Shown here piece after piece: positions 1-64,000 of a stretch of DNA of 64,000 nucleotides. A model generated the notes under the pieces. It ran no database searches and had not been told where the DNA came from. It saw only the letters and a list, made by a program, of their open reading frames with translations. The stretch covers positions 1 through 64,000 of the forward strand of contig NZ_WBZD01000020.1 of NCBI RefSeq assembly GCF_009720365.1. The letters run 5' to 3'. Made by a program: the position numbers and the translations under genes. The DNA comes from Catellatospora paridis. GTDB taxonomy: Bacteria > Actinomycetota > Actinomycetes > Mycobacteriales > Micromonosporaceae. How positions within the stretch are numbered: the first letter of the stretch is position 1; the number at the start of each line of letters is the position of its first letter.

Positions 1-22
1 CCCCCTTCCGGTGGGGCGTGGG

Positions 23-1306
<1,284 letters not shown>

Positions 1307-1503
1307 GACTTCCCTCGCTTTATCCGGGAGCTTCTTTTACCAAAGTTAAGTTTCAGGGTAAGCACTCGGCGGTGGCATCCGCCCCATCCGGGGCTGAGGG
1401 GAGAATCACGGTCCGCGGCTCTTTTAAGCCGACTTACCCTCTTTTCTGTCGAATTAACAGGGGTTGTGTGTCCAGAGCGACTGCCCCGCGCGGGCCCGCG
1501 CCT

Positions 1504-1509
1504 TAGGCT
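1504..1509 (+). promoter_or_regulatory. Candidate leaderless -10 element (TAGGCT)
   Basis: TAGGCT lies six bases before the GTG start of the deaminase gene, and no Shine-Dalgarno sequence is present. This spacing places the transcription start at or next to the GTG, so the mRNA would be leaderless. The same arrangement recurs before many genes in the window. Confidence 0.5.
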
Positions 1510-1515
1510 GGACCC

Positions 1516-2031
1516 GTGGCGACGGAGCCCCTGGCGAGCGTGGACATGCCGGGCGAGGAAGCCGAACGTTGGCTGGCCCTCGCGGTGAAGTTCGCTGTCG
1601 CCAACGTGGAGTCGGGCGGCGGCGGACCCTTCGCGTCGATCATCGTGCGCAGCGGCGAGGTCATCGGCCGCGGCGTCAACCGGGTCATCCGCGACCTGGA
1701 CCCCACCGCGCACTCCGAGATCGTGGCCATCCGCGCCGCCTGCCGCCAGGCCCTGCACTTCCGGCTGCCCGGGGCCGTGCTGGTCTCCACGTGTGAGCCC
1801 TGCCCCATGTGCCTGACCGCCGCGCTGTGGGCCGAGGTCGGCCGCATCGTGTACGCCGTCGACCGCCACGAGGCCGCCGCGGCCGGATTCCCGCAGGTCG
1901 AGCTGTACGACCTGTTCGAGGACCCGCAGCACAAGTGGACCGTGCCCGTCGGCAAGATCTCCATCGCCCAGGCCCAGGACCCCTTCGATGCCTGGCAGCG
2001 CACCAAGCCCCAACGCCAGGCCCGCCCCTGA
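1516..2031 (+). CDS. Nucleoside/cytosine deaminase family protein
   Basis: This 171-residue protein has the zinc-dependent CMP/dCMP deaminase fold. The zinc site is visible as H66-S-E68 (HSE, with Glu as proton shuttle) and the pair C96/C99 in PCPMC. Family members hydrolytically deaminate guanine, cytosine or tRNA adenosine. The length and the HSE rather than HAE motif resemble guanine-deaminase-like nucleoside deaminases more than TadA, but the substrate cannot be set from sequence. The gene starts at a GTG with an upstream TAGGCT and no ribosome site. It converges tightly (22 bases) on the epimerase gene. Confidence 0.85.
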   Translation: MATEPLASVDMPGEEAERWLALAVKFAVANVESGGGGPFASIIVRSGEVIGRGVNRVIRDLDPTAHSEIVAIRAACRQALHFRLPGAVLVSTCEPCPMCLTAALWAEVGRIVYAVDRHEAAAAGFPQVELYDLFEDPQHKWTVPVGKISIAQAQDPFDAWQRTKPQRQARP

Positions 2032-2053
2032 ACCCCGCGCGGAAGCCGGGCGG

Positions 2054-3055
2054 TCAGGACGGGTGGGTGGCGTGCCAGGTCGTCAGGAGTCCGGCCTCGT
2101 CCTCGCGGGTGATGCCGGCCCAGGGCTTGCGGGTCGGCGCATCGGCGAGCCAGGCCAGGGTGTCGCGGGCGGTGTCGGCCAGCGGGCGTGGCGAGAGGCC
2201 CGCGGCGAGCGCCGCGGCGACGTCGCGGGACAGGAAACCGGCGTACTCCGGCAGCGGCAGCCACATCGGCAGCGAGCGCTCCCCCATCCACGGCCCGACC
2301 CCCTGCGCCGCGAGGAAGTCCTGGTCGACCCAGGTCAGTCGCGGCTCGGCGGCCACCGCTTCGGCGATGTCGGCGAAGAACTGCGCCCGGGTCACCGGCG
2401 CGCCGATGCCGTCATACGCCCCGGCCAGCCGCTGTTCTGCGGCCTGCACCAGCCAGGCGGCCAGGTCGCGCACGTCGATCCACTGCACCGCCTCGGCGGG
2501 CGCGCCCGGGACGAGCACTTCGCCGCCCTCGGCGAGCCGGGCCACCCAGTAGTCGAACCGGTTCGTGGTGTCCTCCGGGCCGACGATCAGCCCGGCCCGG
2601 CACAGCAGCACGCGGTCCGGCCCCACGGCGTCGAGCAGCGCCTGCTCGCAGGCGACCTTGGCCGGGCCGTAGTTCTCGCCGGTGGCGTCGTCGGTCTCCA
2701 GGGGCAGCGGGGCGAGCAGCGGGGCCTCGTCCGCGCGCTGGCCGGGGGTGGCCTGGTCGGCGTAGGCGGAACAGCTGGACACGTACACCCAGTGCGGGAT
2801 GCGTGCCCCGAGCGCGGCGGCGGCGTGGCGGACGTGGCTGGGCCGGCGCGCGACGTCGATCACCGCGTCGAACTCGCCGTCGAGCCCGGCCAGGCCGCCG
2901 GGATCGTCCCGGTCGGCGGTGACCAGGGTGGCCCCGGCCGGGACCGCGCCGGACGTGCCGCGGGCGACACAGGTCACGTCGTGGCCCGCGGCCAGCGCAT
3001 GCGCGGCCACCGCGCGCCCGAGGAACACCGTGCCGCCGAGTACGAGGAGTCGCAT
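2054..3055 (-). CDS. NAD-dependent epimerase/dehydratase family protein
   Basis: This is an extended short-chain dehydrogenase/reductase of about 333 residues. The N-terminal Rossmann signature GGTVFLG (residues 7-13) binds NAD(P). A YxxxK catalytic pair appears as YGPAK near residues 130-134, and a Ser cluster (VSSCSAY) precedes it. I chose the ATG at 3055 because the nucleotide-binding motif begins seven codons later; an in-frame start 36 bases upstream would add a non-homologous tail. Such proteins act on nucleotide sugars or related small molecules, and the substrate is unknown. The nearest genes do not form a sugar pathway. A GATAGT hexamer seven bases upstream could drive leaderless transcription. 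Confidence 0.85.
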   Translation of the reverse strand: MRLLVLGGTVFLGRAVAAHALAAGHDVTCVARGTSGAVPAGATLVTADRDDPGGLAGLDGEFDAVIDVARRPSHVRHAAAALGARIPHWVYVSSCSAYADQATPGQRADEAPLLAPLPLETDDATGENYGPAKVACEQALLDAVGPDRVLLCRAGLIVGPEDTTNRFDYWVARLAEGGEVLVPGAPAEAVQWIDVRDLAAWLVQAAEQRLAGAYDGIGAPVTRAQFFADIAEAVAAEPRLTWVDQDFLAAQGVGPWMGERSLPMWLPLPEYAGFLSRDVAAALAAGLSPRPLADTARDTLAWLADAPTRKPWAGITREDEAGLLTTWHATHPS

Positions 3056-3152
3056 GGCCGCAACTATCGCCGACCCGCCCCGCACCCGCACACCCCGTTC
3101 GCCGTCGGCGTACCGGAGCGCGGGCCGTCGAGTAGGGGTCAGGCGGGTGGGG

Positions 3153-5438
3153 TCAGGCGGGTGGGATGAGGCGGTGGTCGAGGGCGGTGTAGCGGCGGCC
3201 CGCGCCGAGGGTGCGCACCGCGACCGCGAGCGCCCGGGTGGACCCGGCGAGCACGACCAGCTTCTTCGCCCGGGTGATCGCCGTGTAGAGCAGGTTGCGC
3301 TGCAGCATCATCCAGGCGCTGGTGGTCAGCGGCACGACCACGGCGGGATACTCCGAGCCCTGCGAGCGGTGGATGCTGATGGCGTACGCGTGGACCAGCT
3401 CGTCGAGCTCGTCGAAGCCGTACTCGACGTCCTCGTCCTCGTCGGTGCGCACGATCAGCTTCTGGTCGTCGGGGACCATGCCGGTGACCACGCCGACGGT
3501 GCCGTTGAACACCCCGGCCGTGCCCTTGTCGTAGTTGTTGCGGATCTGGGTGACCTTGTCGCCGACCCGGTACACCCGCCCGCCGTAGCGCCGCTCGGGC
3601 CTGCCCTCGGCCGCCGGGGTCAGCGCCTGCTGGAGCAGTTGGTTGAGGTTGCCCGCGCCGGCCGGGCCGCGGTGCATCGGGGTGAGCACCTGGATGTCGC
3701 GGCGCGCGTCGAGGCCGAACTTCTTCGGGATGCGCTGCGCCACCAGGTCGACGACCAGCGGCGCGGTCGCCTCGGTGTCGTCGCACTCGAAGAAGAAGAA
3801 ATCGGGGAAGCCTTTGAGCTGCGGGAACTCGCCCGCGTTGACGCGGTGCGCGTTGACCACGACGCCCGACTGCTGCGCCTGGCGGAAGATCTGCGTCAGC
3901 CGTACGCGGGGCACGACGTCGGCGTTGAGCAGGTCCCGCAGCACCTCGCCCGCGCCGACCGAGGGCAGCTGGTCGACGTCGCCGACGAGCAGCAGGTGCG
4001 CCCCGGGTGCGACGGCCTTGACCAGCTTGTTGGCCAGGATCAGGTCGAGCATCGAGGCCTCGTCGACGACGACCAGGTCGGCGTCGAGCGGGTTGTCCCG
4101 GTCGTAGCTCGGGTCGCCGCCCGGCTGGAGCTTGAGCAGCCGGTGCACCGTGGTCGCCTCGTGGCCGGTCAGCTCGGCGAGCCGTTTCGCGGCCCGGCCG
4201 GTCGGCGCGGCCAGCACGATCTTCGCGCGCTTGGCGCGGGCCAGCTCGACGATCGAGCGTACGGTGAAGCTCTTCCCGCAGCCCGGACCGCCGGTCAGCA
4301 CCGCGACCTTCTCGGTCAGCGCGAGCCGCACCGCCTGCTCCTGCTCCGGGGCCAGTTCGTGGCCGGTGCGGGCCTTCAGCCAGACCAGGGCCTTGGTCCA
4401 GTCGACGCCGTCGAACGCGGACAGCCGGTCGCGCCCCGTGTTGAGCAGGGTCAGCAGGCTGCCGGCGAGGCCGCGCTCGGCGCGGTGGAACGGCACCAGG
4501 TAGATCGCGGGCACCAGACCGTCCGCGCCCGGCACGTCCTCGCGGACGACGCCCTCCTCGTCGATCAGCTCGCGCAGGCAGTTCGTGATCAGGTCGGCGG
4601 GCACGCTCAGATCCGCGCCGTCCTTGTCGGTGACAGCGAGGATCTTCGCGGCCGCGGTGGTGAGGTTCGGGGCGGGCAGGAAGCAGTGGCCGTTGTCGGC
4701 GGCCTCGCTGAGCGTGTGCTGTAGGCCGGCCTTGACGCGCTGCGGGCTGTCGTAGGCGATGCCGACCGCGCGGGCGATGGTGTCGGCGGTGCGGAACCCG
4801 ATCCCCCACACGTCGGCGGCCAGCCGGTACGGCTCCTCACGCACGACGGTGATGGAGTCGTCGCCGTACTGCTTGTAGATGCGCACCGCGAGCGAGGTGG
4901 TCACCCCCACGCCCTGCAGGAAGATCATGACTTCCTTGATCGCCTGCTGCTCCAGCCAGGCCGCGGCGATCAGCTTGGTGCGCTTCGGGCCGAGTTTCGG
5001 CACCTCGATCAGCCGCTGCGGCTCTTCCTCGATCACCCGCAGCGTGTCCACGCCGAAATGCGCCACGATGCGCTCGGCCAGCCGCGGGCCGATGCCCTTG
5101 ACCAGGCCGGAGCCGAGGTAGCGCTCGATGCCGACGATCGTCGCGGGCAGCACGGTGGTGTAGTTCCACACCTCGAACTGGCGGCCGTAGCGCGGGTGCG
5201 AACCCCAGCGCCCGGTCAGCCGCAGGCTCTCCCCCGGCTGCGCGCCGAGCAGGGCGCCGACCACCGTGAGCAGGTCGTTGCCCGACTTCTCGGTCGCCAC
5301 CCGGGCGATGGTGTAGCCGGTCTCCTCATTGGCGTAGGTGATCCGTTCGAGCACCGCCTCCAGCACGACACCCGGCGGGCGGTCCGGCGCGGCGGTCGGG
5401 GGCGAGGTCGACGCGGTCACTCCGACATGGTGCCGCAC
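3153..5438 (-). CDS. recD2: RecD2-type ATP-dependent DNA helicase
   Basis: This 761-residue superfamily 1B helicase belongs to the RecD2 group, which acts without RecBC and unwinds DNA 5' to 3' in repair. The order is an N-terminal OB-like and helix-hairpin-helix region (residues about 25-260), Walker A GGPGCGKS near 382-389, Walker B VVVDEAS near 456-462, the GDVDQLPSVG motif, and the C-terminal motif HRSQGSEYP near 690. The length suits actinobacterial RecD2. The GTG start at 5438 has no strong ribosome site, so a start a few codons downstream is possible. The flavin oxidoreductase gene ends 21 bases upstream on the same strand, so the two may be co-transcribed although no functional link is obvious. 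Confidence 0.95.
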   Translation of the reverse strand: MRHHVGVTASTSPPTAAPDRPPGVVLEAVLERITYANEETGYTIARVATEKSGNDLLTVVGALLGAQPGESLRLTGRWGSHPRYGRQFEVWNYTTVLPATIVGIERYLGSGLVKGIGPRLAERIVAHFGVDTLRVIEEEPQRLIEVPKLGPKRTKLIAAAWLEQQAIKEVMIFLQGVGVTTSLAVRIYKQYGDDSITVVREEPYRLAADVWGIGFRTADTIARAVGIAYDSPQRVKAGLQHTLSEAADNGHCFLPAPNLTTAAAKILAVTDKDGADLSVPADLITNCLRELIDEEGVVREDVPGADGLVPAIYLVPFHRAERGLAGSLLTLLNTGRDRLSAFDGVDWTKALVWLKARTGHELAPEQEQAVRLALTEKVAVLTGGPGCGKSFTVRSIVELARAKRAKIVLAAPTGRAAKRLAELTGHEATTVHRLLKLQPGGDPSYDRDNPLDADLVVVDEASMLDLILANKLVKAVAPGAHLLLVGDVDQLPSVGAGEVLRDLLNADVVPRVRLTQIFRQAQQSGVVVNAHRVNAGEFPQLKGFPDFFFFECDDTEATAPLVVDLVAQRIPKKFGLDARRDIQVLTPMHRGPAGAGNLNQLLQQALTPAAEGRPERRYGGRVYRVGDKVTQIRNNYDKGTAGVFNGTVGVVTGMVPDDQKLIVRTDEDEDVEYGFDELDELVHAYAISIHRSQGSEYPAVVVPLTTSAWMMLQRNLLYTAITRAKKLVVLAGSTRALAVAVRTLGAGRRYTALDHRLIPPA

Positions 5439-5459
5439 GGGTGCGTCGGAACGAAGTCC

Positions 5460-6839
5460 TCAGCGCTCGGGGCGGATGTTGGGGTTGAGGTGGAAGACGT
5501 TGTCGGGGTCGTAGACGGCTTTGATGCGGGCCAGCCGGCGGTAGTTGTCGAGGCCGTAGCCGGCGACCACGCGCTCCTGGCCCTCCTGTCCGATGAAGTT
5601 GCTGTAGACCGCGCCGGTGGACCACAGTTTGACGTCGGCGCGCAGGTCACGGGCCCAGCGCACGGCGCGTTCGTCGTCCTGCGGTTCGGCCCAGAGGCCG
5701 AGCGGGTGCACCACCCAGGGGGCACGCCGCCACGGGACCGGGTATCCGGTCGGGCCTGCGGCGACCGCGCCGCCGTACGGGAACAGCACGTGCTGCGACG
5801 GGGACGGGACGACCATGTCGTGGGCCCGCGCGCAGAACAGCTCGACCGCCTTGTCGGGCAGCGCGTCCAGGTGCTCGGCGGACCAGTAGTTGCGGTAGCC
5901 GGGCGGGTCGTCGAACATGCACTGCAGCTCGGCGTAGGGCACCTCGGCGAGCAGCTCGCCCTCGTGGCCCAGCTTCAGCAGCGGCCCGATCACCTTGCGC
6001 GCCTGCGCCAGGTCACCGGCGTACGTGACGAGCATGGCGCAGGTCAGCTTGCCGACCAGGTGCGCGGGCGTGAACGGCTCGGCGGGCCCGGTCAGGTAGA
6101 TCACGCCGCCGCCGACCTCCTCCGGCGCGTTCTCCATGAAGTCGCGGTAGGCCCGGGTCACCTCGGGTCCCGCCTCCGGCCGCCACAGCAGCAGCGCCAC
6201 CGAGGTCGTCGGCAGGGGGTGCAGGCGCAGCGTCAGCGAGGTGACGACGCCGAAGTTGCCGCCGCCGCCGTGCAGCGCCCAGAACAGGTCCGGGTGGGTC
6301 TCCTCGCTGGCCACCACGGTGTTGCCGTCGGCGGTGACCAGTTCGGCGGCGAGCAGGTTGTCGCAGGCCAGGCCGAACTTGCGCTCCAGCCAGCCGGAGC
6401 CGCCGCCGAGCGTGAAGCCGCCGACGCCGGTCGTGGACACCCGGCCGCCGGTGGTAGCGAGGTCGAAGGGCTGGGTGGCGCGGTCCAGATGGCTCATCGT
6501 CGCGCCGCCGCCGATGCGTACGGTCCGCCGCTGCGGATCGACCACGGCCTGGTTCATCCGGCGCAGGTCGAGGACGAGTCCGCCGTCGGTCGAGGCGCTG
6601 CCCGCCACGCCGTGCCCGCCGCCGCGCACCGCGATCTCCAGGCCCTGCTCGCGCGCGAACTCGATGGCCCGGGACACGTCGGCGCCGGTGGCGCACTGGG
6701 CGATCACACTAGGCCGCTTCGTGATCATCGCGTTGAACAGGGTCCGCGCGTCGGCGTACGCCGCGTCCGACGGCCCGAGCACCGACCCGGCGAAGCCGGC
6801 CCGCAGGTCGGCCACCACCGTCTCACCGAGGACTGTCAT
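5460..6839 (-). CDS. FAD-binding oxidoreductase, berberine-bridge (BBE-like) family
   Basis: This 459-residue flavoprotein has the PCMH/VAO-type FAD domain. RGGGHGVAG carries H76, the expected site of covalent 8-alpha-histidyl FAD attachment. Bicovalent members have a Cys in a CPTVGVGG-like stretch; here the equivalent is GGRVSTTGVGG, so only single attachment is expected. The C-terminal FNPNIRP-like end (HLNPNIRP) is the BBE domain. Homologues oxidise sugars, alkaloids or antibiotic intermediates, and the substrate here is unknown. A GGGGAG ribosome site lies five bases before the ATG. A perfect 16-base palindrome about 30 bases upstream may be its operator. No signal peptide is visible, so it is probably cytoplasmic. 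Confidence 0.9.
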   Translation of the reverse strand: MTVLGETVVADLRAGFAGSVLGPSDAAYADARTLFNAMITKRPSVIAQCATGADVSRAIEFAREQGLEIAVRGGGHGVAGSASTDGGLVLDLRRMNQAVVDPQRRTVRIGGGATMSHLDRATQPFDLATTGGRVSTTGVGGFTLGGGSGWLERKFGLACDNLLAAELVTADGNTVVASEETHPDLFWALHGGGGNFGVVTSLTLRLHPLPTTSVALLLWRPEAGPEVTRAYRDFMENAPEEVGGGVIYLTGPAEPFTPAHLVGKLTCAMLVTYAGDLAQARKVIGPLLKLGHEGELLAEVPYAELQCMFDDPPGYRNYWSAEHLDALPDKAVELFCARAHDMVVPSPSQHVLFPYGGAVAAGPTGYPVPWRRAPWVVHPLGLWAEPQDDERAVRWARDLRADVKLWSTGAVYSNFIGQEGQERVVAGYGLDNYRRLARIKAVYDPDNVFHLNPNIRPER

Positions 6840-6868
6840 GAGAACTCCCCCCGCAAGCGCACGGCTGG

Positions 6869-6884
6869 GCCAGTCCGGACTGGC
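6869..6884. promoter_or_regulatory. Perfect 16-bp palindrome, candidate operator
   Basis: GCCAGTCCGGACTGGC is a perfect dyad with no loop, placed between the divergent flavin oxidoreductase and membrane-protein genes and 30 bases from the former's start. It has no T-run and no loop, so an operator fits better than a terminator. No cognate regulator gene is adjacent. Confidence 0.4.
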
Positions 6885-7000
6885 ACGCCGGGATCCGCAG
6901 CTCAGCCTAGCCAGGATGGGGACATGCCATCACGAAAAGCTCATATAGCCGCTCGCCCGGGCGGCACGCCTGGGAAAGTCTGTGATCAGGGGTGGCTTTG

Positions 7001-7699
7001 ATGGCTGCGGTCGGCACGGCAGCGCGACGCCGGGCCGCGTATCTGGCCACGGCGATGGGGGCGCTGCACGCCGTGCTGTCCCTGGGGTCGTTCTGGCTGC
7101 TGCACGGCACACCCAAACCCGGGTCCTCGGATGCCGACCTGGTCGCGTACTACGGCGGCAGCCACGGCCGCACGGTGCTGATCGTCGGCATCTACCTGCT
7201 GCCGCTGTCGGCCATCGCGTTCATCTGGTTCACCGTCGCGCTGCGCATGTGGATCTCCCAGCACGGCCATCCCGAGCATTTCCTCTTCTCGAACCTGCAG
7301 CTCGTCGCCGGCATCACGTACGCGGCGCTGCTGCTGGTCGCGGCGGCGGCGTTCAGCGTGGACTCGGCGGTGGCCCAGCTGAGCGACGGCGCGGTGGACC
7401 CGGAGAGTGCCCGCGCCTTCCCGCAGTTCGGCCGGATGCTGGCAGTGATACTCGACTCCCGCATGGCGGCCATCTTCGTGATGACCACGGCCGGCATCGG
7501 CCGGACGACCAAGGTGCTGCCGGCCTGGTTCGTCTGGCTGAGCTACCCGCTGGGCCTGCTCCTGCTGTTCGGAGCCACCCTGGAGACCGTGTTCGCGCTG
7601 GTCTTCCCCGCCTGGATCCTGGTGCTCGCGGTGCTGCTCGTGCTGCGGGTGCGGCAGGCCGCCGAGCCACGTCCCGGTGACCTGGTCACCGGGACGTGA
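7001..7699 (+). CDS. Multi-pass membrane protein of unknown function
   Basis: The product has about 232 residues and roughly six hydrophobic segments: near residues 14-33, 60-82, 100-120, 150-165 and two at the C-terminal end. A short extracytoplasmic loop (HGTPKPGSSDADL) follows the first segment. I recognise no catalytic motif. The ATG at 7001 is preceded by AGGGG at a workable distance, while a GTG nine bases earlier overlaps that site and is less likely. Similar small membrane proteins are common in actinomycetes. The gene is divergent from the flavin oxidoreductase across a 150-base gap. Confidence 0.7.
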   Translation: MAAVGTAARRRAAYLATAMGALHAVLSLGSFWLLHGTPKPGSSDADLVAYYGGSHGRTVLIVGIYLLPLSAIAFIWFTVALRMWISQHGHPEHFLFSNLQLVAGITYAALLLVAAAAFSVDSAVAQLSDGAVDPESARAFPQFGRMLAVILDSRMAAIFVMTTAGIGRTTKVLPAWFVWLSYPLGLLLLFGATLETVFALVFPAWILVLAVLLVLRVRQAAEPRPGDLVTGT

Positions 7700-7709
7700 C
7701 CGCGGCGGG

Positions 7710-8009
7710 TCAGCAGAACCAGCCGTCCTGCACCCAGCCGTTGCGGTTGACGTGGCCGTAGGCGAAGCCGTAGACGTAGCCGCCCTGCTTCGGGCCCTTG
7801 ACCAGGAACGTCTGGCCCGCGTACAGCGTGCCCATCCAGGCGCCGAGCGGCTCGGTGCGCACGAACAGCGAATCGGCGCACACGGTCTCCCGCACCCCGA
7901 CGGTGCCGTTGACCGCCTGTGCGGCGGACGGCACGGCGAGCAGGGCGAGGCCGGTCACGACCGCGACCGCCGCCCGCAGGGTCGCCGCCCGCAGGGTTCT
8001 GGTCACCAT
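7710..8009 (-). CDS. Small secreted SH3-like protein
   Basis: The 99-residue product has an N-terminal Sec signal peptide (Arg-rich start, hydrophobic core, cleavage after PSAAQA near residue 32). The mature part of about 67 residues resembles a bacterial SH3-like fold: VCADSLFVRTEP, then GTLYAGQTFLVKG, then a C-terminal NGWVQDGWFC. Two Cys at the ends could form a disulfide. Its start codon overlaps the end of the upstream gene by seven bases, which indicates translational coupling. The function is unknown; extracellular binding to cell wall or peptide is only a guess. Confidence 0.75.
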   Translation of the reverse strand: MVTRTLRAATLRAAVAVVTGLALLAVPSAAQAVNGTVGVRETVCADSLFVRTEPLGAWMGTLYAGQTFLVKGPKQGGYVYGFAYGHVNRNGWVQDGWFC

Positions 8010-8311
8010 GAGTCGTACCCTCCGATGCACTCGATCCGCATGAAGCCCCAGTCGTTGGGCCCGAAGTCGAAGGTCGCCGCCCAGCCGTTGTAGACCGGGT
8101 GCGCGCCCGGGGTGTGGCCGACCTTGTTGCCGTACTCGAGCACCCGCTTGAGCCCGTGCGGCCCGGACGCCGAGTCGTAGTTGTCGTAGAAGCTGGCGCT
8201 CTGGCAGACGTTGATCGCGTGCCGGGGCACGACGACGGCCTGGGCAGGGCTCGCGGTGGCGAGCGCACCCGCGACGACCAGGGACGCGACGATTCTCGTG
8301 GCTATTCGCAT
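8003..8311 (-). CDS. Small secreted protein, distant paralogue of its neighbour
   Basis: The 102-residue product has a Sec signal peptide ending in ASPAQA near residue 25. The mature domain of about 77 residues has Cys at about 36 and 95 and ends in aromatic motifs (GWAATFDFGPNDWGF). Its layout resembles the downstream protein: an early Cys, a central Gly/Tyr region and a late Trp/Cys cluster. The two may therefore be diverged tandem paralogues. A GAGGGTGG ribosome site precedes the ATG. The pair is divergent from a large LAL regulator. I do not recognise a named family. Confidence 0.75.
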   Translation of the reverse strand: MRIATRIVASLVVAGALATASPAQAVVVPRHAINVCQSASFYDNYDSASGPHGLKRVLEYGNKVGHTPGAHPVYNGWAATFDFGPNDWGFMRIECIGGYDSW

Positions 8312-8437
8312 ATCCACCCTCTTCACTTGACGGTGATCGCGCCAAGCTATCAGGACTGTAGTTTCTGCACAAGAATCACGCGAGCTGTGAAACTTTCCTT
8401 TGCGCGGACTTCCCGGCCGTCGGGCAAGCCCGCTCAC

Positions 8438-8443
8438 TAGGCT
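8438..8443 (+). promoter_or_regulatory. Candidate leaderless -10 element (TAGGCT)
   Basis: TAGGCT lies six bases before the ATG of the LAL regulator gene. This is the same hexamer and spacing as upstream of the deaminase gene. Confidence 0.5.
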
Positions 8444-8449
8444 CGGAGC

Positions 8450-11263
8450 ATGGGGCCGGTCTCTCCGGTTTTCGTGGGCCGACAGGATGAGACGGACCGG
8501 CTGCGCGCGCTCACGCGGCAGGCGGTGGCCGGACACGGCGTGGCGGTCCTGGTCGAGGGCGAACCGGGCATCGGCAAGACCTCGCTGCTGGACCGGGTCA
8601 CGGCAGACTGCGCCGAGCTCGGCATGCGACTGCTCACCGGCGTCGCCGAGGACCTGGAGCAGCAGCTGCCGTTCTCCGCGATCGCCAACTGCCTGGGCAT
8701 CGGCGCCGCCACCACCGATCCCCAGCTGGCCCGGGTCTCCGGGCTGCTGCGCGGCGAGCAGGCGTTCACGCAGAGCCTGGCCGCCGCCAACCACGACTTC
8801 GTCATCACCGAGGCGATCCTCGACCTGTTCGACGAGTGGTTCGCGCAGGGCCCGGTCGCGATGCTGCTGGACGACGCGCAGTGGGCGGACCCGCAGAGCC
8901 TCGTCGTGACACACCGGCTCGGCCGCGGCATCGACCAGCAGCCGATGCTCCTGGTCGTCGCCACCCGCTCGGCGCCGCGGGCCGAAGCGGTCGACGCGCT
9001 CGAACGCAGCCTCGTGGCCCGCGGCGGGCACGTCGTCGAGCTGGCGCCGTTGCCGCCGAGCGAGGTCTCCACGCTCGCCCACCACCTGCTCCACGCCGAC
9101 ACCGGGCCCCGGCTGAGCCGGTTGCTGGCCACCGCCGGCGGCAACCCGATGTACGTCACCGAACTGCTGGCCGAGCTGGCCGACGAGGGTGCGCTGGCCG
9201 GCCGGGACGGCCGGGTGGAGCTGGTATGGGACACCGACGAGCTGGCCGAGGGCTGGGTCCCGCCGCCACTGGCGGAGATGATCCTGCACCGGCTCGCCTG
9301 CCTGCCCCCCGCCGTACGCGACGTGCTGCAGACCGCCGCCGTGTTCGGGCGCGCGGTCGACCTGACCGAACTGTCGCAGGTGCAGGGGCGGCCGGTGGCC
9401 GAGCTGGTCGCCGTCGCCGCCGGCGCGGTCGAGGCGGGCATCCTCACCGACACCGGCACCCGGCTGGAGTTCCGGCAACCGCTCATCCGGGAGGCGCTCG
9501 CCGCGCGCGTGCCGCCCTCCGCCCGGGCGGCGCTGCACCGGCGTGCGGCGCAGCCGCTCGACGCCCGCGGGACCGGGGTGGAACGCATCGCCGAGCACGT
9601 GATGGCGGGCGAGGACGTCGACGAGCGGACGGCACAGTGGCTGATCGGCGTGGCCGACACGCTGACCGCCCGCGCCCCCGAACTGGCGGTGGAGCTGCTG
9701 CAACGGGCGCTGCCGACCGCGACCCGCCGGCAGGCGGGCAGGCTGCGGCTGCAGCTGATCCGGGCGCTGCTCTGGCGGGGCGAGCCTGCCGAGGCCGAAC
9801 GGCTGGCCCGCGCCGCCGTCGCCGCGGGTGACGATCCCGCCTGCGACGGGGAGCTGCGCTGGCTGCTCGCGCAGACCAGCTACCGCCGCGGGCACCTGCG
9901 CGAGTCGCTGGACGTCATCCAGCAGGCCCTGGCCCTGCCCGGACTGAGCGAACCCGAGCGCGGCCGCTTCCACGGCTTCGCGGCCGTCTGCCTGTTCTTC
10001 CTGACCCGGTTCGACGAGGCACGGGCCGCCGCCCGGCAGGCGGTGCTGGCCGGGGAGGCGACCGGCGACGCGCGCTGCCGCGGCATCGGTGACTTCGCCC
10101 TGGCCATGACGATGGCGATGGACGGCGATCTGGCACAGGCGCTGGCCGTCAACGACCGGGCGATCGCCACGCTGACCGAGGGGGTGCAGCCGGACCTGCA
10201 GGTCGACCCGTACACCCTGCGCGGCATGTGCCTGCTGGAGCTGGACCGGCCGGCCGAGGCGGAACGGGCGCTGGCCGCCGCGATCGCGGCCAACCGGGAG
10301 TCCGGCGGGGCCTACCTCCCGATGGCCCACACGCTGCGGGCGCGCCTGCTGTTCCTGGCCGGACGCTGGGACGACGCGCTGGTCGAGATCGAGGCCGGGG
10401 TCGACCTGCCGGACCTGCTCGGCAGCGCGGTGCGGCTGCGCGGCATGGCCGATCTGATCGCGGTGCACCGCGGCGCGACGGTCGACCCGCCCACGGGCAC
10501 CGGCACGTCCTACCCGCACCACTTCAGCCGGTGGGCGCGGGCGCTGTGCGTGGAGTCCCAGCAGGGCCCTGCGGCCGCCTTGGAGCTGCTGTCCCCCGCC
10601 TGGGAGAAGGCGCACGGGCTGGAGCCGCGGCGGCTGGTCTACCGCGTCTGCGCCGACCTGGCCCGGCTGGCGGTCGCCGCGGGTGACCGGGAACGGGCCC
10701 GCGCGCTGGCGCAGGACGTGGACGGGCTGCTCACCCCGCAGGCGCAGCCGAGCCTCGCCGCGACCGCGAAGCTGTGCCACGGGCTGGCCGACGACGACCC
10801 GGACCTGCTGCTCGCGGCGGCCGCGGACTACCACGCGGCGGGCTGGCCGCTCTACGAGGGCAACGCCTTCGAGAACGCGGCCGAGGTGCTGGCCCGCCGG
10901 GACCGCCCCGCCCAGGCCCGGCAAGCCCTGGACCGGGCCCTGGAGCGGTACGGCGCACTGGAGGCGACCGCCGACGCCGACCGAGCGGAGGCACGGCTGC
11001 GGGCGGTCGGCGTGCGCCGGGGCGTACGCGGCCCGCGCAAGCGCCCCAAGCACGGCTGGGAGGCGCTCACCGCGACCGAGCAGCGCGTCGCGACCCTGGT
11101 CGCGGCGGGCATGTCCAACCCGGAGGTGGCCGCGCAGATGTTCCTGTCCCGGCGCACCGTGCAGTCGCACGTGTCGAGCATCCTCGCCAAGCTGGAACTC
11201 AGCTCACGGGTCGAGCTGGCGGTACAGGCGGCTGAGCGTACCGCGGTGCGCTCGGGCGGTTAG
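8450..11263 (+). CDS. LAL-type (large ATP-binding) LuxR family regulator
   Basis: The 937-residue protein has the layout of MalT-like LAL regulators. An AAA/STAND ATPase lies at the N terminus, with Walker A GEPGIGKTS near residues 37-45 and Walker B MLLDDAQWAD near 137-146. A long helical, TPR-like middle occupies about 400-860. A C-terminal LuxR helix-turn-helix spans about 873-925 (LTATEQRVATLVAAG, then RRTVQSHVSSILAKL). Such proteins are ATP-switched activators, often for secondary metabolism or sugar use. Its target is unknown, but the divergent secreted pair is the closest candidate. An unusual placement is the start codon immediately behind a TAGGCT promoter-like hexamer without a ribosome site. 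Confidence 0.93.
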   Translation: MGPVSPVFVGRQDETDRLRALTRQAVAGHGVAVLVEGEPGIGKTSLLDRVTADCAELGMRLLTGVAEDLEQQLPFSAIANCLGIGAATTDPQLARVSGLLRGEQAFTQSLAAANHDFVITEAILDLFDEWFAQGPVAMLLDDAQWADPQSLVVTHRLGRGIDQQPMLLVVATRSAPRAEAVDALERSLVARGGHVVELAPLPPSEVSTLAHHLLHADTGPRLSRLLATAGGNPMYVTELLAELADEGALAGRDGRVELVWDTDELAEGWVPPPLAEMILHRLACLPPAVRDVLQTAAVFGRAVDLTELSQVQGRPVAELVAVAAGAVEAGILTDTGTRLEFRQPLIREALAARVPPSARAALHRRAAQPLDARGTGVERIAEHVMAGEDVDERTAQWLIGVADTLTARAPELAVELLQRALPTATRRQAGRLRLQLIRALLWRGEPAEAERLARAAVAAGDDPACDGELRWLLAQTSYRRGHLRESLDVIQQALALPGLSEPERGRFHGFAAVCLFFLTRFDEARAAARQAVLAGEATGDARCRGIGDFALAMTMAMDGDLAQALAVNDRAIATLTEGVQPDLQVDPYTLRGMCLLELDRPAEAERALAAAIAANRESGGAYLPMAHTLRARLLFLAGRWDDALVEIEAGVDLPDLLGSAVRLRGMADLIAVHRGATVDPPTGTGTSYPHHFSRWARALCVESQQGPAAALELLSPAWEKAHGLEPRRLVYRVCADLARLAVAAGDRERARALAQDVDGLLTPQAQPSLAATAKLCHGLADDDPDLLLAAAADYHAAGWPLYEGNAFENAAEVLARRDRPAQARQALDRALERYGALEATADADRAEARLRAVGVRRGVRGPRKRPKHGWEALTATEQRVATLVAAGMSNPEVAAQMFLSRRTVQSHVSSILAKLELSSRVELAVQAAERTAVRSGG

Positions 11264-11305
11264 GCCGCCGAACGCCGACCCGATGCGGGCGCATGCAGCG
11301 GCGGT

Positions 11306-12502
11306 TCACCACCGGTTCGCGGCCGCCGGGCTGTCGACCGGGGGCGCGGCGTCCGCCGCATCGCCGATGACGGACTCGGGATGGAGCGCGACGTACTCGT
11401 CGAGCGTGCCGCTCGCGGCCGCCTGGAACATCAGCAGGGTCTGCGGGCTGATCGCCTGGGTGCCCTTGACCTTGGCCCGGTTGTACATGCCGTTGTTGGT
11501 CTTGAGCATGATCAGGTCGGTGGTGGCCAGGCCGCGCAGCGTCCAGATGTAGTCGAACAGGTCGGCGTGGCCGGTGTCGAGCTTCAGCGTGCTGCCCGCG
11601 GCCTTGAGCAGGGAATTGATTTTGATCGGGTTGGTGATGATCCCGGCCGAGGTGACCTTGTCACCGACCGCCTTCAGCAGCTGCTGCTGGTGGCGCTGCC
11701 GGTCGTAGTCGCCGTACGGGCCGCTCTTGCGCTGGCGGGCGTAGTCCAGCGCCTCCCAGCCCGCCATGTCGCGGCAGCCGACATGGTGCACGAAGGTGTT
11801 GGGCAGGTACACCCCGGACTTCTTGCCGTAGGCGTACTGCGGCTTGCCGTCGACCACGACGAAGTGGTCCGAGCGGGTCTCCTGGTCGACGCACATGTGC
11901 ACGCCGTCCAGCTCGTCGACCACGTTCTTGAACGCGTCGAAGTCGACGACCGCCACGCCGTCGAACTTCAGCCCGGTCAGCTCGTGCACCATGTTCGCGG
12001 TCAGCGCGGCCCCGCCCTGCCAGCCCTGCCCGTTGCGCGAGCCGTACGTGTAGGCGGCATTGGCCCTGGTCCGCGCTCCGTAGAAGTTGGCCTGCGGATA
12101 CGCCGGGATGTGCACCAGGGCGTCGCGCGGGATCGACATCAGGTATGCCCGCTCGTGCCCGGCGGGCACGTGCAGCACGATGATGGTGTCGGCCCGGCCG
12201 CTGCCCTCGACCCAGCCGTCACGGGTGTCCAGCCCCAGCAGCAGCAGGTCGATCGCACCGCGCAGGGTGCGCCCCTCGACCGTCGGCTCCTTTCGCGCGT
12301 CCCCCTCCAGCACCGAGCCGGTCTCCACCGCACTGGTCAGGCTGTGCAGGTAGGACTGGGTGACCAGCGCGCCGCCGAACCCCAGCGCCAGCACGAGCAC
12401 CATCATCCCGAGCATCAGCACCGCCCACACCGGCAGCCGCCGCCGACGGGGTCGGAGCGGGGGGATGTCGGGCAGGCCGCGGGGGCTCTCGAGCGGGGTC
12501 AT
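11306..12502 (-). CDS. LCP (LytR-CpsA-Psr) family cell-wall ligase
   Basis: The product of about 398 residues has a short Arg-rich cytoplasmic tail, one membrane anchor (about residues 26-50) and an extracellular LCP domain. LCP proteins transfer undecaprenyl-linked polymers such as teichoic acid or arabinogalactan to peptidoglycan. The signature stretch SIPRD with the catalytic Arg is present, as are the RADTIIVLHV strand and YARQRKSGPYGDYDR. I prefer the ATG at 12502, which has GGAG six bases upstream, over the in-frame codon at 12541. It converges on the LAL gene with 42 bases between. Confidence 0.9.
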   Translation of the reverse strand: MTPLESPRGLPDIPPLRPRRRRLPVWAVLMLGMMVLVLALGFGGALVTQSYLHSLTSAVETGSVLEGDARKEPTVEGRTLRGAIDLLLLGLDTRDGWVEGSGRADTIIVLHVPAGHERAYLMSIPRDALVHIPAYPQANFYGARTRANAAYTYGSRNGQGWQGGAALTANMVHELTGLKFDGVAVVDFDAFKNVVDELDGVHMCVDQETRSDHFVVVDGKPQYAYGKKSGVYLPNTFVHHVGCRDMAGWEALDYARQRKSGPYGDYDRQRHQQQLLKAVGDKVTSAGIITNPIKINSLLKAAGSTLKLDTGHADLFDYIWTLRGLATTDLIMLKTNNGMYNRAKVKGTQAISPQTLLMFQAAASGTLDEYVALHPESVIGDAADAAPPVDSPAAANRW

Positions 12503-12659
12503 CAGTCTCTCCGTGCCGGGGGTCTCCTGGCGAAGGACCATACCAGCCTATAACTGGCTATTAGCGTGTTTTGTCTCGTTCCCCCGACTCGGGAGGTTTC
12601 GGAAGATCCGCACCGGGTACTCGAGGGTCAGAGATATCCGCTGTCTCGAAGGAGTGGAC

Positions 12660-12863
12660 ATGGGCATCAACGACAAGATCAGCAACACCGCCGAGAACGT
12701 CAAGGGCAAGGCCAAAGAGGCCACCGGCAAGATGACCGACAACGAGCGCCTCGAGGCCGAGGGCAAGATGGACCAGGCCTCGGCGAAGGCCAAGCAGGTC
12801 GGCGAGAAGGCCAAGGACGCCATGGGCGACGCCAAGGACGCGGCCAAGGACGCGCTGCGCTAG
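12660..12863 (+). CDS. CsbD family stress-response protein
   Basis: The 67-residue hydrophilic protein begins MGINDKISNTAENVKGKAKE and is rich in Ala, Lys, Glu and Asp, which is characteristic of CsbD-like proteins. In Bacillus csbD is under the general stress sigma factor; the molecular role is unknown. GAAGGAG lies about six bases before the ATG. A perfect 15-bp hairpin follows the gene, so it is probably monocistronic. The helix-forming, Lys/Ala-rich repeats suggest an unstructured or coiled protein. Confidence 0.9.
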   Translation: MGINDKISNTAENVKGKAKEATGKMTDNERLEAEGKMDQASAKAKQVGEKAKDAMGDAKDAAKDALR

Positions 12864-12884
12864 CGGTCCGAGTTGCAGATCAGA

Positions 12885-12914
12885 AAGGAGCCGCCCCGGC
12901 CGGGGCGGCTCCTT
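12885..12914 (+). terminator. Hairpin terminator after the CsbD gene
   Basis: A perfect 15-bp inverted repeat without a spacer (AAGGAGCCGCCCCGG and its complement) follows the CsbD stop by 21 bases. It lies between convergent genes and can stop both. Confidence 0.8.
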
Positions 12915-12952
12915 CGTTCTCGCGCGCTGTCGTCGCGCCGGGTCGGCAGTCC

Positions 12953-13135
12953 TCAGTGCTCGGAGCCGGAGAACGGCTCGGGCGGGTTGCGCGGGTCGCT
13001 GCGCTCCTCGGTCAGGCGTTCGGTGTCCTCCTGCCGACGCTGCTCGTCGCGGTGCGACTCGTCCCGGACATGCTCCAGGTCAGAACCGCCCGTCGGCTCG
13101 ATCGGCTCATACTCCTCCGGGCTGTGATCGGTCAT
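12953..13135 (-). CDS. Small acidic hypothetical protein
   Basis: The product of about 60 residues is highly charged, rich in Glu, Asp, Arg and Pro (MTDHSPEEYEPIEP near the start), with no hydrophobic segment. Third codon positions are strongly GC, which supports real coding despite the small size. The ATG at 13135 is preferred, but an ATG 12 bases earlier is equally open and neither has a clear ribosome site. Its sequence suggests an intrinsically disordered cytoplasmic protein. I recognise no family. Confidence 0.5.
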   Translation of the reverse strand: MTDHSPEEYEPIEPTGGSDLEHVRDESHRDEQRRQEDTERLTEERSDPRNPPEPFSGSEH

Positions 13136-13252
13136 GTCTGACTGCATACCCGCGCCACGGCCTGCACAAACGCTTGCGCGGAGGGGGTCGGGTGTATCCT
13201 GATCATCTCGGCGACATCCCGTGTTGTGCCCGCCGCGGACCCGTGGTGACCC

Positions 13253-13258
13253 TATGAT
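13253..13258 (+). promoter_or_regulatory. Candidate leaderless -10 element (TATGAT)
   Basis: TATGAT is close to the sigma-70 consensus and lies eight bases before the ATG of the next gene, which has no Shine-Dalgarno sequence. Confidence 0.55.
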
Positions 13259-13266
13259 CTGTTGAC

Positions 13267-13656
13267 ATGACAGTCAGTGAACAGCTCATCACGGCGAGCA
13301 ACGAGGAGCGGGCGGACCTTCGCGCCGAGCTGATCACTCTGCTCGACCGCTGGCAGGCCTGGCGCAACGACCCGGCGTACCCGGGCACCGGCCGGGTGGG
13401 ACCGGCCTGGCAGGCGGGCCTTGACCGGGCCATCGCCGTCACCCGGCAGTCCGTGGACGCGCTGCCGCCCGATCACGACCCCAGCGCGCTGGCCGACCTG
13501 ACCCAGCCCCTGCTGAGCACCTTCTGGGCGCACCGGCCGGGCCCGATGGCGGAGGTCGTCACCCAGGTGGCGCTGCTGCGGCTGCGCGCCGTCGCCATGC
13601 ACGGCCGGGTCGCCCGGCAGCTCGCGCAGGAGCCCGTGGGCACCGCGGCCAACTGA
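13267..13656 (+). CDS. Hypothetical helical protein
   Basis: The 129-residue product looks soluble and helical (EERADLRAELITLLDRWQAWR near the N terminus). It has no signal peptide, membrane segment or motif I recognise. Codon usage is typical of the neighbourhood and the reading frame is clean. The ATG is preceded by a TATGAT hexamer at eight bases, suggesting leaderless transcription. It is followed by a small membrane-protein gene on the same strand with a 76-base gap, so the two could be co-transcribed. Confidence 0.65.
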   Translation: MTVSEQLITASNEERADLRAELITLLDRWQAWRNDPAYPGTGRVGPAWQAGLDRAIAVTRQSVDALPPDHDPSALADLTQPLLSTFWAHRPGPMAEVVTQVALLRLRAVAMHGRVARQLAQEPVGTAAN

Positions 13657-13732
13657 TCGTCCGGTTTAGCCCCGCCGGGAGACGGGTACCTCATCGGCGA
13701 TGGGGAGTTGTTCCTCGAGTGGGGAGATCGAA

Positions 13733-13888
13733 GTGCTTGTTCTAGGCCTGATTCTGTTGCTGCTGGGGTATTTCCTCCACATCAGCATCCTCTGGACCAT
13801 CGGCCTGATCCTGCTGATCGTGGGAGCGATCCTCTGGATCCTGGGCGCGGTGGGCCGCCCCGTGGGCGGACGACGGCATTATTGGTGA
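13733..13888 (+). CDS. Small two-helix membrane protein, DUF6131-like
   Basis: The 51-residue product is almost entirely two hydrophobic helices (VLVLGLILLLLGYFL, then IGLILLIVGAILWIL) and a short basic tail (GRRHYW). This layout is common in small actinobacterial membrane proteins annotated as DUF6131. I chose the GTG at 13733 because GGGGAG lies seven bases upstream and the extra 11 codons upstream are polar and unlike the family. A strong bidirectional hairpin follows the stop. The function is unknown. Confidence 0.7.
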   Translation: MLVLGLILLLLGYFLHISILWTIGLILLIVGAILWILGAVGRPVGGRRHYW

Positions 13889-13900
13889 CAGGATCTGAAC

Positions 13901-13936
13901 GACGGAAGGGGCGCCCCGCGGGGCGCCCCTTCCGTC
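13901..13936. terminator. Bidirectional hairpin terminator
   Basis: Two perfect 17-base arms (GACGGAAGGGGCGCCCC and its complement) with a two-base spacer lie between the small membrane protein and the convergent membrane-protein gene. Confidence 0.85.
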
Positions 13937-13948
13937 GTTTCCGCAGCG

Positions 13949-15046
13949 CTACTGCCGCTCGGTCGCGGCGGCCGGTCGTGCCGAGGCGGCCAGCACGACC
14001 GCGACCAGCAGTCCGGCCAGCGCCTGCACCACCGGGATGCCGGTGTAGAGCTCCGGCAGCGCCTGCGCCGTGATGCTGCCCGACGGGTCGACCAGCGGCG
14101 GCGTGAAGAGGAAGCCGATCGCCAGGTAGACCGACCAGGTGAACAGGCCGGCCAGCGCGGCCACGGCCCACAGCGCGCCGCGGCTGCCCGGCGACGGCCG
14201 CAGCCACAGCACCGCCAGGTCGGTGAGCACGCCGGCGACCAGCAGGCCGCCGATGAGTTCGAGGTTGCCGAAACCGGTGATCGCGGCACAGAGGGCGCCG
14301 ATGACCGCGTACACGACCGTGACACTGCCGGGCGGCAGCGCCCAGCGCCGGGCCAGGGTCAGGATCGGCAGGATCAGCACCAGGTTGGTGACCAGGATCG
14401 AGGTCGCCATGTCGGAGCTGAGCCGCTCGTCGAGATTGGTCAGCGCCATCATGATCCGGCCCGGGGTGTACACCAGCGCGTTGGCGTACTGCAGGAACAG
14501 CAGCACCAGCGTGGCCCCCAGGGCGATGGACAGCACGGCCGGGAGCAGCCCCAGCAGGCCGGTGGCCGGATCGGTGCGGCGCGCCCACGCCGTGCGCAGC
14601 GGCGTGGTCACGATGATCATCATTGCGGTGACCAGACCCAGGTGGGTGGGGCTGAACAGGATGTCGATGGTCTGCTCGACACCGAACACGACGTGCCAGA
14701 GCATGTCGCCGAGGCCCGCCAGAGCGAACCCGCCGATCGCCAGCACCGCCGCCGGATAGCCGGCCGGCATGGCGCGCAGGTCCGGCAGCCGCCCGCCGCG
14801 GAACGCGGCCCGGCACGTCCACAGGATCCAGCCCGCGGTCACGATGAAGCCCCAGTAGAACACCGCATGCCACGGCGTGAAGAAGGTCTCCAGCTCGGGC
14901 ACGTTGTTGTGCGCCCAGGCGTCGACCATCAGGCCGATGGTGAACCACGTGCCCAGCAGCACGGTCACCAGGTCGGTGCGGTAGGACGTCACCGGCCGGT
15001 CGGGATCGGACGCCGTGGCGACCTGTTCGGGTGCGGTGCTGACCAT
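13949..15046 (-). CDS. Polytopic membrane protein of unknown function
   Basis: The product of about 365 residues has around nine or ten hydrophobic segments. Conserved-looking polar positions lie between them, including DMLWHVVFG and PTHLGLVTAMM with buried His and Asp. Buried His could bind metal or haem, but I recognise no family. The ATG at 15046 has GGGG seven bases upstream; ATGs at 15058 and 15112 are open but poorly placed. It converges on the small membrane protein across a strong hairpin and is followed upstream by another membrane-anchored protein on the same strand (86-base gap). Confidence 0.75.
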   Translation of the reverse strand: MVSTAPEQVATASDPDRPVTSYRTDLVTVLLGTWFTIGLMVDAWAHNNVPELETFFTPWHAVFYWGFIVTAGWILWTCRAAFRGGRLPDLRAMPAGYPAAVLAIGGFALAGLGDMLWHVVFGVEQTIDILFSPTHLGLVTAMMIIVTTPLRTAWARRTDPATGLLGLLPAVLSIALGATLVLLFLQYANALVYTPGRIMMALTNLDERLSSDMATSILVTNLVLILPILTLARRWALPPGSVTVVYAVIGALCAAITGFGNLELIGGLLVAGVLTDLAVLWLRPSPGSRGALWAVAALAGLFTWSVYLAIGFLFTPPLVDPSGSITAQALPELYTGIPVVQALAGLLVAVVLAASARPAAATERQ

Positions 15047-15132
15047 GTGGAACCCCATCCTGCCGTGAGCCGAGTCCGTGGCGCGACAAAGGATATCGCC
15101 GTCGATCACCACGTGCCGACCGCAGGGCAGGA

Positions 15133-15585
15133 TCAGGGGGTCGCAGCGGGCGAGGCCGGCGCGGTGGGCGCGATCGGCGGCACGGGCAGCGGCGCGCCGC
15201 CGCCGTCGGGCAGCCGGTTCGGCGGGAGCGGCCAGGGCATCGGCTGGCCCTCGAGGCCCCGCTGGCGCAGCCGCTCCAGCAGCTGGCGCTTCAGCTCCTG
15301 GTCGCGCAGCCGCTGCTCGGGCCGCATCCGCTCGTCACGGTCGACTTTGCCGCCCCAGGGGCCGCGCTCGTGCCGGTCGAAGTCGTGGTGGCCGCGGTGA
15401 TGCCCCGCCATCAGGCCGGCCGCGAGGCCGAGGCCGCCGCAGACCAGGCCGCCCAGCAGAAACGCGATCAGCAGCGCGGCCAGCGTGCCCGCGGACGGCC
15501 GAGACCAGGTGCGGGCGGGCCGCGGGTCCGGAGCCGGCTCGGCGGTGGTGTCGTCGTCGACCGGCTGCTGCGGCTCGGTGGTCAT
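15133..15585 (-). CDS. Single-pass membrane protein with charged extracytoplasmic tail
   Basis: The 150-residue product has a Pro/Asp-rich N terminus, one hydrophobic helix (about residues 33-60), then a His-rich stretch (GHHRGHHDFDRH), a charged helix (RLRDQELKRQLLERLRQRG) and a Pro-rich end. The His cluster could bind metal, which is inference. The start is well supported by GGGAG five bases before the ATG. The gene is divergent from a TetR-family gene with a gap of about 115 bases, so it may be that regulator's target. No family is recognised. Confidence 0.7.
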   Translation of the reverse strand: MTTEPQQPVDDDTTAEPAPDPRPARTWSRPSAGTLAALLIAFLLGGLVCGGLGLAAGLMAGHHRGHHDFDRHERGPWGGKVDRDERMRPEQRLRDQELKRQLLERLRQRGLEGQPMPWPLPPNRLPDGGGAPLPVPPIAPTAPASPAATP

Positions 15586-15699
15586 ACGGGCTCCCAGGCT
15601 GAGGGGGTACGGCAGGACGCCGGCGCTGCCGCGCGGGCCGGGTACCACTGTGACACCGTGCGCCGCTGCGCGGAAGCCGGGCGTGGTACACATGGGCCG

Positions 15700-16323
15700 G
15701 TGGACGCTGAGGAGGAGCCGGGCGGACGGCGCGTGGAGGACCTCGTGCTCGACGCCGCCCGTGACTGCGTGCTGGCGTACGGGGTGCGCCGGACGACGGT
15801 CACGGACGTGGCGCGCCGGGCCGGGGTGTCCCGGATGTCGGTGTACCGCCGCTGGCCGGACGTGCAGAGCCTGGTCGGCGACCTGATGAGCCGCGAGTGG
15901 CACCGCGTGATCGTGGACGCGGCGCGGCAGGCCGCGGCTGCGGACGGACCGCTGCGCTCGCGGCTCGTGGCCCAGTCGGTGGCCGCCGCGGCGACGCTGC
16001 GCACGCATCCGCTGCTGCGCAAGATCCTGGAAGTGGATCCCGAGATCCTGCTGCCGTACATGCTGGACCGGCGCGGCGCCGGGCAGGAGGAGATGCTCGG
16101 CTTCCTGGTCGAGATGATCGCGGCGGGGCAGGACGAGGGCTCGGTGCGCGCCGGTGACCCCGCCCGCCTGGCCCGCGCCGTGCTGCTGACCGCGCAGTCC
16201 TTCGTGCTCTCCGTGGCCACCGTCTCCGATGGGCACACCCCGGCCGAGTTCGACGAGGAACTGGCCCTCCTCCTCGACCGCTACCTGTCCCCCACGCCCA
16301 CCGCCCAACCCCGATTTAAATAA
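15700..16323 (+). CDS. TetR family transcriptional regulator
   Basis: The product of about 207 residues has an N-terminal helix-turn-helix in the TetR pattern (TTVTDVARRAGVSRMSVYRRW, about residues 31-51). An all-helical C-terminal ligand and dimer domain follows. Such proteins are usually repressors released by small molecules, and divergent neighbours are frequent targets. The start is uncertain: the GTG at 15700 has no good ribosome site and a GTG at 15733 is equally close to the first helix. The stop TAA abuts an unusual palindromic element that separates it from the convergent lipid kinase gene. Confidence 0.88.
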   Translation: MDAEEEPGGRRVEDLVLDAARDCVLAYGVRRTTVTDVARRAGVSRMSVYRRWPDVQSLVGDLMSREWHRVIVDAARQAAAADGPLRSRLVAQSVAAAATLRTHPLLRKILEVDPEILLPYMLDRRGAGQEEMLGFLVEMIAAGQDEGSVRAGDPARLARAVLLTAQSFVLSVATVSDGHTPAEFDEELALLLDRYLSPTPTAQPRFK

Positions 16324-16380
16324 ACGTTGGCCTATCTGGCTGAGTTTGATCTACAAAAAATCAACCAGATAGGCCAACGT
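16324..16380. repeat. 57-bp palindromic intergenic element
   Basis: Two 20-base arms (16324-16343 and 16361-16380) are complementary at 19 of 20 positions and flank an AT-rich 17-base loop. The element begins at the last bases of the TetR gene's stop region and lies between convergent genes. It is notably AT-richer than the surroundings. It can act as a bidirectional terminator, but its length and composition resemble a dispersed palindromic repeat. No second copy is seen in this window. Confidence 0.7.
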
Positions 16381-16421
16381 CTATGAAAAAGCGGGTGCCG
16401 GGCCGCGCGAGCGCGGTGCTG

Positions 16422-17297
16422 TCAGTGCGGGGCGAGCAGTGACAGGGCCGCGGGGAGCACGCGGATGCGCAGCTCATCCAGCACCGAGACGGGGTCGCCG
16501 TCGGCGTACGCGGGCACCGGGCGGTCGGTGCGCACGGTGACCGCCGTGCCGCGCAGCACCGTGACCTCGGGGCGGCGCACGTGCGCGCCGGTCCGCATCT
16601 CGCGCAGGACCAGCGGGAACAGCAGTTTGGACGCAGCGCCGAGCACGATCACGTCGAGCAGCCCGTCGTCGACGGCCGCGTCGGGCGCGACGTGCAGCCC
16701 GCCGCCGTAGTAGCCGGAGTTCGCCACCACCACGGAGTACGCCCGCACGGGCGGAAGCTCCTGCCCGTCCACGGTGAGCCGGTAGACCGTGGGCCGCCAG
16801 CCGATCAGCGCGCGTGCCCCGGCCAGCGGGTAGACCAGCCTGGCCGGGGTGAACCGGGCCCGGTTGGCCCGCTCGTTGGCGGCCGCGTCGACACCTGCGT
16901 ACACACTGCCGAGCACGATCTCGCCACCCGCGTCGAGCACGTCGACCCGGCGCGGCTCGCCGTGCAGCAACAGCGACGCGATCTCCTCGGGGCGGCTCGG
17001 CAGGTCGAGCTGCCGGGCCAGGTCGTTGCCGCGCCCGGCCGGGACGACGCCGAGCACGCCGTCCGTGCCCGCCAGCGCCGCACCGAGGCAGCGCAGCGTG
17101 CCGTCACCCCCGGCGGCCAGCACCGTCTCGCCGTCGGCGGCACAGCGCCGGGCGACCTCGCGGGCCTGCCCGACGCCACCGGTGTACTCGACGCGCACCC
17201 GTGCCCCGCCCGCGCGCAGCAGCTGCGCGACCGGCATCAGCCGGGCCAGCCCGCGCCGCGCGGCCGGTCCGACCACGGCCGTGAACGACCTGCTCAT
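16422..17297 (-). CDS. Diacylglycerol/lipid kinase family protein
   Basis: The 291-residue protein has the DAGK catalytic fold (YegS/DgkB/LCB5). GGDGT in LAAGGDGTLRC (residues about 60-70) is the nucleotide-binding signature, followed by VPAGRGNDLAR (about 85-95). The C-terminal half carries the YYGGGLHVAPDA motif typical of the family. It should phosphorylate a lipid such as diacylglycerol or a glycolipid at the membrane. Its ATG overlaps the TGA of the upstream flavoprotein gene (TGATG), so the two are translationally coupled. Together with GlpD and two ether-lipid-type flavoproteins nearby, this points to glycerolipid metabolism. Confidence 0.9.
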   Translation of the reverse strand: MSRSFTAVVGPAARRGLARLMPVAQLLRAGGARVRVEYTGGVGQAREVARRCAADGETVLAAGGDGTLRCLGAALAGTDGVLGVVPAGRGNDLARQLDLPSRPEEIASLLLHGEPRRVDVLDAGGEIVLGSVYAGVDAAANERANRARFTPARLVYPLAGARALIGWRPTVYRLTVDGQELPPVRAYSVVVANSGYYGGGLHVAPDAAVDDGLLDVIVLGAASKLLFPLVLREMRTGAHVRRPEVTVLRGTAVTVRTDRPVPAYADGDPVSVLDELRIRVLPAALSLLAPH

Positions 17298-18862
17298 CAG
17301 GGCGCTACGAGGATGCCCGGGTTCAGCACCCCGGCCGGGTCGAGTTCGCGTTTGACGGCGCGCAGCACGTCGACGCCGAGCGGGCCGACCTCCTGGGCGA
17401 ACCAGTCGCGGTGCTCGGTGCCGACGCCGTGGTGGTGGCTGATGGTCCCGCCCGCCGCGATGATCGCGTCGTTGGCCGCCGCCTTGGCCCGCTGCCAGCG
17501 CGCCACCGGCTCGTCGGCGTACGCGGTGACGACGGTGAAGTAGAGGGAGGCCCCGGTCTCGTACACGTGGGAGACGTGGCACAGCACCATCGACGGCACG
17601 GGCAGCGCCGCGAACAGCGCCTCGCGGACGGCCTCGTACAGGCCGGGCAGCGCGGACCAGAACGACGCGGTCTCCAGCGTCTCCGCGAACGCGCCCGCGT
17701 CGAGCAGCGCGTCGCGCAGGTAGGGCGCGTCGAACCGGTGCACGGCCCACTGCTCCCCCGGCTCCGTGCCCAGCGGCTCCCCGCCGCACTCGCGCAGCGC
17801 GTCGGCGGTCTCCGCCGCGACCCGGTCGACGGACGCGCCCTCGTGGCCGACCACGAGCAGGCAGCCGCCGTCGCCGCGGCCCCGGCCGGTCGCCCCGAGC
17901 ATGGTCTCCACCTCGTCGGACAGCCGCAGCACGGTCGGCCGCGGCCCGTCCTGGGCCAGCCGCCGCGCCGCCGCGACGCCGTCGGCGAACGACGCGAACC
18001 GCCAGCCTTCGTAGTGGCGCTGGGGGGCGAGCGGCCGGACCCGCACGGTGACGTCGGTGATGACGCCGAACGCGCCCTCCGAGCCGAGGAACAGGCGGCG
18101 CAGGTCGGGCCCGGCCGACGAGGCGGGCGCGCGGCCGGTGCTGATCGTCCCGCGCGGGGTGGCCACGGTCATCCCGACGACCATGTCGTCGAAGCGGCCG
18201 TAGCCGGCGGAGGCCTGGCCCGAGGAGCGGGTGGCGGCGAAGCCGCCGATGGTGGCGTACTCGTACGACTGCGGGACGTGGCCGAGCGTGAAGCCGTGCG
18301 CGGCCAGCAGCTCGTCGGCGCGCGGCGCGGGCAGCCCGGCCTGCAGCACGGCGGTGCGCGACACCGGGTCGACCGCGACCAGCCGGTCGAGGCGGCGCAG
18401 GTCCAGGGCGAGATGGCCGTCCGCCTGGGGGGCGAGCCCGCCGACGACCGAGGTGCCGCCGCCGAACGGCACCACCGCGAGCCGGTGCTCGGCGCAGACC
18501 GCCAGCACGGCCAGCACCTGGTCGTGGTCGGCCGGGGCGACGACGGCCGCCGGGAGCACGGGCAGCTCGCCCGTCCGCTGGTGGAACAGGTCGGGAGTGG
18601 ACTTGCCCGACGCGTGCAGCGCCCGCTCGGCGGTCTCGGTGCTGACGTGTTCGGCACCGACCACCGCGGCGAGCGCGGCGAGGGCCTCCCCGGCCAGCGC
18701 GGCAGGCGCCGCTACGGCGTCCAGCGCGACGGGCGCGGCCGGCGGCGTGACCTCGAAGACCTGCTTGAGCAGCCCTGCCACGGCCTCGGGCAGCGGCTTC
18801 GCGTGCTCCGGTGTGCCCCAGCGCGCCCAGCCCGCGCGCCGCTCTTCCCGCATCGCATCCAT
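17297..18862 (-). CDS. FAD-binding oxidoreductase, alkyl-DHAP synthase-like
   Basis: The product of about 521 residues combines a PCMH-type FAD domain (VVPFGGGTSVVGG near residue 138; PQSYEYATIGGFAATRSSG near 208) with the C-terminal domain of alkyldihydroxyacetonephosphate synthases. It retains the HHHGVG motif and the Tyr of HVYETGASLYF that are catalytic in that family. AGPS swaps a fatty acyl group for an alcohol to form ether lipids. Bacterial relatives may be dehydrogenases instead, so the activity is not certain. The ATG at 18862 is my choice; an ATG at 18853 and a GTG at 18889 are alternatives. It is divergent from glpD and coupled to the lipid kinase. Confidence 0.88.
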   Translation of the reverse strand: MDAMREERRAGWARWGTPEHAKPLPEAVAGLLKQVFEVTPPAAPVALDAVAAPAALAGEALAALAAVVGAEHVSTETAERALHASGKSTPDLFHQRTGELPVLPAAVVAPADHDQVLAVLAVCAEHRLAVVPFGGGTSVVGGLAPQADGHLALDLRRLDRLVAVDPVSRTAVLQAGLPAPRADELLAAHGFTLGHVPQSYEYATIGGFAATRSSGQASAGYGRFDDMVVGMTVATPRGTISTGRAPASSAGPDLRRLFLGSEGAFGVITDVTVRVRPLAPQRHYEGWRFASFADGVAAARRLAQDGPRPTVLRLSDEVETMLGATGRGRGDGGCLLVVGHEGASVDRVAAETADALRECGGEPLGTEPGEQWAVHRFDAPYLRDALLDAGAFAETLETASFWSALPGLYEAVREALFAALPVPSMVLCHVSHVYETGASLYFTVVTAYADEPVARWQRAKAAANDAIIAAGGTISHHHGVGTEHRDWFAQEVGPLGVDVLRAVKRELDPAGVLNPGILVAP

Positions 18863-18864
18863 GT

Positions 18865-18889
18865 GTGACAGAGTTACATCTAGTGTCAC
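18865..18889. promoter_or_regulatory. Candidate operator between the flavoprotein and glpD
   Basis: The dyad GTGACA-N13-TGTCAC sits in the short gap between the divergent AGPS-like and glpD genes. It could be a shared operator for both promoters. Six-base half-sites can occur by chance, so support is modest. Confidence 0.35.
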
Positions 18890-18909
18890 TTCGGCGCAAG
18901 GAGGAGACC

Positions 18910-20442
18910 ATGTCGGACACCTCTCTCACCGCGGCGCGCCGGGCGCGCGAGCTGGCCGCGCTGACCGCCGGCGAGGTGGTGGACGTGCTGGTGGTCGGGC
19001 TCGGCGTGACCGGCGCCGGGGTCGCGCTGGACGCGGCCAGCCGGGGGCTGTCCGTCGCCGCGATCGACGCCCACGACCTCGCCTTCGGCACCTCCCGGTG
19101 GAGCTCCAAACTGGTCCACGGCGGGCTGCGCTACCTGGCCAAGGGCGAGGTCGGGGTGGCGTATGAGAGCGCGGTGGAGCGCGGCACGCTGATGGCCCGC
19201 ACCGCCCCGCACCTGACCCGGGCCCTGGCCATGCTGCTGCCCGCGACGGCGTACACCGCACCGCTGACCGTCGGTCTGGCCGGGGCGGGCCTGCGCGCGG
19301 GCGACCTGCTGCGCGCGGCGGCGGGCACCCGGCGCGCGATCCTGCCCGGCGTCCGTTCACTGTCCGCCGCCGAGGCACGGGGCATGGTGCCCGCACTGCG
19401 CCCGGCCGGGCTGCGCGGGGCGCGGCTGTCCTGGGACGGGCAGCTGTGCGACGACGCCCGCCTGGTGACCGGGCTGGCCCGCGCCGCGGCCGGGGCGGGC
19501 GCGAAGGTGCTGACCCGATGCCGGGCCACCGAGCTGGCCGGCGACGCGGCCGCCGTGGTCGACACGCTCACCGGGGCCCGGCACACCCTGCGGGCCCGCG
19601 CGGTGGTCAACGCGACCGGCGTGTGGGCCGGGCAGCTCGCCCCCGACATCACCCTGCGGCCGTCCCGCGGCACGCATCTCGTGCTGCCGTCGGCGCTGCT
19701 CGGCGGGCTGTGGGCCGGGCTGACCATCCCGGTGCCCGGCGAGCTGTCGCGCTTCGTGATCGTGCTCCCGCAGGCCGACGGACTGGTGTACGTCGGGCTC
19801 ACCGACGAACCGGTGGACGGCCCCGTGCCGGACGTGCCCGAGGTTCCCGAGTCGGATGTGGACTTCCTGCTGGACGTGCTCAACTCGGCGCTGGAGACGC
19901 CGGTGCGCCGGGCCGACGTGCTCGGCGCGTTCGCCGGGCTGCGGCCGCTGATGGCAGGCCCGCAGGCGCGGCGCGGGCGCACCGCCGACATCTCCCGGCG
20001 GCACGCCGTCGTGCAGGGGCGCGACGGTGTGGTGACCGTGGTCGGCGGGAAACTGACCACGTACCGGCGGATGGCGCAGGACACCGTGGACGTGCTGGCC
20101 GCGCGGCGGGGTGTGCACGCCGGGCCGTGCCGGACCCGCGACCTGCCACTGCCCGGCGCGGCACCGCGCGATCTGCTGGCCCGGGTGCCCGCACCCGCGC
20201 GCCTGATCGCCCGCTACGGCGCCGAGGCGCCGGCCGTGCTGGCCGAGGCCCCACCGGAACTGCACTCGCTGATCACGCCCGGCAGCCCGGTGACCGGTGC
20301 CGAGCTGCTGTGGGCGATGCGCCACGAGGGCGCGCTGACCGTCGACGACCTGCTCGACCGGCGTACCCGGCTGGGGCTGGTGCCGCAGCACCGCGCCGCC
20401 GCCCTCCCCACAGCCGAGGCCATCCTCGCCACCAACCCCTGA
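18910..20442 (+). CDS. glpD: Glycerol-3-phosphate dehydrogenase (FAD-dependent)
   Basis: The 510-residue flavoenzyme oxidises sn-glycerol-3-phosphate to dihydroxyacetone phosphate at the membrane. The N-terminal Rossmann motif is VVGLGVTGAG (GxGxxG at residues 30-35). SSKLVHGGLRYL follows near residue 68, and GRTADISRRH with VVGGKLTTYRRMA are family signatures. The DAO C-terminal domain completes a full-length protein. AAGGAGGAG precedes the ATG, so the start is secure. Its product, dihydroxyacetone phosphate, is also the backbone that AGPS-type enzymes modify after acylation, which fits the neighbouring genes. Confidence 0.95.
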   Translation: MSDTSLTAARRARELAALTAGEVVDVLVVGLGVTGAGVALDAASRGLSVAAIDAHDLAFGTSRWSSKLVHGGLRYLAKGEVGVAYESAVERGTLMARTAPHLTRALAMLLPATAYTAPLTVGLAGAGLRAGDLLRAAAGTRRAILPGVRSLSAAEARGMVPALRPAGLRGARLSWDGQLCDDARLVTGLARAAAGAGAKVLTRCRATELAGDAAAVVDTLTGARHTLRARAVVNATGVWAGQLAPDITLRPSRGTHLVLPSALLGGLWAGLTIPVPGELSRFVIVLPQADGLVYVGLTDEPVDGPVPDVPEVPESDVDFLLDVLNSALETPVRRADVLGAFAGLRPLMAGPQARRGRTADISRRHAVVQGRDGVVTVVGGKLTTYRRMAQDTVDVLAARRGVHAGPCRTRDLPLPGAAPRDLLARVPAPARLIARYGAEAPAVLAEAPPELHSLITPGSPVTGAELLWAMRHEGALTVDDLLDRRTRLGLVPQHRAAALPTAEAILATNP

Positions 20443-20449
20443 AATACAA

Positions 20450-20495
20450 GGAAGGGCACCTTCTTATCGCTATGCGTTGTAGAAGGTGCCCTTCC
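20450..20495. repeat. 46-bp palindromic element, likely terminator
   Basis: Two perfect 15-base arms (GGAAGGGCACCTTCT and complement) flank a 16-base loop starting TATCGC. It lies eight bases after the glpD stop. The sequence resembles small dispersed palindromes that I associate with Micromonosporaceae genomes, but that is memory rather than a search result. It can terminate glpD transcription. Confidence 0.75.
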
Positions 20496-20551
20496 CATCC
20501 GCCGTCCGGACGGGCGGTGTGCTGAGCAGCGACTATTCGAGTGGAGGCGGC

Positions 20552-22111
20552 ATGAGCGGCGGGCGGGAACGGTCCTGGTGGGGCTGGGGCTGGGCGGATC
20601 AGGCGGTGGATGCCGAGGGGTGCGCGAAGCTGGCCCGGCGGGTCGGCCCGTTCCTGCCGCTGGACGGCGAGCTGAGTCCGGCGCCGCAGGTGCCGGAGCT
20701 GCCGTCGTCGCGGCTGCGGCCGCCCGCGACCGTCGCCGCGCTGTGCCGCGACGACGCGCGGACGCGGGCCGCGCACGCCTACGGGCGGGCCTACCGCGAC
20801 GTGGTCCGGCTGCTGGACGGGGTGCTGGACAACCCGCCGGACCTGGTCGCCTATCCGCGCGACGAGCCGGACGTGATCGCGGTGCTGGACTGGGCCTCGG
20901 ACGCCGCCGTCCCGGTGGTCCCGTTCGGCGGCGGCACCAGCGTCGTCGGCGGCGTCGAGTTCCGCGGCGGCGGCCCGTGGCTGTCGCTGGACCTGACCGG
21001 CCTGGCCGGTGTGGTCGAGGTCGACGAGGTCAGCCGGGCCGCGCTGATCCGGGGCGGCACCTTCGGCCCCGACCTGGAGGACGCGCTGCGGCCGCACGGC
21101 CTCACCCTGCGGCACTTCCCGCAGAGCTTCGAGTTCTCCACCTTCGGCGGCTGGCTGGCCACCCGCGCGGGCGGCCACTACGCCACCGGCTACACCCACA
21201 TCGACGACCTGGTCGAGTCGATGCGGGTGGTGACCCCGGCCGGGGTCGCGCAATCGCTGCGGGTGCCCGCCTCGGGCGCGGGCCCGTCGCCGGACCGGTT
21301 CTGGCTGGGCTCCGAGGGCGCCCTAGGCGTCATCACCGAGGGCTGGGCCCGCGTGCAGCAGCGCCCGACGTTCCGCGCCGGGGCCGCGCTGCGCTTCGAC
21401 GGGTACGCCGACGCGGTGCACGCCGTGCGAGCCGTCGCCCAGTCGGGGCTGCGCCCGGCGAACTGCCGCCTGCTCGACCCGCTCGAAGCGATGCTCGGCG
21501 CGGCGGCCGCCGACGGGTCCAGCCGGCTGCTGCTCGGCTTCGAGTCGGCCGACCACCCGGTCGACGCGCTGCTCGCGCGGGCCGTCGAGCTGTGCCGCGA
21601 GCACGGCGGGGTGGTCGAACCGGCGGCGCAGGACACCACCGGGCACTGGCGGGACACCTTCGTCGGCGCGCCGTACCTGCGCGACGGGCTGGCCCGGCTG
21701 GGCGTGGTGGTGGAGACGTTCGAGACCGCGTGCACCTGGGCCGCGTTCGACGCGCTGCACGCCGCGGTGGTCGAGGCGGCCGCGGCGGCGGGCCTGGCCG
21801 CGACGGGCAGCCCGGCGCTGGTCACCTGCCGGTTCACGCACGTGTACCCGGACGGACCGGCGCCCTACTTCACCGTGTACGCGGCCGGCCGGCGCGGCGC
21901 GCAGGTGCAGATCTGGGACGCGCTCAAGCAGGCCGCGGGTGACGCGATCGCCGCGCACGGCGGCACCATCACCCATCACCACGCCGTCGGCCGCGACCAC
22001 CTGCCCTGGTACACGCGGCAGCGGCCGGAGCCGTTCGCGCTGTCGCTGCGGGCCGCGAAGTCCGCCGTGGACCCGGCGGGCGTGCTCAATCCGGGGGTGC
22101 TGCTGCCCTGA
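20552..22111 (+). CDS. FAD-binding oxidoreductase, second alkyl-DHAP synthase-like protein
   Basis: The 519-residue protein is a paralogue of the flavoprotein on the other side of glpD. It has the N-terminal SWWGWGWA signature common in the AGPS-like family, the FAD loop VVPFGGGTSVVGG near residue 124, FEFSTFGGWLATRAGG near 192, and the catalytic-type HHHAVG near the C terminus. The start at 20552 has GGAGG five bases upstream; an earlier in-frame codon at 20486 lies in the palindromic element. Two AGPS-like genes flanking one glpD suggests a dedicated pathway, perhaps ether lipid or glycerol-derivative oxidation. Activity is not proven by sequence. Confidence 0.88.
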   Translation: MSGGRERSWWGWGWADQAVDAEGCAKLARRVGPFLPLDGELSPAPQVPELPSSRLRPPATVAALCRDDARTRAAHAYGRAYRDVVRLLDGVLDNPPDLVAYPRDEPDVIAVLDWASDAAVPVVPFGGGTSVVGGVEFRGGGPWLSLDLTGLAGVVEVDEVSRAALIRGGTFGPDLEDALRPHGLTLRHFPQSFEFSTFGGWLATRAGGHYATGYTHIDDLVESMRVVTPAGVAQSLRVPASGAGPSPDRFWLGSEGALGVITEGWARVQQRPTFRAGAALRFDGYADAVHAVRAVAQSGLRPANCRLLDPLEAMLGAAAADGSSRLLLGFESADHPVDALLARAVELCREHGGVVEPAAQDTTGHWRDTFVGAPYLRDGLARLGVVVETFETACTWAAFDALHAAVVEAAAAAGLAATGSPALVTCRFTHVYPDGPAPYFTVYAAGRRGAQVQIWDALKQAAGDAIAAHGGTITHHHAVGRDHLPWYTRQRPEPFALSLRAAKSAVDPAGVLNPGVLLP

Positions 22112-22124
22112 TCCGGGCAGTAAG

Positions 22125-22168
22125 AAGCCCGCTTCGGCGATCACGGGGGGAACCGTCGAAGCGGGCTT
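22125..22168 (+). terminator. Hairpin terminator
   Basis: Perfect 12-base arms (AAGCCCGCTTCG and complement) with a 20-base spacer follow the second AGPS-like gene by 13 bases. Confidence 0.7.
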
Positions 22169-22266
22169 GCAAGCGAAGGTACCTCGTTTTCCCGCTTGAC
22201 GCCATCCCCGTCCTCAGGAATTTCTGCGCACGCGACTGTCGGGCGCGGGTGGCACAATCCCGCGTC

Positions 22267-23145
22267 GTGAACGGGGAAACGGAACCGGGCTGGCTGCCCG
22301 CGGGCGCGGGCTATCAGGTGGCGCTGCACGGTGGGCGGGTCGTGGCCCGCAACGCGTCGGGCGTACGGCTCAAGGGCCTGCCCGCCGCCCTGAAGGACGA
22401 TCCGGTGGTGCTCGACCTGCGGCAGCTGCGCGAGTGGCTGGCCCGCCACGAGGCGGAGTGCCTGGCCGAGGTGGAGCGCTGGATGGTGCGCGGGCTGCCG
22501 GTGGCCGCCCCGGTGCTGGCCCGGATCTGGGCAGACGAGGCCTGGCGGGCGGCTCTGCGCGACCTGGTCGTCACGCCCTACGGCGAGCACGGGCCGGAGC
22601 TCGGGCGGGCCGGGTTCCTGCGCGACGTCGACGCCGCGCGCGGCGCGGGAGTGGTCGGGCTCGACGGCGAGTCGGCGTGGCTCGGCCCCGGCCCGTACGC
22701 CGTCCCGCATCCCGTGCTGCTCGACGACGTCGGCGAGCTGCGCGAGTTCGCGGCCGAGCTGGACGTGCGCCAGGGCGTGGCACAGCTGTTCCGGGAGGCG
22801 TACCGCCGCCCCGCAGGGCGCGCCGAGCAGGCCGCCCAGCTGCACGGCTACGCCGGGGCGCACTACGCGCAGCTGCGGCACGCGACCTCACGCGCGATCG
22901 CGCTCGGCTACGCGGTGCGCGGCGGTGTCGCCCGCTGCCGGATCGTCGAGCACGGCCGGGCGGTCGACGCCGTCGTCTGGCTCGGCGACGGCGACCCGGG
23001 CTACGAGACCTGGCTCGGCCCGCTCCAGTTCGTCGACCCGTCCGGCCGGGACGTGGACGGCGCCCAGGTCGGGCCTATCACCTGGTCGGAGGGTGTGCGC
23101 CTGGCCGCCGCCCTGCACGCCGGCAGCACCGGGACCAGCGAGTGA
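22267..23145 (+). CDS. DUF4132 domain-containing protein
   Basis: The product of about 292 residues is a stand-alone copy of the domain found at the C terminus of MolR/YehI-like proteins (DUF4132). Visible signatures are LARHEAECLAEVERWMVRG, an HPVLLDDVGELREF stretch near residue 150 and QGVAQLFREAYRR near 170. In Escherichia coli and other bacteria such proteins are encoded with a MoxR AAA ATPase and vWA protein in proposed conflict or chaperone systems. No MoxR or vWA gene is in this window. The GTG at 22267 is eight bases after CACAAT and lacks a ribosome site; a GTG at 22249 is also open. The large partner gene follows after 11 bases. Confidence 0.75.
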   Translation: MNGETEPGWLPAGAGYQVALHGGRVVARNASGVRLKGLPAALKDDPVVLDLRQLREWLARHEAECLAEVERWMVRGLPVAAPVLARIWADEAWRAALRDLVVTPYGEHGPELGRAGFLRDVDAARGAGVVGLDGESAWLGPGPYAVPHPVLLDDVGELREFAAELDVRQGVAQLFREAYRRPAGRAEQAAQLHGYAGAHYAQLRHATSRAIALGYAVRGGVARCRIVEHGRAVDAVVWLGDGDPGYETWLGPLQFVDPSGRDVDGAQVGPITWSEGVRLAAALHAGSTGTSE

Positions 23146-23156
23146 GGGAGCAGGCG

Positions 23157-26100
23157 ATGACTTTGACGGCCCACCCGTCCACCGTGGACGGGCTGCTCGA
23201 CGCGGGCGCGGTGCTCGGCGGCCCCGGACCGGACGATCCGGCCGTGGCGGTAGTGAGCGGCCGGGCGTACGCCCATCCGGCACTGCCCGGCCGCACCGTG
23301 GTGCGCCTGGTCAGCGAGCCGGTCGGCGCGGCCGAGGACCTGAGCATGGAGTTCCTGGGCTTCACGGCGGCCGGGGCGGTGCCGGTCGGGCACGGCCGGG
23401 TGCGCGCGCTGGGCTTTCCCGCCTCGGCGCTGGTGCAGGATCCGGCCCACGGCCGCGAGGCGCTGGCCCTGGTCAAGGAGATGGAGAAGCTGGCCCGGCT
23501 GGCCCGGTCGAAGCCCGGCAACGCCCGCGACGGCTACCTCGCCGTGGCGAACCGTCTCGCCAGAACCGTCCCGCACTTTCTGCCGGGCTTCTGGGAGCAG
23601 GCCGGGCGGGCATACATCGAGGCGGAGAACCTGCGTCGGGCCGCGATCTGTTTCGGCGACGCGCGGCGCGCCGAGCAGACGTACGCCCTGCCCGTCGACG
23701 AGACCCGGCTGCGCGACGCGCACCTGGAGTTCGCCCTGGCAGGAGCGCTGACCGCCAAGTCTTTCCGCGACTACGCGCGCGACGCGCTCACCCGGGCACC
23801 GGCCGCGCAGGCGTACCCGCTGGTCCGCTCGGTCGCGGTGCGGCGGGTCGCGGGCGGGCTGCCGCCCGGCCCGGGACTGGCCGCCGACCTGCGCCGACTG
23901 GCCAAGGCCGCCGGGCTCGACGCGGCGGCCGAGGACGAGTCGGTCGTCGCCGAGCTGCTGACGCTGCCCGCGGTGGTGCGCGCAGAGGCGAGCTTCTGGA
24001 CGGCGTACCGCAAACCGCTGCAGCGGCTGGCCCGGCGCGACCCGGCGGTGGCGGCGCGGCTGCGCGAGCTGCTGCCGGAGCCGCCCGGCTGGCAGACCGA
24101 CGTGTCCGAGGAGTGGCTCGACCTCATCCTCGATGCGGGCGTGCTGGACGCGCCGGACGCCGACGTCGCCGACTGGTTGGAGCGCTTCGCCTGGTACCGG
24201 GCAAACCACCGGTGGGCCGTGGGTGCGATCAGCCCTCGGCTGCTCGACCTGGTCGCCCGGCTCGCGCCGCGACTGCGGGCGGCGGGGCGGCCGCTGCGGC
24301 TGCGCCCCGTCGACGGGTCCGGCCCCGTCGACCTCAACCTCCTCGACGCCTGCCTGGCTCACGGCGTGCCGGTGTCGGTCGACCCGACGTCCGACGGGCT
24401 GCCCGTGACCCGCTGGCACGACCAGGCCGGCGAGGGACGCCGGGACCTGAGCGCGGTCGCCGCCGACCCCGACCTGCTGCCCGACCTCGTCCGGGGTCTG
24501 TGGCGGCTGCTGGACCGCGCCACGCAGCTCGACCCGGAAGGTCCCCGCGCGGCCGGCCTGATCGCGACGCTGACGGCGACGCCCGGACTGCTGGCCGCAC
24601 TCCGGCACGGCATCGGGCAGGTGCGTACCGACGGCATCACCGTCGCCGGGCTGGAGGCCGTTCTGCGCGAGCTGTATCCGCTGTGGTCGGCGGCCGGGGT
24701 CCGGCTCGCACCCGGCGAGCTGCGCCGGATCGCCGCGCTCGACGCCGCCGGGGTGCTGGCCGGGTCGCTGCGCGCCGGGCTGGTCGACGAGCTGGGCTGG
24801 CCCGCGTACGAGACGGCGGTCGCCGAGCTGAAGCGGCTGGGCCTGTCCCCGACCTGGCCGACGCTGGCCGCGAGCGACGTCACCCGGGCGGTGACCGTCT
24901 CCCCCGACGGGACGTCCGCCCAGCACGTGGTGCGTGCGCCGGCGAACGGCTGGCACACCGAGGCCGCCTGTCACGAGCTCGGCGGCCGGGTGCTGGTGAC
25001 CGGGAGTTCGCCCTACAGCGACGGCTGGGCCTACTGGTCCGACCGCCCGGACCAGATGTTCAAGCTGCCGCACGACCCGTCGGCCCGAACGGAGCGGACG
25101 GGGCACGCCGGACCGCCCATGCCCTACCTGCCGCTGCCCGGGGGCGGGCTCACCGCCGGTGGCCGCCCCTGGCTGCCCGCCGAGCACACGCCGCCGCCGC
25201 CCGGCCTGGTGAGCAGCGACGGCGTCACGTACTGGCGCTGTGAGCAGCAGGCCGACGGGTGGCGCTGGCGCGAGTACGACCCGCACACCGGCCGGCCCGG
25301 ACGGCACAGCCTGCCGGCGTTCTTCACCGACGGCGTGCCGGACGGTGCGCGGCTGCTGTCCGAGTGGTCGTGGCTGCGACCGGGCCCGGAGGCGTTCGCC
25401 GGTTCCCCGCTGGGCAGCACGGACGACCTGCTGGGCTGGCGCGTGCACGTGCTCCCTGACGGCACCCAGATCGGCGGGTCGGTCAACGGCCGCACGGTCC
25501 GGTGGCAGCCGACCGTGCCCGGCGAGGTGCTGGTCGGCGCACTGCGGCTGCCCGGCGACGACCTGATCCGCCCGGTCACCACCCGTCCCGGCAGCCGGCC
25601 GCACCCGTATGACCTCGCCGTCATGGTCTGGTCGCCCGACGGCGGCGGCCCGCTGCAGGAGTGCCTCGCCACCCACACCCGCCCGCCGTTCCCGCACTGG
25701 CACGCGCTGCGGCCGCGCGACGCGGCAGGGTCGGCGGCACTGCGCGCGGTGACCGCGTCACTGGCCGCCGCGCTGCTGGCCGACCTGCGCGGCAACGCCA
25801 CGCTGGACCACTCGGTCGACGAGGCGATCACCCGGCACCTGCCGGAGGTCACCGACCCGACGCTGCGGCGGGCCCTGCGCGCCGTCGTACGCACCGCGCT
25901 GCGGCTGGAGACCCGGCTCGCGCGGCTACGCGAGCTGCTCGCCGGGATCGAGGCGGAGCAGGCCCCGGCGGGAACGTCCGGCCTGGACGATGCGACGTCC
26001 GCCGCGCAGCGGCCGCAGGACCTCGGCCGGAAACCCGCCGAGGTGTCCGACGCCGAGCTGTCCCAGGCGCTGGGCGCGCTGGTGGTGTGGCGGGGGCGGT

Positions 26101-27941
26101 ACTACTACGGCTCCAAGGACCACCGCACCGCGGTGATGGACCAGGTCACCGCCGTGTCGCGGGCGTTCGCCGACCCACCGGAGGGAACGGTGCCGCCGAA
26201 CGCCGAGTCGGCCTGGCCGTGGCTGCTGCCCGGGCTCGGCGCGGTGCTGATGGTCGCCGGCTCCCCCACCGGGACGCCTGAGTCCCGGTCGGTGCTGGCC
26301 CGGCTGCTGCGGGCGTTCGCGGCGTCGCCGTTCGCCGCCGCGGACCCGCGCATCCGCTTCGCCGAACTCGCGGTCACCGCCGAGCACACCGTCCCCGAGG
26401 TGGGCGAGGGCGGTCGCCGCATCGTCTTCCTGTCGGGCAGCGCACACGGCCTGCCCGGCACCGACCCGAGGTTCCTGCGGTACGCCGTGGACCGCTGCGC
26501 CGACGCGGTTTTCGCGCCGATCACGGGCATCGACGTGCGCACCGAGATCCGCCGCGGCGGCTGGGGTGACGCCGCCCGGCTGAACGCCGCCGCCGACCTG
26601 CTCGATCGCGAGGGCGCCGTCCCGTGGCGGGCCGACGGGGCGCGGCGGCTGGCCGAGCTGACCGGGCTGACCCGGGCCGAGGCCGTGCTGCTGCTCGCCG
26701 GGCTGCCCATCGGCGGCTGGAGCCGGCACTCGCTCAGCACCGCGCAGCGCAAGGCCGTCGGCCTGTCCGGGGCCGAGGCCGACCTCGCCGCCCAGCAGTG
26801 GCACCTGATCCCGCACGAGCGCCGCGTCGCGCTGCTCGACGCGGCCGTGCCGGACGACCCCGCCGACCTGTGGCGGCACGGGCCCGACGTGGACGCGCTG
26901 GCGGCCCGGTGGCTCGCCCTGTTCGGACGGCGTACGCCGCTGCCGGAGGAGCTGCTGATCGAGGCGAAACGGGTGGTCCCCGGCGGGACGGGGCAGGAGG
27001 TGCTGCGCGTCATCGCCGAGCCGGGGCCCCGCACCTGGCTGTGCACCGACGGGGTGACCGAGGCGGGATCATGGGCGCTGGAGACCCACGCGAGCGGCGG
27101 CGACGCGTTCGACGAGGGCTGGCTGAAGGGGGCCGCGGCGGGCCTGGCCTGGCTGGCGTACCGGCTGCCCGCGGGCGACCCGCTGCGGGCGGCGCTGCCA
27201 CGCGCGCTGGACCTGGTGCGGCAGCGGCTGGACAACCCGAAACTGGCCGTGGGGACCACGTACCAGCGGCCCGGCCTGGTGCCCGACGGGCTGCCCGGGG
27301 TGTGGCACAGCGGCGAGCAAGGCGGCCACGGCACGTACCACCTGCTGCCCGCCGCGATCACGACGCCGGACGACCCGGCGCTGGCCCTGGGCGAACCCGG
27401 TGTCTCCGACGCGCTGCGGCTGCTGCGCGACCCGGCCCTGGCCGCGGCGCTCGCCGAGGCGGACGCGCTGCCCGCGGGGGCCTGGCCGCAGGATCCGCGG
27501 CACACCGTGCCCGACCTGGTGGCGGCGGCGGTCGCGGCACACGGGCTGACGCCGGAGGCAGCCGCGTACTACCTGCAACTGCTGGCACTGCCCGACCCGA
27601 CCGACGCCAACGCGGCCCGCTGGCTGGGCGTCACCACGGCGCAGCTGAAGCCGCTGCGGGCGGCGCTGATCGCGGCGGGGCTGGTCGTCGAGGCGCGGCG
27701 CGAGCGGTCCGGTCGTGCGGTGTTCCTGCCGGGCGGCTGGCTGAACCTCAAGGCCCCCGCGCTGCCGGTCGAGTCGTGGAAGGCCCCGCTGCTGGGACTG
27801 CGCGCCGACACCGCGCCGCCGCTGGGGACGGCCCTGCTCGGCCGCCCGGTCGCCGACCTGTTCCGCGCCGCGTGGGCACGGGTCGCGGCGGAATCGCCGG
27901 TGGGCGGGGTGCGGCTCCCATACGCTGGCGTCGGAGGATGA
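23157..27941 (+). CDS. Very large uncharacterised protein, partner of the DUF4132 protein
   Basis: The 1594-residue protein has no signal peptide or membrane segment. It is mostly helical in its first third (KEMEKLARLARSKPGNARDG near residue 108), with Trp/Pro-rich middle stretches carrying WSDRPDQMFKLPHDP and YWRCEQQADGWRW. The end resembles a winged helix (AAAYYLQLLALPDP, then GVTTAQLKPLRAALIAAG, then RSGRAVFLPGGWLNLKAP). Similar actinobacterial proteins are labelled DNA-binding, but I see no firm catalytic motif. GGGAG lies before the ATG and the gene follows the DUF4132 gene by 11 bases, so they form one operon. The function is unknown; a scaffold or effector of a DUF4132-type system is inference. 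Confidence 0.75.
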   Translation: MTLTAHPSTVDGLLDAGAVLGGPGPDDPAVAVVSGRAYAHPALPGRTVVRLVSEPVGAAEDLSMEFLGFTAAGAVPVGHGRVRALGFPASALVQDPAHGREALALVKEMEKLARLARSKPGNARDGYLAVANRLARTVPHFLPGFWEQAGRAYIEAENLRRAAICFGDARRAEQTYALPVDETRLRDAHLEFALAGALTAKSFRDYARDALTRAPAAQAYPLVRSVAVRRVAGGLPPGPGLAADLRRLAKAAGLDAAAEDESVVAELLTLPAVVRAEASFWTAYRKPLQRLARRDPAVAARLRELLPEPPGWQTDVSEEWLDLILDAGVLDAPDADVADWLERFAWYRANHRWAVGAISPRLLDLVARLAPRLRAAGRPLRLRPVDGSGPVDLNLLDACLAHGVPVSVDPTSDGLPVTRWHDQAGEGRRDLSAVAADPDLLPDLVRGLWRLLDRATQLDPEGPRAAGLIATLTATPGLLAALRHGIGQVRTDGITVAGLEAVLRELYPLWSAAGVRLAPGELRRIAALDAAGVLAGSLRAGLVDELGWPAYETAVAELKRLGLSPTWPTLAASDVTRAVTVSPDGTSAQHVVRAPANGWHTEAACHELGGRVLVTGSSPYSDGWAYWSDRPDQMFKLPHDPSARTERTGHAGPPMPYLPLPGGGLTAGGRPWLPAEHTPPPPGLVSSDGVTYWRCEQQADGWRWREYDPHTGRPGRHSLPAFFTDGVPDGARLLSEWSWLRPGPEAFAGSPLGSTDDLLGWRVHVLPDGTQIGGSVNGRTVRWQPTVPGEVLVGALRLPGDDLIRPVTTRPGSRPHPYDLAVMVWSPDGGGPLQECLATHTRPPFPHWHALRPRDAAGSAALRAVTASLAAALLADLRGNATLDHSVDEAITRHLPEVTDPTLRRALRAVVRTALRLETRLARLRELLAGIEAEQAPAGTSGLDDATSAAQRPQDLGRKPAEVSDAELSQALGALVVWRGRYYYGSKDHRTAVMDQVTAVSRAFADPPEGTVPPNAESAWPWLLPGLGAVLMVAGSPTGTPESRSVLARLLRAFAASPFAAADPRIRFAELAVTAEHTVPEVGEGGRRIVFLSGSAHGLPGTDPRFLRYAVDRCADAVFAPITGIDVRTEIRRGGWGDAARLNAAADLLDREGAVPWRADGARRLAELTGLTRAEAVLLLAGLPIGGWSRHSLSTAQRKAVGLSGAEADLAAQQWHLIPHERRVALLDAAVPDDPADLWRHGPDVDALAARWLALFGRRTPLPEELLIEAKRVVPGGTGQEVLRVIAEPGPRTWLCTDGVTEAGSWALETHASGGDAFDEGWLKGAAAGLAWLAYRLPAGDPLRAALPRALDLVRQRLDNPKLAVGTTYQRPGLVPDGLPGVWHSGEQGGHGTYHLLPAAITTPDDPALALGEPGVSDALRLLRDPALAAALAEADALPAGAWPQDPRHTVPDLVAAAVAAHGLTPEAAAYYLQLLALPDPTDANAARWLGVTTAQLKPLRAALIAAGLVVEARRERSGRAVFLPGGWLNLKAPALPVESWKAPLLGLRADTAPPLGTALLGRPVADLFRAAWARVAAESPVGGVRLPYAGVGG

Positions 27942-27954
27942 CGGGTGGTGGGCC

Positions 27955-29298
27955 GTGGCGGCGGTGGGGGCGGTCTCGCGGGCGCTGGCCGAGCTGCACG
28001 CGCGGCTGGCCGTCGTGGACGACGGCACGGTCGCCGACTACATCCCGCAGCTGGCACTCGCCGATCCCGCCGCCTTCGGGCTGGCCCTGGTCAGCATGGA
28101 CGGTCACCGGTACACCGCGGGCGATGCGCTGGCCCCGCTCACCATCCAGTCGGTCTCCAAACCTTTCGTGTACGCCCTCGCGCTGGCCGAACTCGGCCTC
28201 GACGCGGTGACGGCGCGCGTCGGCGCGGAGCCCAGCGGCGAGGGCTTCAACGCGATCAGCCTGGAGCCCGGCACCGGCCGGCCGGCCAACCCGATGATCA
28301 ACGCGGGCGCGATCGTGACCACGTCGCTGATCCCGGCCACCGACCCGGCCGCGCGCTTCGAACGCATCCTGGCCTGCCTGTCCGCGTTCGCGGGCCGCCC
28401 CCTCGACGTCGACGAGGCCGTGTACGCCTCCGAGTCGCGCACCGGCGACCGCAACCGGGCGCTGGCGTACCTGATGCGCGGCGCGGGTTCGCTGACCGTG
28501 GCCGTCGAGGAGGCCGTGGAGGTCTACTTCCGGCAGTGCGCGGTGCGGGTGACCACGGCCGACCTGGCGGTGATGGCGGCGACGCTGGCCAACGGCGGGG
28601 TGAACCCGGTGACCGGCGAGCCGGTGGTGCCGGAGCTGACGGCCGAGCGGGTGCTGGCGGTGATGGCGACGTCCGGCATGTACGACGCGGCCGGCGACTG
28701 GCTGCTGCGGGTGGGCCTGCCGGCCAAGGGCGGCGTGTCCGGGGCGCTGATCGCGTGCAGCCCCGCCCGGTTCGGCATCGCCGCGTACAGCCCGCCGCTG
28801 GACGCGGTCGGCAATCCCGTGCGCGGCGTGCTGGCGCTGCGGGAGCTGTCCGAACGCTACGCCCTGCACCTGATGCACCACCCCGGCGCGGCGCCCGCGA
28901 CCGTCACCCGGGACGTGCACGGCGACGGCGTGGCGCTGGTGATCGCGCAGGGACCGCTGGAGTTCACCACGACCGAGCGGCTGCTGTCCACGCTGGCGGA
29001 GGCGGTCGCGCCGCTGCCCGCGGCCGGTGGCGTGGTGCTGGACCTCGACCGGGTGACCCGCGTCGACCGGTCGTCGGCGGCGATGGCGCGTGAGGAGCTG
29101 ACCGCGCTGCGCCGCCGCGGGCTCACCATCGCGGCCGTGGGCGAGGCCGGGGCGTCCGTGCTCGACGATCCCGACCACGTGTTCGGCAGCCGCGAGCGCG
29201 CCGTGGCCTGGTGCGAGCAGCAGGTCGGCGCCGCCGAGCCGCCGGAGGAGCGGCGGCGAACCGGAGCGGCGGAACCACCCGAACAACAGCACTGGTAA
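27955..29298 (+). CDS. glsA: Glutaminase A with C-terminal STAS domain
   Basis: The 447-residue protein starts with a serine-dependent glutaminase domain that hydrolyses glutamine to glutamate and ammonia. The catalytic S66-V-S-K69 (QSVSKPF), NPMINAGAI near residue 114 and GLPAKGGVSGAL near 260 are family signatures. Usual glutaminases have about 305 residues. The extra 120 residues (about 325-440) resemble a STAS domain (VIAQGPLEFTTTERLL, then VVLDLDRVTRVDRSSAAM), a fold used for nucleotide or partner sensing. The C terminus holds a short repeat (GAAEPPEE, GAAEPPEQ). A GTG start lies 13 bases after the large gene's stop, so it may belong to that operon. Confidence 0.9.
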   Translation: MAAVGAVSRALAELHARLAVVDDGTVADYIPQLALADPAAFGLALVSMDGHRYTAGDALAPLTIQSVSKPFVYALALAELGLDAVTARVGAEPSGEGFNAISLEPGTGRPANPMINAGAIVTTSLIPATDPAARFERILACLSAFAGRPLDVDEAVYASESRTGDRNRALAYLMRGAGSLTVAVEEAVEVYFRQCAVRVTTADLAVMAATLANGGVNPVTGEPVVPELTAERVLAVMATSGMYDAAGDWLLRVGLPAKGGVSGALIACSPARFGIAAYSPPLDAVGNPVRGVLALRELSERYALHLMHHPGAAPATVTRDVHGDGVALVIAQGPLEFTTTERLLSTLAEAVAPLPAAGGVVLDLDRVTRVDRSSAAMAREELTALRRRGLTIAAVGEAGASVLDDPDHVFGSRERAVAWCEQQVGAAEPPEERRRTGAAEPPEQQHW

Positions 29299-29361
29299 CA
29301 GACCACCCGAACGGCGTCACCGGCCGCGGACCGCGCCGCCTGGCTCACCGGCGGGCTCCGG

Positions 29362-31041
29362 CTACCCCAGCTCGACCGGCGCGCCCGGACCGAGCGGGAT
29401 GCCCAGCAGATACCAGACCACGAAGAACAGGGTCCAGGCCACCGCGATGATCAGCATGTACGGGATCATCAGCGAGATCACCGTGCCGACGCCGGCCTCC
29501 TTCTTGTACTTCTGCGCCAGCAGCACGATGAACGGCAGGTACACCATGAGCGGGGTGACCACGTTCATCGGTGAGTCGGCCACCCGGTAGGCGGCCAGCA
29601 CGGTCTGCGGCGCCACGCCCAGCCGCAGGAACAGCGGCACGAAGATGGGCGCGAAGATGGCCCACTTCGGGATGACGCCCGGGATGATGATGTCCAGGAG
29701 CAGCACCACCAGGATGAAGCCGATGAGCAGCCACAGCGGCCCGATGTTGGCGCGTTCCAGCCCGTCGGCCATCTTCACCGCGGCGACGGTGGCCATGTTG
29801 GTGTAGTTGAAGTACGCGATGAACTGGGCGATCACCAGCAGCATGAAGATCAGGCCGCCGAGCCCGGCGTACGTCTTGGTGATCGCGTCCATCGCCGCCG
29901 CGCTGCCCTTGAGCGTGCCCGCGCCCGCGCCGTAGCACAGGCCGCAGACCAGGAAGACCAGCATGATGATGAAGATCAGGCTGTCCATCAGCGGCGAGTC
30001 CTCGACCAGGCTGCCGGTGACCGGGTTGCGCAGGATGCCCCACGGTTTGGGCGGCACGGACAGCAGCAGCAGCACGGCCAGCACGGCCAGCAGGCCCCAG
30101 AAGGCGTAGCGCAGCCCGCGGGCCTGCGCGGCCGCGGGCGCGTCGCCCTCGACCGGGGCGGCTTCGGGCACGTCGGTGGCCTCGTGCGACACGGCTCCGG
30201 TGTACTTGCCCAGCCGCGGCTCGATGACCTTCTCGGTGATGAAGGTGATCAGGAACGCCAGGAAGATGGTCGAGCCGATGGCGAAGAACATGTTCGCGGT
30301 GAGGCTGATCTTCCGGGCCGGGTCGGCCAGCGCGACCGCCTCGTTGGTGATCTCGGTGATGATGCCGTCGGTCGGCGTGATGAGCACGTTCACCATGAAC
30401 GTGCCGCCCACCGCGCCGAACGCGGCGGCGAGCCCGGCGAGCGGATGCCGGCCGACGCTCATGAACGCGACCGCGCCGAGCGGGATCAGCACCAGGTATC
30501 CGGCGTCGGAGGCGATCGACGACAGGATGCCGACCAGCACGATGATGAAGGTCAGCGACCACGGCGGGGCGACCGCGACCAGCTTGCGGATCAGTGCGCC
30601 GATGAGCCCGGCCCGCTCGGCCAGGCCCACGCCGATCATGGCGACGAGGATGACGCCGACCACGCCGAAGTTGGTGAAATTGGTGACCGCCGAGGTGAAG
30701 ATGAACCGGATGCCGTCCGCGGTGAGCAGGCTCTTGATCGCGGTGGTCTCGGTGTGGGTCTTCACCTCGGGGTGGTAGAACTCCTCGGGCGGGATGTCCA
30801 GCGAGGGCTGCTGGGTGCCGCCGGGATAGGTCTCCTCCGCCACCACCGGCGCGGGGGCGGCCGACTCGTAGGTGACCTGCACGCCGATCGCGGCGAAGAT
30901 CGCCGAGAGCACGATGATCAGACCGATCAGGATCAGGAAGATCATCACCGGGTGCGGCACCTTGTTGCCGACCTTCTCGACCCCGTCCAGCAGGCGCTGG
31001 GTGAACGGGCGCTTCCCGGCGGACGCGGTCGCTGCGGTCAT
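29362..31041 (-). CDS. abgT: AbgT family transporter
   Basis: The 559-residue membrane protein has around 12 hydrophobic segments and matches the AbgT family, whose founder imports p-aminobenzoyl-glutamate and whose other members export sulfonamides. Family-like stretches include ITEKVIEPRLGKYTG near residue 270, SSIASDAGYLVLIPLG near 175, and NVVTPLMVYLPFIV near 495. GAGGAGG lies four bases before the ATG, so the start is clear. It follows the leucyl aminopeptidase gene by 58 bases on the same strand. A peptidase next to this transporter suggests uptake and cleavage of a peptide-like substrate, which is inference. Confidence 0.92.
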   Translation of the reverse strand: MTAATASAGKRPFTQRLLDGVEKVGNKVPHPVMIFLILIGLIIVLSAIFAAIGVQVTYESAAPAPVVAEETYPGGTQQPSLDIPPEEFYHPEVKTHTETTAIKSLLTADGIRFIFTSAVTNFTNFGVVGVILVAMIGVGLAERAGLIGALIRKLVAVAPPWSLTFIIVLVGILSSIASDAGYLVLIPLGAVAFMSVGRHPLAGLAAAFGAVGGTFMVNVLITPTDGIITEITNEAVALADPARKISLTANMFFAIGSTIFLAFLITFITEKVIEPRLGKYTGAVSHEATDVPEAAPVEGDAPAAAQARGLRYAFWGLLAVLAVLLLLSVPPKPWGILRNPVTGSLVEDSPLMDSLIFIIMLVFLVCGLCYGAGAGTLKGSAAAMDAITKTYAGLGGLIFMLLVIAQFIAYFNYTNMATVAAVKMADGLERANIGPLWLLIGFILVVLLLDIIIPGVIPKWAIFAPIFVPLFLRLGVAPQTVLAAYRVADSPMNVVTPLMVYLPFIVLLAQKYKKEAGVGTVISLMIPYMLIIAVAWTLFFVVWYLLGIPLGPGAPVELG

Positions 31042-31099
31042 GACTCCTCCTCGCTGCGCTCGTCGTCGACATGAACCCGTGCGCACATGATTCGCTCGC

Positions 31100-32635
31100 T
31101 CATGCCTTCTCCTTCGCGGCCAGTGGCACCGGCTGCGGGCGCTGGAAGGCCAGCGCGAGGTCGAGCAGCAGCCGCGCGCCGAATCCGGTGCAGCCCTGGG
31201 GGATCCAGGTGCGCGCCGTGTCGTTCTGCGCGGTGCCGGCGATGTCGATGTGCGCCCACGGGGTGCCCGCGACGAACTCCTCCAGGAACAGCGCGGCGTG
31301 GATCGCCGCGGCGTTCGCGCCGCCCATGTTCTTGATGTCGGCGACGTCGGAGTTCATTTCGCCGCGGTAGCGGTGCGCCACGGGCAACTGCCAGACCTGC
31401 TCGTCGACCCGCGCCGCCGCGGCCCGCACCTGGTCCACCAGGCCCTGGTCGTTGCCGAACACCCCGGCGATCTGCGCGCCGAGGGCGCGCAGGCAGGCCC
31501 CGGTCAGCGTGGCGATGTCCACGATCGCGTCCACCGGCTCCTCGGTGGCCAGCACCAGCGCGTCGGCCATCACCAGGCGGCCCTCGGCGTCGGCGTTGAC
31601 CACCTCGACCGTGGTGCCGCCGCGGATGGTGAGCACGTCGCCGAGCTTGACGGCGGTGCCCGAGGGCATGTTGTCGGTGCACATCAGATAGCCGGTGACG
31701 GCCACGGGGCAGTCCAGCTCGCGCAGCAGCGCCATCGCGGCGAGGATCGCGCCCGCGCCGGACATGTCGTTCTTCATGGTCGCGTGGACCGCGTCGGCGG
31801 GCTTGAGGCTGATGCCGCCGGAGTCGTACATGATGCCCTTGCCCACCAGCGTCAACCGGGGCACGTCGGGGTCGCCCTCCGGGCGGTAGCGCAGCTTGAT
31901 CATGCGCGGCTCGTCGGCGCTGCCCGCGTTCACCCCGAGCAGGCCGCCGCAGCCCAGTTCGGTGAGCGCGTCCCGGTCGTACACCTCGACGGACAGCCCG
32001 CAGTCCGCGCCGATCTGTGCGGCCACCCCGCCCAGCCGCTCCGCGGTGAGCATGCTCGGCGGCGAGTTGGCCAGATCGCGGGCCAGCGCGGCGGCCCTGG
32101 CGTACGCGAGCCCGCGGCGCACCCCGAGCCGCACCGCCTGCACGTCGTCCGGCGCGGCCACCACGGTCAGCGCGGTGACCGGCGGCGCGCCTTCCTTCTT
32201 CAGCACCTCGAAGCGATACCGGGCCAGCAGCACCCCCTCGACCGCGGCCTGTCCCGCGATCTCCGGCGGCACACCTGTCGCCCCCTCCAGCCCCAGCACC
32301 AGGCGGCCGGCGGAGCCGGCGGCGCGGGCGAACGCGGCGGCCGCGTCACGCAGCCGGTCGCCATCGAGTTCGGCCGGGTCGCCGGCGCCGACGGCGATCA
32401 GCGCGGGCCCGCCCGGCTGCGGCAGCGCCAGCGTCTGCCCGATCTTTCCGGTGAACTCGGCCTCGGCCAGGTCGCCCCGGTCCACACCCAGCACCGGCGG
32501 CACCGTGCCCGAGGCGGCCACCAGCACACCCATCGGCGCGTTGCCCACGTCGAGGTCCCCGGCCGCGACGACGGCGACGTCGGGAACAAGCGTCCAGGAG
32601 GGAACGGGCTCGAAGCCTGCCGCCGTCGCCGTCAT
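31100..32635 (-). CDS. pepA: Leucyl aminopeptidase (M17 family)
   Basis: The 511-residue protein has an N-terminal macro-like domain and a C-terminal M17 catalytic domain with two zinc ions. The metal ligands appear in VGKGIMYDSGG near residue 266, the MKNDMSGA stretch near 290, and the signature NADAEGRLVMADAL near 350. Such cytosolic hexamers remove N-terminal residues from peptides. The ATG at 32635 is preferred to one 63 bases upstream, because the homologous domain begins soon after. It precedes abgT, forming a likely operon. The divergent agmatinase-family gene lies 135 bases away. Confidence 0.93.
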   Translation of the reverse strand: MTATAAGFEPVPSWTLVPDVAVVAAGDLDVGNAPMGVLVAASGTVPPVLGVDRGDLAEAEFTGKIGQTLALPQPGGPALIAVGAGDPAELDGDRLRDAAAAFARAAGSAGRLVLGLEGATGVPPEIAGQAAVEGVLLARYRFEVLKKEGAPPVTALTVVAAPDDVQAVRLGVRRGLAYARAAALARDLANSPPSMLTAERLGGVAAQIGADCGLSVEVYDRDALTELGCGGLLGVNAGSADEPRMIKLRYRPEGDPDVPRLTLVGKGIMYDSGGISLKPADAVHATMKNDMSGAGAILAAMALLRELDCPVAVTGYLMCTDNMPSGTAVKLGDVLTIRGGTTVEVVNADAEGRLVMADALVLATEEPVDAIVDIATLTGACLRALGAQIAGVFGNDQGLVDQVRAAAARVDEQVWQLPVAHRYRGEMNSDVADIKNMGGANAAAIHAALFLEEFVAGTPWAHIDIAGTAQNDTARTWIPQGCTGFGARLLLDLALAFQRPQPVPLAAKEKA

Positions 32636-32770
32636 TCCACCGCTCCCCCATCCCGAATGCGCACCACCGGTCCGTGCAGCTCTGAAGCACAGCATCACGG
32701 CTCTCCAGCGAATTTGCGGACGTTTTGCGAGGATTGGTCGTTAGGCCCGGCCTCCGGCGAGAATGGAGGC

Positions 32771-33805
32771 GTGACCCGCTACGGCGCGCAGTACGGCCCG
32801 GACTTCACGTTCCTCGGGGTGCCCCGCTGCGACTGGGCCGACCCGGCGACCTATGCCGACGCCGACGTGGTGATCCTGGGCGCGCCGTTCGACGGCGGCA
32901 CCTCGCACCGCCCCGGCACCCGGTTCGGGCCCAGCGCCATCCGCGGCACCGACTACCTGCCGCACGACGGCTCCCGGCCGCACCTGGCGCTGCGGGTCGA
33001 CCCCCTCGGCCCCGACCTGGCCGTACGCGACGCGGGCGACCTGGAGCTCTACAGCGGCGAGGTGCAACGCAGCTGCCGGAGCATCGAGGACGCGGTGGCG
33101 TTCCTCGCCGAGCACGGTGTGATCCCGCTGATCCTGGGCGGCGACCACACCGTGACCTGGCCGGACGTCACTGGAGTGGCCCGCCGGCACGGATACGGCC
33201 GGGTCTCGGTGATCCACTTCGACGCGCACGCCGACACCGGCGACATCAACTTCGGCTCGCTCTACGGCCACGGCCAGCCGATGCGGCGGCTGATCGAGTC
33301 CGGCGCGGTGCGTGGCGACCGCTTCCTGCAGCTCGGACTGCGCGGCTACTGGCCCGAGCCGGCGACCCTGGACTGGATGGCCGACCAGGGCATGCGGTCG
33401 TACCACATGAACGAGATCGGCGCCCGGGGGCTGGACGCGGTGCTCGACGAGGCGTTCGCGATCGCCCTGGACGGCTGCGACGCGGTCTTCCTCTCCGTCG
33501 ACATCGACGTGTGCGACCCGGCGCACGCGCCCGGCACCGGCACGCCCGAGCCCGGCGGCCTCACCGCCCGCCAGCTGCTCGACGCGGTGTCGCGCATCTG
33601 CCGCACGCTGCCCGTGGCGGGCATGGACGTGGTCGAGGTCTCCCCGCCGTACGACCACGCCGAGATCACCGCGATGCTCGGCAACCGGGTCGTCCTGGAG
33701 GCGCTGTCCGGTCTGGCCCGCCGCCGCCGCGACACCCACGAAGGCACCCCCTGGGACCCCACCACCCCCCTCCTCGACGGCCGCGGCGCGACCTCGTCGG
33801 ACTGA
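32771..33805 (+). CDS. Agmatinase/arginase family ureohydrolase
   Basis: The 344-residue enzyme has the binuclear manganese site of ureohydrolases: GGDHTVTW near residue 124, HFDAHADT near 150, and SVDIDVCDPAHAPG near 243. It releases urea from a guanidino compound such as agmatine, guanidinobutyrate or guanidinopropionate; which one cannot be told. The GTG start has GGAGG very close upstream, so initiation could be inefficient or another signal may help. It is divergent from the aminopeptidase gene and followed by a methyltransferase gene after 79 bases. Confidence 0.9.
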   Translation: MTRYGAQYGPDFTFLGVPRCDWADPATYADADVVILGAPFDGGTSHRPGTRFGPSAIRGTDYLPHDGSRPHLALRVDPLGPDLAVRDAGDLELYSGEVQRSCRSIEDAVAFLAEHGVIPLILGGDHTVTWPDVTGVARRHGYGRVSVIHFDAHADTGDINFGSLYGHGQPMRRLIESGAVRGDRFLQLGLRGYWPEPATLDWMADQGMRSYHMNEIGARGLDAVLDEAFAIALDGCDAVFLSVDIDVCDPAHAPGTGTPEPGGLTARQLLDAVSRICRTLPVAGMDVVEVSPPYDHAEITAMLGNRVVLEALSGLARRRRDTHEGTPWDPTTPLLDGRGATSSD

Positions 33806-33870
33806 CGCTCCGCATGGTCGGCCGGTGGGCGAGTCCGGCGATCATGCGCCGGGCGGGCGGCCCGGGGCGG

Positions 33871-33876
33871 TAGGGT
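33871..33876 (+). promoter_or_regulatory. Candidate leaderless -10 element (TAGGGT)
   Basis: TAGGGT lies eight bases before the ATG of the methyltransferase gene, which lacks a ribosome site. The same hexamer precedes the mannosyltransferase gene at 56787. Confidence 0.5.
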
Positions 33877-33884
33877 CGGCGACG

Positions 33885-34502
33885 ATGGACGCCGAGGACT
33901 GGAACCGCCGCTACGCCGCCGCCGACCTGGTGTGGAGCGCCGAACCCAACCACTTCGTGGCGGCCGCGCTCGACGGGCTGCCGCCGGGCCGGGCGCTCGA
34001 CCTCGCCTCGGGCGAGGGGCGCAACGCGCTGTGGCTGGCCGGCAAGGGCTGGCAGGTGACCGCGATCGACTACGCGCAGGTCGCGGTCGACAAGGGACGC
34101 GAGCGGGCCCGGCGCGACGGGCTCGCGGTGGACTGGACGGTCGGCGACGTGCTGGCGTACCGGCCTCCCGCGGAGGGCTTCGACCTGGTCCTGATCGCCT
34201 ACCTGCAGCTGCCGCCGGACCAGATGGCGCAGGTGTGGGCGCTGGCGTCGCGGGCGGTCGCGCCCGGCGGCACGCTGTTCGCGATCGGCCACGACCGGAC
34301 CAACCTCACCCAAGGCACCGGCGGTCCGCAGGACCCGGACCTGCTCTGGGTGCCCGAGGAGCTGACCCACACCCTGGTCGCGGACGGGCTCACCGTGGAC
34401 CGGGCCGAGCGGGTGCAGCGCGAGGTCGCCACCGACGAGGGCGTCCGCCAGGCCGTGGACACCCTGCTGCAAGCGCACGCCCCGCGCCTCGACCTGCCCT
34501 GA
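33885..34502 (+). CDS. Class I SAM-dependent methyltransferase
   Basis: The 205-residue product begins MDAEDWNRRYAAADLVWSAE, an opening typical of TehB and thiopurine-methyltransferase-like proteins. The SAM motif LDLASGEGRNALWLA lies near residues 37-51, an acidic residue follows (VTAIDYAQVAV), and post-I motifs include DLVLIAYLQLP. Substrates of this subgroup are often small toxic compounds such as tellurite or thiols, but I cannot tell which. The start sits directly behind a TAGGGT element, suggesting leaderless mRNA. Confidence 0.88.
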   Translation: MDAEDWNRRYAAADLVWSAEPNHFVAAALDGLPPGRALDLASGEGRNALWLAGKGWQVTAIDYAQVAVDKGRERARRDGLAVDWTVGDVLAYRPPAEGFDLVLIAYLQLPPDQMAQVWALASRAVAPGGTLFAIGHDRTNLTQGTGGPQDPDLLWVPEELTHTLVADGLTVDRAERVQREVATDEGVRQAVDTLLQAHAPRLDLP

Positions 34503-34841
34503 GCGCGGGCCCGCCGGAACAACGCCGGGCGGATCATGGCAGGTCATCATACGTCTTAGTTGCACGACCCGACTTTGTGCCAGATCCATCGACACGCATT
34601 GCAGTCCTGTTGCGACGGTGTGAAACTTCCATCACGCGCGCAGGGAGCCAGACCGCGCGACACGGCACCGAGGGCCCCGGTTCTCCGGGAGGTGCCGCGC
34701 ACCGCCGCAACAGCCTGTCCGGGCTGTCCATTCCTTCCTGCGCTCGAACGCGCCGCCCGCCCGGTGGCCGCGTCGCCGCGCAGGCCCCGCACCGGTCCTG
34801 AGGCAAGACGGACCGGTCCGGCCTGGCTCAAGGAGTACCCA
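34503..34841 (+). other. Intergenic region upstream of the cellulase gene
   Basis: These 339 bases carry no convincing gene. An AT-richer stretch (about 34540-34635) probably holds the promoter. A 12-base palindrome CGGACCGGTCCG at 34809-34820 lies 21 bases before the GTG and could bind a regulator. I found no copy of the CebR-type box (TGGGAGCGCTCCCA) here. Confidence 0.4.
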
Positions 34842-37535
34842 GTGAGGATTCCGATCAGATCCACCGTGCGACGCCGATTGACGGCGCTGCTCGGCGTGAG
34901 CGCGCTGGCCACCATGGGGCTTGTCGCCGTGGCCACGCCCGCGCAGGCCGCCGTGTCCTGCCAGGTGACCTACACCAAGGCCTGGGACAACGGCAGCGGC
35001 TTCGGCGCCAACCTCAACATCACCAACACCGGCGACCCGCTGACCAGCTGGTCGCTGACCTGGACCTGGCCCGGCAACCAGGGCGGCATCCAGGGCTGGT
35101 CGGCCAACTACGCGCAGTCGGGCCAGAACGTCACCGCCACCAGCCTGTCCTACAACGGCAGCCTGGCCACCGGCGCGTCCACCGGCATCGGGTTCAACGC
35201 CTCGTACAGCGGCACGAACACCAACCCGTCCAACTTCGCGATCAACGGCACCTCGTGCGGCGGGACCACGCCGACGGTGAGCCTGGTCGTGTCGCCGACG
35301 TCGGTGAGCGTGCCCGAGGGCGGCACCGCGACCTACGCGGTACGCCTGTCGGCCCAGCCGTCCGGCAACGTCACGGTCGCCACGACCGCGGGTTCCGGTG
35401 ACAGCAACCTCACCGTGTCGTCCGGCTCCAGCCTGACGTTCACGACGAGCAACTGGAACACCAACCAGAACGTCACCCTGGCCGCGGCCGAGGACTCCGA
35501 CACCGCCAACGGCACCAGGCCGTTCACGGTCGCGGCGTCGGGGCTGACCTCGGTGACGGTCAACGCGACCGAGGCCGACAACGACAGCACCACGACCCAG
35601 TCGCTGGTGGTCTCGTCGACCGGCGTGACCGTGCCGGAGGGTGGCACGGCGACCTACACGGTGCGCCTCGCCGCGCAGCCGAGCGGCAACGTGACCGTGA
35701 CGAACACGGCCGGCTCCGGCGACACCAACATCACCGTGTCGTCCGGCGGCAGCCTGACGTTCACGACCAGCAACTGGAGCACCGCCCAGACGGTGACCCT
35801 GGCCGCCGCCGAGGACAGCGACACGACCAACGGCACCCGACCGATCACGGTCGCGTCCAGCGGCCTGACCTCGGTCACCGTCAACGCGACCGAGGCCGAC
35901 AACGACAGCACCACGACCCAGTCGCTGGTGGTCTCGTCGACCGCCGTCAGTGTGCCGGAAGGTGGCACGGCGTCCTACACGGTGCGCCTGGCCGCGCAGC
36001 CCTCGGGCAACGTGACGGTCACCAACACGGCCGGATCCGGTGACACCAACCTCACGGTCTCGTCGGGCGGCAGCCTGACGTTCACCACGAGCAACTGGAG
36101 CACCCCCCAGACGGTGACCCTGGCCGCGGCCGAGGACTCCGACAGCACTGCCGGCACCCGGCCTATCACGGTCGCGTCCAGCGGCCTGACCTCGGTGACG
36201 GTGACCGCGACCGAGGCCGACAACGACGGCGGCACCGGCGGCCCGCGGGCCGACAACCCGTACTCGGGTGCCGGCGTCTACGTGAACCCGCAGTGGCGTA
36301 CGGCGGCGCTGGCCGAGCCCGGCGGCAGCCGGATCGCCAACCAGCCCACCGGTGTCTGGTTCGACCGGATCAGCGCGCTGACCGGCAACGGCAGCCCGAC
36401 CACGGGCACCATGGGCCTGGCCGACCACCTCGACCAGGCGGTCATCCAGGACGCCGCCAACGGCTCCGCGCCGATGGTGATCCAGATCGTCGTCTACAAC
36501 CTGCCCGGCCGTGACTGTGCCGCGCTGGCGTCCAACGGCGAGCTGGGCCCGACCGAGCTGCCCCGCTACAAGTCCGAGTACATCGACCCGATGGCGGCGA
36601 TCCTGGCCCGCCCGGCGTACGCGAACCTGCGCATCGTGGCGATCATCGAGATCGACTCGCTGCCGAACCTGGTGACCAACGTCGGCGGCCGCGCCACCGC
36701 GACCGCGATGTGCGACACCATGCTCGCCAACCGTGGTTACGTCGAGGGTGTCGGCTACGCGCTGAGCAAGCTCGGCGCGGTCCCGAACGTCTACAACTAC
36801 ATCGACGCGGCGCACCACGGCTGGGTCGGCTGGGACGACAACTTCGGGGCGACCGCGAACATGATGTTCTCGGCCGCGACGGCGTCCGGCAGCACCGCTG
36901 CCAACGTGCACGGCTTCATCACCAACACGGCGAACACCTCGGCGCTGACCGAGCCGTACGTGGGCGCGATCACCGAGCAGCTGCGCCAGACCACCTGGAT
37001 CGACTGGAACCGGTACAACGACGAGCTGTCGTTCGCGCAGGCGTTCCGTTCCCGGCTCGTCCAGTCGGGCTTCTCGTCGAGCATCGGCATGCTGATCGAC
37101 ACCTCGCGCAACGGCTGGGGCAACTGCGTGCAGACGCCCTGCCAGCCGACGCAGGCCACCCGGCCCACGGCGGCGAGCACGTCGACCGACCCGAACACGT
37201 TCGTGAACCAGTCGCGTATCGACCGCCGCATCCACAAGGGCAACTGGTGCAACCAGGCCGGTGCCGGCCTCGGCGAGCGCCCGCGTGCCGCGCCCGCGAC
37301 GGGCATCGACGCGTACGTCTGGATCAAGCCGCCGGGCGAGTCCGACGGCTCCAGCAGCCTGATCCCGAACGACGAGGGCAAGGGCTTCGACCGGATGTGC
37401 GACCCGACCTACGGCGGCAACGCCCGTAACGGCAACAGCATGTCCGGCGCGCTGCCCAACGCCCCCGTGTCGGGGCACTGGTTCTCCGCTCAGTTCCAGC
37501 AGCTGATGGCGAACGCGTACCCGCCGTTGAGCTGA
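34842..37535 (+). CDS. Secreted GH6 cellulase (exocellulase type) with CBM2 and three Ig-like repeats
   Basis: The 897-residue secreted enzyme starts with a Sec signal peptide ending in ATPAQA (about residue 36). A cellulose-binding CBM2 module (about 37-137, with Trp-rich SWSLTWTWPG) follows. Three 107-residue beta-rich repeats (about 147-462) stand in place of the usual short linker. A GH6 domain (about 470-897) completes it. GH6 enzymes cut cellobiose from cellulose with inversion; VVYNLPGRDCAA near residue 550 carries the acidic active-site region, and WIKPPGESDG is a family motif. The sequence looks closest to Cel6B-type cellobiohydrolases. AAGGAG lies six bases before the GTG. Confidence 0.93.
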   Translation: MRIPIRSTVRRRLTALLGVSALATMGLVAVATPAQAAVSCQVTYTKAWDNGSGFGANLNITNTGDPLTSWSLTWTWPGNQGGIQGWSANYAQSGQNVTATSLSYNGSLATGASTGIGFNASYSGTNTNPSNFAINGTSCGGTTPTVSLVVSPTSVSVPEGGTATYAVRLSAQPSGNVTVATTAGSGDSNLTVSSGSSLTFTTSNWNTNQNVTLAAAEDSDTANGTRPFTVAASGLTSVTVNATEADNDSTTTQSLVVSSTGVTVPEGGTATYTVRLAAQPSGNVTVTNTAGSGDTNITVSSGGSLTFTTSNWSTAQTVTLAAAEDSDTTNGTRPITVASSGLTSVTVNATEADNDSTTTQSLVVSSTAVSVPEGGTASYTVRLAAQPSGNVTVTNTAGSGDTNLTVSSGGSLTFTTSNWSTPQTVTLAAAEDSDSTAGTRPITVASSGLTSVTVTATEADNDGGTGGPRADNPYSGAGVYVNPQWRTAALAEPGGSRIANQPTGVWFDRISALTGNGSPTTGTMGLADHLDQAVIQDAANGSAPMVIQIVVYNLPGRDCAALASNGELGPTELPRYKSEYIDPMAAILARPAYANLRIVAIIEIDSLPNLVTNVGGRATATAMCDTMLANRGYVEGVGYALSKLGAVPNVYNYIDAAHHGWVGWDDNFGATANMMFSAATASGSTAANVHGFITNTANTSALTEPYVGAITEQLRQTTWIDWNRYNDELSFAQAFRSRLVQSGFSSSIGMLIDTSRNGWGNCVQTPCQPTQATRPTAASTSTDPNTFVNQSRIDRRIHKGNWCNQAGAGLGERPRAAPATGIDAYVWIKPPGESDGSSSLIPNDEGKGFDRMCDPTYGGNARNGNSMSGALPNAPVSGHWFSAQFQQLMANAYPPLS
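35280..36227 (+). repeat. Three tandem 321-bp coding repeats in the cellulase gene
   Basis: Units begin at 35280, 35601 and 35922, an exact period of 321 bases (107 codons). Each encodes a beta-rich domain with VPEGGTA, QPSGNVTV, GSGD, SLTFTTSNW and AAAEDSD motifs, then ATEADND. Units 2 and 3 are nearly identical in protein sequence, which suggests recent duplication. They resemble immunoglobulin-like or Calx-beta-like repeats. Confidence 0.85.
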
Positions 37536-37638
37536 CCCGCTACCGAGTGACGGTCCCGCATCCGCGTGGGTGCTCAGGATCGGGGCCGTCCTCGCGCCGG
37601 CCGGGCATCGCCGTCATGGCTGCCCGGTCGGCGGGAAC

Positions 37639-37668
37639 CCCGCCGGCCGGGCGCACCGGCCCGGCGGG
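37639..37668 (+). terminator. Bulged GC-rich hairpin
   Basis: Eight-base arms CCCGCCGG and CCGGCGGG close an inner GC-rich stem with a one-base bulge. It is the first hairpin after the cellulase stop. Confidence 0.5.
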
Positions 37669-37722
37669 TCTGTAGGGAGTGCCGCTGGGGCGGAAACTTG
37701 GGCCCCGCCGGCAGCGGCACGG

Positions 37723-37752
37723 CCGCCGGCGTCGTGAGAGCGACGCCGGCGG
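37723..37752 (+). terminator. Perfect 12-bp hairpin
   Basis: Arms CCGCCGGCGTCG and CGACGCCGGCGG flank a TGAGAG loop. It is the second hairpin downstream of the cellulase gene. Confidence 0.6.
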
Positions 37753-37932
37753 TCCGCCGTTGAACAGGGCGTACCCCGCTTCGAGGACTTGGCGAATCTT
37801 TTTCTCCCCAGAGGTGTTTAACCGCTCGTCCGATCGGGTACCGCCCCCGCTATGGCATGGCAACAGGTGCCCTCATGGCTCGTGCCCCGCGAAGGCGCCG
37901 CCACCGCACCACCGCTCCCGGCCGCGTGACGC

Positions 37933-38865
37933 ATGTCCGAACCTGCACCACGCGCACATGTCGGCTTCCCGTACCGCGGGGTCGCCGAGTACGTCAGCGG
38001 CACCCTGGCCTTCCTCCACACCGCCCTCGACGCCGGAAACCCGGTGCTGGTCGCCGTGCCCAGCGCGAAGCTGGAGATCCTGCGGGACTGTCTCGGCTCG
38101 TACGCCGAGCGGGTGCGTTTCACCGATCTGACCGTCGCCGGCCGCAACCCCGGCCGCATCCTGCCCGGCGTGCTGCTGGCCTTCGCCGACGAGTTCCCCG
38201 GCCGCCCCACGGCGATCGTCGTCGAGCCGCTGTGGCCGGGCCGCAGCCCGCTGGAGTATCCGGCGTGCGTCGCGCACGAGGCGCTGGTCAACCTCGCCTT
38301 CGCGGGTCGCGACGTGACGCTGCTGTGCCCGTGCGACGCCGCCAACCTGGACCCGCACATGGTGTCCGACGCCCACCGCACCCACCCCGAGCTGCTGCTG
38401 CGCGGCGAGCGCCGACCGAGCCCGGCGTACGGCGATCCGCGCCAGACCGCGGCCTCGTTCCATCCGCCGCTGCCCGCTCCCCCGCCCCACGCGGCGACGA
38501 TGCGCTACGACGCGGTGCACGACCTGGCCGGGCTGCGCTCCTTCGTGACCGGCCACGCGGCCACCGCCGGGCTGAAGCCGGAGCGCTGCGACACGCTCGC
38601 CGACGTGGTGTCGGAGCTGGCCGGCGGCACCCTGACGCACACCGACGGCCCCGGCGCGGTCAGCGTCTGGCCGGAACGCGACCTGGTGGTCTGCCAGCTG
38701 CGCGACTCCGGCCAGTTCACCGACCCGCTGGCCGGGCTGGTCCCGCCCACCGTGCGGCGCGGCGCGGGCGCCCTGCTGGCCGCCCACCTGCACTGCGATC
38801 TGGTACGCGTGCACGCCCGCCCGGGCGCGGCCACCATCCGCCTGCACATGGCCGTGCCCGACTGA
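37933..38865 (+). CDS. MEDS-domain regulator with degenerate RsbW-like ATPase
   Basis: The 310-residue protein has an N-terminal MEDS sensory domain (about residues 1-170; HVGFPYRGVAEYV, then TAIVVEPLWPGRSPLEYP). A C-terminal HATPase domain of the anti-sigma type (RsbA/RsbW-like, about 195-310) follows. Normal members have an N-box such as EVATNSVRHG for ATP binding; here it reads ELAGGTLTHT, so the key Asn is missing. The GLW of the G2 box also reads GAL, while the DSG of the G1 box is kept. It may therefore bind a partner without ATP or be inactive. Such proteins act in stress-sigma partner switching. A leader-like region lies upstream and no strong ribosome site is visible. Confidence 0.8.
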   Translation: MSEPAPRAHVGFPYRGVAEYVSGTLAFLHTALDAGNPVLVAVPSAKLEILRDCLGSYAERVRFTDLTVAGRNPGRILPGVLLAFADEFPGRPTAIVVEPLWPGRSPLEYPACVAHEALVNLAFAGRDVTLLCPCDAANLDPHMVSDAHRTHPELLLRGERRPSPAYGDPRQTAASFHPPLPAPPPHAATMRYDAVHDLAGLRSFVTGHAATAGLKPERCDTLADVVSELAGGTLTHTDGPGAVSVWPERDLVVCQLRDSGQFTDPLAGLVPPTVRRGAGALLAAHLHCDLVRVHARPGAATIRLHMAVPD

Positions 38866-38890
38866 CCCTCCGCGAGGCCGCGCGGGCGGC

Positions 38891-39937
38891 TCAGGCCGAG
38901 TCGCGGACGACGAGTTCGGTGGGCAGGACGGTGGCATACTCGCGTGGCGCCTCGCCGGCCGCGGCCGCGAGCAGGCCCTGCACGGCCGTCGCGCCCATCA
39001 GCTCGACGGGCTGGCGCACCGTGGTCAGCGCCGGACGCACCTGGGCCGCCAGCGCGTGATCGTCGAACCCGACGACGGCGACGTCGTCGGGGATGCGCCG
39101 GCCGGCCTGGCGCAGGTAGCGCACCGCGCCGGCGGCCATCACGTCGGACGCGGCGAACACCGCGTCGAGCTGCGGGCGCTGGTCGAGCAGGCGCTGCATG
39201 GCGTGCGCGGCGGACGCCTGGCTCCAGTCGCCGTACGCGACCGGCAGGTCGGTGCGCCCCGACGCCTGGATCGCGTCGCGGTAACCGGCGAGCCGGTCGG
39301 CCCCCGGGCCGGTGTCCGGCGGCGCGGCGATGTGGCCGATCGTCCGGTAACCCTTGTCCAGCAGGTATTCCACCGCCGCCCGTGCCCCGCCGCGGTTGTC
39401 GGCATCCACATAGGGCAGTTGATACGGGTGCAGCGGCCGGCCGACCACGGTGATCGGCAGCCCGAGCGCGGCCAGCGAGCCGGACAGCGGCAGCGGGCCG
39501 TGGTCCGAAACGATGATCACCCCGGCCACGTTGCCGGCCCGCAGGTAGCGCCCGACGGTCTCGGCCAGCGTGCCGGACACGTTGGTCACCAGCAGCGGCA
39601 GGTCGTAGCGGGCCAGTTCGGTCTCCACCGCGCCGAGGAAGCGGGCGAAGAACGGCTCGGTGTAGACGAGGCGGTGCCCGGCGTGCACCACCGCGGCGAC
39701 GGCCCGCGCACCGGCCGACGAGCGCCCCCAGGCCGCGCGCCGCCGCCGGTAGCCGAGCCGGCTCGCCGCGTCGCAGACGCGCTGGTAAGCCTCGGCGCTG
39801 ACCTGGCTGGAGTTGTTGAGCACGCGCGAGGCGGTCGCGATGGAGACACCGGCCGCGCGGGCGACCTCGGCCAGCGTGGCCGGGGACGCCGCCCCGGCGG
39901 GTCCCGGGTGCGGCGTGGAAGCGCTCCCGTACGTCAT
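38891..39937 (-). CDS. LacI family transcriptional regulator
   Basis: The 348-residue protein has an N-terminal LacI helix-turn-helix (TLAEVARAAGVSIATASRVL, about residues 21-40) followed by a periplasmic-binding-like effector domain (YRTIGHIAAP and VAVVGFDDHALAAQV are family motifs). The ATG at 39937 lies six bases after TATGGT and has no ribosome site, so the mRNA is probably leaderless. Codons 4-8 contain a CebR-like palindrome, so self-repression is likely. With the cellulase gene 1.4 kb away, a role in sensing cello-oligosaccharides or another sugar is plausible but unproven. Confidence 0.92.
   Translation of the reverse strand: MTYGSASTPHPGPAGAASPATLAEVARAAGVSIATASRVLNNSSQVSAEAYQRVCDAASRLGYRRRRAAWGRSSAGARAVAAVVHAGHRLVYTEPFFARFLGAVETELARYDLPLLVTNVSGTLAETVGRYLRAGNVAGVIIVSDHGPLPLSGSLAALGLPITVVGRPLHPYQLPYVDADNRGGARAAVEYLLDKGYRTIGHIAAPPDTGPGADRLAGYRDAIQASGRTDLPVAYGDWSQASAAHAMQRLLDQRPQLDAVFAASDVMAAGAVRYLRQAGRRIPDDVAVVGFDDHALAAQVRPALTTVRQPVELMGATAVQGLLAAAAGEAPREYATVLPTELVVRDSA
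39917..39928. promoter_or_regulatory. CebR-like operator inside the LacI gene
   Basis: GGAAGCGCTCCC, extended to TGGAAGCGCTCCCG, matches 12 of 14 positions of the CebR box TGGGAGCGCTCCCA. It lies 9 to 20 bases downstream of the predicted transcription start within the first codons, an ideal place for autorepression. Confidence 0.6.
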
Positions 39938-39943
39938 TGGTGC

Positions 39944-39949
39944 ACCATA
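39944..39949 (-). promoter_or_regulatory. Candidate leaderless -10 element (TATGGT)
   Basis: On the minus strand TATGGT lies six bases before the ATG of the LacI gene. It matches the consensus at the key first, second and last positions. Confidence 0.55.
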
Positions 39950-40018
39950 GCCCGCTGTTCCGGGGCGGCGGTAGGGTTCGCGTGAGCCATCCGTCCGCAA
40001 TGGCCGGACGGGGTCGGC

Positions 40019-40522
40019 TCAGCCGGCGTAGACCAGGTCCATCGTGTCGGTGTGGCCCGGCCAGCTCAGTTCCAGCCGCCAGCAGCCCGCCTGCGGCAGG
40101 TCGATGATGGACGGACCCGGCCCGCCCTTGACCTCGCGGAGCACCGGCTCGCCCGTGCCTTCCGGCCGTGCCTTGATGGTCAGCGTGCCCGGCTCCGTCG
40201 CCTCCCGCGACACCCACAGGATCTTGTTGCTCGCGCCGTCCTTGCGATCGACCGTCAGCGGGTGCCCGAACAGCACCGCGGCGATGTCGCCCCGCACCCC
40301 GATCACGTGCATGGCGACCGCGTCCCCACTGAACCCCGCATCCGCCCAGTCCGGCAACGGCCCGTTCACGATCTTCGTCGCGGAACATCCCGGCGCGGGG
40401 GATGGGACCGCCGTCGACGCGCTCGGCGCGGCGGAAGGCTGGTCCTGCCCCGTGCAGCCGGTGGCGAGCACGGCACAGGCGGCCAGGACGACGGCGGCGG
40501 AATGCCTCAGCAGTGCGGTCAT
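40019..40522 (-). CDS. Lipoprotein of unknown function
   Basis: The 167-residue product has a lipoprotein signal: hydrophobic core and lipobox VLATGC with the Cys near residue 23. A Ser/Pro/Ala-rich linker follows, then a compact domain of about 120 residues with two Cys. Acylation would place it on the outer face of the membrane. GGGAG lies six bases before the ATG. No family or motif is recognised. It is divergent from the MFS transporter gene over 237 bases. Confidence 0.75.
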   Translation of the reverse strand: MTALLRHSAAVVLAACAVLATGCTGQDQPSAAPSASTAVPSPAPGCSATKIVNGPLPDWADAGFSGDAVAMHVIGVRGDIAAVLFGHPLTVDRKDGASNKILWVSREATEPGTLTIKARPEGTGEPVLREVKGGPGPSIIDLPQAGCWRLELSWPGHTDTMDLVYAG

Positions 40523-40759
40523 GAGAGTCTCCCGGATACGGGGCGGCGGGTCATCCGGGACGAGTCACGACGCCCGCAGCCGGTTCCGGGCGGCCGGCAC
40601 CGAACCTTGCCGACGTGCCGCGGGCACGGCCAGGACGCGCCGCGGCGCCGATCCCGGCCGCGACGCCGCAGGGGTCGACGAGGACGGCGACGAGGTCGTC
40701 CGTGGCCTGGGCCCGCGGCACCTTGACCTCAAGCCTGGTTGAACTGGCAGGCTGTGCCG

Positions 40760-42019
40760 ATGCGCATGACGAGTCGCCTGGTCCCGGCCGCCTACCGGGA
40801 CGTGTTGCAGGTGCCGGGGTTCCGCCGTCTGCTGTCCGGCGAGGCCGTCTCCTACCTCGGCGACGGCCTGAGCGTGGTCGCGATCTCGCTGCTGGCCATC
40901 CGCATCGCCGCCCCGGAGCACGCGGCCCTCGTCGTCGGCGCGGCCGTCGCCGCGTACACGCTGCCCGCCGCGCTCGGCGCGCTCGCGCTGGCCCCGTGGC
41001 TGCGCCGCGTCGACGCCCGCTCCCTGGTCACCGCCAACGCGCTGCTGCGGGCCGGCGGCCTGGGCACGGCCGCCGCGCTGCACCTGCTCGGGCTGCTCTC
41101 CCCGGCCGGATACGTCGCCCTGCTGGCGGTCTCGTCACTGCTCGTCGCGTGGGGGTCGGCCGGCACCTACACGCTGGTCAGCCGGTTGGTGCCGGCCGAG
41201 CACCGGCTGCCCGCCAACACGCTGCTCGGCACCAGCCAGACCACCGCCATCATCGTCGGGCCGCCGCTGGCCGGGCTGCTGGTCGCGGCCACCGGCCCGG
41301 GTGTCGCGCTGGCCGTCGACGCGCTGACCTATCTCGTGCTGGCCGCGCAGCTGCGCCGCATCCCCGCCGCGGCCGCGCCCGCCGAGCCCGAGGCGACCCG
41401 CCCGACCAGCGGCTTCCGCCTGCTGGCCCGGCGACCCGAGCTGCTGGGCCTGCTCGCGCTCACCGCGGTCTTCTTCTTCCTGTACGGGCCTGTCGAGGTG
41501 GCGCTGCCGCTGTTCATCGTCGACACGCTCGGCCGCTCCGCGGGCTTCCTGGGCGTCTACTGGGCCGTCTTCGGCGTCGGCGCGCTGCTCGGCGGCCTGC
41601 TCGCGGGCGGGCTGCGGCGGGTGACGCCGTGGCCGTTCACCATCGTGGTCATCGCGGGCTGGGGCGCCGCGCTGCTGCCGTTCGGCTTCACCACCTCGAC
41701 CTGGATCACCCTGGTCGGACTGGCCGTCGGCGGCGTGATCTACGGACCGTTCCCCGCCTTCAACATCACGCTGTTCCAGTCCGCGGCCGGCCCGGCCGAC
41801 CTGCCCGCGGTGCTGGCCGCCCGGGGCTCGATCACCGTGGCGGCGGCCCCGATCGGCGCCGCTTTCGGCGGGCCGCTGGTCGCCTGGCTCGGCCCGGGCG
41901 GCACGCTGCTGGCCTCGGGCGCGGCGACGGTGGCGCTGGCCGTGGTCGCGGCCACCCTGCGGCTGGCGAGCACGGCTCGGCGGCGGCCCGTGCCTGCCGT
42001 CGCCACCCCGACGGCGTGA
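40760..42019 (+). CDS. MFS transporter
   Basis: The product of about 419 residues has around 12 membrane segments in two halves with a central cytoplasmic linker (near residue 205, PAEPEATRPTSG). It resembles the DHA-type and MFS_3 permeases that export drugs or small molecules. The motif between segments 2 and 3 (APWLRRVDARSLV) corresponds to the MFS motif A region. The ATG at 40760 follows CAGGCT at six bases and lacks a ribosome site; an ATG two codons later is also possible. The substrate is unknown and there is no adjacent regulator. Confidence 0.88.
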   Translation: MRMTSRLVPAAYRDVLQVPGFRRLLSGEAVSYLGDGLSVVAISLLAIRIAAPEHAALVVGAAVAAYTLPAALGALALAPWLRRVDARSLVTANALLRAGGLGTAAALHLLGLLSPAGYVALLAVSSLLVAWGSAGTYTLVSRLVPAEHRLPANTLLGTSQTTAIIVGPPLAGLLVAATGPGVALAVDALTYLVLAAQLRRIPAAAAPAEPEATRPTSGFRLLARRPELLGLLALTAVFFFLYGPVEVALPLFIVDTLGRSAGFLGVYWAVFGVGALLGGLLAGGLRRVTPWPFTIVVIAGWGAALLPFGFTTSTWITLVGLAVGGVIYGPFPAFNITLFQSAAGPADLPAVLAARGSITVAAAPIGAAFGGPLVAWLGPGGTLLASGAATVALAVVAATLRLASTARRRPVPAVATPTA

Positions 42020-42083
42020 GCCGCCGGGGGCAGGAGTTTTCGCCGAACAGCTCGTGCGGTGCCCGCAGACGGCTCAGAGTCGA

Positions 42084-42386
42084 ATGATGGAGAACCAAGC
42101 CTGGCTGCAGATGCAGCAAGCACTACGCGATATCGACTTTCCGGCGGATAAGCACGCAATCTTCTCACACGTCATCGAATACACCAGCGACGGTGACGTG
42201 CTGAAACTGGCGCGGACGCTGCCGCCCGAGGTCTACCGGAACATGTCCGAGGTGCGCAGCTCGGTGCGGCTCGACCCGTCGGTCGAGGAGGGCACCACGG
42301 CCACCCAGCGGGCCGCGCAGGCCCGCTCGCACAACAAGAAGGTCGCCTCGTACCTGCGCGAGGTCCCGAACACCGAGCTCAGCTGA
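42084..42386 (+). CDS. DUF2795-like small protein
   Basis: The product of about 100 residues contains the DUF2795 pattern: ALRDIDFPADKHAIFSHV near the N terminus and LKLARTLPPEVYRNMSEV. These small actinobacterial proteins are of unknown function. Basic and polar residues suggest a soluble cytoplasmic protein. Either ATG of ATGATGG may initiate, and no ribosome site is clear. A perfect 11-base hairpin follows the gene. Confidence 0.8.
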   Translation: MMENQAWLQMQQALRDIDFPADKHAIFSHVIEYTSDGDVLKLARTLPPEVYRNMSEVRSSVRLDPSVEEGTTATQRAAQARSHNKKVASYLREVPNTELS

Positions 42387-42407
42387 CCGGCGCGGTCGCG
42401 CGGCGGA

Positions 42408-42433
42408 GCCGGGGCGGGCGGACCCGCCCCGGC
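42408..42433 (+). terminator. Hairpin terminator after the DUF2795 gene
   Basis: Eleven-base arms GCCGGGGCGGG and CCCGCCCCGGC with a four-base loop follow the stop by 22 bases. Confidence 0.65.
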
Positions 42434-42493
42434 AGATCGTCAGCGGGTGACGACGGATCCGGCACCCGGCAGGCGGGACCGGCGGCGGCTCGA

Positions 42494-42499
42494 TACCGT
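42494..42499 (+). promoter_or_regulatory. Candidate leaderless -10 element (TACCGT)
   Basis: TACCGT lies eight bases before the GTG start of the ThpR gene, which has no ribosome site. The longer context GATACCGTGG is shared with the promoter at 52073. Confidence 0.5.
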
Positions 42500-42507
42500 G
42501 GTCTGCC

Positions 42508-43095
42508 GTGCCACCACCTACACAGCGCCTCTTCATCGCGGTCTACCCGCCCGCACCGGCGATCACCGATCTGTCCGGGCTGGTGTCGCGGCTAGCCTTC
42601 ACCCGGCCGCACCCTGAGGGCCTTTCCCTGCGGCCGGTGCCGCCGGAGCAGTGGCACGTCACCGTCGCCTTCCTGGGCGAACTCGACCCCGCGCAGCTCG
42701 GCGCGACGACCGCGGCGATGAGCGGGGCCGCGGCGGAAACCGCGCATGCCCCGCGGCTGCGGCTGGCCGGCGGCGGCCGCTTCGAGAACGGGCGGGCGGC
42801 CGCGATCTGGGCCGGGCTGCACGGTGACCTCGACGCCCTGCACGAGCTCGCCGATCGGCTGCGCACCGCGCTGACCGCCGCGCGCATCCCCTTCGACCCG
42901 CGCCCCTACCAGCCGCACCTGACCCTGGCCCGGCCCGGCGACCGGCTCGCCGCCGACGAGCTGCGCAGGATAATGGACCAGCTCGACGCGTACGCCGGAC
43001 CGGTCTGGTCCGCGCCCGCCCTGGTGCTCATGCGCAGCGACCACCCGGTGAGCAACCACTACACCGAGGTGTTCCGCGCGCCCCTGCCCGCCTGA
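42508..43095 (+). CDS. thpR: RNA 2',3'-cyclic phosphodiesterase (ThpR/LigT family)
   Basis: The 195-residue protein is a 2H phosphoesterase. The two HxT motifs are H50-V-T52 (WHVTVAFLGEL) and H137-L-T139 (PHLTLAR), each supplying a catalytic His. Family members hydrolyse 2',3'-cyclic phosphates in RNA and can ligate tRNA halves in vitro. The length is normal. The methyltransferase gene follows with a 16-base gap, so they are probably co-transcribed. Confidence 0.93.
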   Translation: MPPPTQRLFIAVYPPAPAITDLSGLVSRLAFTRPHPEGLSLRPVPPEQWHVTVAFLGELDPAQLGATTAAMSGAAAETAHAPRLRLAGGGRFENGRAAAIWAGLHGDLDALHELADRLRTALTAARIPFDPRPYQPHLTLARPGDRLAADELRRIMDQLDAYAGPVWSAPALVLMRSDHPVSNHYTEVFRAPLPA

Positions 43096-43111
43096 CCCCC
43101 GAGGAGCCACT

Positions 43112-43840
43112 GTGGAACGCGACATACGCACCGTCGACGACGTGCTGAGACTGATGGACACCCTGTTCGCGCCGGACGCCGAGCGCTGGACCGCCGACGG
43201 CGCCTCCTGGTGGGACGGCTTCTACGCGGACCGCTCGCGCAAGGTGCCGTTCTTCGTCGCGAAGCCGGACGAGAACCTGGCCTCCTACCTCGACCGCGGC
43301 CTGGTCGCTCCGGGCCGCGCCCTCGACCTGGGCTGCGGGCCCGGCCGCAACGCCGTACACCTCGCGGCTCTGGGCTTCGAGGTCGACGCCGTGGACCTGT
43401 CCCCGGCCGCGCTCGCCTGGGCGCAGGACCGGGCCACCGAGGCGGCGGTCGACGTCCGTTTCCTGTGCGGCGACGCGTTCGCGCTGGACCTGACCGGCCC
43501 GTACGACCTGATCTACGACTCCGGCTGCTTCCACCACCTGCCGCCGCACCGCCGCATCAGCTACCTGCGGCTGCTGGACCGGAGCCTGGCCCCGGGCGGC
43601 CACTTCGGCCTGAGCTGCTTCGCGGCTGGCGGCATGGGCTCCGAGGAGTCCGATGCCGACCTCTACCGCCAGGGGCGGCTGCACGGCGGCCTGGCCTACA
43701 CCGCGGAGTCGCTGCGGGGCATCTTCGCCGACCTGACCGAGGTCGAGCTGCGCCGGATGCACGACGAGCCGGCCGAGTCCGCGCTGTTCGGCGAGCCCTT
43801 CCTGTGGACGGCGCTGTTCCGCCGCGCGGCCCGGCCCTGA
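43112..43840 (+). CDS. Class I SAM-dependent methyltransferase
   Basis: The 242-residue protein carries the SAM site LDLGCGPGRNAVHLA (about residues 71-85), an acidic ribose-binding position (EVDAVDLSPAAL) and the post-motif YDLIYDSGCFHHLPPHRR. The last resembles thiopurine and TehB-like subgroups. The substrate is unknown. GAGGAG lies before the GTG start and the gene follows thpR closely. A perfect 17-base hairpin separates it from the convergent phosphoesterase gene. Confidence 0.88.
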   Translation: MERDIRTVDDVLRLMDTLFAPDAERWTADGASWWDGFYADRSRKVPFFVAKPDENLASYLDRGLVAPGRALDLGCGPGRNAVHLAALGFEVDAVDLSPAALAWAQDRATEAAVDVRFLCGDAFALDLTGPYDLIYDSGCFHHLPPHRRISYLRLLDRSLAPGGHFGLSCFAAGGMGSEESDADLYRQGRLHGGLAYTAESLRGIFADLTEVELRRMHDEPAESALFGEPFLWTALFRRAARP

Positions 43841-43857
43841 CGGCGCAGCCTGGACAC

Positions 43858-43894
43858 ACGTCGGGCCGGGGCCGGCACGGCCCCGGCCCGACGT
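43858..43894. terminator. Strong bidirectional hairpin terminator
   Basis: Perfect 17-base arms starting ACGTCGGGCC with a three-base loop lie between the convergent methyltransferase and phosphoesterase genes. Confidence 0.85.
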
Positions 43895-43904
43895 GTTCGA
43901 CCCG

Positions 43905-46900
43905 CTACTTGATCAGCTTCCAGGGGCTGTTCGAGCCCGTGGCGGGAGCCTGGTTGCGGGTGTACCACTTCGCCTCGTAGACGTGGCCCTGGTACGACAC
44001 CCGGTCGCCGGCGTTGTACACCGTCGTGGGCGTCCAGGCGGCGGGGCTGCCGTCGGCGGGCGGCGGAGCCTGCTCCTCCCAGGGTCCGTTCGGGTCGCCC
44101 GGGGCCTGGTTGCGGGAGTACCAGCGGGCGCGGAACTTCCTGTCCTGGTGGACCACGACGTCGCCGCCGTTGAAGATCCGTGACGCCGTCCAGATCGTGA
44201 CGCCGTCCTCGGTCATGGCCAGTTCCTGCCACGGACCGTTCGCGTCGCCCGGCTTCTGGTTCTGCGCATACCAGGACGCCTTGTAGACCTTGCCCTGGTA
44301 GACGACCTTGTCACCCTCCTTGTACGCCTTCGACGCGACCCAGGCGGGCGGCAGGTTCACCGTCGCCGTGCCGCTGCCCTGCGCCGATTCAAGCTGGGCG
44401 TTGCCGACGAACGACGCGGTCAGCGTGTGGCTGCCCGCCGCCAGGCCCACCGGCAGGGTGAACGTCGCCGTGCCGTCGGTCGTCGTGACCGAGCCGCGCA
44501 CCTTGTCGCCCTCACGCAGCTCCACGGTGCCCGCCACGGGCAGGCTGCCCGCGGCCACCTTGACCGTCACCTTCGCCGCCGTGCCCCAGTCCACCGGGGC
44601 CGAGGTCACGGTGGCCGCCGGCTTGCCCTTGCCGGTGCGGAACACCGCCGGCTGCGCCACGGCCACGCCGTCGTCGGCGCTGCGCGCCGAGACTATCCAG
44701 GCGTACGACGTCACCGGCGCGAGCCCCGACCAGGTCACCGTGGCCGTGCCGTTCGCGGCCACCTCGTCGGAGCCGATGACGCCGGTCGGCACGTACACCG
44801 CCAGGGAGTCGGTCGACAGCGACGTCTTGCGGCTGGTCAGGTCGACGGGCAGGGTCAGGTTGTCCTCCGCGCCGTTGTAGCGCGGCTTGGTCTGGCTGCC
44901 GTCGGCGCGGATGTCGAACTCGGTCGCCCCGAAGGTGTCGAGGAACGGCGAGTACGTGTCGATGTGCATCTCGGCGTTCTTGACGTCGAACTGCATCAGC
45001 CGCAGGAAGCTCGCGCCGAACTGCAGCCGGTCGGCCGCCTTGTGGTCGGTGGTGCCGTCGCCGTTGACGTCGATGTTCCCGCTCGCGTCGACCTTGTCGG
45101 GCCACAGGTCGCTCGCGGGCACCGTGTAGAACTGGTAGTCCGCCAGCAGCTCGACGACGTCGTGCGACACCGTCACGCCGACCTTCGACTTCAGGTTGAT
45201 GCCCACGCCGTGCTCGTGGCCGGCGAGGATCAGGAACACGTTCGGGTTGTTCTCGACGACGCCCTTGTAGAGGGCGGAGCCGTCCGGGTCGGAGAACGCC
45301 GCCCCGCGGCCGTCCGCGTTGGCCGACGGCTTGAGGTAGTCGTGGGACAGCAGGATCCCGTTGCGGTCCTTGAACCGCTTGAAGATCGAATCAGCCCACC
45401 GCGCCTCGGCCGGGGTGACGCCGTAGGACAGGCCGACCGCGACGAAGTCGAGCCCGCCCGCGCTGAACAGCACATAGTTGTTCTGGTTGTCCCTACCCGG
45501 CGTGACCGTGCCGTCGGCGTTGGCCACCTCGTCCCACGCGTGGTACGACGCGCCCGCGGGCCAGCCCTTCGCCACCCCGTAGTACCGGTCGGCGCTGAAC
45601 GTCTTGCTGAACCGGGAGTTCGACCCGGTCTCCGCGCCGAGCTGGTTGTCGTGGTTGCCCGCGATGACCTGGTTCACCACGCCGCCGTCGTCGAGGATCT
45701 TCTGGTAGCCCGACGAGACCGCCAGCTCCTTCTCGACCTGCTCGTGCAGGCCCGGCCGGAGCAGCGTGCCGTCGGCGTTCTTGGCCAGCGGGTCGTAGTA
45801 GTCGTTCTCGATGACGTCGCCGGTGTGCGCCGAGTACGCGATCTTGCGGCTCTTCGCATTGTCGGCGATCCACTGCGTCTCCGCGCGGTAGGCCGCCTGC
45901 CAGATGGCCTGCTCCTCCGCCGTCTCCACGTCCGACGGCTCGGCCTTGCCGTCCCAGTCGTCGTACGTGCCGCCGGCCGCGCCCTCGGTCAGGTACTGCG
46001 TGTCGGTGAAGTGCGAGATCGCGAAGTCGTACGTGCCCGCGTCCTCGAAGTGGTTCTTGTCGAGCGCCGCGGACGCGTCGCGCGGCGACAGGTCGTCGGC
46101 GAACGGGTCCTCACCGGTGACCAGCACGTGCACGGTCGTGCCGTCCCGGTAACCGGCGGCCAGCGGCGCGGTCAGCACCGTGCTGCGGGCGGCCTGCCCG
46201 CGGGAGCTGGTGAGCACCGTCCACCTGGCGGCGGCCGGGTCCCACACCCGCAGCGCGACGACCCGCTTCGGGTCGATCGTGCCCTCCCAGCGCAGCGTCG
46301 GAGACGCCGCGTTGTTCGCCACGGTCAGGTCGTAGCGCTGGAACACCACGTCCCGGCCGGACGGCGTGTCGACCGCCTGCCCGTCGAGCGGCCGCAGCGA
46401 GTCGACCTTCACCGCTCCGTCGTGGGCGACGTCGAGCGTGGTCGGCACGGTGACCGCCTCGCCCTGGTAGCCCGCGGTCGGCAGGACCACGTCGGCCTTG
46501 GTGAAGGTCGCCGTCAGCGGCACGCCCTGCTCGCCCGGGATCCGGGCGGACAGCCGCGCCGACGGCGCGTTGGGGTCGCCCACCGTCGCGGTGAGCTCCG
46601 CCGGCACGTCCGGGATGCTCGCGCTGGTGAAGCGGATCAGCCGGGTGCCCGTGTTGCCGAGCGCGTCGGTCGCCGTGACGGCGATCGTGTGCGCCCCGGC
46701 GGGCAGTCCGTGTCCGATCTCGTCGCCCTGCGCGACCGGCTTGCCGTCCAGGGTCATCACCGGGGTCCCGACGATGCCCGAGGCGTCCTTGACCTTGACG
46801 TTGAGCGCCACGGTCGCGACCAGCTTCTGGCCCTCGGCCGGCACGCTGCCGTCGATCTCCGGCGCGGTGTTGTCGACGGTGAACCGGCGGGTGGACGTCT

Positions 46901-48893
46901 TGCCCCCGACGACGGCCGTGATGGCGTGCCGCCCGTCGGCCAGCTTCGTCGTGTCGACGTCGGCCCGCCTGCCGAGCACCGGCAGCGCCGCGCCGTCGTT
47001 GGCGGTGACCTCGAACAGCATCGCCTTGACCAGCGCGCTGTTGAAGCTGCTGCCGCAGGTGCCGTCACCCATGTGCACGGTCACCGGCGAGCCCGCCGGG
47101 TAGGTCGCCGCACCGATGGTGACGGTGCTCTGCGCGAGCTGCCTGGTCAGCTGCGCTGCCTGCGCGCCCACCGGGGCGAGCGCGAAGTCGCGCAGCGTGA
47201 AGTCGTCGAAGTTGTCGCAGCCGCCCGGCTTCGCGCTGCCGTGGTCGCTGCCCGCGACGAACTCCAGCACGTTGACGCCCGGCACCAGCCACTCGTTCGG
47301 GAAGGCGACATCGGCCGTCTCCTTCTCCCACACCCCCAGGTCCAGCGGGATGCCGTTGATCAGAACCTTGTTGTCGTATCCGTTGTCGGTGCCGTTACCG
47401 CCGATGAACATCCGCAGGTGCGCGTCGCCGCCGCTGCCCAGGGTGCCGACGGTGCGCGCGGTCGGCGCGCCCGCGATGTCGAAGTGGAACTCGGCGTCCT
47501 TGTTCGGCCCGCACGTGCCGTCGCCCAGCGCCAGCGAGACGGCCGTCGTCTCGGCCTTCGTCTCCGTCGTCCCCGTGGTCGTCACCAGGTACGTCGTGCC
47601 GGCCGTGACCGTGCCCGGCAGGCTCAGCGCCAGCTTCGCCGAGCTCCGGGTCACCTTGAAGTCGTCGTGGTTGGCGCAGGTCGCGCCGTTGGCGGTGCCG
47701 TTGTAGTCACCCGTGCGCAGCTGGACGACGTTGTCGCCGGAGCGCAGGAACCGGGTCGGGAACCGCAGGCTGACGTCCTCGGCCCCGTACCCGCCGTAGT
47801 CGCCGCCGAGGTCGACGCGGTTGCCGTTGACCAGGACGAAGTTGTGGTACTTCGCCTCGGCCGAGTTGCCGGCCTCGATCGTCAGCCCGAGCGTCGCGGT
47901 GCCCCCGGCGAGGGTCTCCGGGTTCGCGGCCGGGACGTCGTCGATGGACAGCGACTCGACCGTGTCCCCGCTGCCGTTCGGCAGTGCCGCGATGACCAGC
48001 TGCGTGCCGCGGGCCAGCGCGCCGTCGGCGGGCGTCACGTTCGCCGCCCCCGCCGGAGCGTTGTTGACCTCCACGGTGACACTGCTCCGCGCACCCGACT
48101 CCGTCGTCGCCGCGACCGTGTGCGTGCCGTTCGACAGCTTCGTCGTGTCGAGGTCGGCGCGCAGGCCCGCGGTGCTGCCCGGCTCGCCGGACACGACGAA
48201 CGTCAGCGGCTGGCTCAGCAGGCGCTTCGAGGTGCCGCAGGTGCCGTCACCGAAGCTGTAGCTGAACGCGTTCTGCTCGCCGTCGGCCACCACCCCGAGC
48301 AGGCCCAGGCCGATGCTGCTCAGCGCGAAGTCGTCGTAGTTCGGGCAGCGCAGGCCCTCCCCGTACGGCAGCTGCTCCACGCCGACCGCGGTCGTGCTCG
48401 TGGTGTCGACCCAGTTCGCGCCCGCCTTGACGGTGATCGTGTTGGTCCCGGCCTGCAACCACGAGCCCGGGAAGTCCAGCGTGCCGCGCGTGCCGCCGGC
48501 GACGTCCGGGATGAAGACCCGGTCGGCGTCCGCGGTGTGCCCGTTGACGACGACATAGTTGTGGTAGCGGGCCTCGGTGCCGTTGCCGCCCATGTCGAAG
48601 CTCAGGTGTGCGGTGCCGGCGGTCTGCGCGGCGGTGACGGCCGCGCCGTCGACCGTGAGGGAGACGACCGAGTCACCCTCGGTGGTCGGCCCCGCGTTGA
48701 CGCCCACGGTGCCTTCGAGGGTCTGGCCTTCCCGCAGGTCGAGGGTCGGTCCGTTGCTCTGCGCCGACGCCGGCGAACCGTCGGCGGCCACCGCGGTGAC
48801 GATCGCGGTGCCCGCACCGGCGACGAGCGCTAGGGCGAGCACCGGCCCGAGTAAGCGCGGGTGCCTCCGTCCCAGTCGGAAACGGTGGATCAT
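43905..48893 (-). CDS. Giant secreted metallophosphoesterase with chitin-binding modules
   Basis: The 1662-residue secreted protein has an N-terminal signal peptide (basic start, hydrophobic core, ASAQS near 45). Three diverged repeats follow, each with a Y(H/D)N-VLVNG stretch (near residues 109, 346, 501) and a GDGTCG stretch (near 213, 455, 607). Ig-like beta regions lead to a calcineurin-like phosphoesterase domain (DTQ near 962, GNHDN near 1080, GHEHGVG near 1224). The end carries three chitin-binding CBM5/12 modules with the conserved YxAxW pattern (about 1516, 1568 and 1620 onward). It probably hydrolyses an extracellular phosphoester while attached to chitin or wall polymer. It lies 14 bases after the metal transporter gene. 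Confidence 0.88.
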   Translation of the reverse strand: MIHRFRLGRRHPRLLGPVLALALVAGAGTAIVTAVAADGSPASAQSNGPTLDLREGQTLEGTVGVNAGPTTEGDSVVSLTVDGAAVTAAQTAGTAHLSFDMGGNGTEARYHNYVVVNGHTADADRVFIPDVAGGTRGTLDFPGSWLQAGTNTITVKAGANWVDTTSTTAVGVEQLPYGEGLRCPNYDDFALSSIGLGLLGVVADGEQNAFSYSFGDGTCGTSKRLLSQPLTFVVSGEPGSTAGLRADLDTTKLSNGTHTVAATTESGARSSVTVEVNNAPAGAANVTPADGALARGTQLVIAALPNGSGDTVESLSIDDVPAANPETLAGGTATLGLTIEAGNSAEAKYHNFVLVNGNRVDLGGDYGGYGAEDVSLRFPTRFLRSGDNVVQLRTGDYNGTANGATCANHDDFKVTRSSAKLALSLPGTVTAGTTYLVTTTGTTETKAETTAVSLALGDGTCGPNKDAEFHFDIAGAPTARTVGTLGSGGDAHLRMFIGGNGTDNGYDNKVLINGIPLDLGVWEKETADVAFPNEWLVPGVNVLEFVAGSDHGSAKPGGCDNFDDFTLRDFALAPVGAQAAQLTRQLAQSTVTIGAATYPAGSPVTVHMGDGTCGSSFNSALVKAMLFEVTANDGAALPVLGRRADVDTTKLADGRHAITAVVGGKTSTRRFTVDNTAPEIDGSVPAEGQKLVATVALNVKVKDASGIVGTPVMTLDGKPVAQGDEIGHGLPAGAHTIAVTATDALGNTGTRLIRFTSASIPDVPAELTATVGDPNAPSARLSARIPGEQGVPLTATFTKADVVLPTAGYQGEAVTVPTTLDVAHDGAVKVDSLRPLDGQAVDTPSGRDVVFQRYDLTVANNAASPTLRWEGTIDPKRVVALRVWDPAAARWTVLTSSRGQAARSTVLTAPLAAGYRDGTTVHVLVTGEDPFADDLSPRDASAALDKNHFEDAGTYDFAISHFTDTQYLTEGAAGGTYDDWDGKAEPSDVETAEEQAIWQAAYRAETQWIADNAKSRKIAYSAHTGDVIENDYYDPLAKNADGTLLRPGLHEQVEKELAVSSGYQKILDDGGVVNQVIAGNHDNQLGAETGSNSRFSKTFSADRYYGVAKGWPAGASYHAWDEVANADGTVTPGRDNQNNYVLFSAGGLDFVAVGLSYGVTPAEARWADSIFKRFKDRNGILLSHDYLKPSANADGRGAAFSDPDGSALYKGVVENNPNVFLILAGHEHGVGINLKSKVGVTVSHDVVELLADYQFYTVPASDLWPDKVDASGNIDVNGDGTTDHKAADRLQFGASFLRLMQFDVKNAEMHIDTYSPFLDTFGATEFDIRADGSQTKPRYNGAEDNLTLPVDLTSRKTSLSTDSLAVYVPTGVIGSDEVAANGTATVTWSGLAPVTSYAWIVSARSADDGVAVAQPAVFRTGKGKPAATVTSAPVDWGTAAKVTVKVAAGSLPVAGTVELREGDKVRGSVTTTDGTATFTLPVGLAAGSHTLTASFVGNAQLESAQGSGTATVNLPPAWVASKAYKEGDKVVYQGKVYKASWYAQNQKPGDANGPWQELAMTEDGVTIWTASRIFNGGDVVVHQDRKFRARWYSRNQAPGDPNGPWEEQAPPPADGSPAAWTPTTVYNAGDRVSYQGHVYEAKWYTRNQAPATGSNSPWKLIK

Positions 48894-48907
48894 GAGGGGG
48901 TGTCTCC

Positions 48908-49780
48908 TTAGGTGACATTCGTGAGCTGCACCGCTGCGACAGCGGTGACACCGACGCCGAACAAGGTGATGCCGGCGGCGGCGAGAACAGGGGCCACCCG
49001 GGTGGCGAGATGAAGCAGGCCGCTCGACCGCGAGCCGCGTACGACCAGGGACCCGCCCGCGACGGCCAGCACGCCGACCCCGAACAGCACCACGGCCATG
49101 CCGATGCCGAACGTCATCACCAGCAGCAGCGCGAACCCGGGCCGCCCGATGAACAACCCGGTCACCAGCACGAGAAACGCCGCCGGAGACGGGGTGAGCC
49201 CACCGGAGATCCCGAGCAGCACCAACCCGGGCCGCTTGCCCGAGCCGCCCCCGTGGGTGTGTCCGTGTCCGTGCGAGTGGTCGTGCGTGTGGTCTGTGCT
49301 GAGTGCGAAGCCATGGGCGTGCGTGGAATCGAGTTCGGCACCGTGCGCGCTGTCGACGCCGTGCGAGTGAAGGTGGGTGTGGGTGTGGCTGTGCGATCCG
49401 GCGTGTCCGCGGACGTGCCGGCGCACCAGGGCGAGGCCCGTGGCCAGCACGATCAGCCCGGCGAGCAGTTGCAGCCAGCTGGTCAGCTCCGCCATGCCCA
49501 AGACGTCCGAGAGGGACAGGAACGTCCAGGCCAGGCCGATGACGAGGACCGAGACGGTGTGCATGACGGCGACCGAACCGCCGAGCCAGGCGGCGTCGCG
49601 GATCCGGCCGCGCGACCCGATGAGGTATGCCGCGGCCAGGCTCTTGCCGTGCCCCGGCGCCACCGCGTGCGCCGCGCCCGCCACGAACGCGAGCCCGAAC
49701 GCCAGCGGCGGCACGCCCGGCGCGTGGATGAGGTTCTGCAACTGGTCCGTGATGGACGCGGCCGGTGCGGCGGCCGTCAT
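48908..49780 (-). CDS. NicO-type nickel/cobalt transporter
   Basis: The 290-residue membrane protein has the metal-binding signature HAVAPGHGKSL (His at 38 and 44), about six membrane segments and a His-rich cytoplasmic or periplasmic loop (about residues 122-175 with many HTH and HSH repeats). This matches the NicO/RcnA family, which transport nickel or cobalt; direction is uncertain. Its ATG overlaps the upstream gene's stop (ATGA), so expression is coupled. The downstream phosphoesterase gene begins 14 bases after its stop, with the AAGGAG site overlapping the stop codon. Confidence 0.88.
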   Translation of the reverse strand: MTAAAPAASITDQLQNLIHAPGVPPLAFGLAFVAGAAHAVAPGHGKSLAAAYLIGSRGRIRDAAWLGGSVAVMHTVSVLVIGLAWTFLSLSDVLGMAELTSWLQLLAGLIVLATGLALVRRHVRGHAGSHSHTHTHLHSHGVDSAHGAELDSTHAHGFALSTDHTHDHSHGHGHTHGGGSGKRPGLVLLGISGGLTPSPAAFLVLVTGLFIGRPGFALLLVMTFGIGMAVVLFGVGVLAVAGGSLVVRGSRSSGLLHLATRVAPVLAAAGITLFGVGVTAVAAVQLTNVT

Positions 49781-50487
49781 GCGGCCACCCGCCGTCGACG
49801 GTTTGCGCGGCGGACCAGCGCCAGTCCGCCGACCACGACGAGCAGCACGCCGCCGAGCACGGCGCCGATCTGGACGGCGGCGCTGCGGCCCAGGTCCGCA
49901 ACCGCCGGCGGAGGAGCGTCACCGAGCACCCAGTCGTGCGAGGGCTGGTCGGCGCCGTACACCGCGCGGGTTCCGCCGGGACCGCTCGCCATGGTGCGGT
50001 AGGCCGGGTTGAGGTCGGTCAGCGTCCGCACCGCGACCGCGACCGTGCCGACCGGCCCGGGGCAGGTGTAGTCGATGGTCACGCCGGTCCGCGCCAGGTC
50101 GCCCGGGGGTAGGACGGCGCCCGCGCAGGCCCGGCCGCCGCTGTCGACCGTGATCTGCTTCAGCAGGTAGGCGGTGAGCTCGCCGGACGGCCCGATCGTC
50201 GCCGCGTCCTCCTCGTGGAAGAAGACCGCGCCGTCGAGCATGACCCGGTCCTGCGGCAGCAGGCCGAGCGCGACCCCGAGCAGGGTCAGGTCGTCGACGC
50301 CGCCGACCTTCCAGCGCACGTGCACGACCTCGGGGCGGACCGCGTCGGGCGCGATGGCGACGGTCTGCGGGTCCCCGAACGGGTGCGCTCCCGCCGGGGC
50401 GGCCGGGACCAGCACGGTCGCGGCGAGCGCCACCAGCGCGAGGACGATCGACGTGCCGCGGCACGGTCGATGTGCGTAGGGAGACAA
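49777..50487 (-). CDS. Secreted single-anchor protein paired with the NicO transporter
   Basis: The 236-residue product has a signal peptide (cleavage after APAGA, before HPFGDP), an extracytoplasmic domain of about 150 residues with two Cys, and a C-terminal membrane helix (about 205-228) followed by an Arg-rich tail. A mature start with AHPFG is common in proteins adjacent to NicO-type transporters, so it may deliver or bind the metal. The TTG start has GGAG about eight bases upstream. Its stop overlaps the transporter's start. Confidence 0.78.
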   Translation of the reverse strand: MSPYAHRPCRGTSIVLALVALAATVLVPAAPAGAHPFGDPQTVAIAPDAVRPEVVHVRWKVGGVDDLTLLGVALGLLPQDRVMLDGAVFFHEEDAATIGPSGELTAYLLKQITVDSGGRACAGAVLPPGDLARTGVTIDYTCPGPVGTVAVAVRTLTDLNPAYRTMASGPGGTRAVYGADQPSHDWVLGDAPPPAVADLGRSAAVQIGAVLGGVLLVVVGGLALVRRANRRRRVAA

Positions 50488-50781
50488 GGACGACGCTCCG
50501 GTTCCTGGGTTGCGTCACGCCGAGGACGCGACCAGCCGAGGACTCTGCCGAGCCTTCGCGAACTCACCGAGTGGTCTCGGTGATCAGCGGGGATTGCCCG
50601 CGTGAACAGTAAGTTGATCAATTACTGGGCGAGAGCGAGCGGGCGCACCCCGTCACGGGCATGCGCTCGAGCCGAGGGACAGCCGCCGCTCCCTCGGACG
50701 CGTTAACCTCGCCGCAGGCGATTCATTCCGGTCGGTGCCCTGGTGGCAGCGTGCCGTTTCCTTCACGGGGAGCGCGGGGAG

Positions 50782-52065
50782 ATGTTCGGAATATCGGCTT
50801 TCGGCGGTCCGGCCCACGCCGTCGGCAGGCTGCGCTCCCCCTCCGCGCGGGCCCGCCTGCTCCTGTTGCTGCTCGCCGCCGCCGCCCTGTCCGGCCTGCT
50901 CTGGGTCGTTCGCTGGGAAAGTGTCGACAGGCACGCCTACCCCGACACCTACTGGTACGCCCGGCAGGCCGCGATGATCGGCGGGACGCCGGAGGCCGAC
51001 GCCGAGCGCTTCGCCGCCGAGCTGGTCTGCCGCCAGCGCATGCCGTCCCCGACCCGGGGCCAGGACTGCCTGCCCGGCACCAGGCAGTGGGCATCCGGGC
51101 TGCCGCCTCGATACCAGCGGATCTTCACCACCCGTCCCGGCTACTCGCTGGTGGCGGCACCGTTCGTGCAGGCGTTCGGCGAGCGCGGGCTGATCGCGGC
51201 CACCGCGCTGCTGGCCGTCCTCGCGGGAGTGCTGGCCGCCCTGGCCGTGCGGCTGCTCGGCGGCGGGCCGATCAGCTCGCTGTTCGCCACCCTGCTGCTG
51301 TTCCTGCTGCCGACCGGGTTCTGGCTGTCCCGCCTGCTCGGCGAGGCCGGCGCCACCGCCTTCGCGCTGGCCGCGCTGTGCGCCGCCATACCGCTGCTGC
51401 GCCCCGGCTCGACGGCGGCCACCCGCCGCCTCACCGCCATCGGGATGCTGATCGCGCTACTGGCGACCGCGACGACCAAGCCGGCCACCGGGCTGCTGCT
51501 GTCGCTGGCGCTGACCGTGACGGGGGCGGGCCTGGTCCTGTGGCACCGGCGGCGGGACGGCTGGGACGCGGGCCTGCTGCTGTTCACCGCGGCCGCCGGC
51601 ACCGCCACAGCGGTATGGCTGGCGCTGAGCGCGGCGCTGCACATCCCCGGCGCGTCGGAGACCCTCCAGGACAAGTTCACCATGCACTTCACCCAGCCCG
51701 ACGTGCCCGACCCGTGGACCCGGCTGGCCCAGCTCAACCGGGAGTTCTGGCCGGCCCGGCTCAACGAGTGGTGGAGCGGCGGCGCGCCGTCCGCGGCGTC
51801 CACGGTGCTCGCCGCGCTGGTGATCGGATACGCGGCGCTGTTCCGTGCGCTGCCCGCACGCATGGCGCTGGTCTGGGCCGCGGCCGGGGCCACCGGCCTG
51901 CTCATCCTGATCGCCCACCCGATCGCGCCGGAAGTCGACCGACTGGTGCTGATCATCTGGCTGCCGGTGGCGGTCGGCGTGGCGATGCTGATGAGCGGCC
52001 GCAGACCGGAGACCGCCCTGGACCCGACGCCGGAGGCGCCTGCCGGACCACCTGAGTCGGCCTGA
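50782..52065 (+). CDS. Polytopic membrane protein, GT-C-like
   Basis: The product of about 427 residues has around ten hydrophobic segments. After the first there is a loop with acidic and aromatic residues (DRHAYPDTYWYARQ, near residue 50). Acidic residues at this place are typical of polyprenyl-phosphate-dependent (GT-C fold) glycosyltransferases, so a mannosyl- or arabinosyltransferase is possible but not proven. The ATG at 50782 has GGGGAG nine bases upstream. A divergent operon begins at 50487. The PPOX-family gene follows after 19 bases. Confidence 0.65.
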   Translation: MFGISAFGGPAHAVGRLRSPSARARLLLLLLAAAALSGLLWVVRWESVDRHAYPDTYWYARQAAMIGGTPEADAERFAAELVCRQRMPSPTRGQDCLPGTRQWASGLPPRYQRIFTTRPGYSLVAAPFVQAFGERGLIAATALLAVLAGVLAALAVRLLGGGPISSLFATLLLFLLPTGFWLSRLLGEAGATAFALAALCAAIPLLRPGSTAATRRLTAIGMLIALLATATTKPATGLLLSLALTVTGAGLVLWHRRRDGWDAGLLLFTAAAGTATAVWLALSAALHIPGASETLQDKFTMHFTQPDVPDPWTRLAQLNREFWPARLNEWWSGGAPSAASTVLAALVIGYAALFRALPARMALVWAAAGATGLLILIAHPIAPEVDRLVLIIWLPVAVGVAMLMSGRRPETALDPTPEAPAGPPESA

Positions 52066-52072
52066 CGCCGGA

Positions 52073-52078
52073 TACCGT
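52073..52078 (+). promoter_or_regulatory. Candidate leaderless -10 element (TACCGT)
   Basis: TACCGT lies six bases before the GTG of the PPOX-family gene and directly after the stop of the membrane-protein gene. It shares GATACCGTGG with the ThpR promoter. Confidence 0.5.
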
Positions 52079-52084
52079 GGCACG

Positions 52085-52609
52085 GTGCGCGAAACGACGG
52101 AAGACCTGGTCGAACTCCAGGCCCTGCTCCACGCCTCCCTGTCCCGCTCCACCTCGCATCTCCGCTCGATCATCAACGCGGAACGCACGCTGACCGCGGA
52201 ACAGCTCACCCAGGTCCTCACCGGCATGTGCACGCTCGCGCTGTCCACGGTGACGGCGAAGGGCGAGCCGCGGATCAGCGGTGTGGACGGGCACTTCCTG
52301 CATGGAAAGTGGCACTTCGGCACGGCGCGCACCGCCGCCAAGGCCCGCCATCTGGCCGCCCGGCCCGCCGTCAGCGCCGCACACCTGCGCGGTGAGGACC
52401 TGGGCGTGTTCACGCACGGCCAGGTGGAGATCCTCAACCCGAAGCAGGGCGAGCCGGCCGCGGACTGGCCGGAACTGCTCGCCTACTTCAAGGACTTCTA
52501 CGGCGCCGACGCCTTCGACTGGGACGACGAGGTCGTCTACTACCGGCTGCATCCCCACTGGATGACCGTGTACGCCCCGGACTTCGAGAAGCTCACGGCC
52601 ACGTCCTGA
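52085..52609 (+). CDS. Pyridoxamine 5'-phosphate oxidase (PPOX) family protein
   Basis: The 174-residue protein has the split-barrel flavin or F420-binding fold. Visible stretches include LALSTVTAKGEPRISGVDGHF (about residues 51-71) and WHFGTARTAAKARHLAARP (about 76-94), where the phosphate-binding Lys/Arg lie. PNPx-like proteins oxidise pyridoxamine phosphate or reduce other substrates, often with F420 in actinobacteria. The substrate is unknown. The GTG start without a ribosome site suits leaderless expression. Confidence 0.85.
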   Translation: MRETTEDLVELQALLHASLSRSTSHLRSIINAERTLTAEQLTQVLTGMCTLALSTVTAKGEPRISGVDGHFLHGKWHFGTARTAAKARHLAARPAVSAAHLRGEDLGVFTHGQVEILNPKQGEPAADWPELLAYFKDFYGADAFDWDDEVVYYRLHPHWMTVYAPDFEKLTATS

Positions 52610-52677
52610 TCGCGCTCGGAACGTGGCCGTGGGTCGCCACGCTGCTCGACATCCGCGCGTACTGGCCGGAGCTGCCA

Positions 52678-52710
52678 AAAGCCCCATCTGACCAGGTCAG
52701 ATGGGGCTTT
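52678..52710. terminator. Hairpin terminator between the PPOX gene and tRNA-Lys
   Basis: Sixteen-base arms (AAAGCCCCATCTGACC and complement) with a one-base spacer and T-rich flanks can stop both convergent transcripts. Confidence 0.85.
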
Positions 52711-52712
52711 GT

Positions 52713-52788
52713 TGGTGCGCCGCCAGGGACTTGAACCCCGAACCCGCGGATTAAGAGTCCGCTGCTCTGCCAATTGAGCTAGCGGCGC
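52713..52788 (-). tRNA. tRNA-Lys(CTT)
   Basis: The reverse strand folds as a cloverleaf with a seven-base acceptor stem GCGCCGC, discriminator A and encoded CCA (52713-52715). The anticodon loop is CTCTTAA with anticodon CTT (52753-52755), which reads AAG. A TGAGCT-type D-arm and GGTTCAAGT T-arm are conserved. No intron. Confidence 0.95.
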
Positions 52789-53100
52789 TCGTTGGCAACG
52801 GAGAGAACCTTAGCATGACGATCCGGGGGTTCTCCAATCGGTTAGCGCACTCGCAGCCCGCACCGCTAAATCCCGACAAAGCGCCCGCCACAACGCCCCA
52901 TACCCCCACACAACGGCACCCGCGCCGGTCACCGAATTCCGACCACAGAGCGTCACAACGGGCCGGTGTGAGCACGCTCACTCGAAGATCATCGCGCGGC
53001 GCGCCCGTATCCCGAGATTCCGTCGGAACCGCCCACACGTCGCACCCGCCTGCGGCAGTATGTGAACCGGGACATAACGGTTGTAACGGGTAGGTGGCTC
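52789..53100 (+). other. Intergenic region before the first L,D-transpeptidase gene
   Basis: These 312 bases carry no convincing gene. It probably holds the tRNA promoter on the minus strand and the transpeptidase promoter on the plus strand. TGTAACGG at 53082-53089 recurs at 54393-54400 before the second transpeptidase gene. Confidence 0.35.
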
Positions 53101-54375
53101 ATGGGTGCTCTCCGCAGGTTCGGCCTCGCCGCGGCAACGGCCGTGGTTCTCGTACCGCTCACCTCCTGCGACATCGGCGATCCCGCCGGTGTCGCACCAG
53201 GTGCCGCGCCTGCGCCGGCCCCGCCCGCGCAGACGCTGGAGCTCACGCCGGCCGCCGAGCAGAAGGATCTGCCGGTCAGCACCGAGATCGGCATCAGCGT
53301 CGCGAACGCCGGTGTCCGCTCGGTGGCCCTGGCCGACGCGAAGGGCCGGCTGATCCCGGGCCGGATGCGGCCGGGCGGCACGTCCTGGGTGCCTGACCGG
53401 CCGCTGGAGTACAAGGGCCGCTACTCGGTCACCGTGACGGCCACCGACGGGCGGCGGGCGATCACGAAGTCGACCTCGTTCAGCACGATGGCGGAGCCGC
53501 AGCGGCAGGTCTTCACGGGCATGTACCTGTTCGACGGCAACACCTACGGCGTGGCGATGCCGGTCGTGGTGGAGTTCTCCGAGCAGATCCCGGAGTCGGC
53601 GCGGGCGCAGGTGGAGTCGCGGCTGTTCGTGACGACCACGCCGGCGCAGCCGGGGGTGTGGCACTGGATGAGCGGGCGGCAGGTGACCTATCGGGCGCCG
53701 GAGTACTGGAAGCCGGGCACGGTGCTCAGTGTGCGGGCGGCGCTGAAGGGTCTGCCGATGGGCGAGGGCCGGTTCGGCGACGACGACCGGAAGGCCACCG
53801 CGAAGATCGCGGACGAGAAGCTGGAGCTGATCGTCAAGAACTCGAACAAGCACATCGAGGTCTTCCGCAACGGCAAGAAGGTCAAGTCGATGCCGGTGAG
53901 CCTGGGCAAGGCGAGCACGCCGTCCTCCTCCGGCACCATGGTGATCATGGACAAGCAGGAGTCCACCATCTTCGACACCACCGGCGAGCCGGGTGATCAG
54001 TACCGGGTGGCGATCCAGTACGCGCAGCGGCTGACCTGGGGTGGCGAGTTCATCCACTCGGCCCCGTGGAGCGTCGGCGACCAGGGCAACCGCAACGTGT
54101 CGCACGGCTGCCTGAACGTCTCGTACGGCAACGCGGTGTGGCTGTTCCAGAACACGCATGTGGGCGACCCGGTGACGGTCAAGGGCACGGGGGTGAAGCT
54201 GGAGCGCGGGAACGGCTTCACCGCGTGGGACCTGAGCTGGAAGGAGTTCGTCAAGGGCAGCGCCCTGCCGGTTCCGCAGGAGTTGCTGGAGCCGGTGCCG
54301 GCGGTGGCGCCCTCGCCTTCGCCGAGCGTCAGCCCCGCTGCGGTGACCCCGTCCCCGTCGGATCCGACAAACTAG
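53101..54375 (+). CDS. L,D-transpeptidase lipoprotein
   Basis: The product of about 424 residues has a lipoprotein signal with lipobox LTSC near residue 23. An Ala/Pro-rich linker and Ig-like domains of the LdtMt2 type follow, then a YkuD catalytic domain (about 230-380). The catalytic Cys is C337 in SHGCLN. Such enzymes make 3-3 cross-links in peptidoglycan using tetrapeptide donors and are insensitive to most penicillins. The Ser/Pro-rich end probably reaches through the wall. GGTAGGTGG precedes the ATG at 53101. The second transpeptidase gene starts 128 bases further. Confidence 0.93.
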   Translation: MGALRRFGLAAATAVVLVPLTSCDIGDPAGVAPGAAPAPAPPAQTLELTPAAEQKDLPVSTEIGISVANAGVRSVALADAKGRLIPGRMRPGGTSWVPDRPLEYKGRYSVTVTATDGRRAITKSTSFSTMAEPQRQVFTGMYLFDGNTYGVAMPVVVEFSEQIPESARAQVESRLFVTTTPAQPGVWHWMSGRQVTYRAPEYWKPGTVLSVRAALKGLPMGEGRFGDDDRKATAKIADEKLELIVKNSNKHIEVFRNGKKVKSMPVSLGKASTPSSSGTMVIMDKQESTIFDTTGEPGDQYRVAIQYAQRLTWGGEFIHSAPWSVGDQGNRNVSHGCLNVSYGNAVWLFQNTHVGDPVTVKGTGVKLERGNGFTAWDLSWKEFVKGSALPVPQELLEPVPAVAPSPSPSVSPAAVTPSPSDPTN

Positions 54376-54503
54376 TCCGTTTTATCCTCTGATGTAACGG
54401 TGTGCAGCCTCACTGGATGCAACCAAGTCCTCAGCGTGAGCGTCGTTGAGGCAGTATGGACAGGCGCATCGCGCGTACACCCCTCGATCTTGGTGAGGAG
54501 CCT

Positions 54504-55838
54504 ATGCCCACCCCCGATCTCCCGACCCCCATGTCCATGACCCGGCGGCGCGCGCTCACCGCGCTCGGCCTTGCCGGCGCGGGTGTCGCCGGAGTGGCCG
54601 GCCTGGCTGCCTGCACGGGCGACAAGTCCCCGGTCTGGAACGGCGCGAACGGCGACGGCGACAAGCCGGTCGAGACGCCGCCGAAGGCGACCGTCACGAT
54701 CAGCGGCCCGGCTGCCGACGCCAAGGACGTGCCGGCCAGCGCGGAGCTGGTGTTCGCCGCGACCGAGGCCGTGACCACCGCGGTCTCGCTGAAGGACGCC
54801 AACGGCGTCGAGGTGCAGGGTGCCATGCACCCCGACGGCGCGGGCTGGCTGCCGGAGAAGGCACTGGCCTTCGGCACGGTCTACACCGCGACGGTGACCG
54901 CGACCGGCGACGACGGCAAGCCCGCCACCGCGACCGCCACGTTCACCACCATGGCCCAGCCGACCAAGCTGGTCGGGATCAGCAGCTTCCTGGCCGACAA
55001 CGCCGTCGTCGGCGTCGGCATGGTGCTGATCTTCAGGACCAGCCGGGACATCGCGAAGGCCGACCGGGCCGTGGTCCAGCGGCGCCTGATGGTGCAGACC
55101 GAGCCGTTCCACGAAGGCATCTGGACCTGGTACACCGCTCGTGAGCTGCACTGGCGGCCGAAGACGTTCTGGAAGGCCGGCACGACGATCTCCGTCGACG
55201 TGCGGGCCGGCGGCCTGCCGATGGGCGGCGGCTACTACGGCCGCCGCAACTCGACGCTGGTCTGCAAGGTCGGGCCGGACCTGCAGCTGGTGGTCGACGA
55301 CAAGACCCACAAGATGACGGTGCACCAGGACGGCAAGGTCATCAAGACGATCCCGGTCAGCCTGGGCCGTCCCAGCATGCCGTCCTCCAGCGGCACGATG
55401 ATCATCATGGAGAAGAAGCGGAACACCGTCTTCGACACGATGGACGCCCCGAACCCGGCCAACCGCTACCGCACCCCGGTGGAGTACGCCCAGCGGATGA
55501 CCTGGGGCGGCGAGTTCATCCACGCCGCACCGTGGTCGGTGCAGAACCAGGGCCGCACCAACGTGTCGCACGGCTGCGTGAACGTGTCCATGGCCAACGC
55601 CGCCTGGCTGTTCGCCAACACCCTGATCGGCACGCCGATCACCACCAAGGGCACGCCCCGCAGACTCGACTACGGCAACGGCTGGACCGACTGGGACAAG
55701 ACCTGGGAGCAGTACGTGAAGGGCAGCGCCATTCCGTACGCCCCGCCGGCCGAGCCCACGCCCGACCCGTCGACGGCGCCGTCCACCGGCCCGTCCGGCA
55801 CCCCCTCCGCGGGCCCCTCGGGCACACCGAGCGCCTGA
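54504..55838 (+). CDS. L,D-transpeptidase, twin-arginine lipoprotein
   Basis: The 444-residue protein is a paralogue of the preceding enzyme. The N terminus has a twin-arginine-type signal (TRRRALTALGLAG) with lipobox LAAC near residue 37, so export may use the Tat route. Two Ig-like domains precede the YkuD domain with catalytic C358 in SHGCVN. The C terminus is a Thr/Ser/Pro-rich tail. The ATG at 54504 follows GAGGAG closely; an ATG at 54531 is a possible alternative. A strong hairpin follows the gene. Confidence 0.93.
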   Translation: MPTPDLPTPMSMTRRRALTALGLAGAGVAGVAGLAACTGDKSPVWNGANGDGDKPVETPPKATVTISGPAADAKDVPASAELVFAATEAVTTAVSLKDANGVEVQGAMHPDGAGWLPEKALAFGTVYTATVTATGDDGKPATATATFTTMAQPTKLVGISSFLADNAVVGVGMVLIFRTSRDIAKADRAVVQRRLMVQTEPFHEGIWTWYTARELHWRPKTFWKAGTTISVDVRAGGLPMGGGYYGRRNSTLVCKVGPDLQLVVDDKTHKMTVHQDGKVIKTIPVSLGRPSMPSSSGTMIIMEKKRNTVFDTMDAPNPANRYRTPVEYAQRMTWGGEFIHAAPWSVQNQGRTNVSHGCVNVSMANAAWLFANTLIGTPITTKGTPRRLDYGNGWTDWDKTWEQYVKGSAIPYAPPAEPTPDPSTAPSTGPSGTPSAGPSGTPSA

Positions 55839-55848
55839 CGAGCAGCAG

Positions 55849-55879
55849 AAAGCCCCGGCGGGATTCCCGCCGGGGCTTT
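55849..55879 (+). terminator. Hairpin terminator after the second L,D-transpeptidase gene
   Basis: Fourteen-base arms (AAAGCCCCGGCGGG and complement) with a three-base loop and a TTTC tail lie 11 bases after the stop and just before tRNA-His on the other strand. Confidence 0.85.
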
Positions 55880-55885
55880 CTCGTA

Positions 55886-55962
55886 TGGGGTGATCGACGG
55901 GACTTGAACCCGCGACCCCCGGGACCACAACCCGGTGCTCTACCAGCTGAGCTACGACCACC
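55886..55962 (-). tRNA. tRNA-His(GTG)
   Basis: The reverse strand folds with acceptor GTGGTCG paired to CGATCAC, the extra G at position -1 opposite discriminator C, and encoded CCA (55886-55888). The anticodon GTG (55926-55928) lies in loop TTGTGGT. The G-1 is the identity mark of tRNA-His. Confidence 0.95.
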
Positions 55963-56075
55963 ATCGCATCACCGACGACCTCGCGGCCGCGGCGACTGAC
56001 CAATGATAGCGGTATCCCCCGGCATCACGTCGAGCGGGTATCGCTGTGTCCCCCACTACTCAGGGCAGCAGCATC

Positions 56076-56690
56076 TCAGGGCAGCAGCATCGTCGCCGCG
56101 ATGCGCTTGGCCTCGTCGACGTCCGGACCGGGCTGCGGCACGAAGATCGCCTCGCGGTAGTAGCGCAGCTCGCGGATGCTCTCCCGGATGTCGGCCAGGG
56201 CCCGGTGGGCCAGCCCCTTCTCCGGCTGGCCGAAGTACACCCGGGGGTACCAGCGACGGCACAGCTCCTTGACCGACGACACGTCGATCATGCGGTAGTG
56301 CAGGTGCGTGTCGAGACGGGGCATGTCCCGGACGATGAAGCCCCGGTCGGTGGCGATCGAGTTGCCGCACAGCGGTGCGGTGCGCGGCTCGGTGACGTAC
56401 TTGGCGACGTACTCCAGCACCATGTCCTCGGCCTGCTCGACGGTGACCGTGGACCGGCGCACCGCCTCGGTCAGGCCCGATTTCTCGTGCATCTGCTTCA
56501 CCACGTCGACCATGCCGTCCAGGGCGGCGTCGTCGGTGTGGATCACGACGTCCACCCCGTCGCCCAGCACGTTCAGGTTGGCATCGGTGACCAGGGCCGC
56601 TACCTCGATCAAGGCGTCGCTACCCAGGTTCAGGCCGGTCATCTCACAGTCGATCCATACCAGATGGTCGGCGCTTCGCAGATCTCCCAC
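56076..56690 (-). CDS. orn: Oligoribonuclease
   Basis: The product of about 204 residues is a DEDDh 3'-5' exoribonuclease that degrades two- to five-nucleotide RNA and pGpG. The metal-binding residues are visible: D14 and E16 in WIDCEMTG, Asp in [11 protein letters not shown] near 120, and His with Asp in [10 protein letters not shown] near 175. I chose the GTG at 56690 because TACGCT lies six bases upstream and there is no ribosome site; a start at 56714 is also open. It is divergent from the mannosyltransferase gene. Confidence 0.95.
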
Positions 56691-56696
56691 CGGCAC

Positions 56697-56702
56697 AGCG
56701 TA
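56697..56702 (-). promoter_or_regulatory. Candidate leaderless -10 element (TACGCT)
   Basis: On the minus strand TACGCT lies six bases before the GTG of the oligoribonuclease gene. It supports that start over the longer reading. Confidence 0.5.
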
Positions 56703-56773
56703 CGCCGTAAGCACGCACTGTCAGTGCCGCCACCGTCGCGCCGGGGCCATGCCCCGGTGACCCGCCCGGCGGA

Positions 56774-56779
56774 TAGGGT
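56774..56779 (+). promoter_or_regulatory. Candidate leaderless -10 element (TAGGGT)
   Basis: TAGGGT lies seven bases before the ATG of the mannosyltransferase gene, with no ribosome site. Confidence 0.5.
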
Positions 56780-56786
56780 GGCGACC

Positions 56787-57998
56787 ATGTCCGAGGTCCG
56801 CACCCGCGACCCGCTCGTGCGGGTGCTCACCGTGCTCACCGTGCTCACGCTGGCCGCCGTCGCCTTCTGGCGGCTGCGCGTGGAGCACGACTTCTTCGAC
56901 CTGAAGATCTACATGTCCGCGGTGAACTGGTGGGGCGACGGCCACGACCTGTACGACTACGCCCAGCCCGACCGGGTGCAGGGCGCGCTGTACTTCACCT
57001 ACCCGCCGTTCGCGGCGCTGCTGCTGTTCCCGTTCGGCCTGCTGCCGCTGGGCGTGACCCAGGCGCTGTTCACGCTGGGCACCGTCGCCGCCGTGGTGGT
57101 CACCACCTACTGGCTGGTGGCCCCGCTGGCCCGCCGGCAGGGGTGGCCGGCCTGGTACGCGGTGGGCATCGGCGCGCCGCTGGTGCTGGCCATCGAGCCG
57201 CTGCGGGAGACCATCACGTTCGGCCAGATCAACATGCTGCTGATTCTGCTGATCATGATGGACCTGCTGGTGCTCGGGCCGCGCGGCTCGAAGTGGACCG
57301 GCGTCGGCATCGGCGTGGCCACCGCGCTGAAGCTGATCCCCGGCCTGTTCATCGTGTACCTGCTGGTCACCCGCCAGTGGCGGGCGGCGTTCACGGCGAT
57401 GGGCGCGGCCGCGGGTGTGACCCTGCTGGCCGCCGCGATCGCGCCGCGGGCCTCGTGGGACTTCTGGACCTCGGCGCTGTGGGACACCGCCCGGGTGGGC
57501 CGCCTCGACTACACCGGCAACCAGTCGCTGCAGGGCCTGCTGGCCCGGTTCGTCGCGCCGGAGCAGCCCGCGAAGTGGCTCTGGCTGCTGCTGGCCGTGG
57601 TGGTGCTGGGGTTCGGCATGTGGCGGGCGGCGCGGGCGGGCCTGGCCGGGGACGCGGTGACCGGGCTGGCGCTGACCGGACTCGTCTCGGGGCTGATCAG
57701 CCCGATCACCTGGCCGCACCACCTGTACTGGTTCGTGCCCGCGATCGTGACCCTGCTCGTCGCCGCGCAGCGGGCGGGTGACGGCCGCCGGTGGGGCTGG
57801 CTCGCCTTCGCGGCCGGGACGTACGCCGTCGGCGTGATCGGCGTGGTCTCGGTGGTGGACTGGGGCGTGGCCGCGGTGCCTACCGACACCGTGGGACTTT
57901 TCCTGGCCCGCAACGCCTACGTCCTGCTCAGCCTGGTGCTGCTGGTCTTCCTGCCGATCAATCGCCCAGGGGATTATCCCACGTCAAGAGCTATTTAG
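56787..57998 (+). CDS. GT87 family membrane glycosyltransferase
   Basis: The 403-residue membrane protein has about ten hydrophobic segments and an early extracytoplasmic loop with acidic residues (EHDFFDLKIYMSAVNWW, near residue 35). This is typical of the GT87 polyprenol-phosphate-mannose-dependent transferases (PimE-like). TYPPFAALLLFP and FGQINMLLILLIM are family-like stretches. It probably adds alpha-mannose to a lipid or glycan on the outer face of the membrane. It begins directly behind a TAGGGT element. The stop is followed by a candidate small RNA gene. Confidence 0.85.
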   Translation: MSEVRTRDPLVRVLTVLTVLTLAAVAFWRLRVEHDFFDLKIYMSAVNWWGDGHDLYDYAQPDRVQGALYFTYPPFAALLLFPFGLLPLGVTQALFTLGTVAAVVVTTYWLVAPLARRQGWPAWYAVGIGAPLVLAIEPLRETITFGQINMLLILLIMMDLLVLGPRGSKWTGVGIGVATALKLIPGLFIVYLLVTRQWRAAFTAMGAAAGVTLLAAAIAPRASWDFWTSALWDTARVGRLDYTGNQSLQGLLARFVAPEQPAKWLWLLLAVVVLGFGMWRAARAGLAGDAVTGLALTGLVSGLISPITWPHHLYWFVPAIVTLLVAAQRAGDGRRWGWLAFAAGTYAVGVIGVVSVVDWGVAAVPTDTVGLFLARNAYVLLSLVLLVFLPINRPGDYPTSRAI

Positions 57999-58004
57999 CC
58001 AGTC

Positions 58005-58034
58005 TTGTCCGTTCTGACGGCTTTGCCGTAACGT
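58005..58034 (+). promoter_or_regulatory. Candidate promoter of the small RNA
   Basis: TTGTCC (58005-58010) and TAACGT (58029-58034) are spaced by 18 bases, in the sigma-70-like pattern. Transcription would start near 58042. Confidence 0.5.
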
Positions 58035-58041
58035 GAACGGC

Positions 58042-58135
58042 AGGGACAACGTCTCCCCCGGGACAGGTCCCCAAGTGGTGACACCGTTCCCCCGGTGAGA
58101 GCGGCCCGTACGCCGGTACGTGCGGGCCGCTCGAC
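58042..58135 (+). ncRNA. Candidate 6C-like small RNA
   Basis: After the promoter-like elements, two short hairpins have C-rich loops: GTCTC-CCCC-GGGAC (58051-58064) and CACCG-TTCCCC-CGGTG (58082-58097). A GC-rich terminator hairpin follows at 58099-58132. Two stem-loops with cytosine-rich loops and a terminator are the hallmark of the actinobacterial 6C RNA. The C runs here are of five rather than six, so the match is suggestive only. The RNA would be about 90 nt. Neither strand carries a convincing gene in this region. Confidence 0.5.
58099..58132. terminator. Hairpin terminator of the small RNA
   Basis: Ten-base arms GAGCGGCCCG and complement enclose an inner GTAC/GTAC pairing. It also lies between the convergent mannosyltransferase and membrane-protein genes. 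Confidence 0.7.
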
Positions 58136-58153
58136 TTGTCTGCCGCAACCCCG

Positions 58154-59377
58154 TCAGGCCCGCTGCCGCGGGCGGTCCAGCCGCAGCGCGCACGCGGGCC
58201 GGGTCAGCCACTCCCGCACGAACTCCTCGGTGACCACTTCCCGGACCGGCTCGGTCGCTGGCAGCGTGCCGCGCGGCGGCGGCCACGGCAGCTCAGGCGC
58301 GGCGACGGTGCGCATCGCGGGCACGACCGGTGCGGTGGCGACGCCGAATGTGCCGACGGCGGACAGCGTGTCGGCGGCCAGCGTGTCAGCGAGCATCGTG
58401 TCGCCGAGCGCGGCGTCGTCGGGCCCGGCGCCGGACCTGGCGGGCACCGTCGCGGCCTGCAGGCAGGTCACGATCGGCGCGGCGGTCGGGCCGGTGTACG
58501 GCGCGCCCGCCCAGGGGACGGTCAGCGGCGCGCGTTCGGCCCGCTCGCCGCCCTGCGCGACGCGTACGCCCGGCTCGTCCGCGTGCGGCGCACGCTGCTC
58601 GGGGGCCGGCGGCAGGGTGACCTCGGTGTCCCCGGACAGCACCGGCCGGGTGTCGGTGGACAGCAGCGCGGTCAGCGCGCCGTCTTCCGTGTCGGCCGCC
58701 TGTTCGCGGGTCCGGGCCGGCCAGGCCAGCGTCACGAAGGCCAGGATCAGCAGCACCATGCCGAGGATGAGCAGACCCCACGAGGCCGAGCCGAGCCAGC
58801 TCGCGCCGAGCGCCACGTCCAGGGTCGCCGCGTCCGACGGCAGCGCGGGCCCGCCGCCTGCCGGGGTGTCCCGCAGCACCACGACCAGGGCCAGGTGCTG
58901 TCCCCGGTCCAGTTGCGGATTCCAGGACAGCGAGCCCAGTCCCTGCCGCAGCCAGAACTCCTGGGACAGCGGGTCGCGCGGGTCACGGCCGGGCGCGTCC
59001 ATCCGGTTGGTGCGCAGCACCACCGGCCCCGTCCCGACGACGGTCTGCGCCACCTCGGTGTACCGGATGCCCGCCAGGTATGCGGCCACCTCGTCGGGTG
59101 CGGCGACGCCGATGAACGCGGGCGTGTTCGCCGAGCTCGCCGACAGGCGCACCGTGGTCGCACCGATCCGCGCGTACGGCACGTCGCGTTGCAGCAGCGC
59201 GTCCAGGTCCGGCACCACCAGCACCCGGTTGGGGTCCTTCGGCGGGGCGATCGCGGCGTGGAACGCCCCGTCGGGGCTGTCGTGGCGGGCCAGCCAGGCC
59301 GCACCGCCGCCGGCGGCGAGCGCGGGCACCGCCACGAGCAGGGCCAGCAGGCCGACGAGAACACGAACAGCGCGCAT
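58154..59377 (-). CDS. Membrane-anchored protein of unknown function in the copper island
   Basis: The product of about 407 residues has an N-terminal hydrophobic signal or anchor (VRVLVGLLALLVAVPALA), an extracytoplasmic part of about 175 residues, a membrane helix near 210-235 (GLLILGMVLLILAFVTLAW), and a long disordered Ala/Pro/Thr-rich cytoplasmic tail with repeats such as DTMLADTLAADTL. GGGAGG precedes the ATG by seven bases. It lies 136 bases downstream of ycnI on the same strand. I recognise no family, and it may be an additional part of the copper system. Confidence 0.65.
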   Translation of the reverse strand: MRAVRVLVGLLALLVAVPALAAGGGAAWLARHDSPDGAFHAAIAPPKDPNRVLVVPDLDALLQRDVPYARIGATTVRLSASSANTPAFIGVAAPDEVAAYLAGIRYTEVAQTVVGTGPVVLRTNRMDAPGRDPRDPLSQEFWLRQGLGSLSWNPQLDRGQHLALVVVLRDTPAGGGPALPSDAATLDVALGASWLGSASWGLLILGMVLLILAFVTLAWPARTREQAADTEDGALTALLSTDTRPVLSGDTEVTLPPAPEQRAPHADEPGVRVAQGGERAERAPLTVPWAGAPYTGPTAAPIVTCLQAATVPARSGAGPDDAALGDTMLADTLAADTLSAVGTFGVATAPVVPAMRTVAAPELPWPPPRGTLPATEPVREVVTEEFVREWLTRPACALRLDRPRQRA

Positions 59378-59513
59378 CGGGTGTCCTCCCAGGGCTCGCC
59401 GGTGGGACGGCGAGGCTCTCCGCGCGCCGGTGATCGAGGCGCGCTCTCCCGGGACAACGCGGCCGGGCACCCGGCAGATGCGGGCACCCGGCCGATGACG
59501 ACCGTGCGGATGA

Positions 59514-60215
59514 CTAGCGCGCGGGCTCCTTGCGGGTGCGCGCCAGCGCCACTCCGGCGAGGATCAGCGCGAGCAGTCCGGCGATCAGACCGGCCACGCC
59601 GAGCCAGTCCGTGCCGCTGCTCTTGGTGTCGCCGACGGCGAGGGTGTTGTCCGTCGCCGGGGTCGCCTGCGCGCCTGCCGCCGCGGGCAGCAGCGTCAGC
59701 ACCGGGGCCGGGCTCTCCGGCTCCGCGCCGTCATTGGCGGGCGGGTCGATCCAGCGCACCACCGCCCCGTCGGAGTAGGTCTGCAGCGTCTTGAAGACCA
59801 TCTTGTCGACCTTGGGCAGCGGGCCCAGGGACACCGGGAACTCCTGGAACTGGCCGGGTTTGACCGCCGCGTCGGGCGAGTTCGCGGTCCAGGTCAGCGT
59901 GGAGACGACCTCGCTGACCGGGCTGCCGTGCACCTCGATCGGCGTGGCCAGCTTGCGCTTGGCCACGGCCACCGTCCAGCCGGGCACCGGCATCGTGGTG
60001 ACCGACGCGACCGGGGCGTCCTCCGGCAGATACACCTCGATCTTGGTGGTGTTCGTGTCGTCGGACTCGTTCGGCACCCGGAACGCCACGCGGGCGTAGC
60101 CGCCCTGCACGGCCTCCTTCGGGTTGACCGTGACGTGGGCCGACGCGGGCACGGCGACGGCCAGCAGACCGAGCACCGTCACCGCGACCACACCGAAACG
60201 GCGCGTCATCTTCAT
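59514..60215 (-). CDS. YcnI-like copper-binding membrane protein
   Basis: The 233-residue protein has a signal peptide ending in ASA, so the mature chain starts with His (HVTVNPKEAV). In YcnI proteins this N-terminal His and a nearby Trp bind copper as a mono-histidine brace. The DUF1775 domain continues to about 165, followed by a linker and a C-terminal membrane helix near 205-226. It probably passes copper to or from the CopCD protein, whose gene lies 32 bases upstream in the same operon. The ATG follows AGG at a suitable distance. Confidence 0.9.
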   Translation of the reverse strand: MKMTRRFGVVAVTVLGLLAVAVPASAHVTVNPKEAVQGGYARVAFRVPNESDDTNTTKIEVYLPEDAPVASVTTMPVPGWTVAVAKRKLATPIEVHGSPVSEVVSTLTWTANSPDAAVKPGQFQEFPVSLGPLPKVDKMVFKTLQTYSDGAVVRWIDPPANDGAEPESPAPVLTLLPAAAGAQATPATDNTLAVGDTKSSGTDWLGVAGLIAGLLALILAGVALARTRKEPAR

Positions 60216-60247
60216 GCCTGGACCTTTCGTACGGCTCGTTCAGAGCG

Positions 60248-61948
60248 CTATGAGATCGGCACCGTCGCGGTGACCGAATCCTGATCGATCTCGGAGAGGC
60301 GAAGGGTGAAGCGCAGCTGCCAGTCCCCGGGCGTGGGCAGGGTGACCTGCCCGCTGGCATGGTTGTCGGTGAGCTGGAGCATCGGGAACGTGATCGGCTC
60401 GATGCCCGCCGACGGCAGCGCCGCGGTGGCCTTCCACTCCACCACCGGCAGCGGCGAGCCGTCGGCCTTGTACGCGTACAGGTGCACCGCGTTGTCGCCG
60501 AGCTTGGCCGGGTCGACCTCCACCTGCAGCGTGTACAACGAGCTGGTCAGCGTCGAGGAGTAGATGACCGGCTGGGCGGGCAGCTGGGCGGTCTCCTGCG
60601 CGGTGCGGGCCGGGGTGGTCTGCGTCAGCGCGCCGGTCACCGCCAGCACCACGGCCGCGATGGCCAGCTCGGTGGTGACGACGCGGCGCAGCGGGCGCGG
60701 GTTTTCGGCGGCCCCGTTGTTCGTCCACCGCCGGGCGAAGAACGCCGCCACCAGGATCAGGCCCACCAGCACGATCTTGGCGATCATGAGCTGGCCGTAC
60801 GTCGTGTCGATCAGCGCTCGCGGCGTGCCGATCTGGATCAGCCCGGACACCACGCCGGCCAGCAGCACGGTCGACACGGCCAGCGCCGCCCAGCGCGACC
60901 AGATCGGCAGGATCGCGCCCAGCTCGCGGTTGTCGGCCTGGCGCAGCAGGAACAGCGCCAGCATGAGCAGCCCGCCCAGCCAGACGGCCGCCCCGGCCAG
61001 GTGCAGCGCGTCGACGACCACGGACACGGCGGGCACTGGCGAGGCGGCCGGGTGCCCGGCCAGCGGCCAGGTCAGCGCCGCCCCGGCGGCGACCGCGAGC
61101 AGCAGCACCCGGTCCACGATCCCGTCGCGCCCGGCCAGCAGCGGGCGCACCAGGAACGCGGCCACCGCCAGCAGCGCCAGCCGCACCAGCAGCGCCATGC
61201 CGTACTGGCTGCCCAGCACGTCGCCGAGGTCGCTGCCGGTGACCCCGGTCAGGCTGCTGCCGGTCGAATACGGGGCCTGCAGGTACAGGCCCACGAGGGT
61301 GGCGAGGGCGACCACGCCGAACCCGGTCCACATGACCCGGCGTGGGCCGCGCTGGCTGAGCCGGGCCGGCCACAGCAGCGTCAGCACCAGCACCGGACCG
61401 ACCAGCAGCACCAGTCCGGCGTATCCGATCGCCTTGCCGATCGCGATCAGGTTGCGGATCGTGGTGTCGACCTTCTCCTCCGGCAGCGCCGCCGGGGTGG
61501 CCGAGGGCGCGCCGACCGAGAACGTGAAGCCGCCCGGGATCGGGTGGCTGTCCGCCGAGATCACCCGATAGCTGACCAGGTACGTGCCGCGCGGGGCGTC
61601 CTCGCGCAGGCCGATGCTCAGCACGTTGCCCTCGACCGTGGGCTTGCCGCGGTCGGCCCGCTGCCCGTCCGGCCCGATGATCCGGATCTTGTCGGCGACC
61701 GGCGACACCGGTTCGCTGAACGTCAGCGTCACGTCCCGGGGCGCCTCGGGCACCACCGACCCGGCGGGCGGGCTGGTGCGCAGCAGCGCCGCGTGCGCGT
61801 ACGCCGGCGACCCCGGCAGCAGCGTCAACGCCAGGAACGCCACCACCGCCAGCAGCCCCCGCACCCTCGCCCGCCGCGCCCGCGCGCCTCGCGCGCCGTC
61901 GGTGATCGCCGGACTTGCCTGGCATACGTGCGTATCTTGACCACTCAT
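60248..61948 (-). CDS. CopC-CopD-YtkA fusion copper protein
   Basis: The 566-residue protein has a signal sequence ending near residue 51, then a CopC domain whose mature start HAALLRTSPPAGSV and DSHPIPGGFTF carry copper-binding His. A CopD domain with about eight membrane helices follows (about 175-440). A C-terminal beta domain of YtkA type ends it (about 465-560). CopC-CopD fusions import or handle copper. The ATG at 61948 has AGG upstream. The anti-sigma gene lies 68 bases upstream and ycnI 32 bases downstream, so the genes form an operon-like set. Confidence 0.93.
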   Translation of the reverse strand: MSGQDTHVCQASPAITDGARGARARRARVRGLLAVVAFLALTLLPGSPAYAHAALLRTSPPAGSVVPEAPRDVTLTFSEPVSPVADKIRIIGPDGQRADRGKPTVEGNVLSIGLREDAPRGTYLVSYRVISADSHPIPGGFTFSVGAPSATPAALPEEKVDTTIRNLIAIGKAIGYAGLVLLVGPVLVLTLLWPARLSQRGPRRVMWTGFGVVALATLVGLYLQAPYSTGSSLTGVTGSDLGDVLGSQYGMALLVRLALLAVAAFLVRPLLAGRDGIVDRVLLLAVAAGAALTWPLAGHPAASPVPAVSVVVDALHLAGAAVWLGGLLMLALFLLRQADNRELGAILPIWSRWAALAVSTVLLAGVVSGLIQIGTPRALIDTTYGQLMIAKIVLVGLILVAAFFARRWTNNGAAENPRPLRRVVTTELAIAAVVLAVTGALTQTTPARTAQETAQLPAQPVIYSSTLTSSLYTLQVEVDPAKLGDNAVHLYAYKADGSPLPVVEWKATAALPSAGIEPITFPMLQLTDNHASGQVTLPTPGDWQLRFTLRLSEIDQDSVTATVPIS

Positions 61949-62016
61949 TCGCACACCTGCCGGGCAAGTCGAGTGATCATGGGGCGCGTGCGCGCGGAGG
62001 GGCGCAGTCATGTGAC

Positions 62017-62667
62017 TCACGGGGCGACCGTAACGGGGCGGGCGGGTTCGCGCGAGACGGTGGTGGCGCGGCTGAGCGCCCACAGGAGTCCGGCCTGCAC
62101 GAGCGCCGCGGCGTGGCCGATCTCGTGGGCCAGCGCGGTCACGCCCTCGGCGACGTCGAAGGCACTGGTCATGATCAGGCAGGCGGCGAGCACGAAGGCC
62201 ACCGGCACGAACGCGCGGGCGCGTTCCGGTCGCCACGCGGCCAGCGCGAAACCGACCGCGAGCGCGATGTCGAACGAGGCCGCCTCCCGGCCGGTGTGCA
62301 GCCCGCCGCCGCCCGCGAACAGCGCCGGCAGCGCCAGCAGCATCTGGATCACGGCGGTCGTGCCGAGCGCGACGCGCAGGATCTGCCGCCGCCCCTCGGC
62401 CTGCCGCCGGGCGGCCCGGGCCGCGCCGTCCCGCTCGGCCGCGACCGCGGCGAGGATCGGGGCGGTCAGGTCGGGCACCGCGACCGCCTGCACCCGCACC
62501 GCGCGGGTGAGCTGCTCGGCAGCCCGTGACCAGGTGCGGCAGTCGGCGCACCCGGCCAGGTGCCCGTCGAGCGCGTCCGGCGCGAGCCCGGCCTGCGCAG
62601 CCCAGGCCTCGGCCTCGCCGTCCAGCCGCGCGGACAGCCCGACCCGCACCTCGTCGCAGTTCGTCAT
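62017..62667 (-). CDS. Zinc-finger anti-sigma factor-like membrane protein
   Basis: The 216-residue product starts with a zf-HC2 motif (Cys4, then HLAGCADC with H-x3-C-x2-C near residue 36-43), the zinc-binding site of ZAS anti-sigma factors. Several membrane helices follow (about 97-205). Such proteins bind the sigma factor until a signal releases it. It is divergent from the sigma factor gene with a 106-base gap. Its sequence suggests a multi-pass rather than the usual single-pass anchor. No strong ribosome site is visible. Confidence 0.88.
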   Translation of the reverse strand: MTNCDEVRVGLSARLDGEAEAWAAQAGLAPDALDGHLAGCADCRTWSRAAEQLTRAVRVQAVAVPDLTAPILAAVAAERDGAARAARRQAEGRRQILRVALGTTAVIQMLLALPALFAGGGGLHTGREAASFDIALAVGFALAAWRPERARAFVPVAFVLAACLIMTSAFDVAEGVTALAHEIGHAAALVQAGLLWALSRATTVSREPARPVTVAP

Positions 62668-62759
62668 GGGCGGGTAGTCGCCGCGTGCCGCGGTTCAGTT
62701 CCCGCCGGTGTCCCAGGACACGCGTGTCGTCACCGCCCGGAGTGAGCCCGACCGGCGGT

Positions 62760-62765
62760 TAGGCT
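62760..62765 (+). promoter_or_regulatory. Candidate leaderless -10 element (TAGGCT)
   Basis: TAGGCT lies eight bases before the GTG at 62774. It is the same hexamer as before the deaminase and LAL genes and supports this start for the sigma factor. Confidence 0.5.
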
Positions 62766-62773
62766 TGCTCCCC

Positions 62774-63562
62774 GTGCCCCCCGTGCCACGAGACGACACG
62801 CTCCCGGACGACGGTGTCCCCGTCGCCCGCGATGGCGGGCGCGCGCAGCCGACCCCGCCGACGCTGGCCCAGCAGCCGTCGGGCAGTGGACCTGCGGCAT
62901 CGCGCTCCGTCGAGATGGTCGCGGGCTTGCCGGCCCCGCGGCGCGGCCACGGCCTGCCGGCCGAGCTGCCGGCCAGCGCCGTCGACCCGGCCAGCGCCCT
63001 CGACCGAGCCAGCGCCGTCGACCCGGGCAGCGCCGTCGACCCGGGCACCGAATGGGCACTCGCCGCCCGCACCGGTGATCCCGTCGCGCAGGCCGCGTTC
63101 GTCCGGTCCACCCAGGCCGAGGTGTGGCGGTTCGTCGCCGCGCTGGTCGACCCCGGCAGCGCGGACGACCTCACCCAGGAGACCTACCTGCGGGCGTTCC
63201 GGGCACTGCCCGCGTTCGAGGGCCGCTCGACGGTGCGCACCTGGCTGCTCGGCATCGCCCGGCGCACCTGCGCCGACCATCTGCGTACGGTGGTAAGGCA
63301 GCGCCGGCTGGGCGTGCGCCTGGCCGCACAGGCGCTGACGAGCGGGCCGCACCCGGATCCGGCGGGCCAGGTCGGGGCGGCGCAGTTGCTCGACCGGCTG
63401 TCGCCGGAGCGCCGGGAGGCGTTCGTGCTGACCCAGCTGCTGGGGTTGTCGTACGAGCAGGCGGCGGCGGTGCAGGAGGTGCCGGTCGGCACGATCCGGT
63501 CCCGGGTCGCGCGCGCCCGCGCCGAACTGGTGGACGACGTCGTTAGCGCCTTAGCCGCCTGA
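62774..63562 (+). CDS. ECF RNA polymerase sigma factor (SigC-like)
   Basis: The product of about 262 residues has a long disordered N-terminal extension (about 90 residues, Pro/Ala/Asp-rich). A sigma region 2 follows (about residues 119-170; DDLTQETYLRAFRALPAF), then a sigma region 4 with helix-turn-helix (about 205-250; LSPERREAFVLTQLLGLSY and VGTIRSRVARAR). It directs RNA polymerase to stress or metal-response promoters. The MauE-like gene follows 33 bases downstream and the anti-sigma and copper genes are divergent. I chose the GTG behind TAGGCT; an earlier codon at 62708 is open. Confidence 0.9.
   Translation: MPPVPRDDTLPDDGVPVARDGGRAQPTPPTLAQQPSGSGPAASRSVEMVAGLPAPRRGHGLPAELPASAVDPASALDRASAVDPGSAVDPGTEWALAARTGDPVAQAAFVRSTQAEVWRFVAALVDPGSADDLTQETYLRAFRALPAFEGRSTVRTWLLGIARRTCADHLRTVVRQRRLGVRLAAQALTSGPHPDPAGQVGAAQLLDRLSPERREAFVLTQLLGLSYEQAAAVQEVPVGTIRSRVARARAELVDDVVSALAA
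62973..63044 (+). repeat. 18-bp coding tandem repeat in the sigma factor gene
   Basis: Four 18-base units beginning CCAGCGCCGTCGACCCGG encode near-copies of a six-residue motif (ASAVDP, ASALDR, ASAVDP, GSAVDP). They lie in the N-terminal extension before sigma region 2, in a segment likely to be flexible. Slippage could change the repeat number. Confidence 0.8.
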
Positions 63563-63595
63563 GGCGGCCGCACGCGGGGGCCAAGGAGGAACACG

Positions 63596-64000
63596 ATGGA
63601 CGAGCGCACCGGCTGGCACAGGGCCCAGCCGTGGGTCAGCCTGCTGGTCAGGCTCGGCCTGGCCGGGATCTTCCTGGTCGCGGGCGGGCTCAAGGTCACC
63701 GACCTGGCCGCCAACGGCCGCGCCGTGAACGCGTACCAGATCATGTCGTATGACGCCGCGATGGTCGTCGGCGCGATCCAGCCCTTCGTGGAGATCGTCG
63801 TCGGCCTGCTGCTCCTGGTGGGCCTCGCCACCCGGCTGGCCGCGTGGCTCTCGGCGGGCATGATGGTCGCCTTCATCGCGGGCATCAGCTCGGCCTGGGC
63901 CCGTGGCCTGAACATCGACTGCGGGTGCTTCAGCAAGGGCGGCCAGCTGCCGCCCGGGGTGACGCCCAACTATCTTCCGGAGATCTTCCGGGATGTGGCC
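63596..64000 (+). CDS. MauE/DoxX-like membrane protein (cut by window end)
   Basis: At least 135 residues are present and the reading frame is open at the window end. The product begins MDERTGWHRAQPWVSLL and has about four membrane helices with an extracytoplasmic Cys pair in DCGCF near residue 107. MauE-like proteins of the DoxX group are quinone-linked redox partners and often lie near thioredoxin-like genes. AAGGAGGA precedes the ATG. The start 33 bases after the sigma factor stop suggests one operon, so it may report redox state to the regulatory system. The C terminus is unseen. Confidence 0.85.
   Translation, partial: MDERTGWHRAQPWVSLLVRLGLAGIFLVAGGLKVTDLAANGRAVNAYQIMSYDAAMVVGAIQPFVEIVVGLLLLVGLATRLAAWLSAGMMVAFIAGISSAWARGLNIDCGCFSKGGQLPPGVTPNYLPEIFRDVA

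Follow-up and report, generated by a model that had tools for sequence, protein, structure and literature searches.

Metal acquisition by exported metalloenzymes is less clear than by cytosolic ones (PMC10550928). A gene group of Catellatospora paridis, a soil bacterium with a genome of 8.97 Mb, raises this question in a concrete form: why does a predicted metal transporter stand directly before a giant secreted metallophosphoesterase that carries chitin-binding modules? The window analysed here is a stretch of 64,000 nucleotides, and all features described below lie on its minus strand. In the order of reading, the group comprises Ang (P0003; 49777..50487), an anglerase-like extracytoplasmic protein, predicted to bind metal and to be held by a C-terminal transmembrane anchor; NicO (P0002; 48908..49780), a NicO/RcnA-like transporter with a His-rich loop; and the metallophosphoesterase MPE (P0001; 43905..48893) of 1662 aa. 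Ang, read from a TTG codon with alternative starts possible, has 236 aa, and its stop codon shares the bases ATGA with the start codon of the 290-aa NicO. A gap of 14 bases separates the NicO stop from the start of MPE, which is preceded by the motif TAAGGAG that includes the NicO stop TAA. The overlapping or nearly touching arrangement on one strand was thus described correctly in the preliminary description of this DNA. Known RNA families, riboswitches among them, gave no match at gathering score between positions 43000 and 51000, and no consensus sigma-70 promoter was found between 43600 and 50900. A terminator scan of this latter stretch returned a single candidate, which lies within NicO, and the mean for shuffled sequences was higher (2.3). 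GC3 amounts to 0.97 in MPE, 0.92 in Ang and 0.90 in NicO. From gene order and sequence we are inclined to read the three genes as one operon.

As had been proposed, the last gene encodes a secreted metallophosphoesterase; profile-profile comparison confirms its three repeats, diverged from one another, and Pfam its three CBM5/12 modules. The calcineurin-like domain spans residues 953-1354 (44832..46037), and with 22.0 bits for MPE the Pfam family Metallophos (PF00149) is just above its cut-off (21.5). A sequence search for solved relatives of this catalytic core returned none, and the whole protein found chitinases and related enzymes through its C-terminal part only. The model of the core (pLDDT 71) is matched best by Lmo2642 in the VIA comparison (Z 17.1, rmsd 4.3, 279 aligned), followed by four tied structures: the dimetal phosphatase 2NXF (15.5), Mre11 (15.2), GpdQ (15.1) and a purple acid phosphatase (15.0). 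Foldseek alone gave only weak matches, with another fold in first place and PPD1, a purple acid phosphatase, in second (E 2.6e-4). Eight residues are candidate metal ligands, namely D964, Q966, D1026, N1080, H1081, H1184, H1226 and H1228, and all of them are invariant in 16/16 aligned rows, including a relative at 32% identity; a loss of ligands in homologues, which had been named beforehand as evidence against the proposal, is not seen. The first motif of calcineurin-like metallophosphoesterases usually reads D-x-H. MPE has the same fold and ligand set as Lmo2642, 2NXF, GpdQ and purple acid phosphatase, whereas its first motif is D-x-Q and its architecture is extended by GDGTCG repeats and CBM5/12 modules, three of each.

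The repeats occupy residues 90-235 (48189..48626), 328-475 (47469..47912) and 488-628 (47010..47432), with the GDGTCG element at residues 215, 457 and 609. Compared with each other as profiles they reach probabilities of 98.9-99.2% (E 4e-19 to 1.4e-17), whereas against the catalytic region all three controls stayed below 1%. MPE contains six cysteines, two per repeat (C183/C219, C406/C461 and C559/C613), one in the motif C-N-x-D-D-F and the other in GDGTCG; exactly six are present in 14/15 aligned rows, that of the window included, and the remaining row has a seventh. This conserved pattern suggests one disulphide per repeat. The first repeat also has a CBM-like Pfam match below threshold. Downstream of the catalytic domain follow a Big_3_5 Ig-like domain found by Pfam (residues 1428-1512; 44358..44612) and three CBM5/12 modules identified by profile match (44226..44345, 44076..44192 and 43917..44039); the three CBM_5_12 matches in the gene score 45.6, 37.8 and 26.7 bits against a cut-off of 26.2. 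With a profile built from the modules themselves, three copies were counted in 33/38 sequences and two in the other five (L020, L023, L024, L026 and L039).

The combination of phosphoesterase and chitin-binding modules had been regarded as unusual, and a survey of the architecture shows that it is no one-off oddity. MPE is present near full length in 18/101 genomes of the family, the own genome counted; any match at E 0.001 occurs in 81 of the 101, of which 63 cover shorter stretches only. Twenty named relatives are near full length, with 70-90% identity in the best segment. They come from Micromonosporaceae and Kribbella, apart from one whose record bears the label Streptomyces sp., and the closest, from Catellatospora coxensis and C. 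vulcania, are about 90% identical. Across the phylum, the MPE core was detected at E 1e-20 in 5/396 genomes, own included.

The small protein Ang has no Pfam match, and a sequence search for solved relatives found none. Its model (pLDDT 82) has as best match the copper-bound Ang-1 domain 9GCE (VIA Z 10.8, rmsd 3.2, 135 aligned), which is also the sole Foldseek match below 0.001 (E 8.6e-6); the runners-up in VIA are the zinc proteins ZrgA (9.2) and PA4063 (8.1). Domains like 9GCE are termed anglerases and bind copper and, more weakly, nickel or iron (PMC12537917). Judged by its model, Ang matches this type as a predicted metal-binding protein with an Ig-like beta-sandwich. This small protein, characterized earlier as secreted and anchored, is the most telling member of the group; its anglerase-like identity had been missed, as had the company of the same module with other metallophosphoesterases and the PHO-box-like look of the upstream element. 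His35 follows an A-x-A motif and would form the mature N-terminus, the signal-peptide cleavage site being assigned by eye; A34-H35-P36 as well as C121 and C142 are invariant in 13/13 rows.

The published anglerases Ang-1 and Ang-2 of HupE/UreJ-2 permeases are described with the same succession of signal peptide and histidine, the same outside Ig-like metal-binding domain and a partner membrane transporter (PMC12537917). They are fused to HupE/UreJ-2 (PF13795), whereas Ang is a separate anchored protein that has a NicO/RcnA-like transporter as its partner. The two share an apparent operon with a giant phosphoesterase that bears CBM modules, and there are relatives in which Ang adjoins the enzyme without NicO between them. 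Ang-2 is reported to be confined to Actinomycetota, and its company with metallophosphatases, which are among its frequent neighbours, is already in print as a neighbourhood count (PMC12537917, Nat Commun 2025).

For the transporter, comparison with the RcnA model PRK10019 yields 80.7 bits (E 9.8e-23), below the curated cut-off of 195. The Pfam family NicO (PF03824), allowed up to E 1, matches seven of ten members of the P0002 alignment (best 2.3e-12) and not P0002 itself. PF13795 is not one of the 14 Pfam families listed for P0002 and nine relatives, and a sequence search for solved relatives of P0002 gave only six weak, chance-like matches. P0002 contains the motifs HAVxPGHGKS and GGLTPSPAA as well as a His-rich loop whose length varies greatly among its relatives, features that we take to resemble the RcnA motifs. 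With these elements it is comparable to the RcnA/NicO nickel-cobalt transporters, from which it differs by scoring under the curated RcnA cut-off and by its partnership with Ang. We call it NicO/RcnA-like.

Are the three genes linked beyond the window? Among the 101 family genomes, Ang scores above 300 bits in 19, which comprise all 18 that possess MPE and one with an MPE remnant (G057); this co-occurrence corresponds to a Fisher p of 5e-19, a statistic that ignores kinship. Ang adjoins MPE in 17 of the 18, the exception being G068, where it lies elsewhere, and NicO is adjacent in 15. In two genomes (G052 and G088), Ang and MPE are direct neighbours and a close NicO lies elsewhere in the genome. 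Of the 20 named MPE loci, whose species partly overlap with those of the family sample, 16 have an adjacent Ang, eight an adjacent NicO and four neither gene; one of the eight has NicO split over two reading frames (L023), and L029 retains only the end of the gene. The earlier suggestion of co-expression with a coupled supply of the metal cofactor fares unevenly. Adjacency, a retained upstream element, recurrence and conserved ligands support it, whereas a strict dependence of MPE on Ang and NicO is not supported, since NicO is missing in several relatives and both are missing in four of the 20.

At phylum scale, the Ang profile at E 0.001 matches 20/396 genomes, own included and two of them weakly. 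The other four genomes with an MPE core lie outside these 20, the two samples of 396 genomes being taken as identical. A NicO gene or domain accompanies Ang at 19 of the 23 loci that this search returned and was not found in L067, L071, L081 and L082, the last two being the weak matches. At 18 of the 22 Ang loci besides that of the window, those outside the family, no match to the MPE core, a metallophosphoesterase motif or purple acid phosphatase was seen in the stretches at hand, some of which are short.

Within the family, Ang also keeps company with other phosphoesterases. From 45 matches, five fragments or weak ones were set aside, and of the remaining 40 full-length loci 34 adjoin a metallophosphoesterase. 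The neighbour is the CBM-type MPE at 18 loci (at one of them a remnant); at another 15, which are all of the 15 paralogous loci, Ang comes after a purple acid phosphatase (PAP; partial in one case), and at one (L102) after a lamin-tail metallophosphoesterase. PAP identity rests on PF16656 and PF00149 in the five scanned loci and on blastp in the other ten. A recognised phosphoesterase is absent at six loci (L142-L146 and L150), as judged by simple gene calls, the MPE profile and PAP blastp, with Pfam applied to three genes only, two at L146 and one at L150. Genome G000 has 23 PF00149 matches, MPE not among them; assuming some 8000 genes, chance adjacency to such a gene would concern less than about 1% of genes. 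The Ang-phosphoesterase loci are homologous and do not represent independent events; by architecture they are three.

A further variant occurs in the same genome as the window. At L162, a 447-aa secreted metallophosphoesterase is followed by a fused transporter with an N-terminal A-A-H-P, and L163 and L164 are of the same type. NicO lies within about 2 kb of an L162-type enzyme on one strand in at least ten genomes (G000, G017, G019, G051, G071, G078, G080, G087, G094 and G100); among the matches listed, at least three more enzymes of this type have no NicO nearby (G100:C1, G090 and G087:C2:828763). A profile comparison of the N-terminal domain of these fused transporters with Ang gave a probability of 1%, which does not establish homology; it agrees with Ang only in the A-H-P start and in position. 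The recurrence of the pairing in different forms in related bacteria suggests that metal may reach secreted phosphatases through a delivery system of their own.

Upstream of Ang lies an element (50553..50621) that consists of GATCA followed by GTTCACG, GATCACC (+22) and GTTCGCG (+44), in an 11-base register. At offsets 0/22/44, picked after seeing the sequence, it attains 17/21 matches, which 0/300 dinucleotide shuffles reached. A canonical adjacent PHO pair, that is two 11-nt direct repeats of GTTCACC type, is absent in the window (best 10/14, a score reached by 164/300 shuffles), and for this reason we call the element PHO-box-like only. The pattern GATC[AT]-N3-9-GTTCA[CT] is found in 10/21 operon upstreams and 8/15 PAP upstreams versus 1/261 control genes, and GTTCA[CT] alone in 17/21 operon upstreams versus 45/261 controls. 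In a group test against the 261 controls, offsets 0/22/44 gave p 6e-10, and 0/22 (p 4.6e-7), 0/11 (p 2.1e-6) and 0/12 (p 1.4e-5) were raised as well, all of these p-values being too small because the sequences are related. Offsets 0/10, 0/33, 0/20/40, 0/21/42 (p 0.58) and 0/23/46 (p 0.17) were not raised in this test (p 0.05-0.58). PAP upstreams hold canonical pairs, with 11/15 scoring at least 12/14 against 15/261 controls (Fisher p 6e-10), and pstS of the same genome is preceded by a perfect pair, GTTCACC-N4-GTTCACC. A PHO-box-like element is common to both main types, the CBM-MPE and the PAP operons.

The reading that we favour, at somewhat better than even chances, is that the operon serves phosphate scavenging on chitinous material, with Ang and NicO handling the metal of MPE. 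The genes would probably be induced, as one transcript, at phosphate shortage. MPE would be a large dinuclear enzyme, held by its three CBM5/12 modules on chitinous (e.g., fungal) material, where it may free phosphate from organic esters; phosphorylated wall polymers or chitin-associated phosphate, as suggested earlier, are candidate substrates. Ang, anchored outside the membrane, would bind a transition metal via its N-terminal histidine, and together with NicO it may supply or control the metal needed by secreted metallophosphoesterases. Scavenging and metal handling combined in this way explain gene order, recurrence and the upstream element together.

We speculate further, and here only tentatively, that Ang and NicO are dedicated to the metalation of secreted metallophosphoesterases outside the cell under phosphate starvation. 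NicO would move the metal outward and Ang would hand it over via its N-terminal histidine, in a module repeatedly combined with differently built phosphatases. Such an outward supply is possible because the transporter shows resemblance to a family of exporters and because some relatives retain Ang next to the enzyme with no NicO there. TerC proteins belong to a transporter family other than NicO. The TerC proteins MeeF and MeeY of Bacillus subtilis offer a parallel in idea, secreted metalloenzymes being supplied by a metal transporter in the membrane; they serve manganese enzymes at large, and neither a dedicated extracellular partner that binds metal nor a linkage of genes is mentioned in the abstract of that study (PMC10550928). 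If true, outward metal supply by Ang and NicO would be new. A literature search, with subscription journals mostly outside its reach, found no report of a split Ang, a NicO partner, the recurrence or the shared upstream element, none on metallophosphoesterase, nickel transporter and Pho regulon together, and nothing relevant on phosphoesterases that carry chitin-binding modules. The newly described anglerases gain a likely client enzyme, and the recurrence of an outside metal-binder and a transporter beside secreted metallophosphoesterases makes the metalation question testable with defined clients.

The published model, in which anglerases joined to HupE/UreJ-2 permeases feed an importer (PMC12537917), points in the other direction. 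Ang would then capture metal and the permease import it for the cytoplasm, the phosphoesterase sharing the regulator only. The occurrence of Ang and NicO in one open frame at four distant loci (L075, L079, L080 and L085), which also speaks for the favoured reading, is consistent with such uptake. We hold uptake to be rather unlikely: RcnA, which the transporter resembles (PRK10019, at the score given above), is an efflux family, and at four loci (L016, L019, L021 and L033) Ang stands beside MPE with the predicted N-terminal histidine kept and NicO not in the operon.

Efflux proper is a less probable role. The module might expel surplus nickel, cobalt or another metal that is toxic under phosphate limitation, phosphatase adjacency reflecting common control only, and both the resemblance of NicO to RcnA and the PHO-like elements before CBM-MPE and PAP operons would fit. 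This explanation, however, accounts neither for the metallophosphoesterase company at 34 of the 40 family loci nor for Ang with MPE where NicO is missing, and three L162-type operons have no PHO-like pair upstream; we consider it improbable.

That the neighbours are functionally unlinked and transcribed separately, as the loss of NicO and Ang in some relatives might suggest, appears very improbable, since phosphoesterases of three architectures recur beside the module, also in different gene orders, and since the upstream element is found before MPE where both partners are missing. At the four named loci of this latter kind (L026, L027, L030 and L031), GATCA-N-GTTCA[CT] stands directly before MPE, with the +22 and +44 units also present in L027, L030 and L031 and the first part only in L026; this placement is the strongest argument for counting MPE as part of the transcription unit.

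The gene encoding the anglerase-like extracytoplasmic metal-binding protein (Ang) and that of the NicO/RcnA-like transporter (NicO) also occur beside a purple acid phosphatase gene, in the row purple acid phosphatase - Ang - NicO, at loci L147, L148, L149, L151-L158 and L166-L169. Upstream of 11 of these 15 loci lies a pair that resembles a PHO box (two adjacent 11-nt direct repeats of GTTCACC type). Several of them are also preceded by a divergent gene of about 130-165 codons, the product of which carries the motif ECFSDP or a similar one.

The genome of the window, C. paridis, holds a further operon-like gene pair (L162:4422-7126; contig C1, about 208421-211125), which encodes a metallophosphoesterase of 447 aa with a D-x-Q motif and a Golvesin_C domain, followed by a transporter in which an N-terminal A-A-H-P domain is fused to a NicO-like part. 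On contig C16 of the same genome, three genes stand in a row on one strand (L171:675-5503); their products are a DUF4331 protein, a protein of 436 aa and a transporter that has an A-H-P-L domain at its N-terminus.

Other neighbours were seen elsewhere in the family. In G052 (contig C3, L146), PepSY_TM and DUF1775 genes adjoin the Ang-NicO pair in place of a phosphoesterase, and in G068 (L150) Ang occurs without NicO, upstream of a secreted 1124-aa protein with PA14, ricin-B and 3-keto-disaccharide hydrolase assignments. A copy of the window's Ang-NicO-metallophosphoesterase operon is in decay in G057 (contig C1, about 8778000; L161), where the Ang frame is open and only remnants of NicO and the metallophosphoesterase persist.
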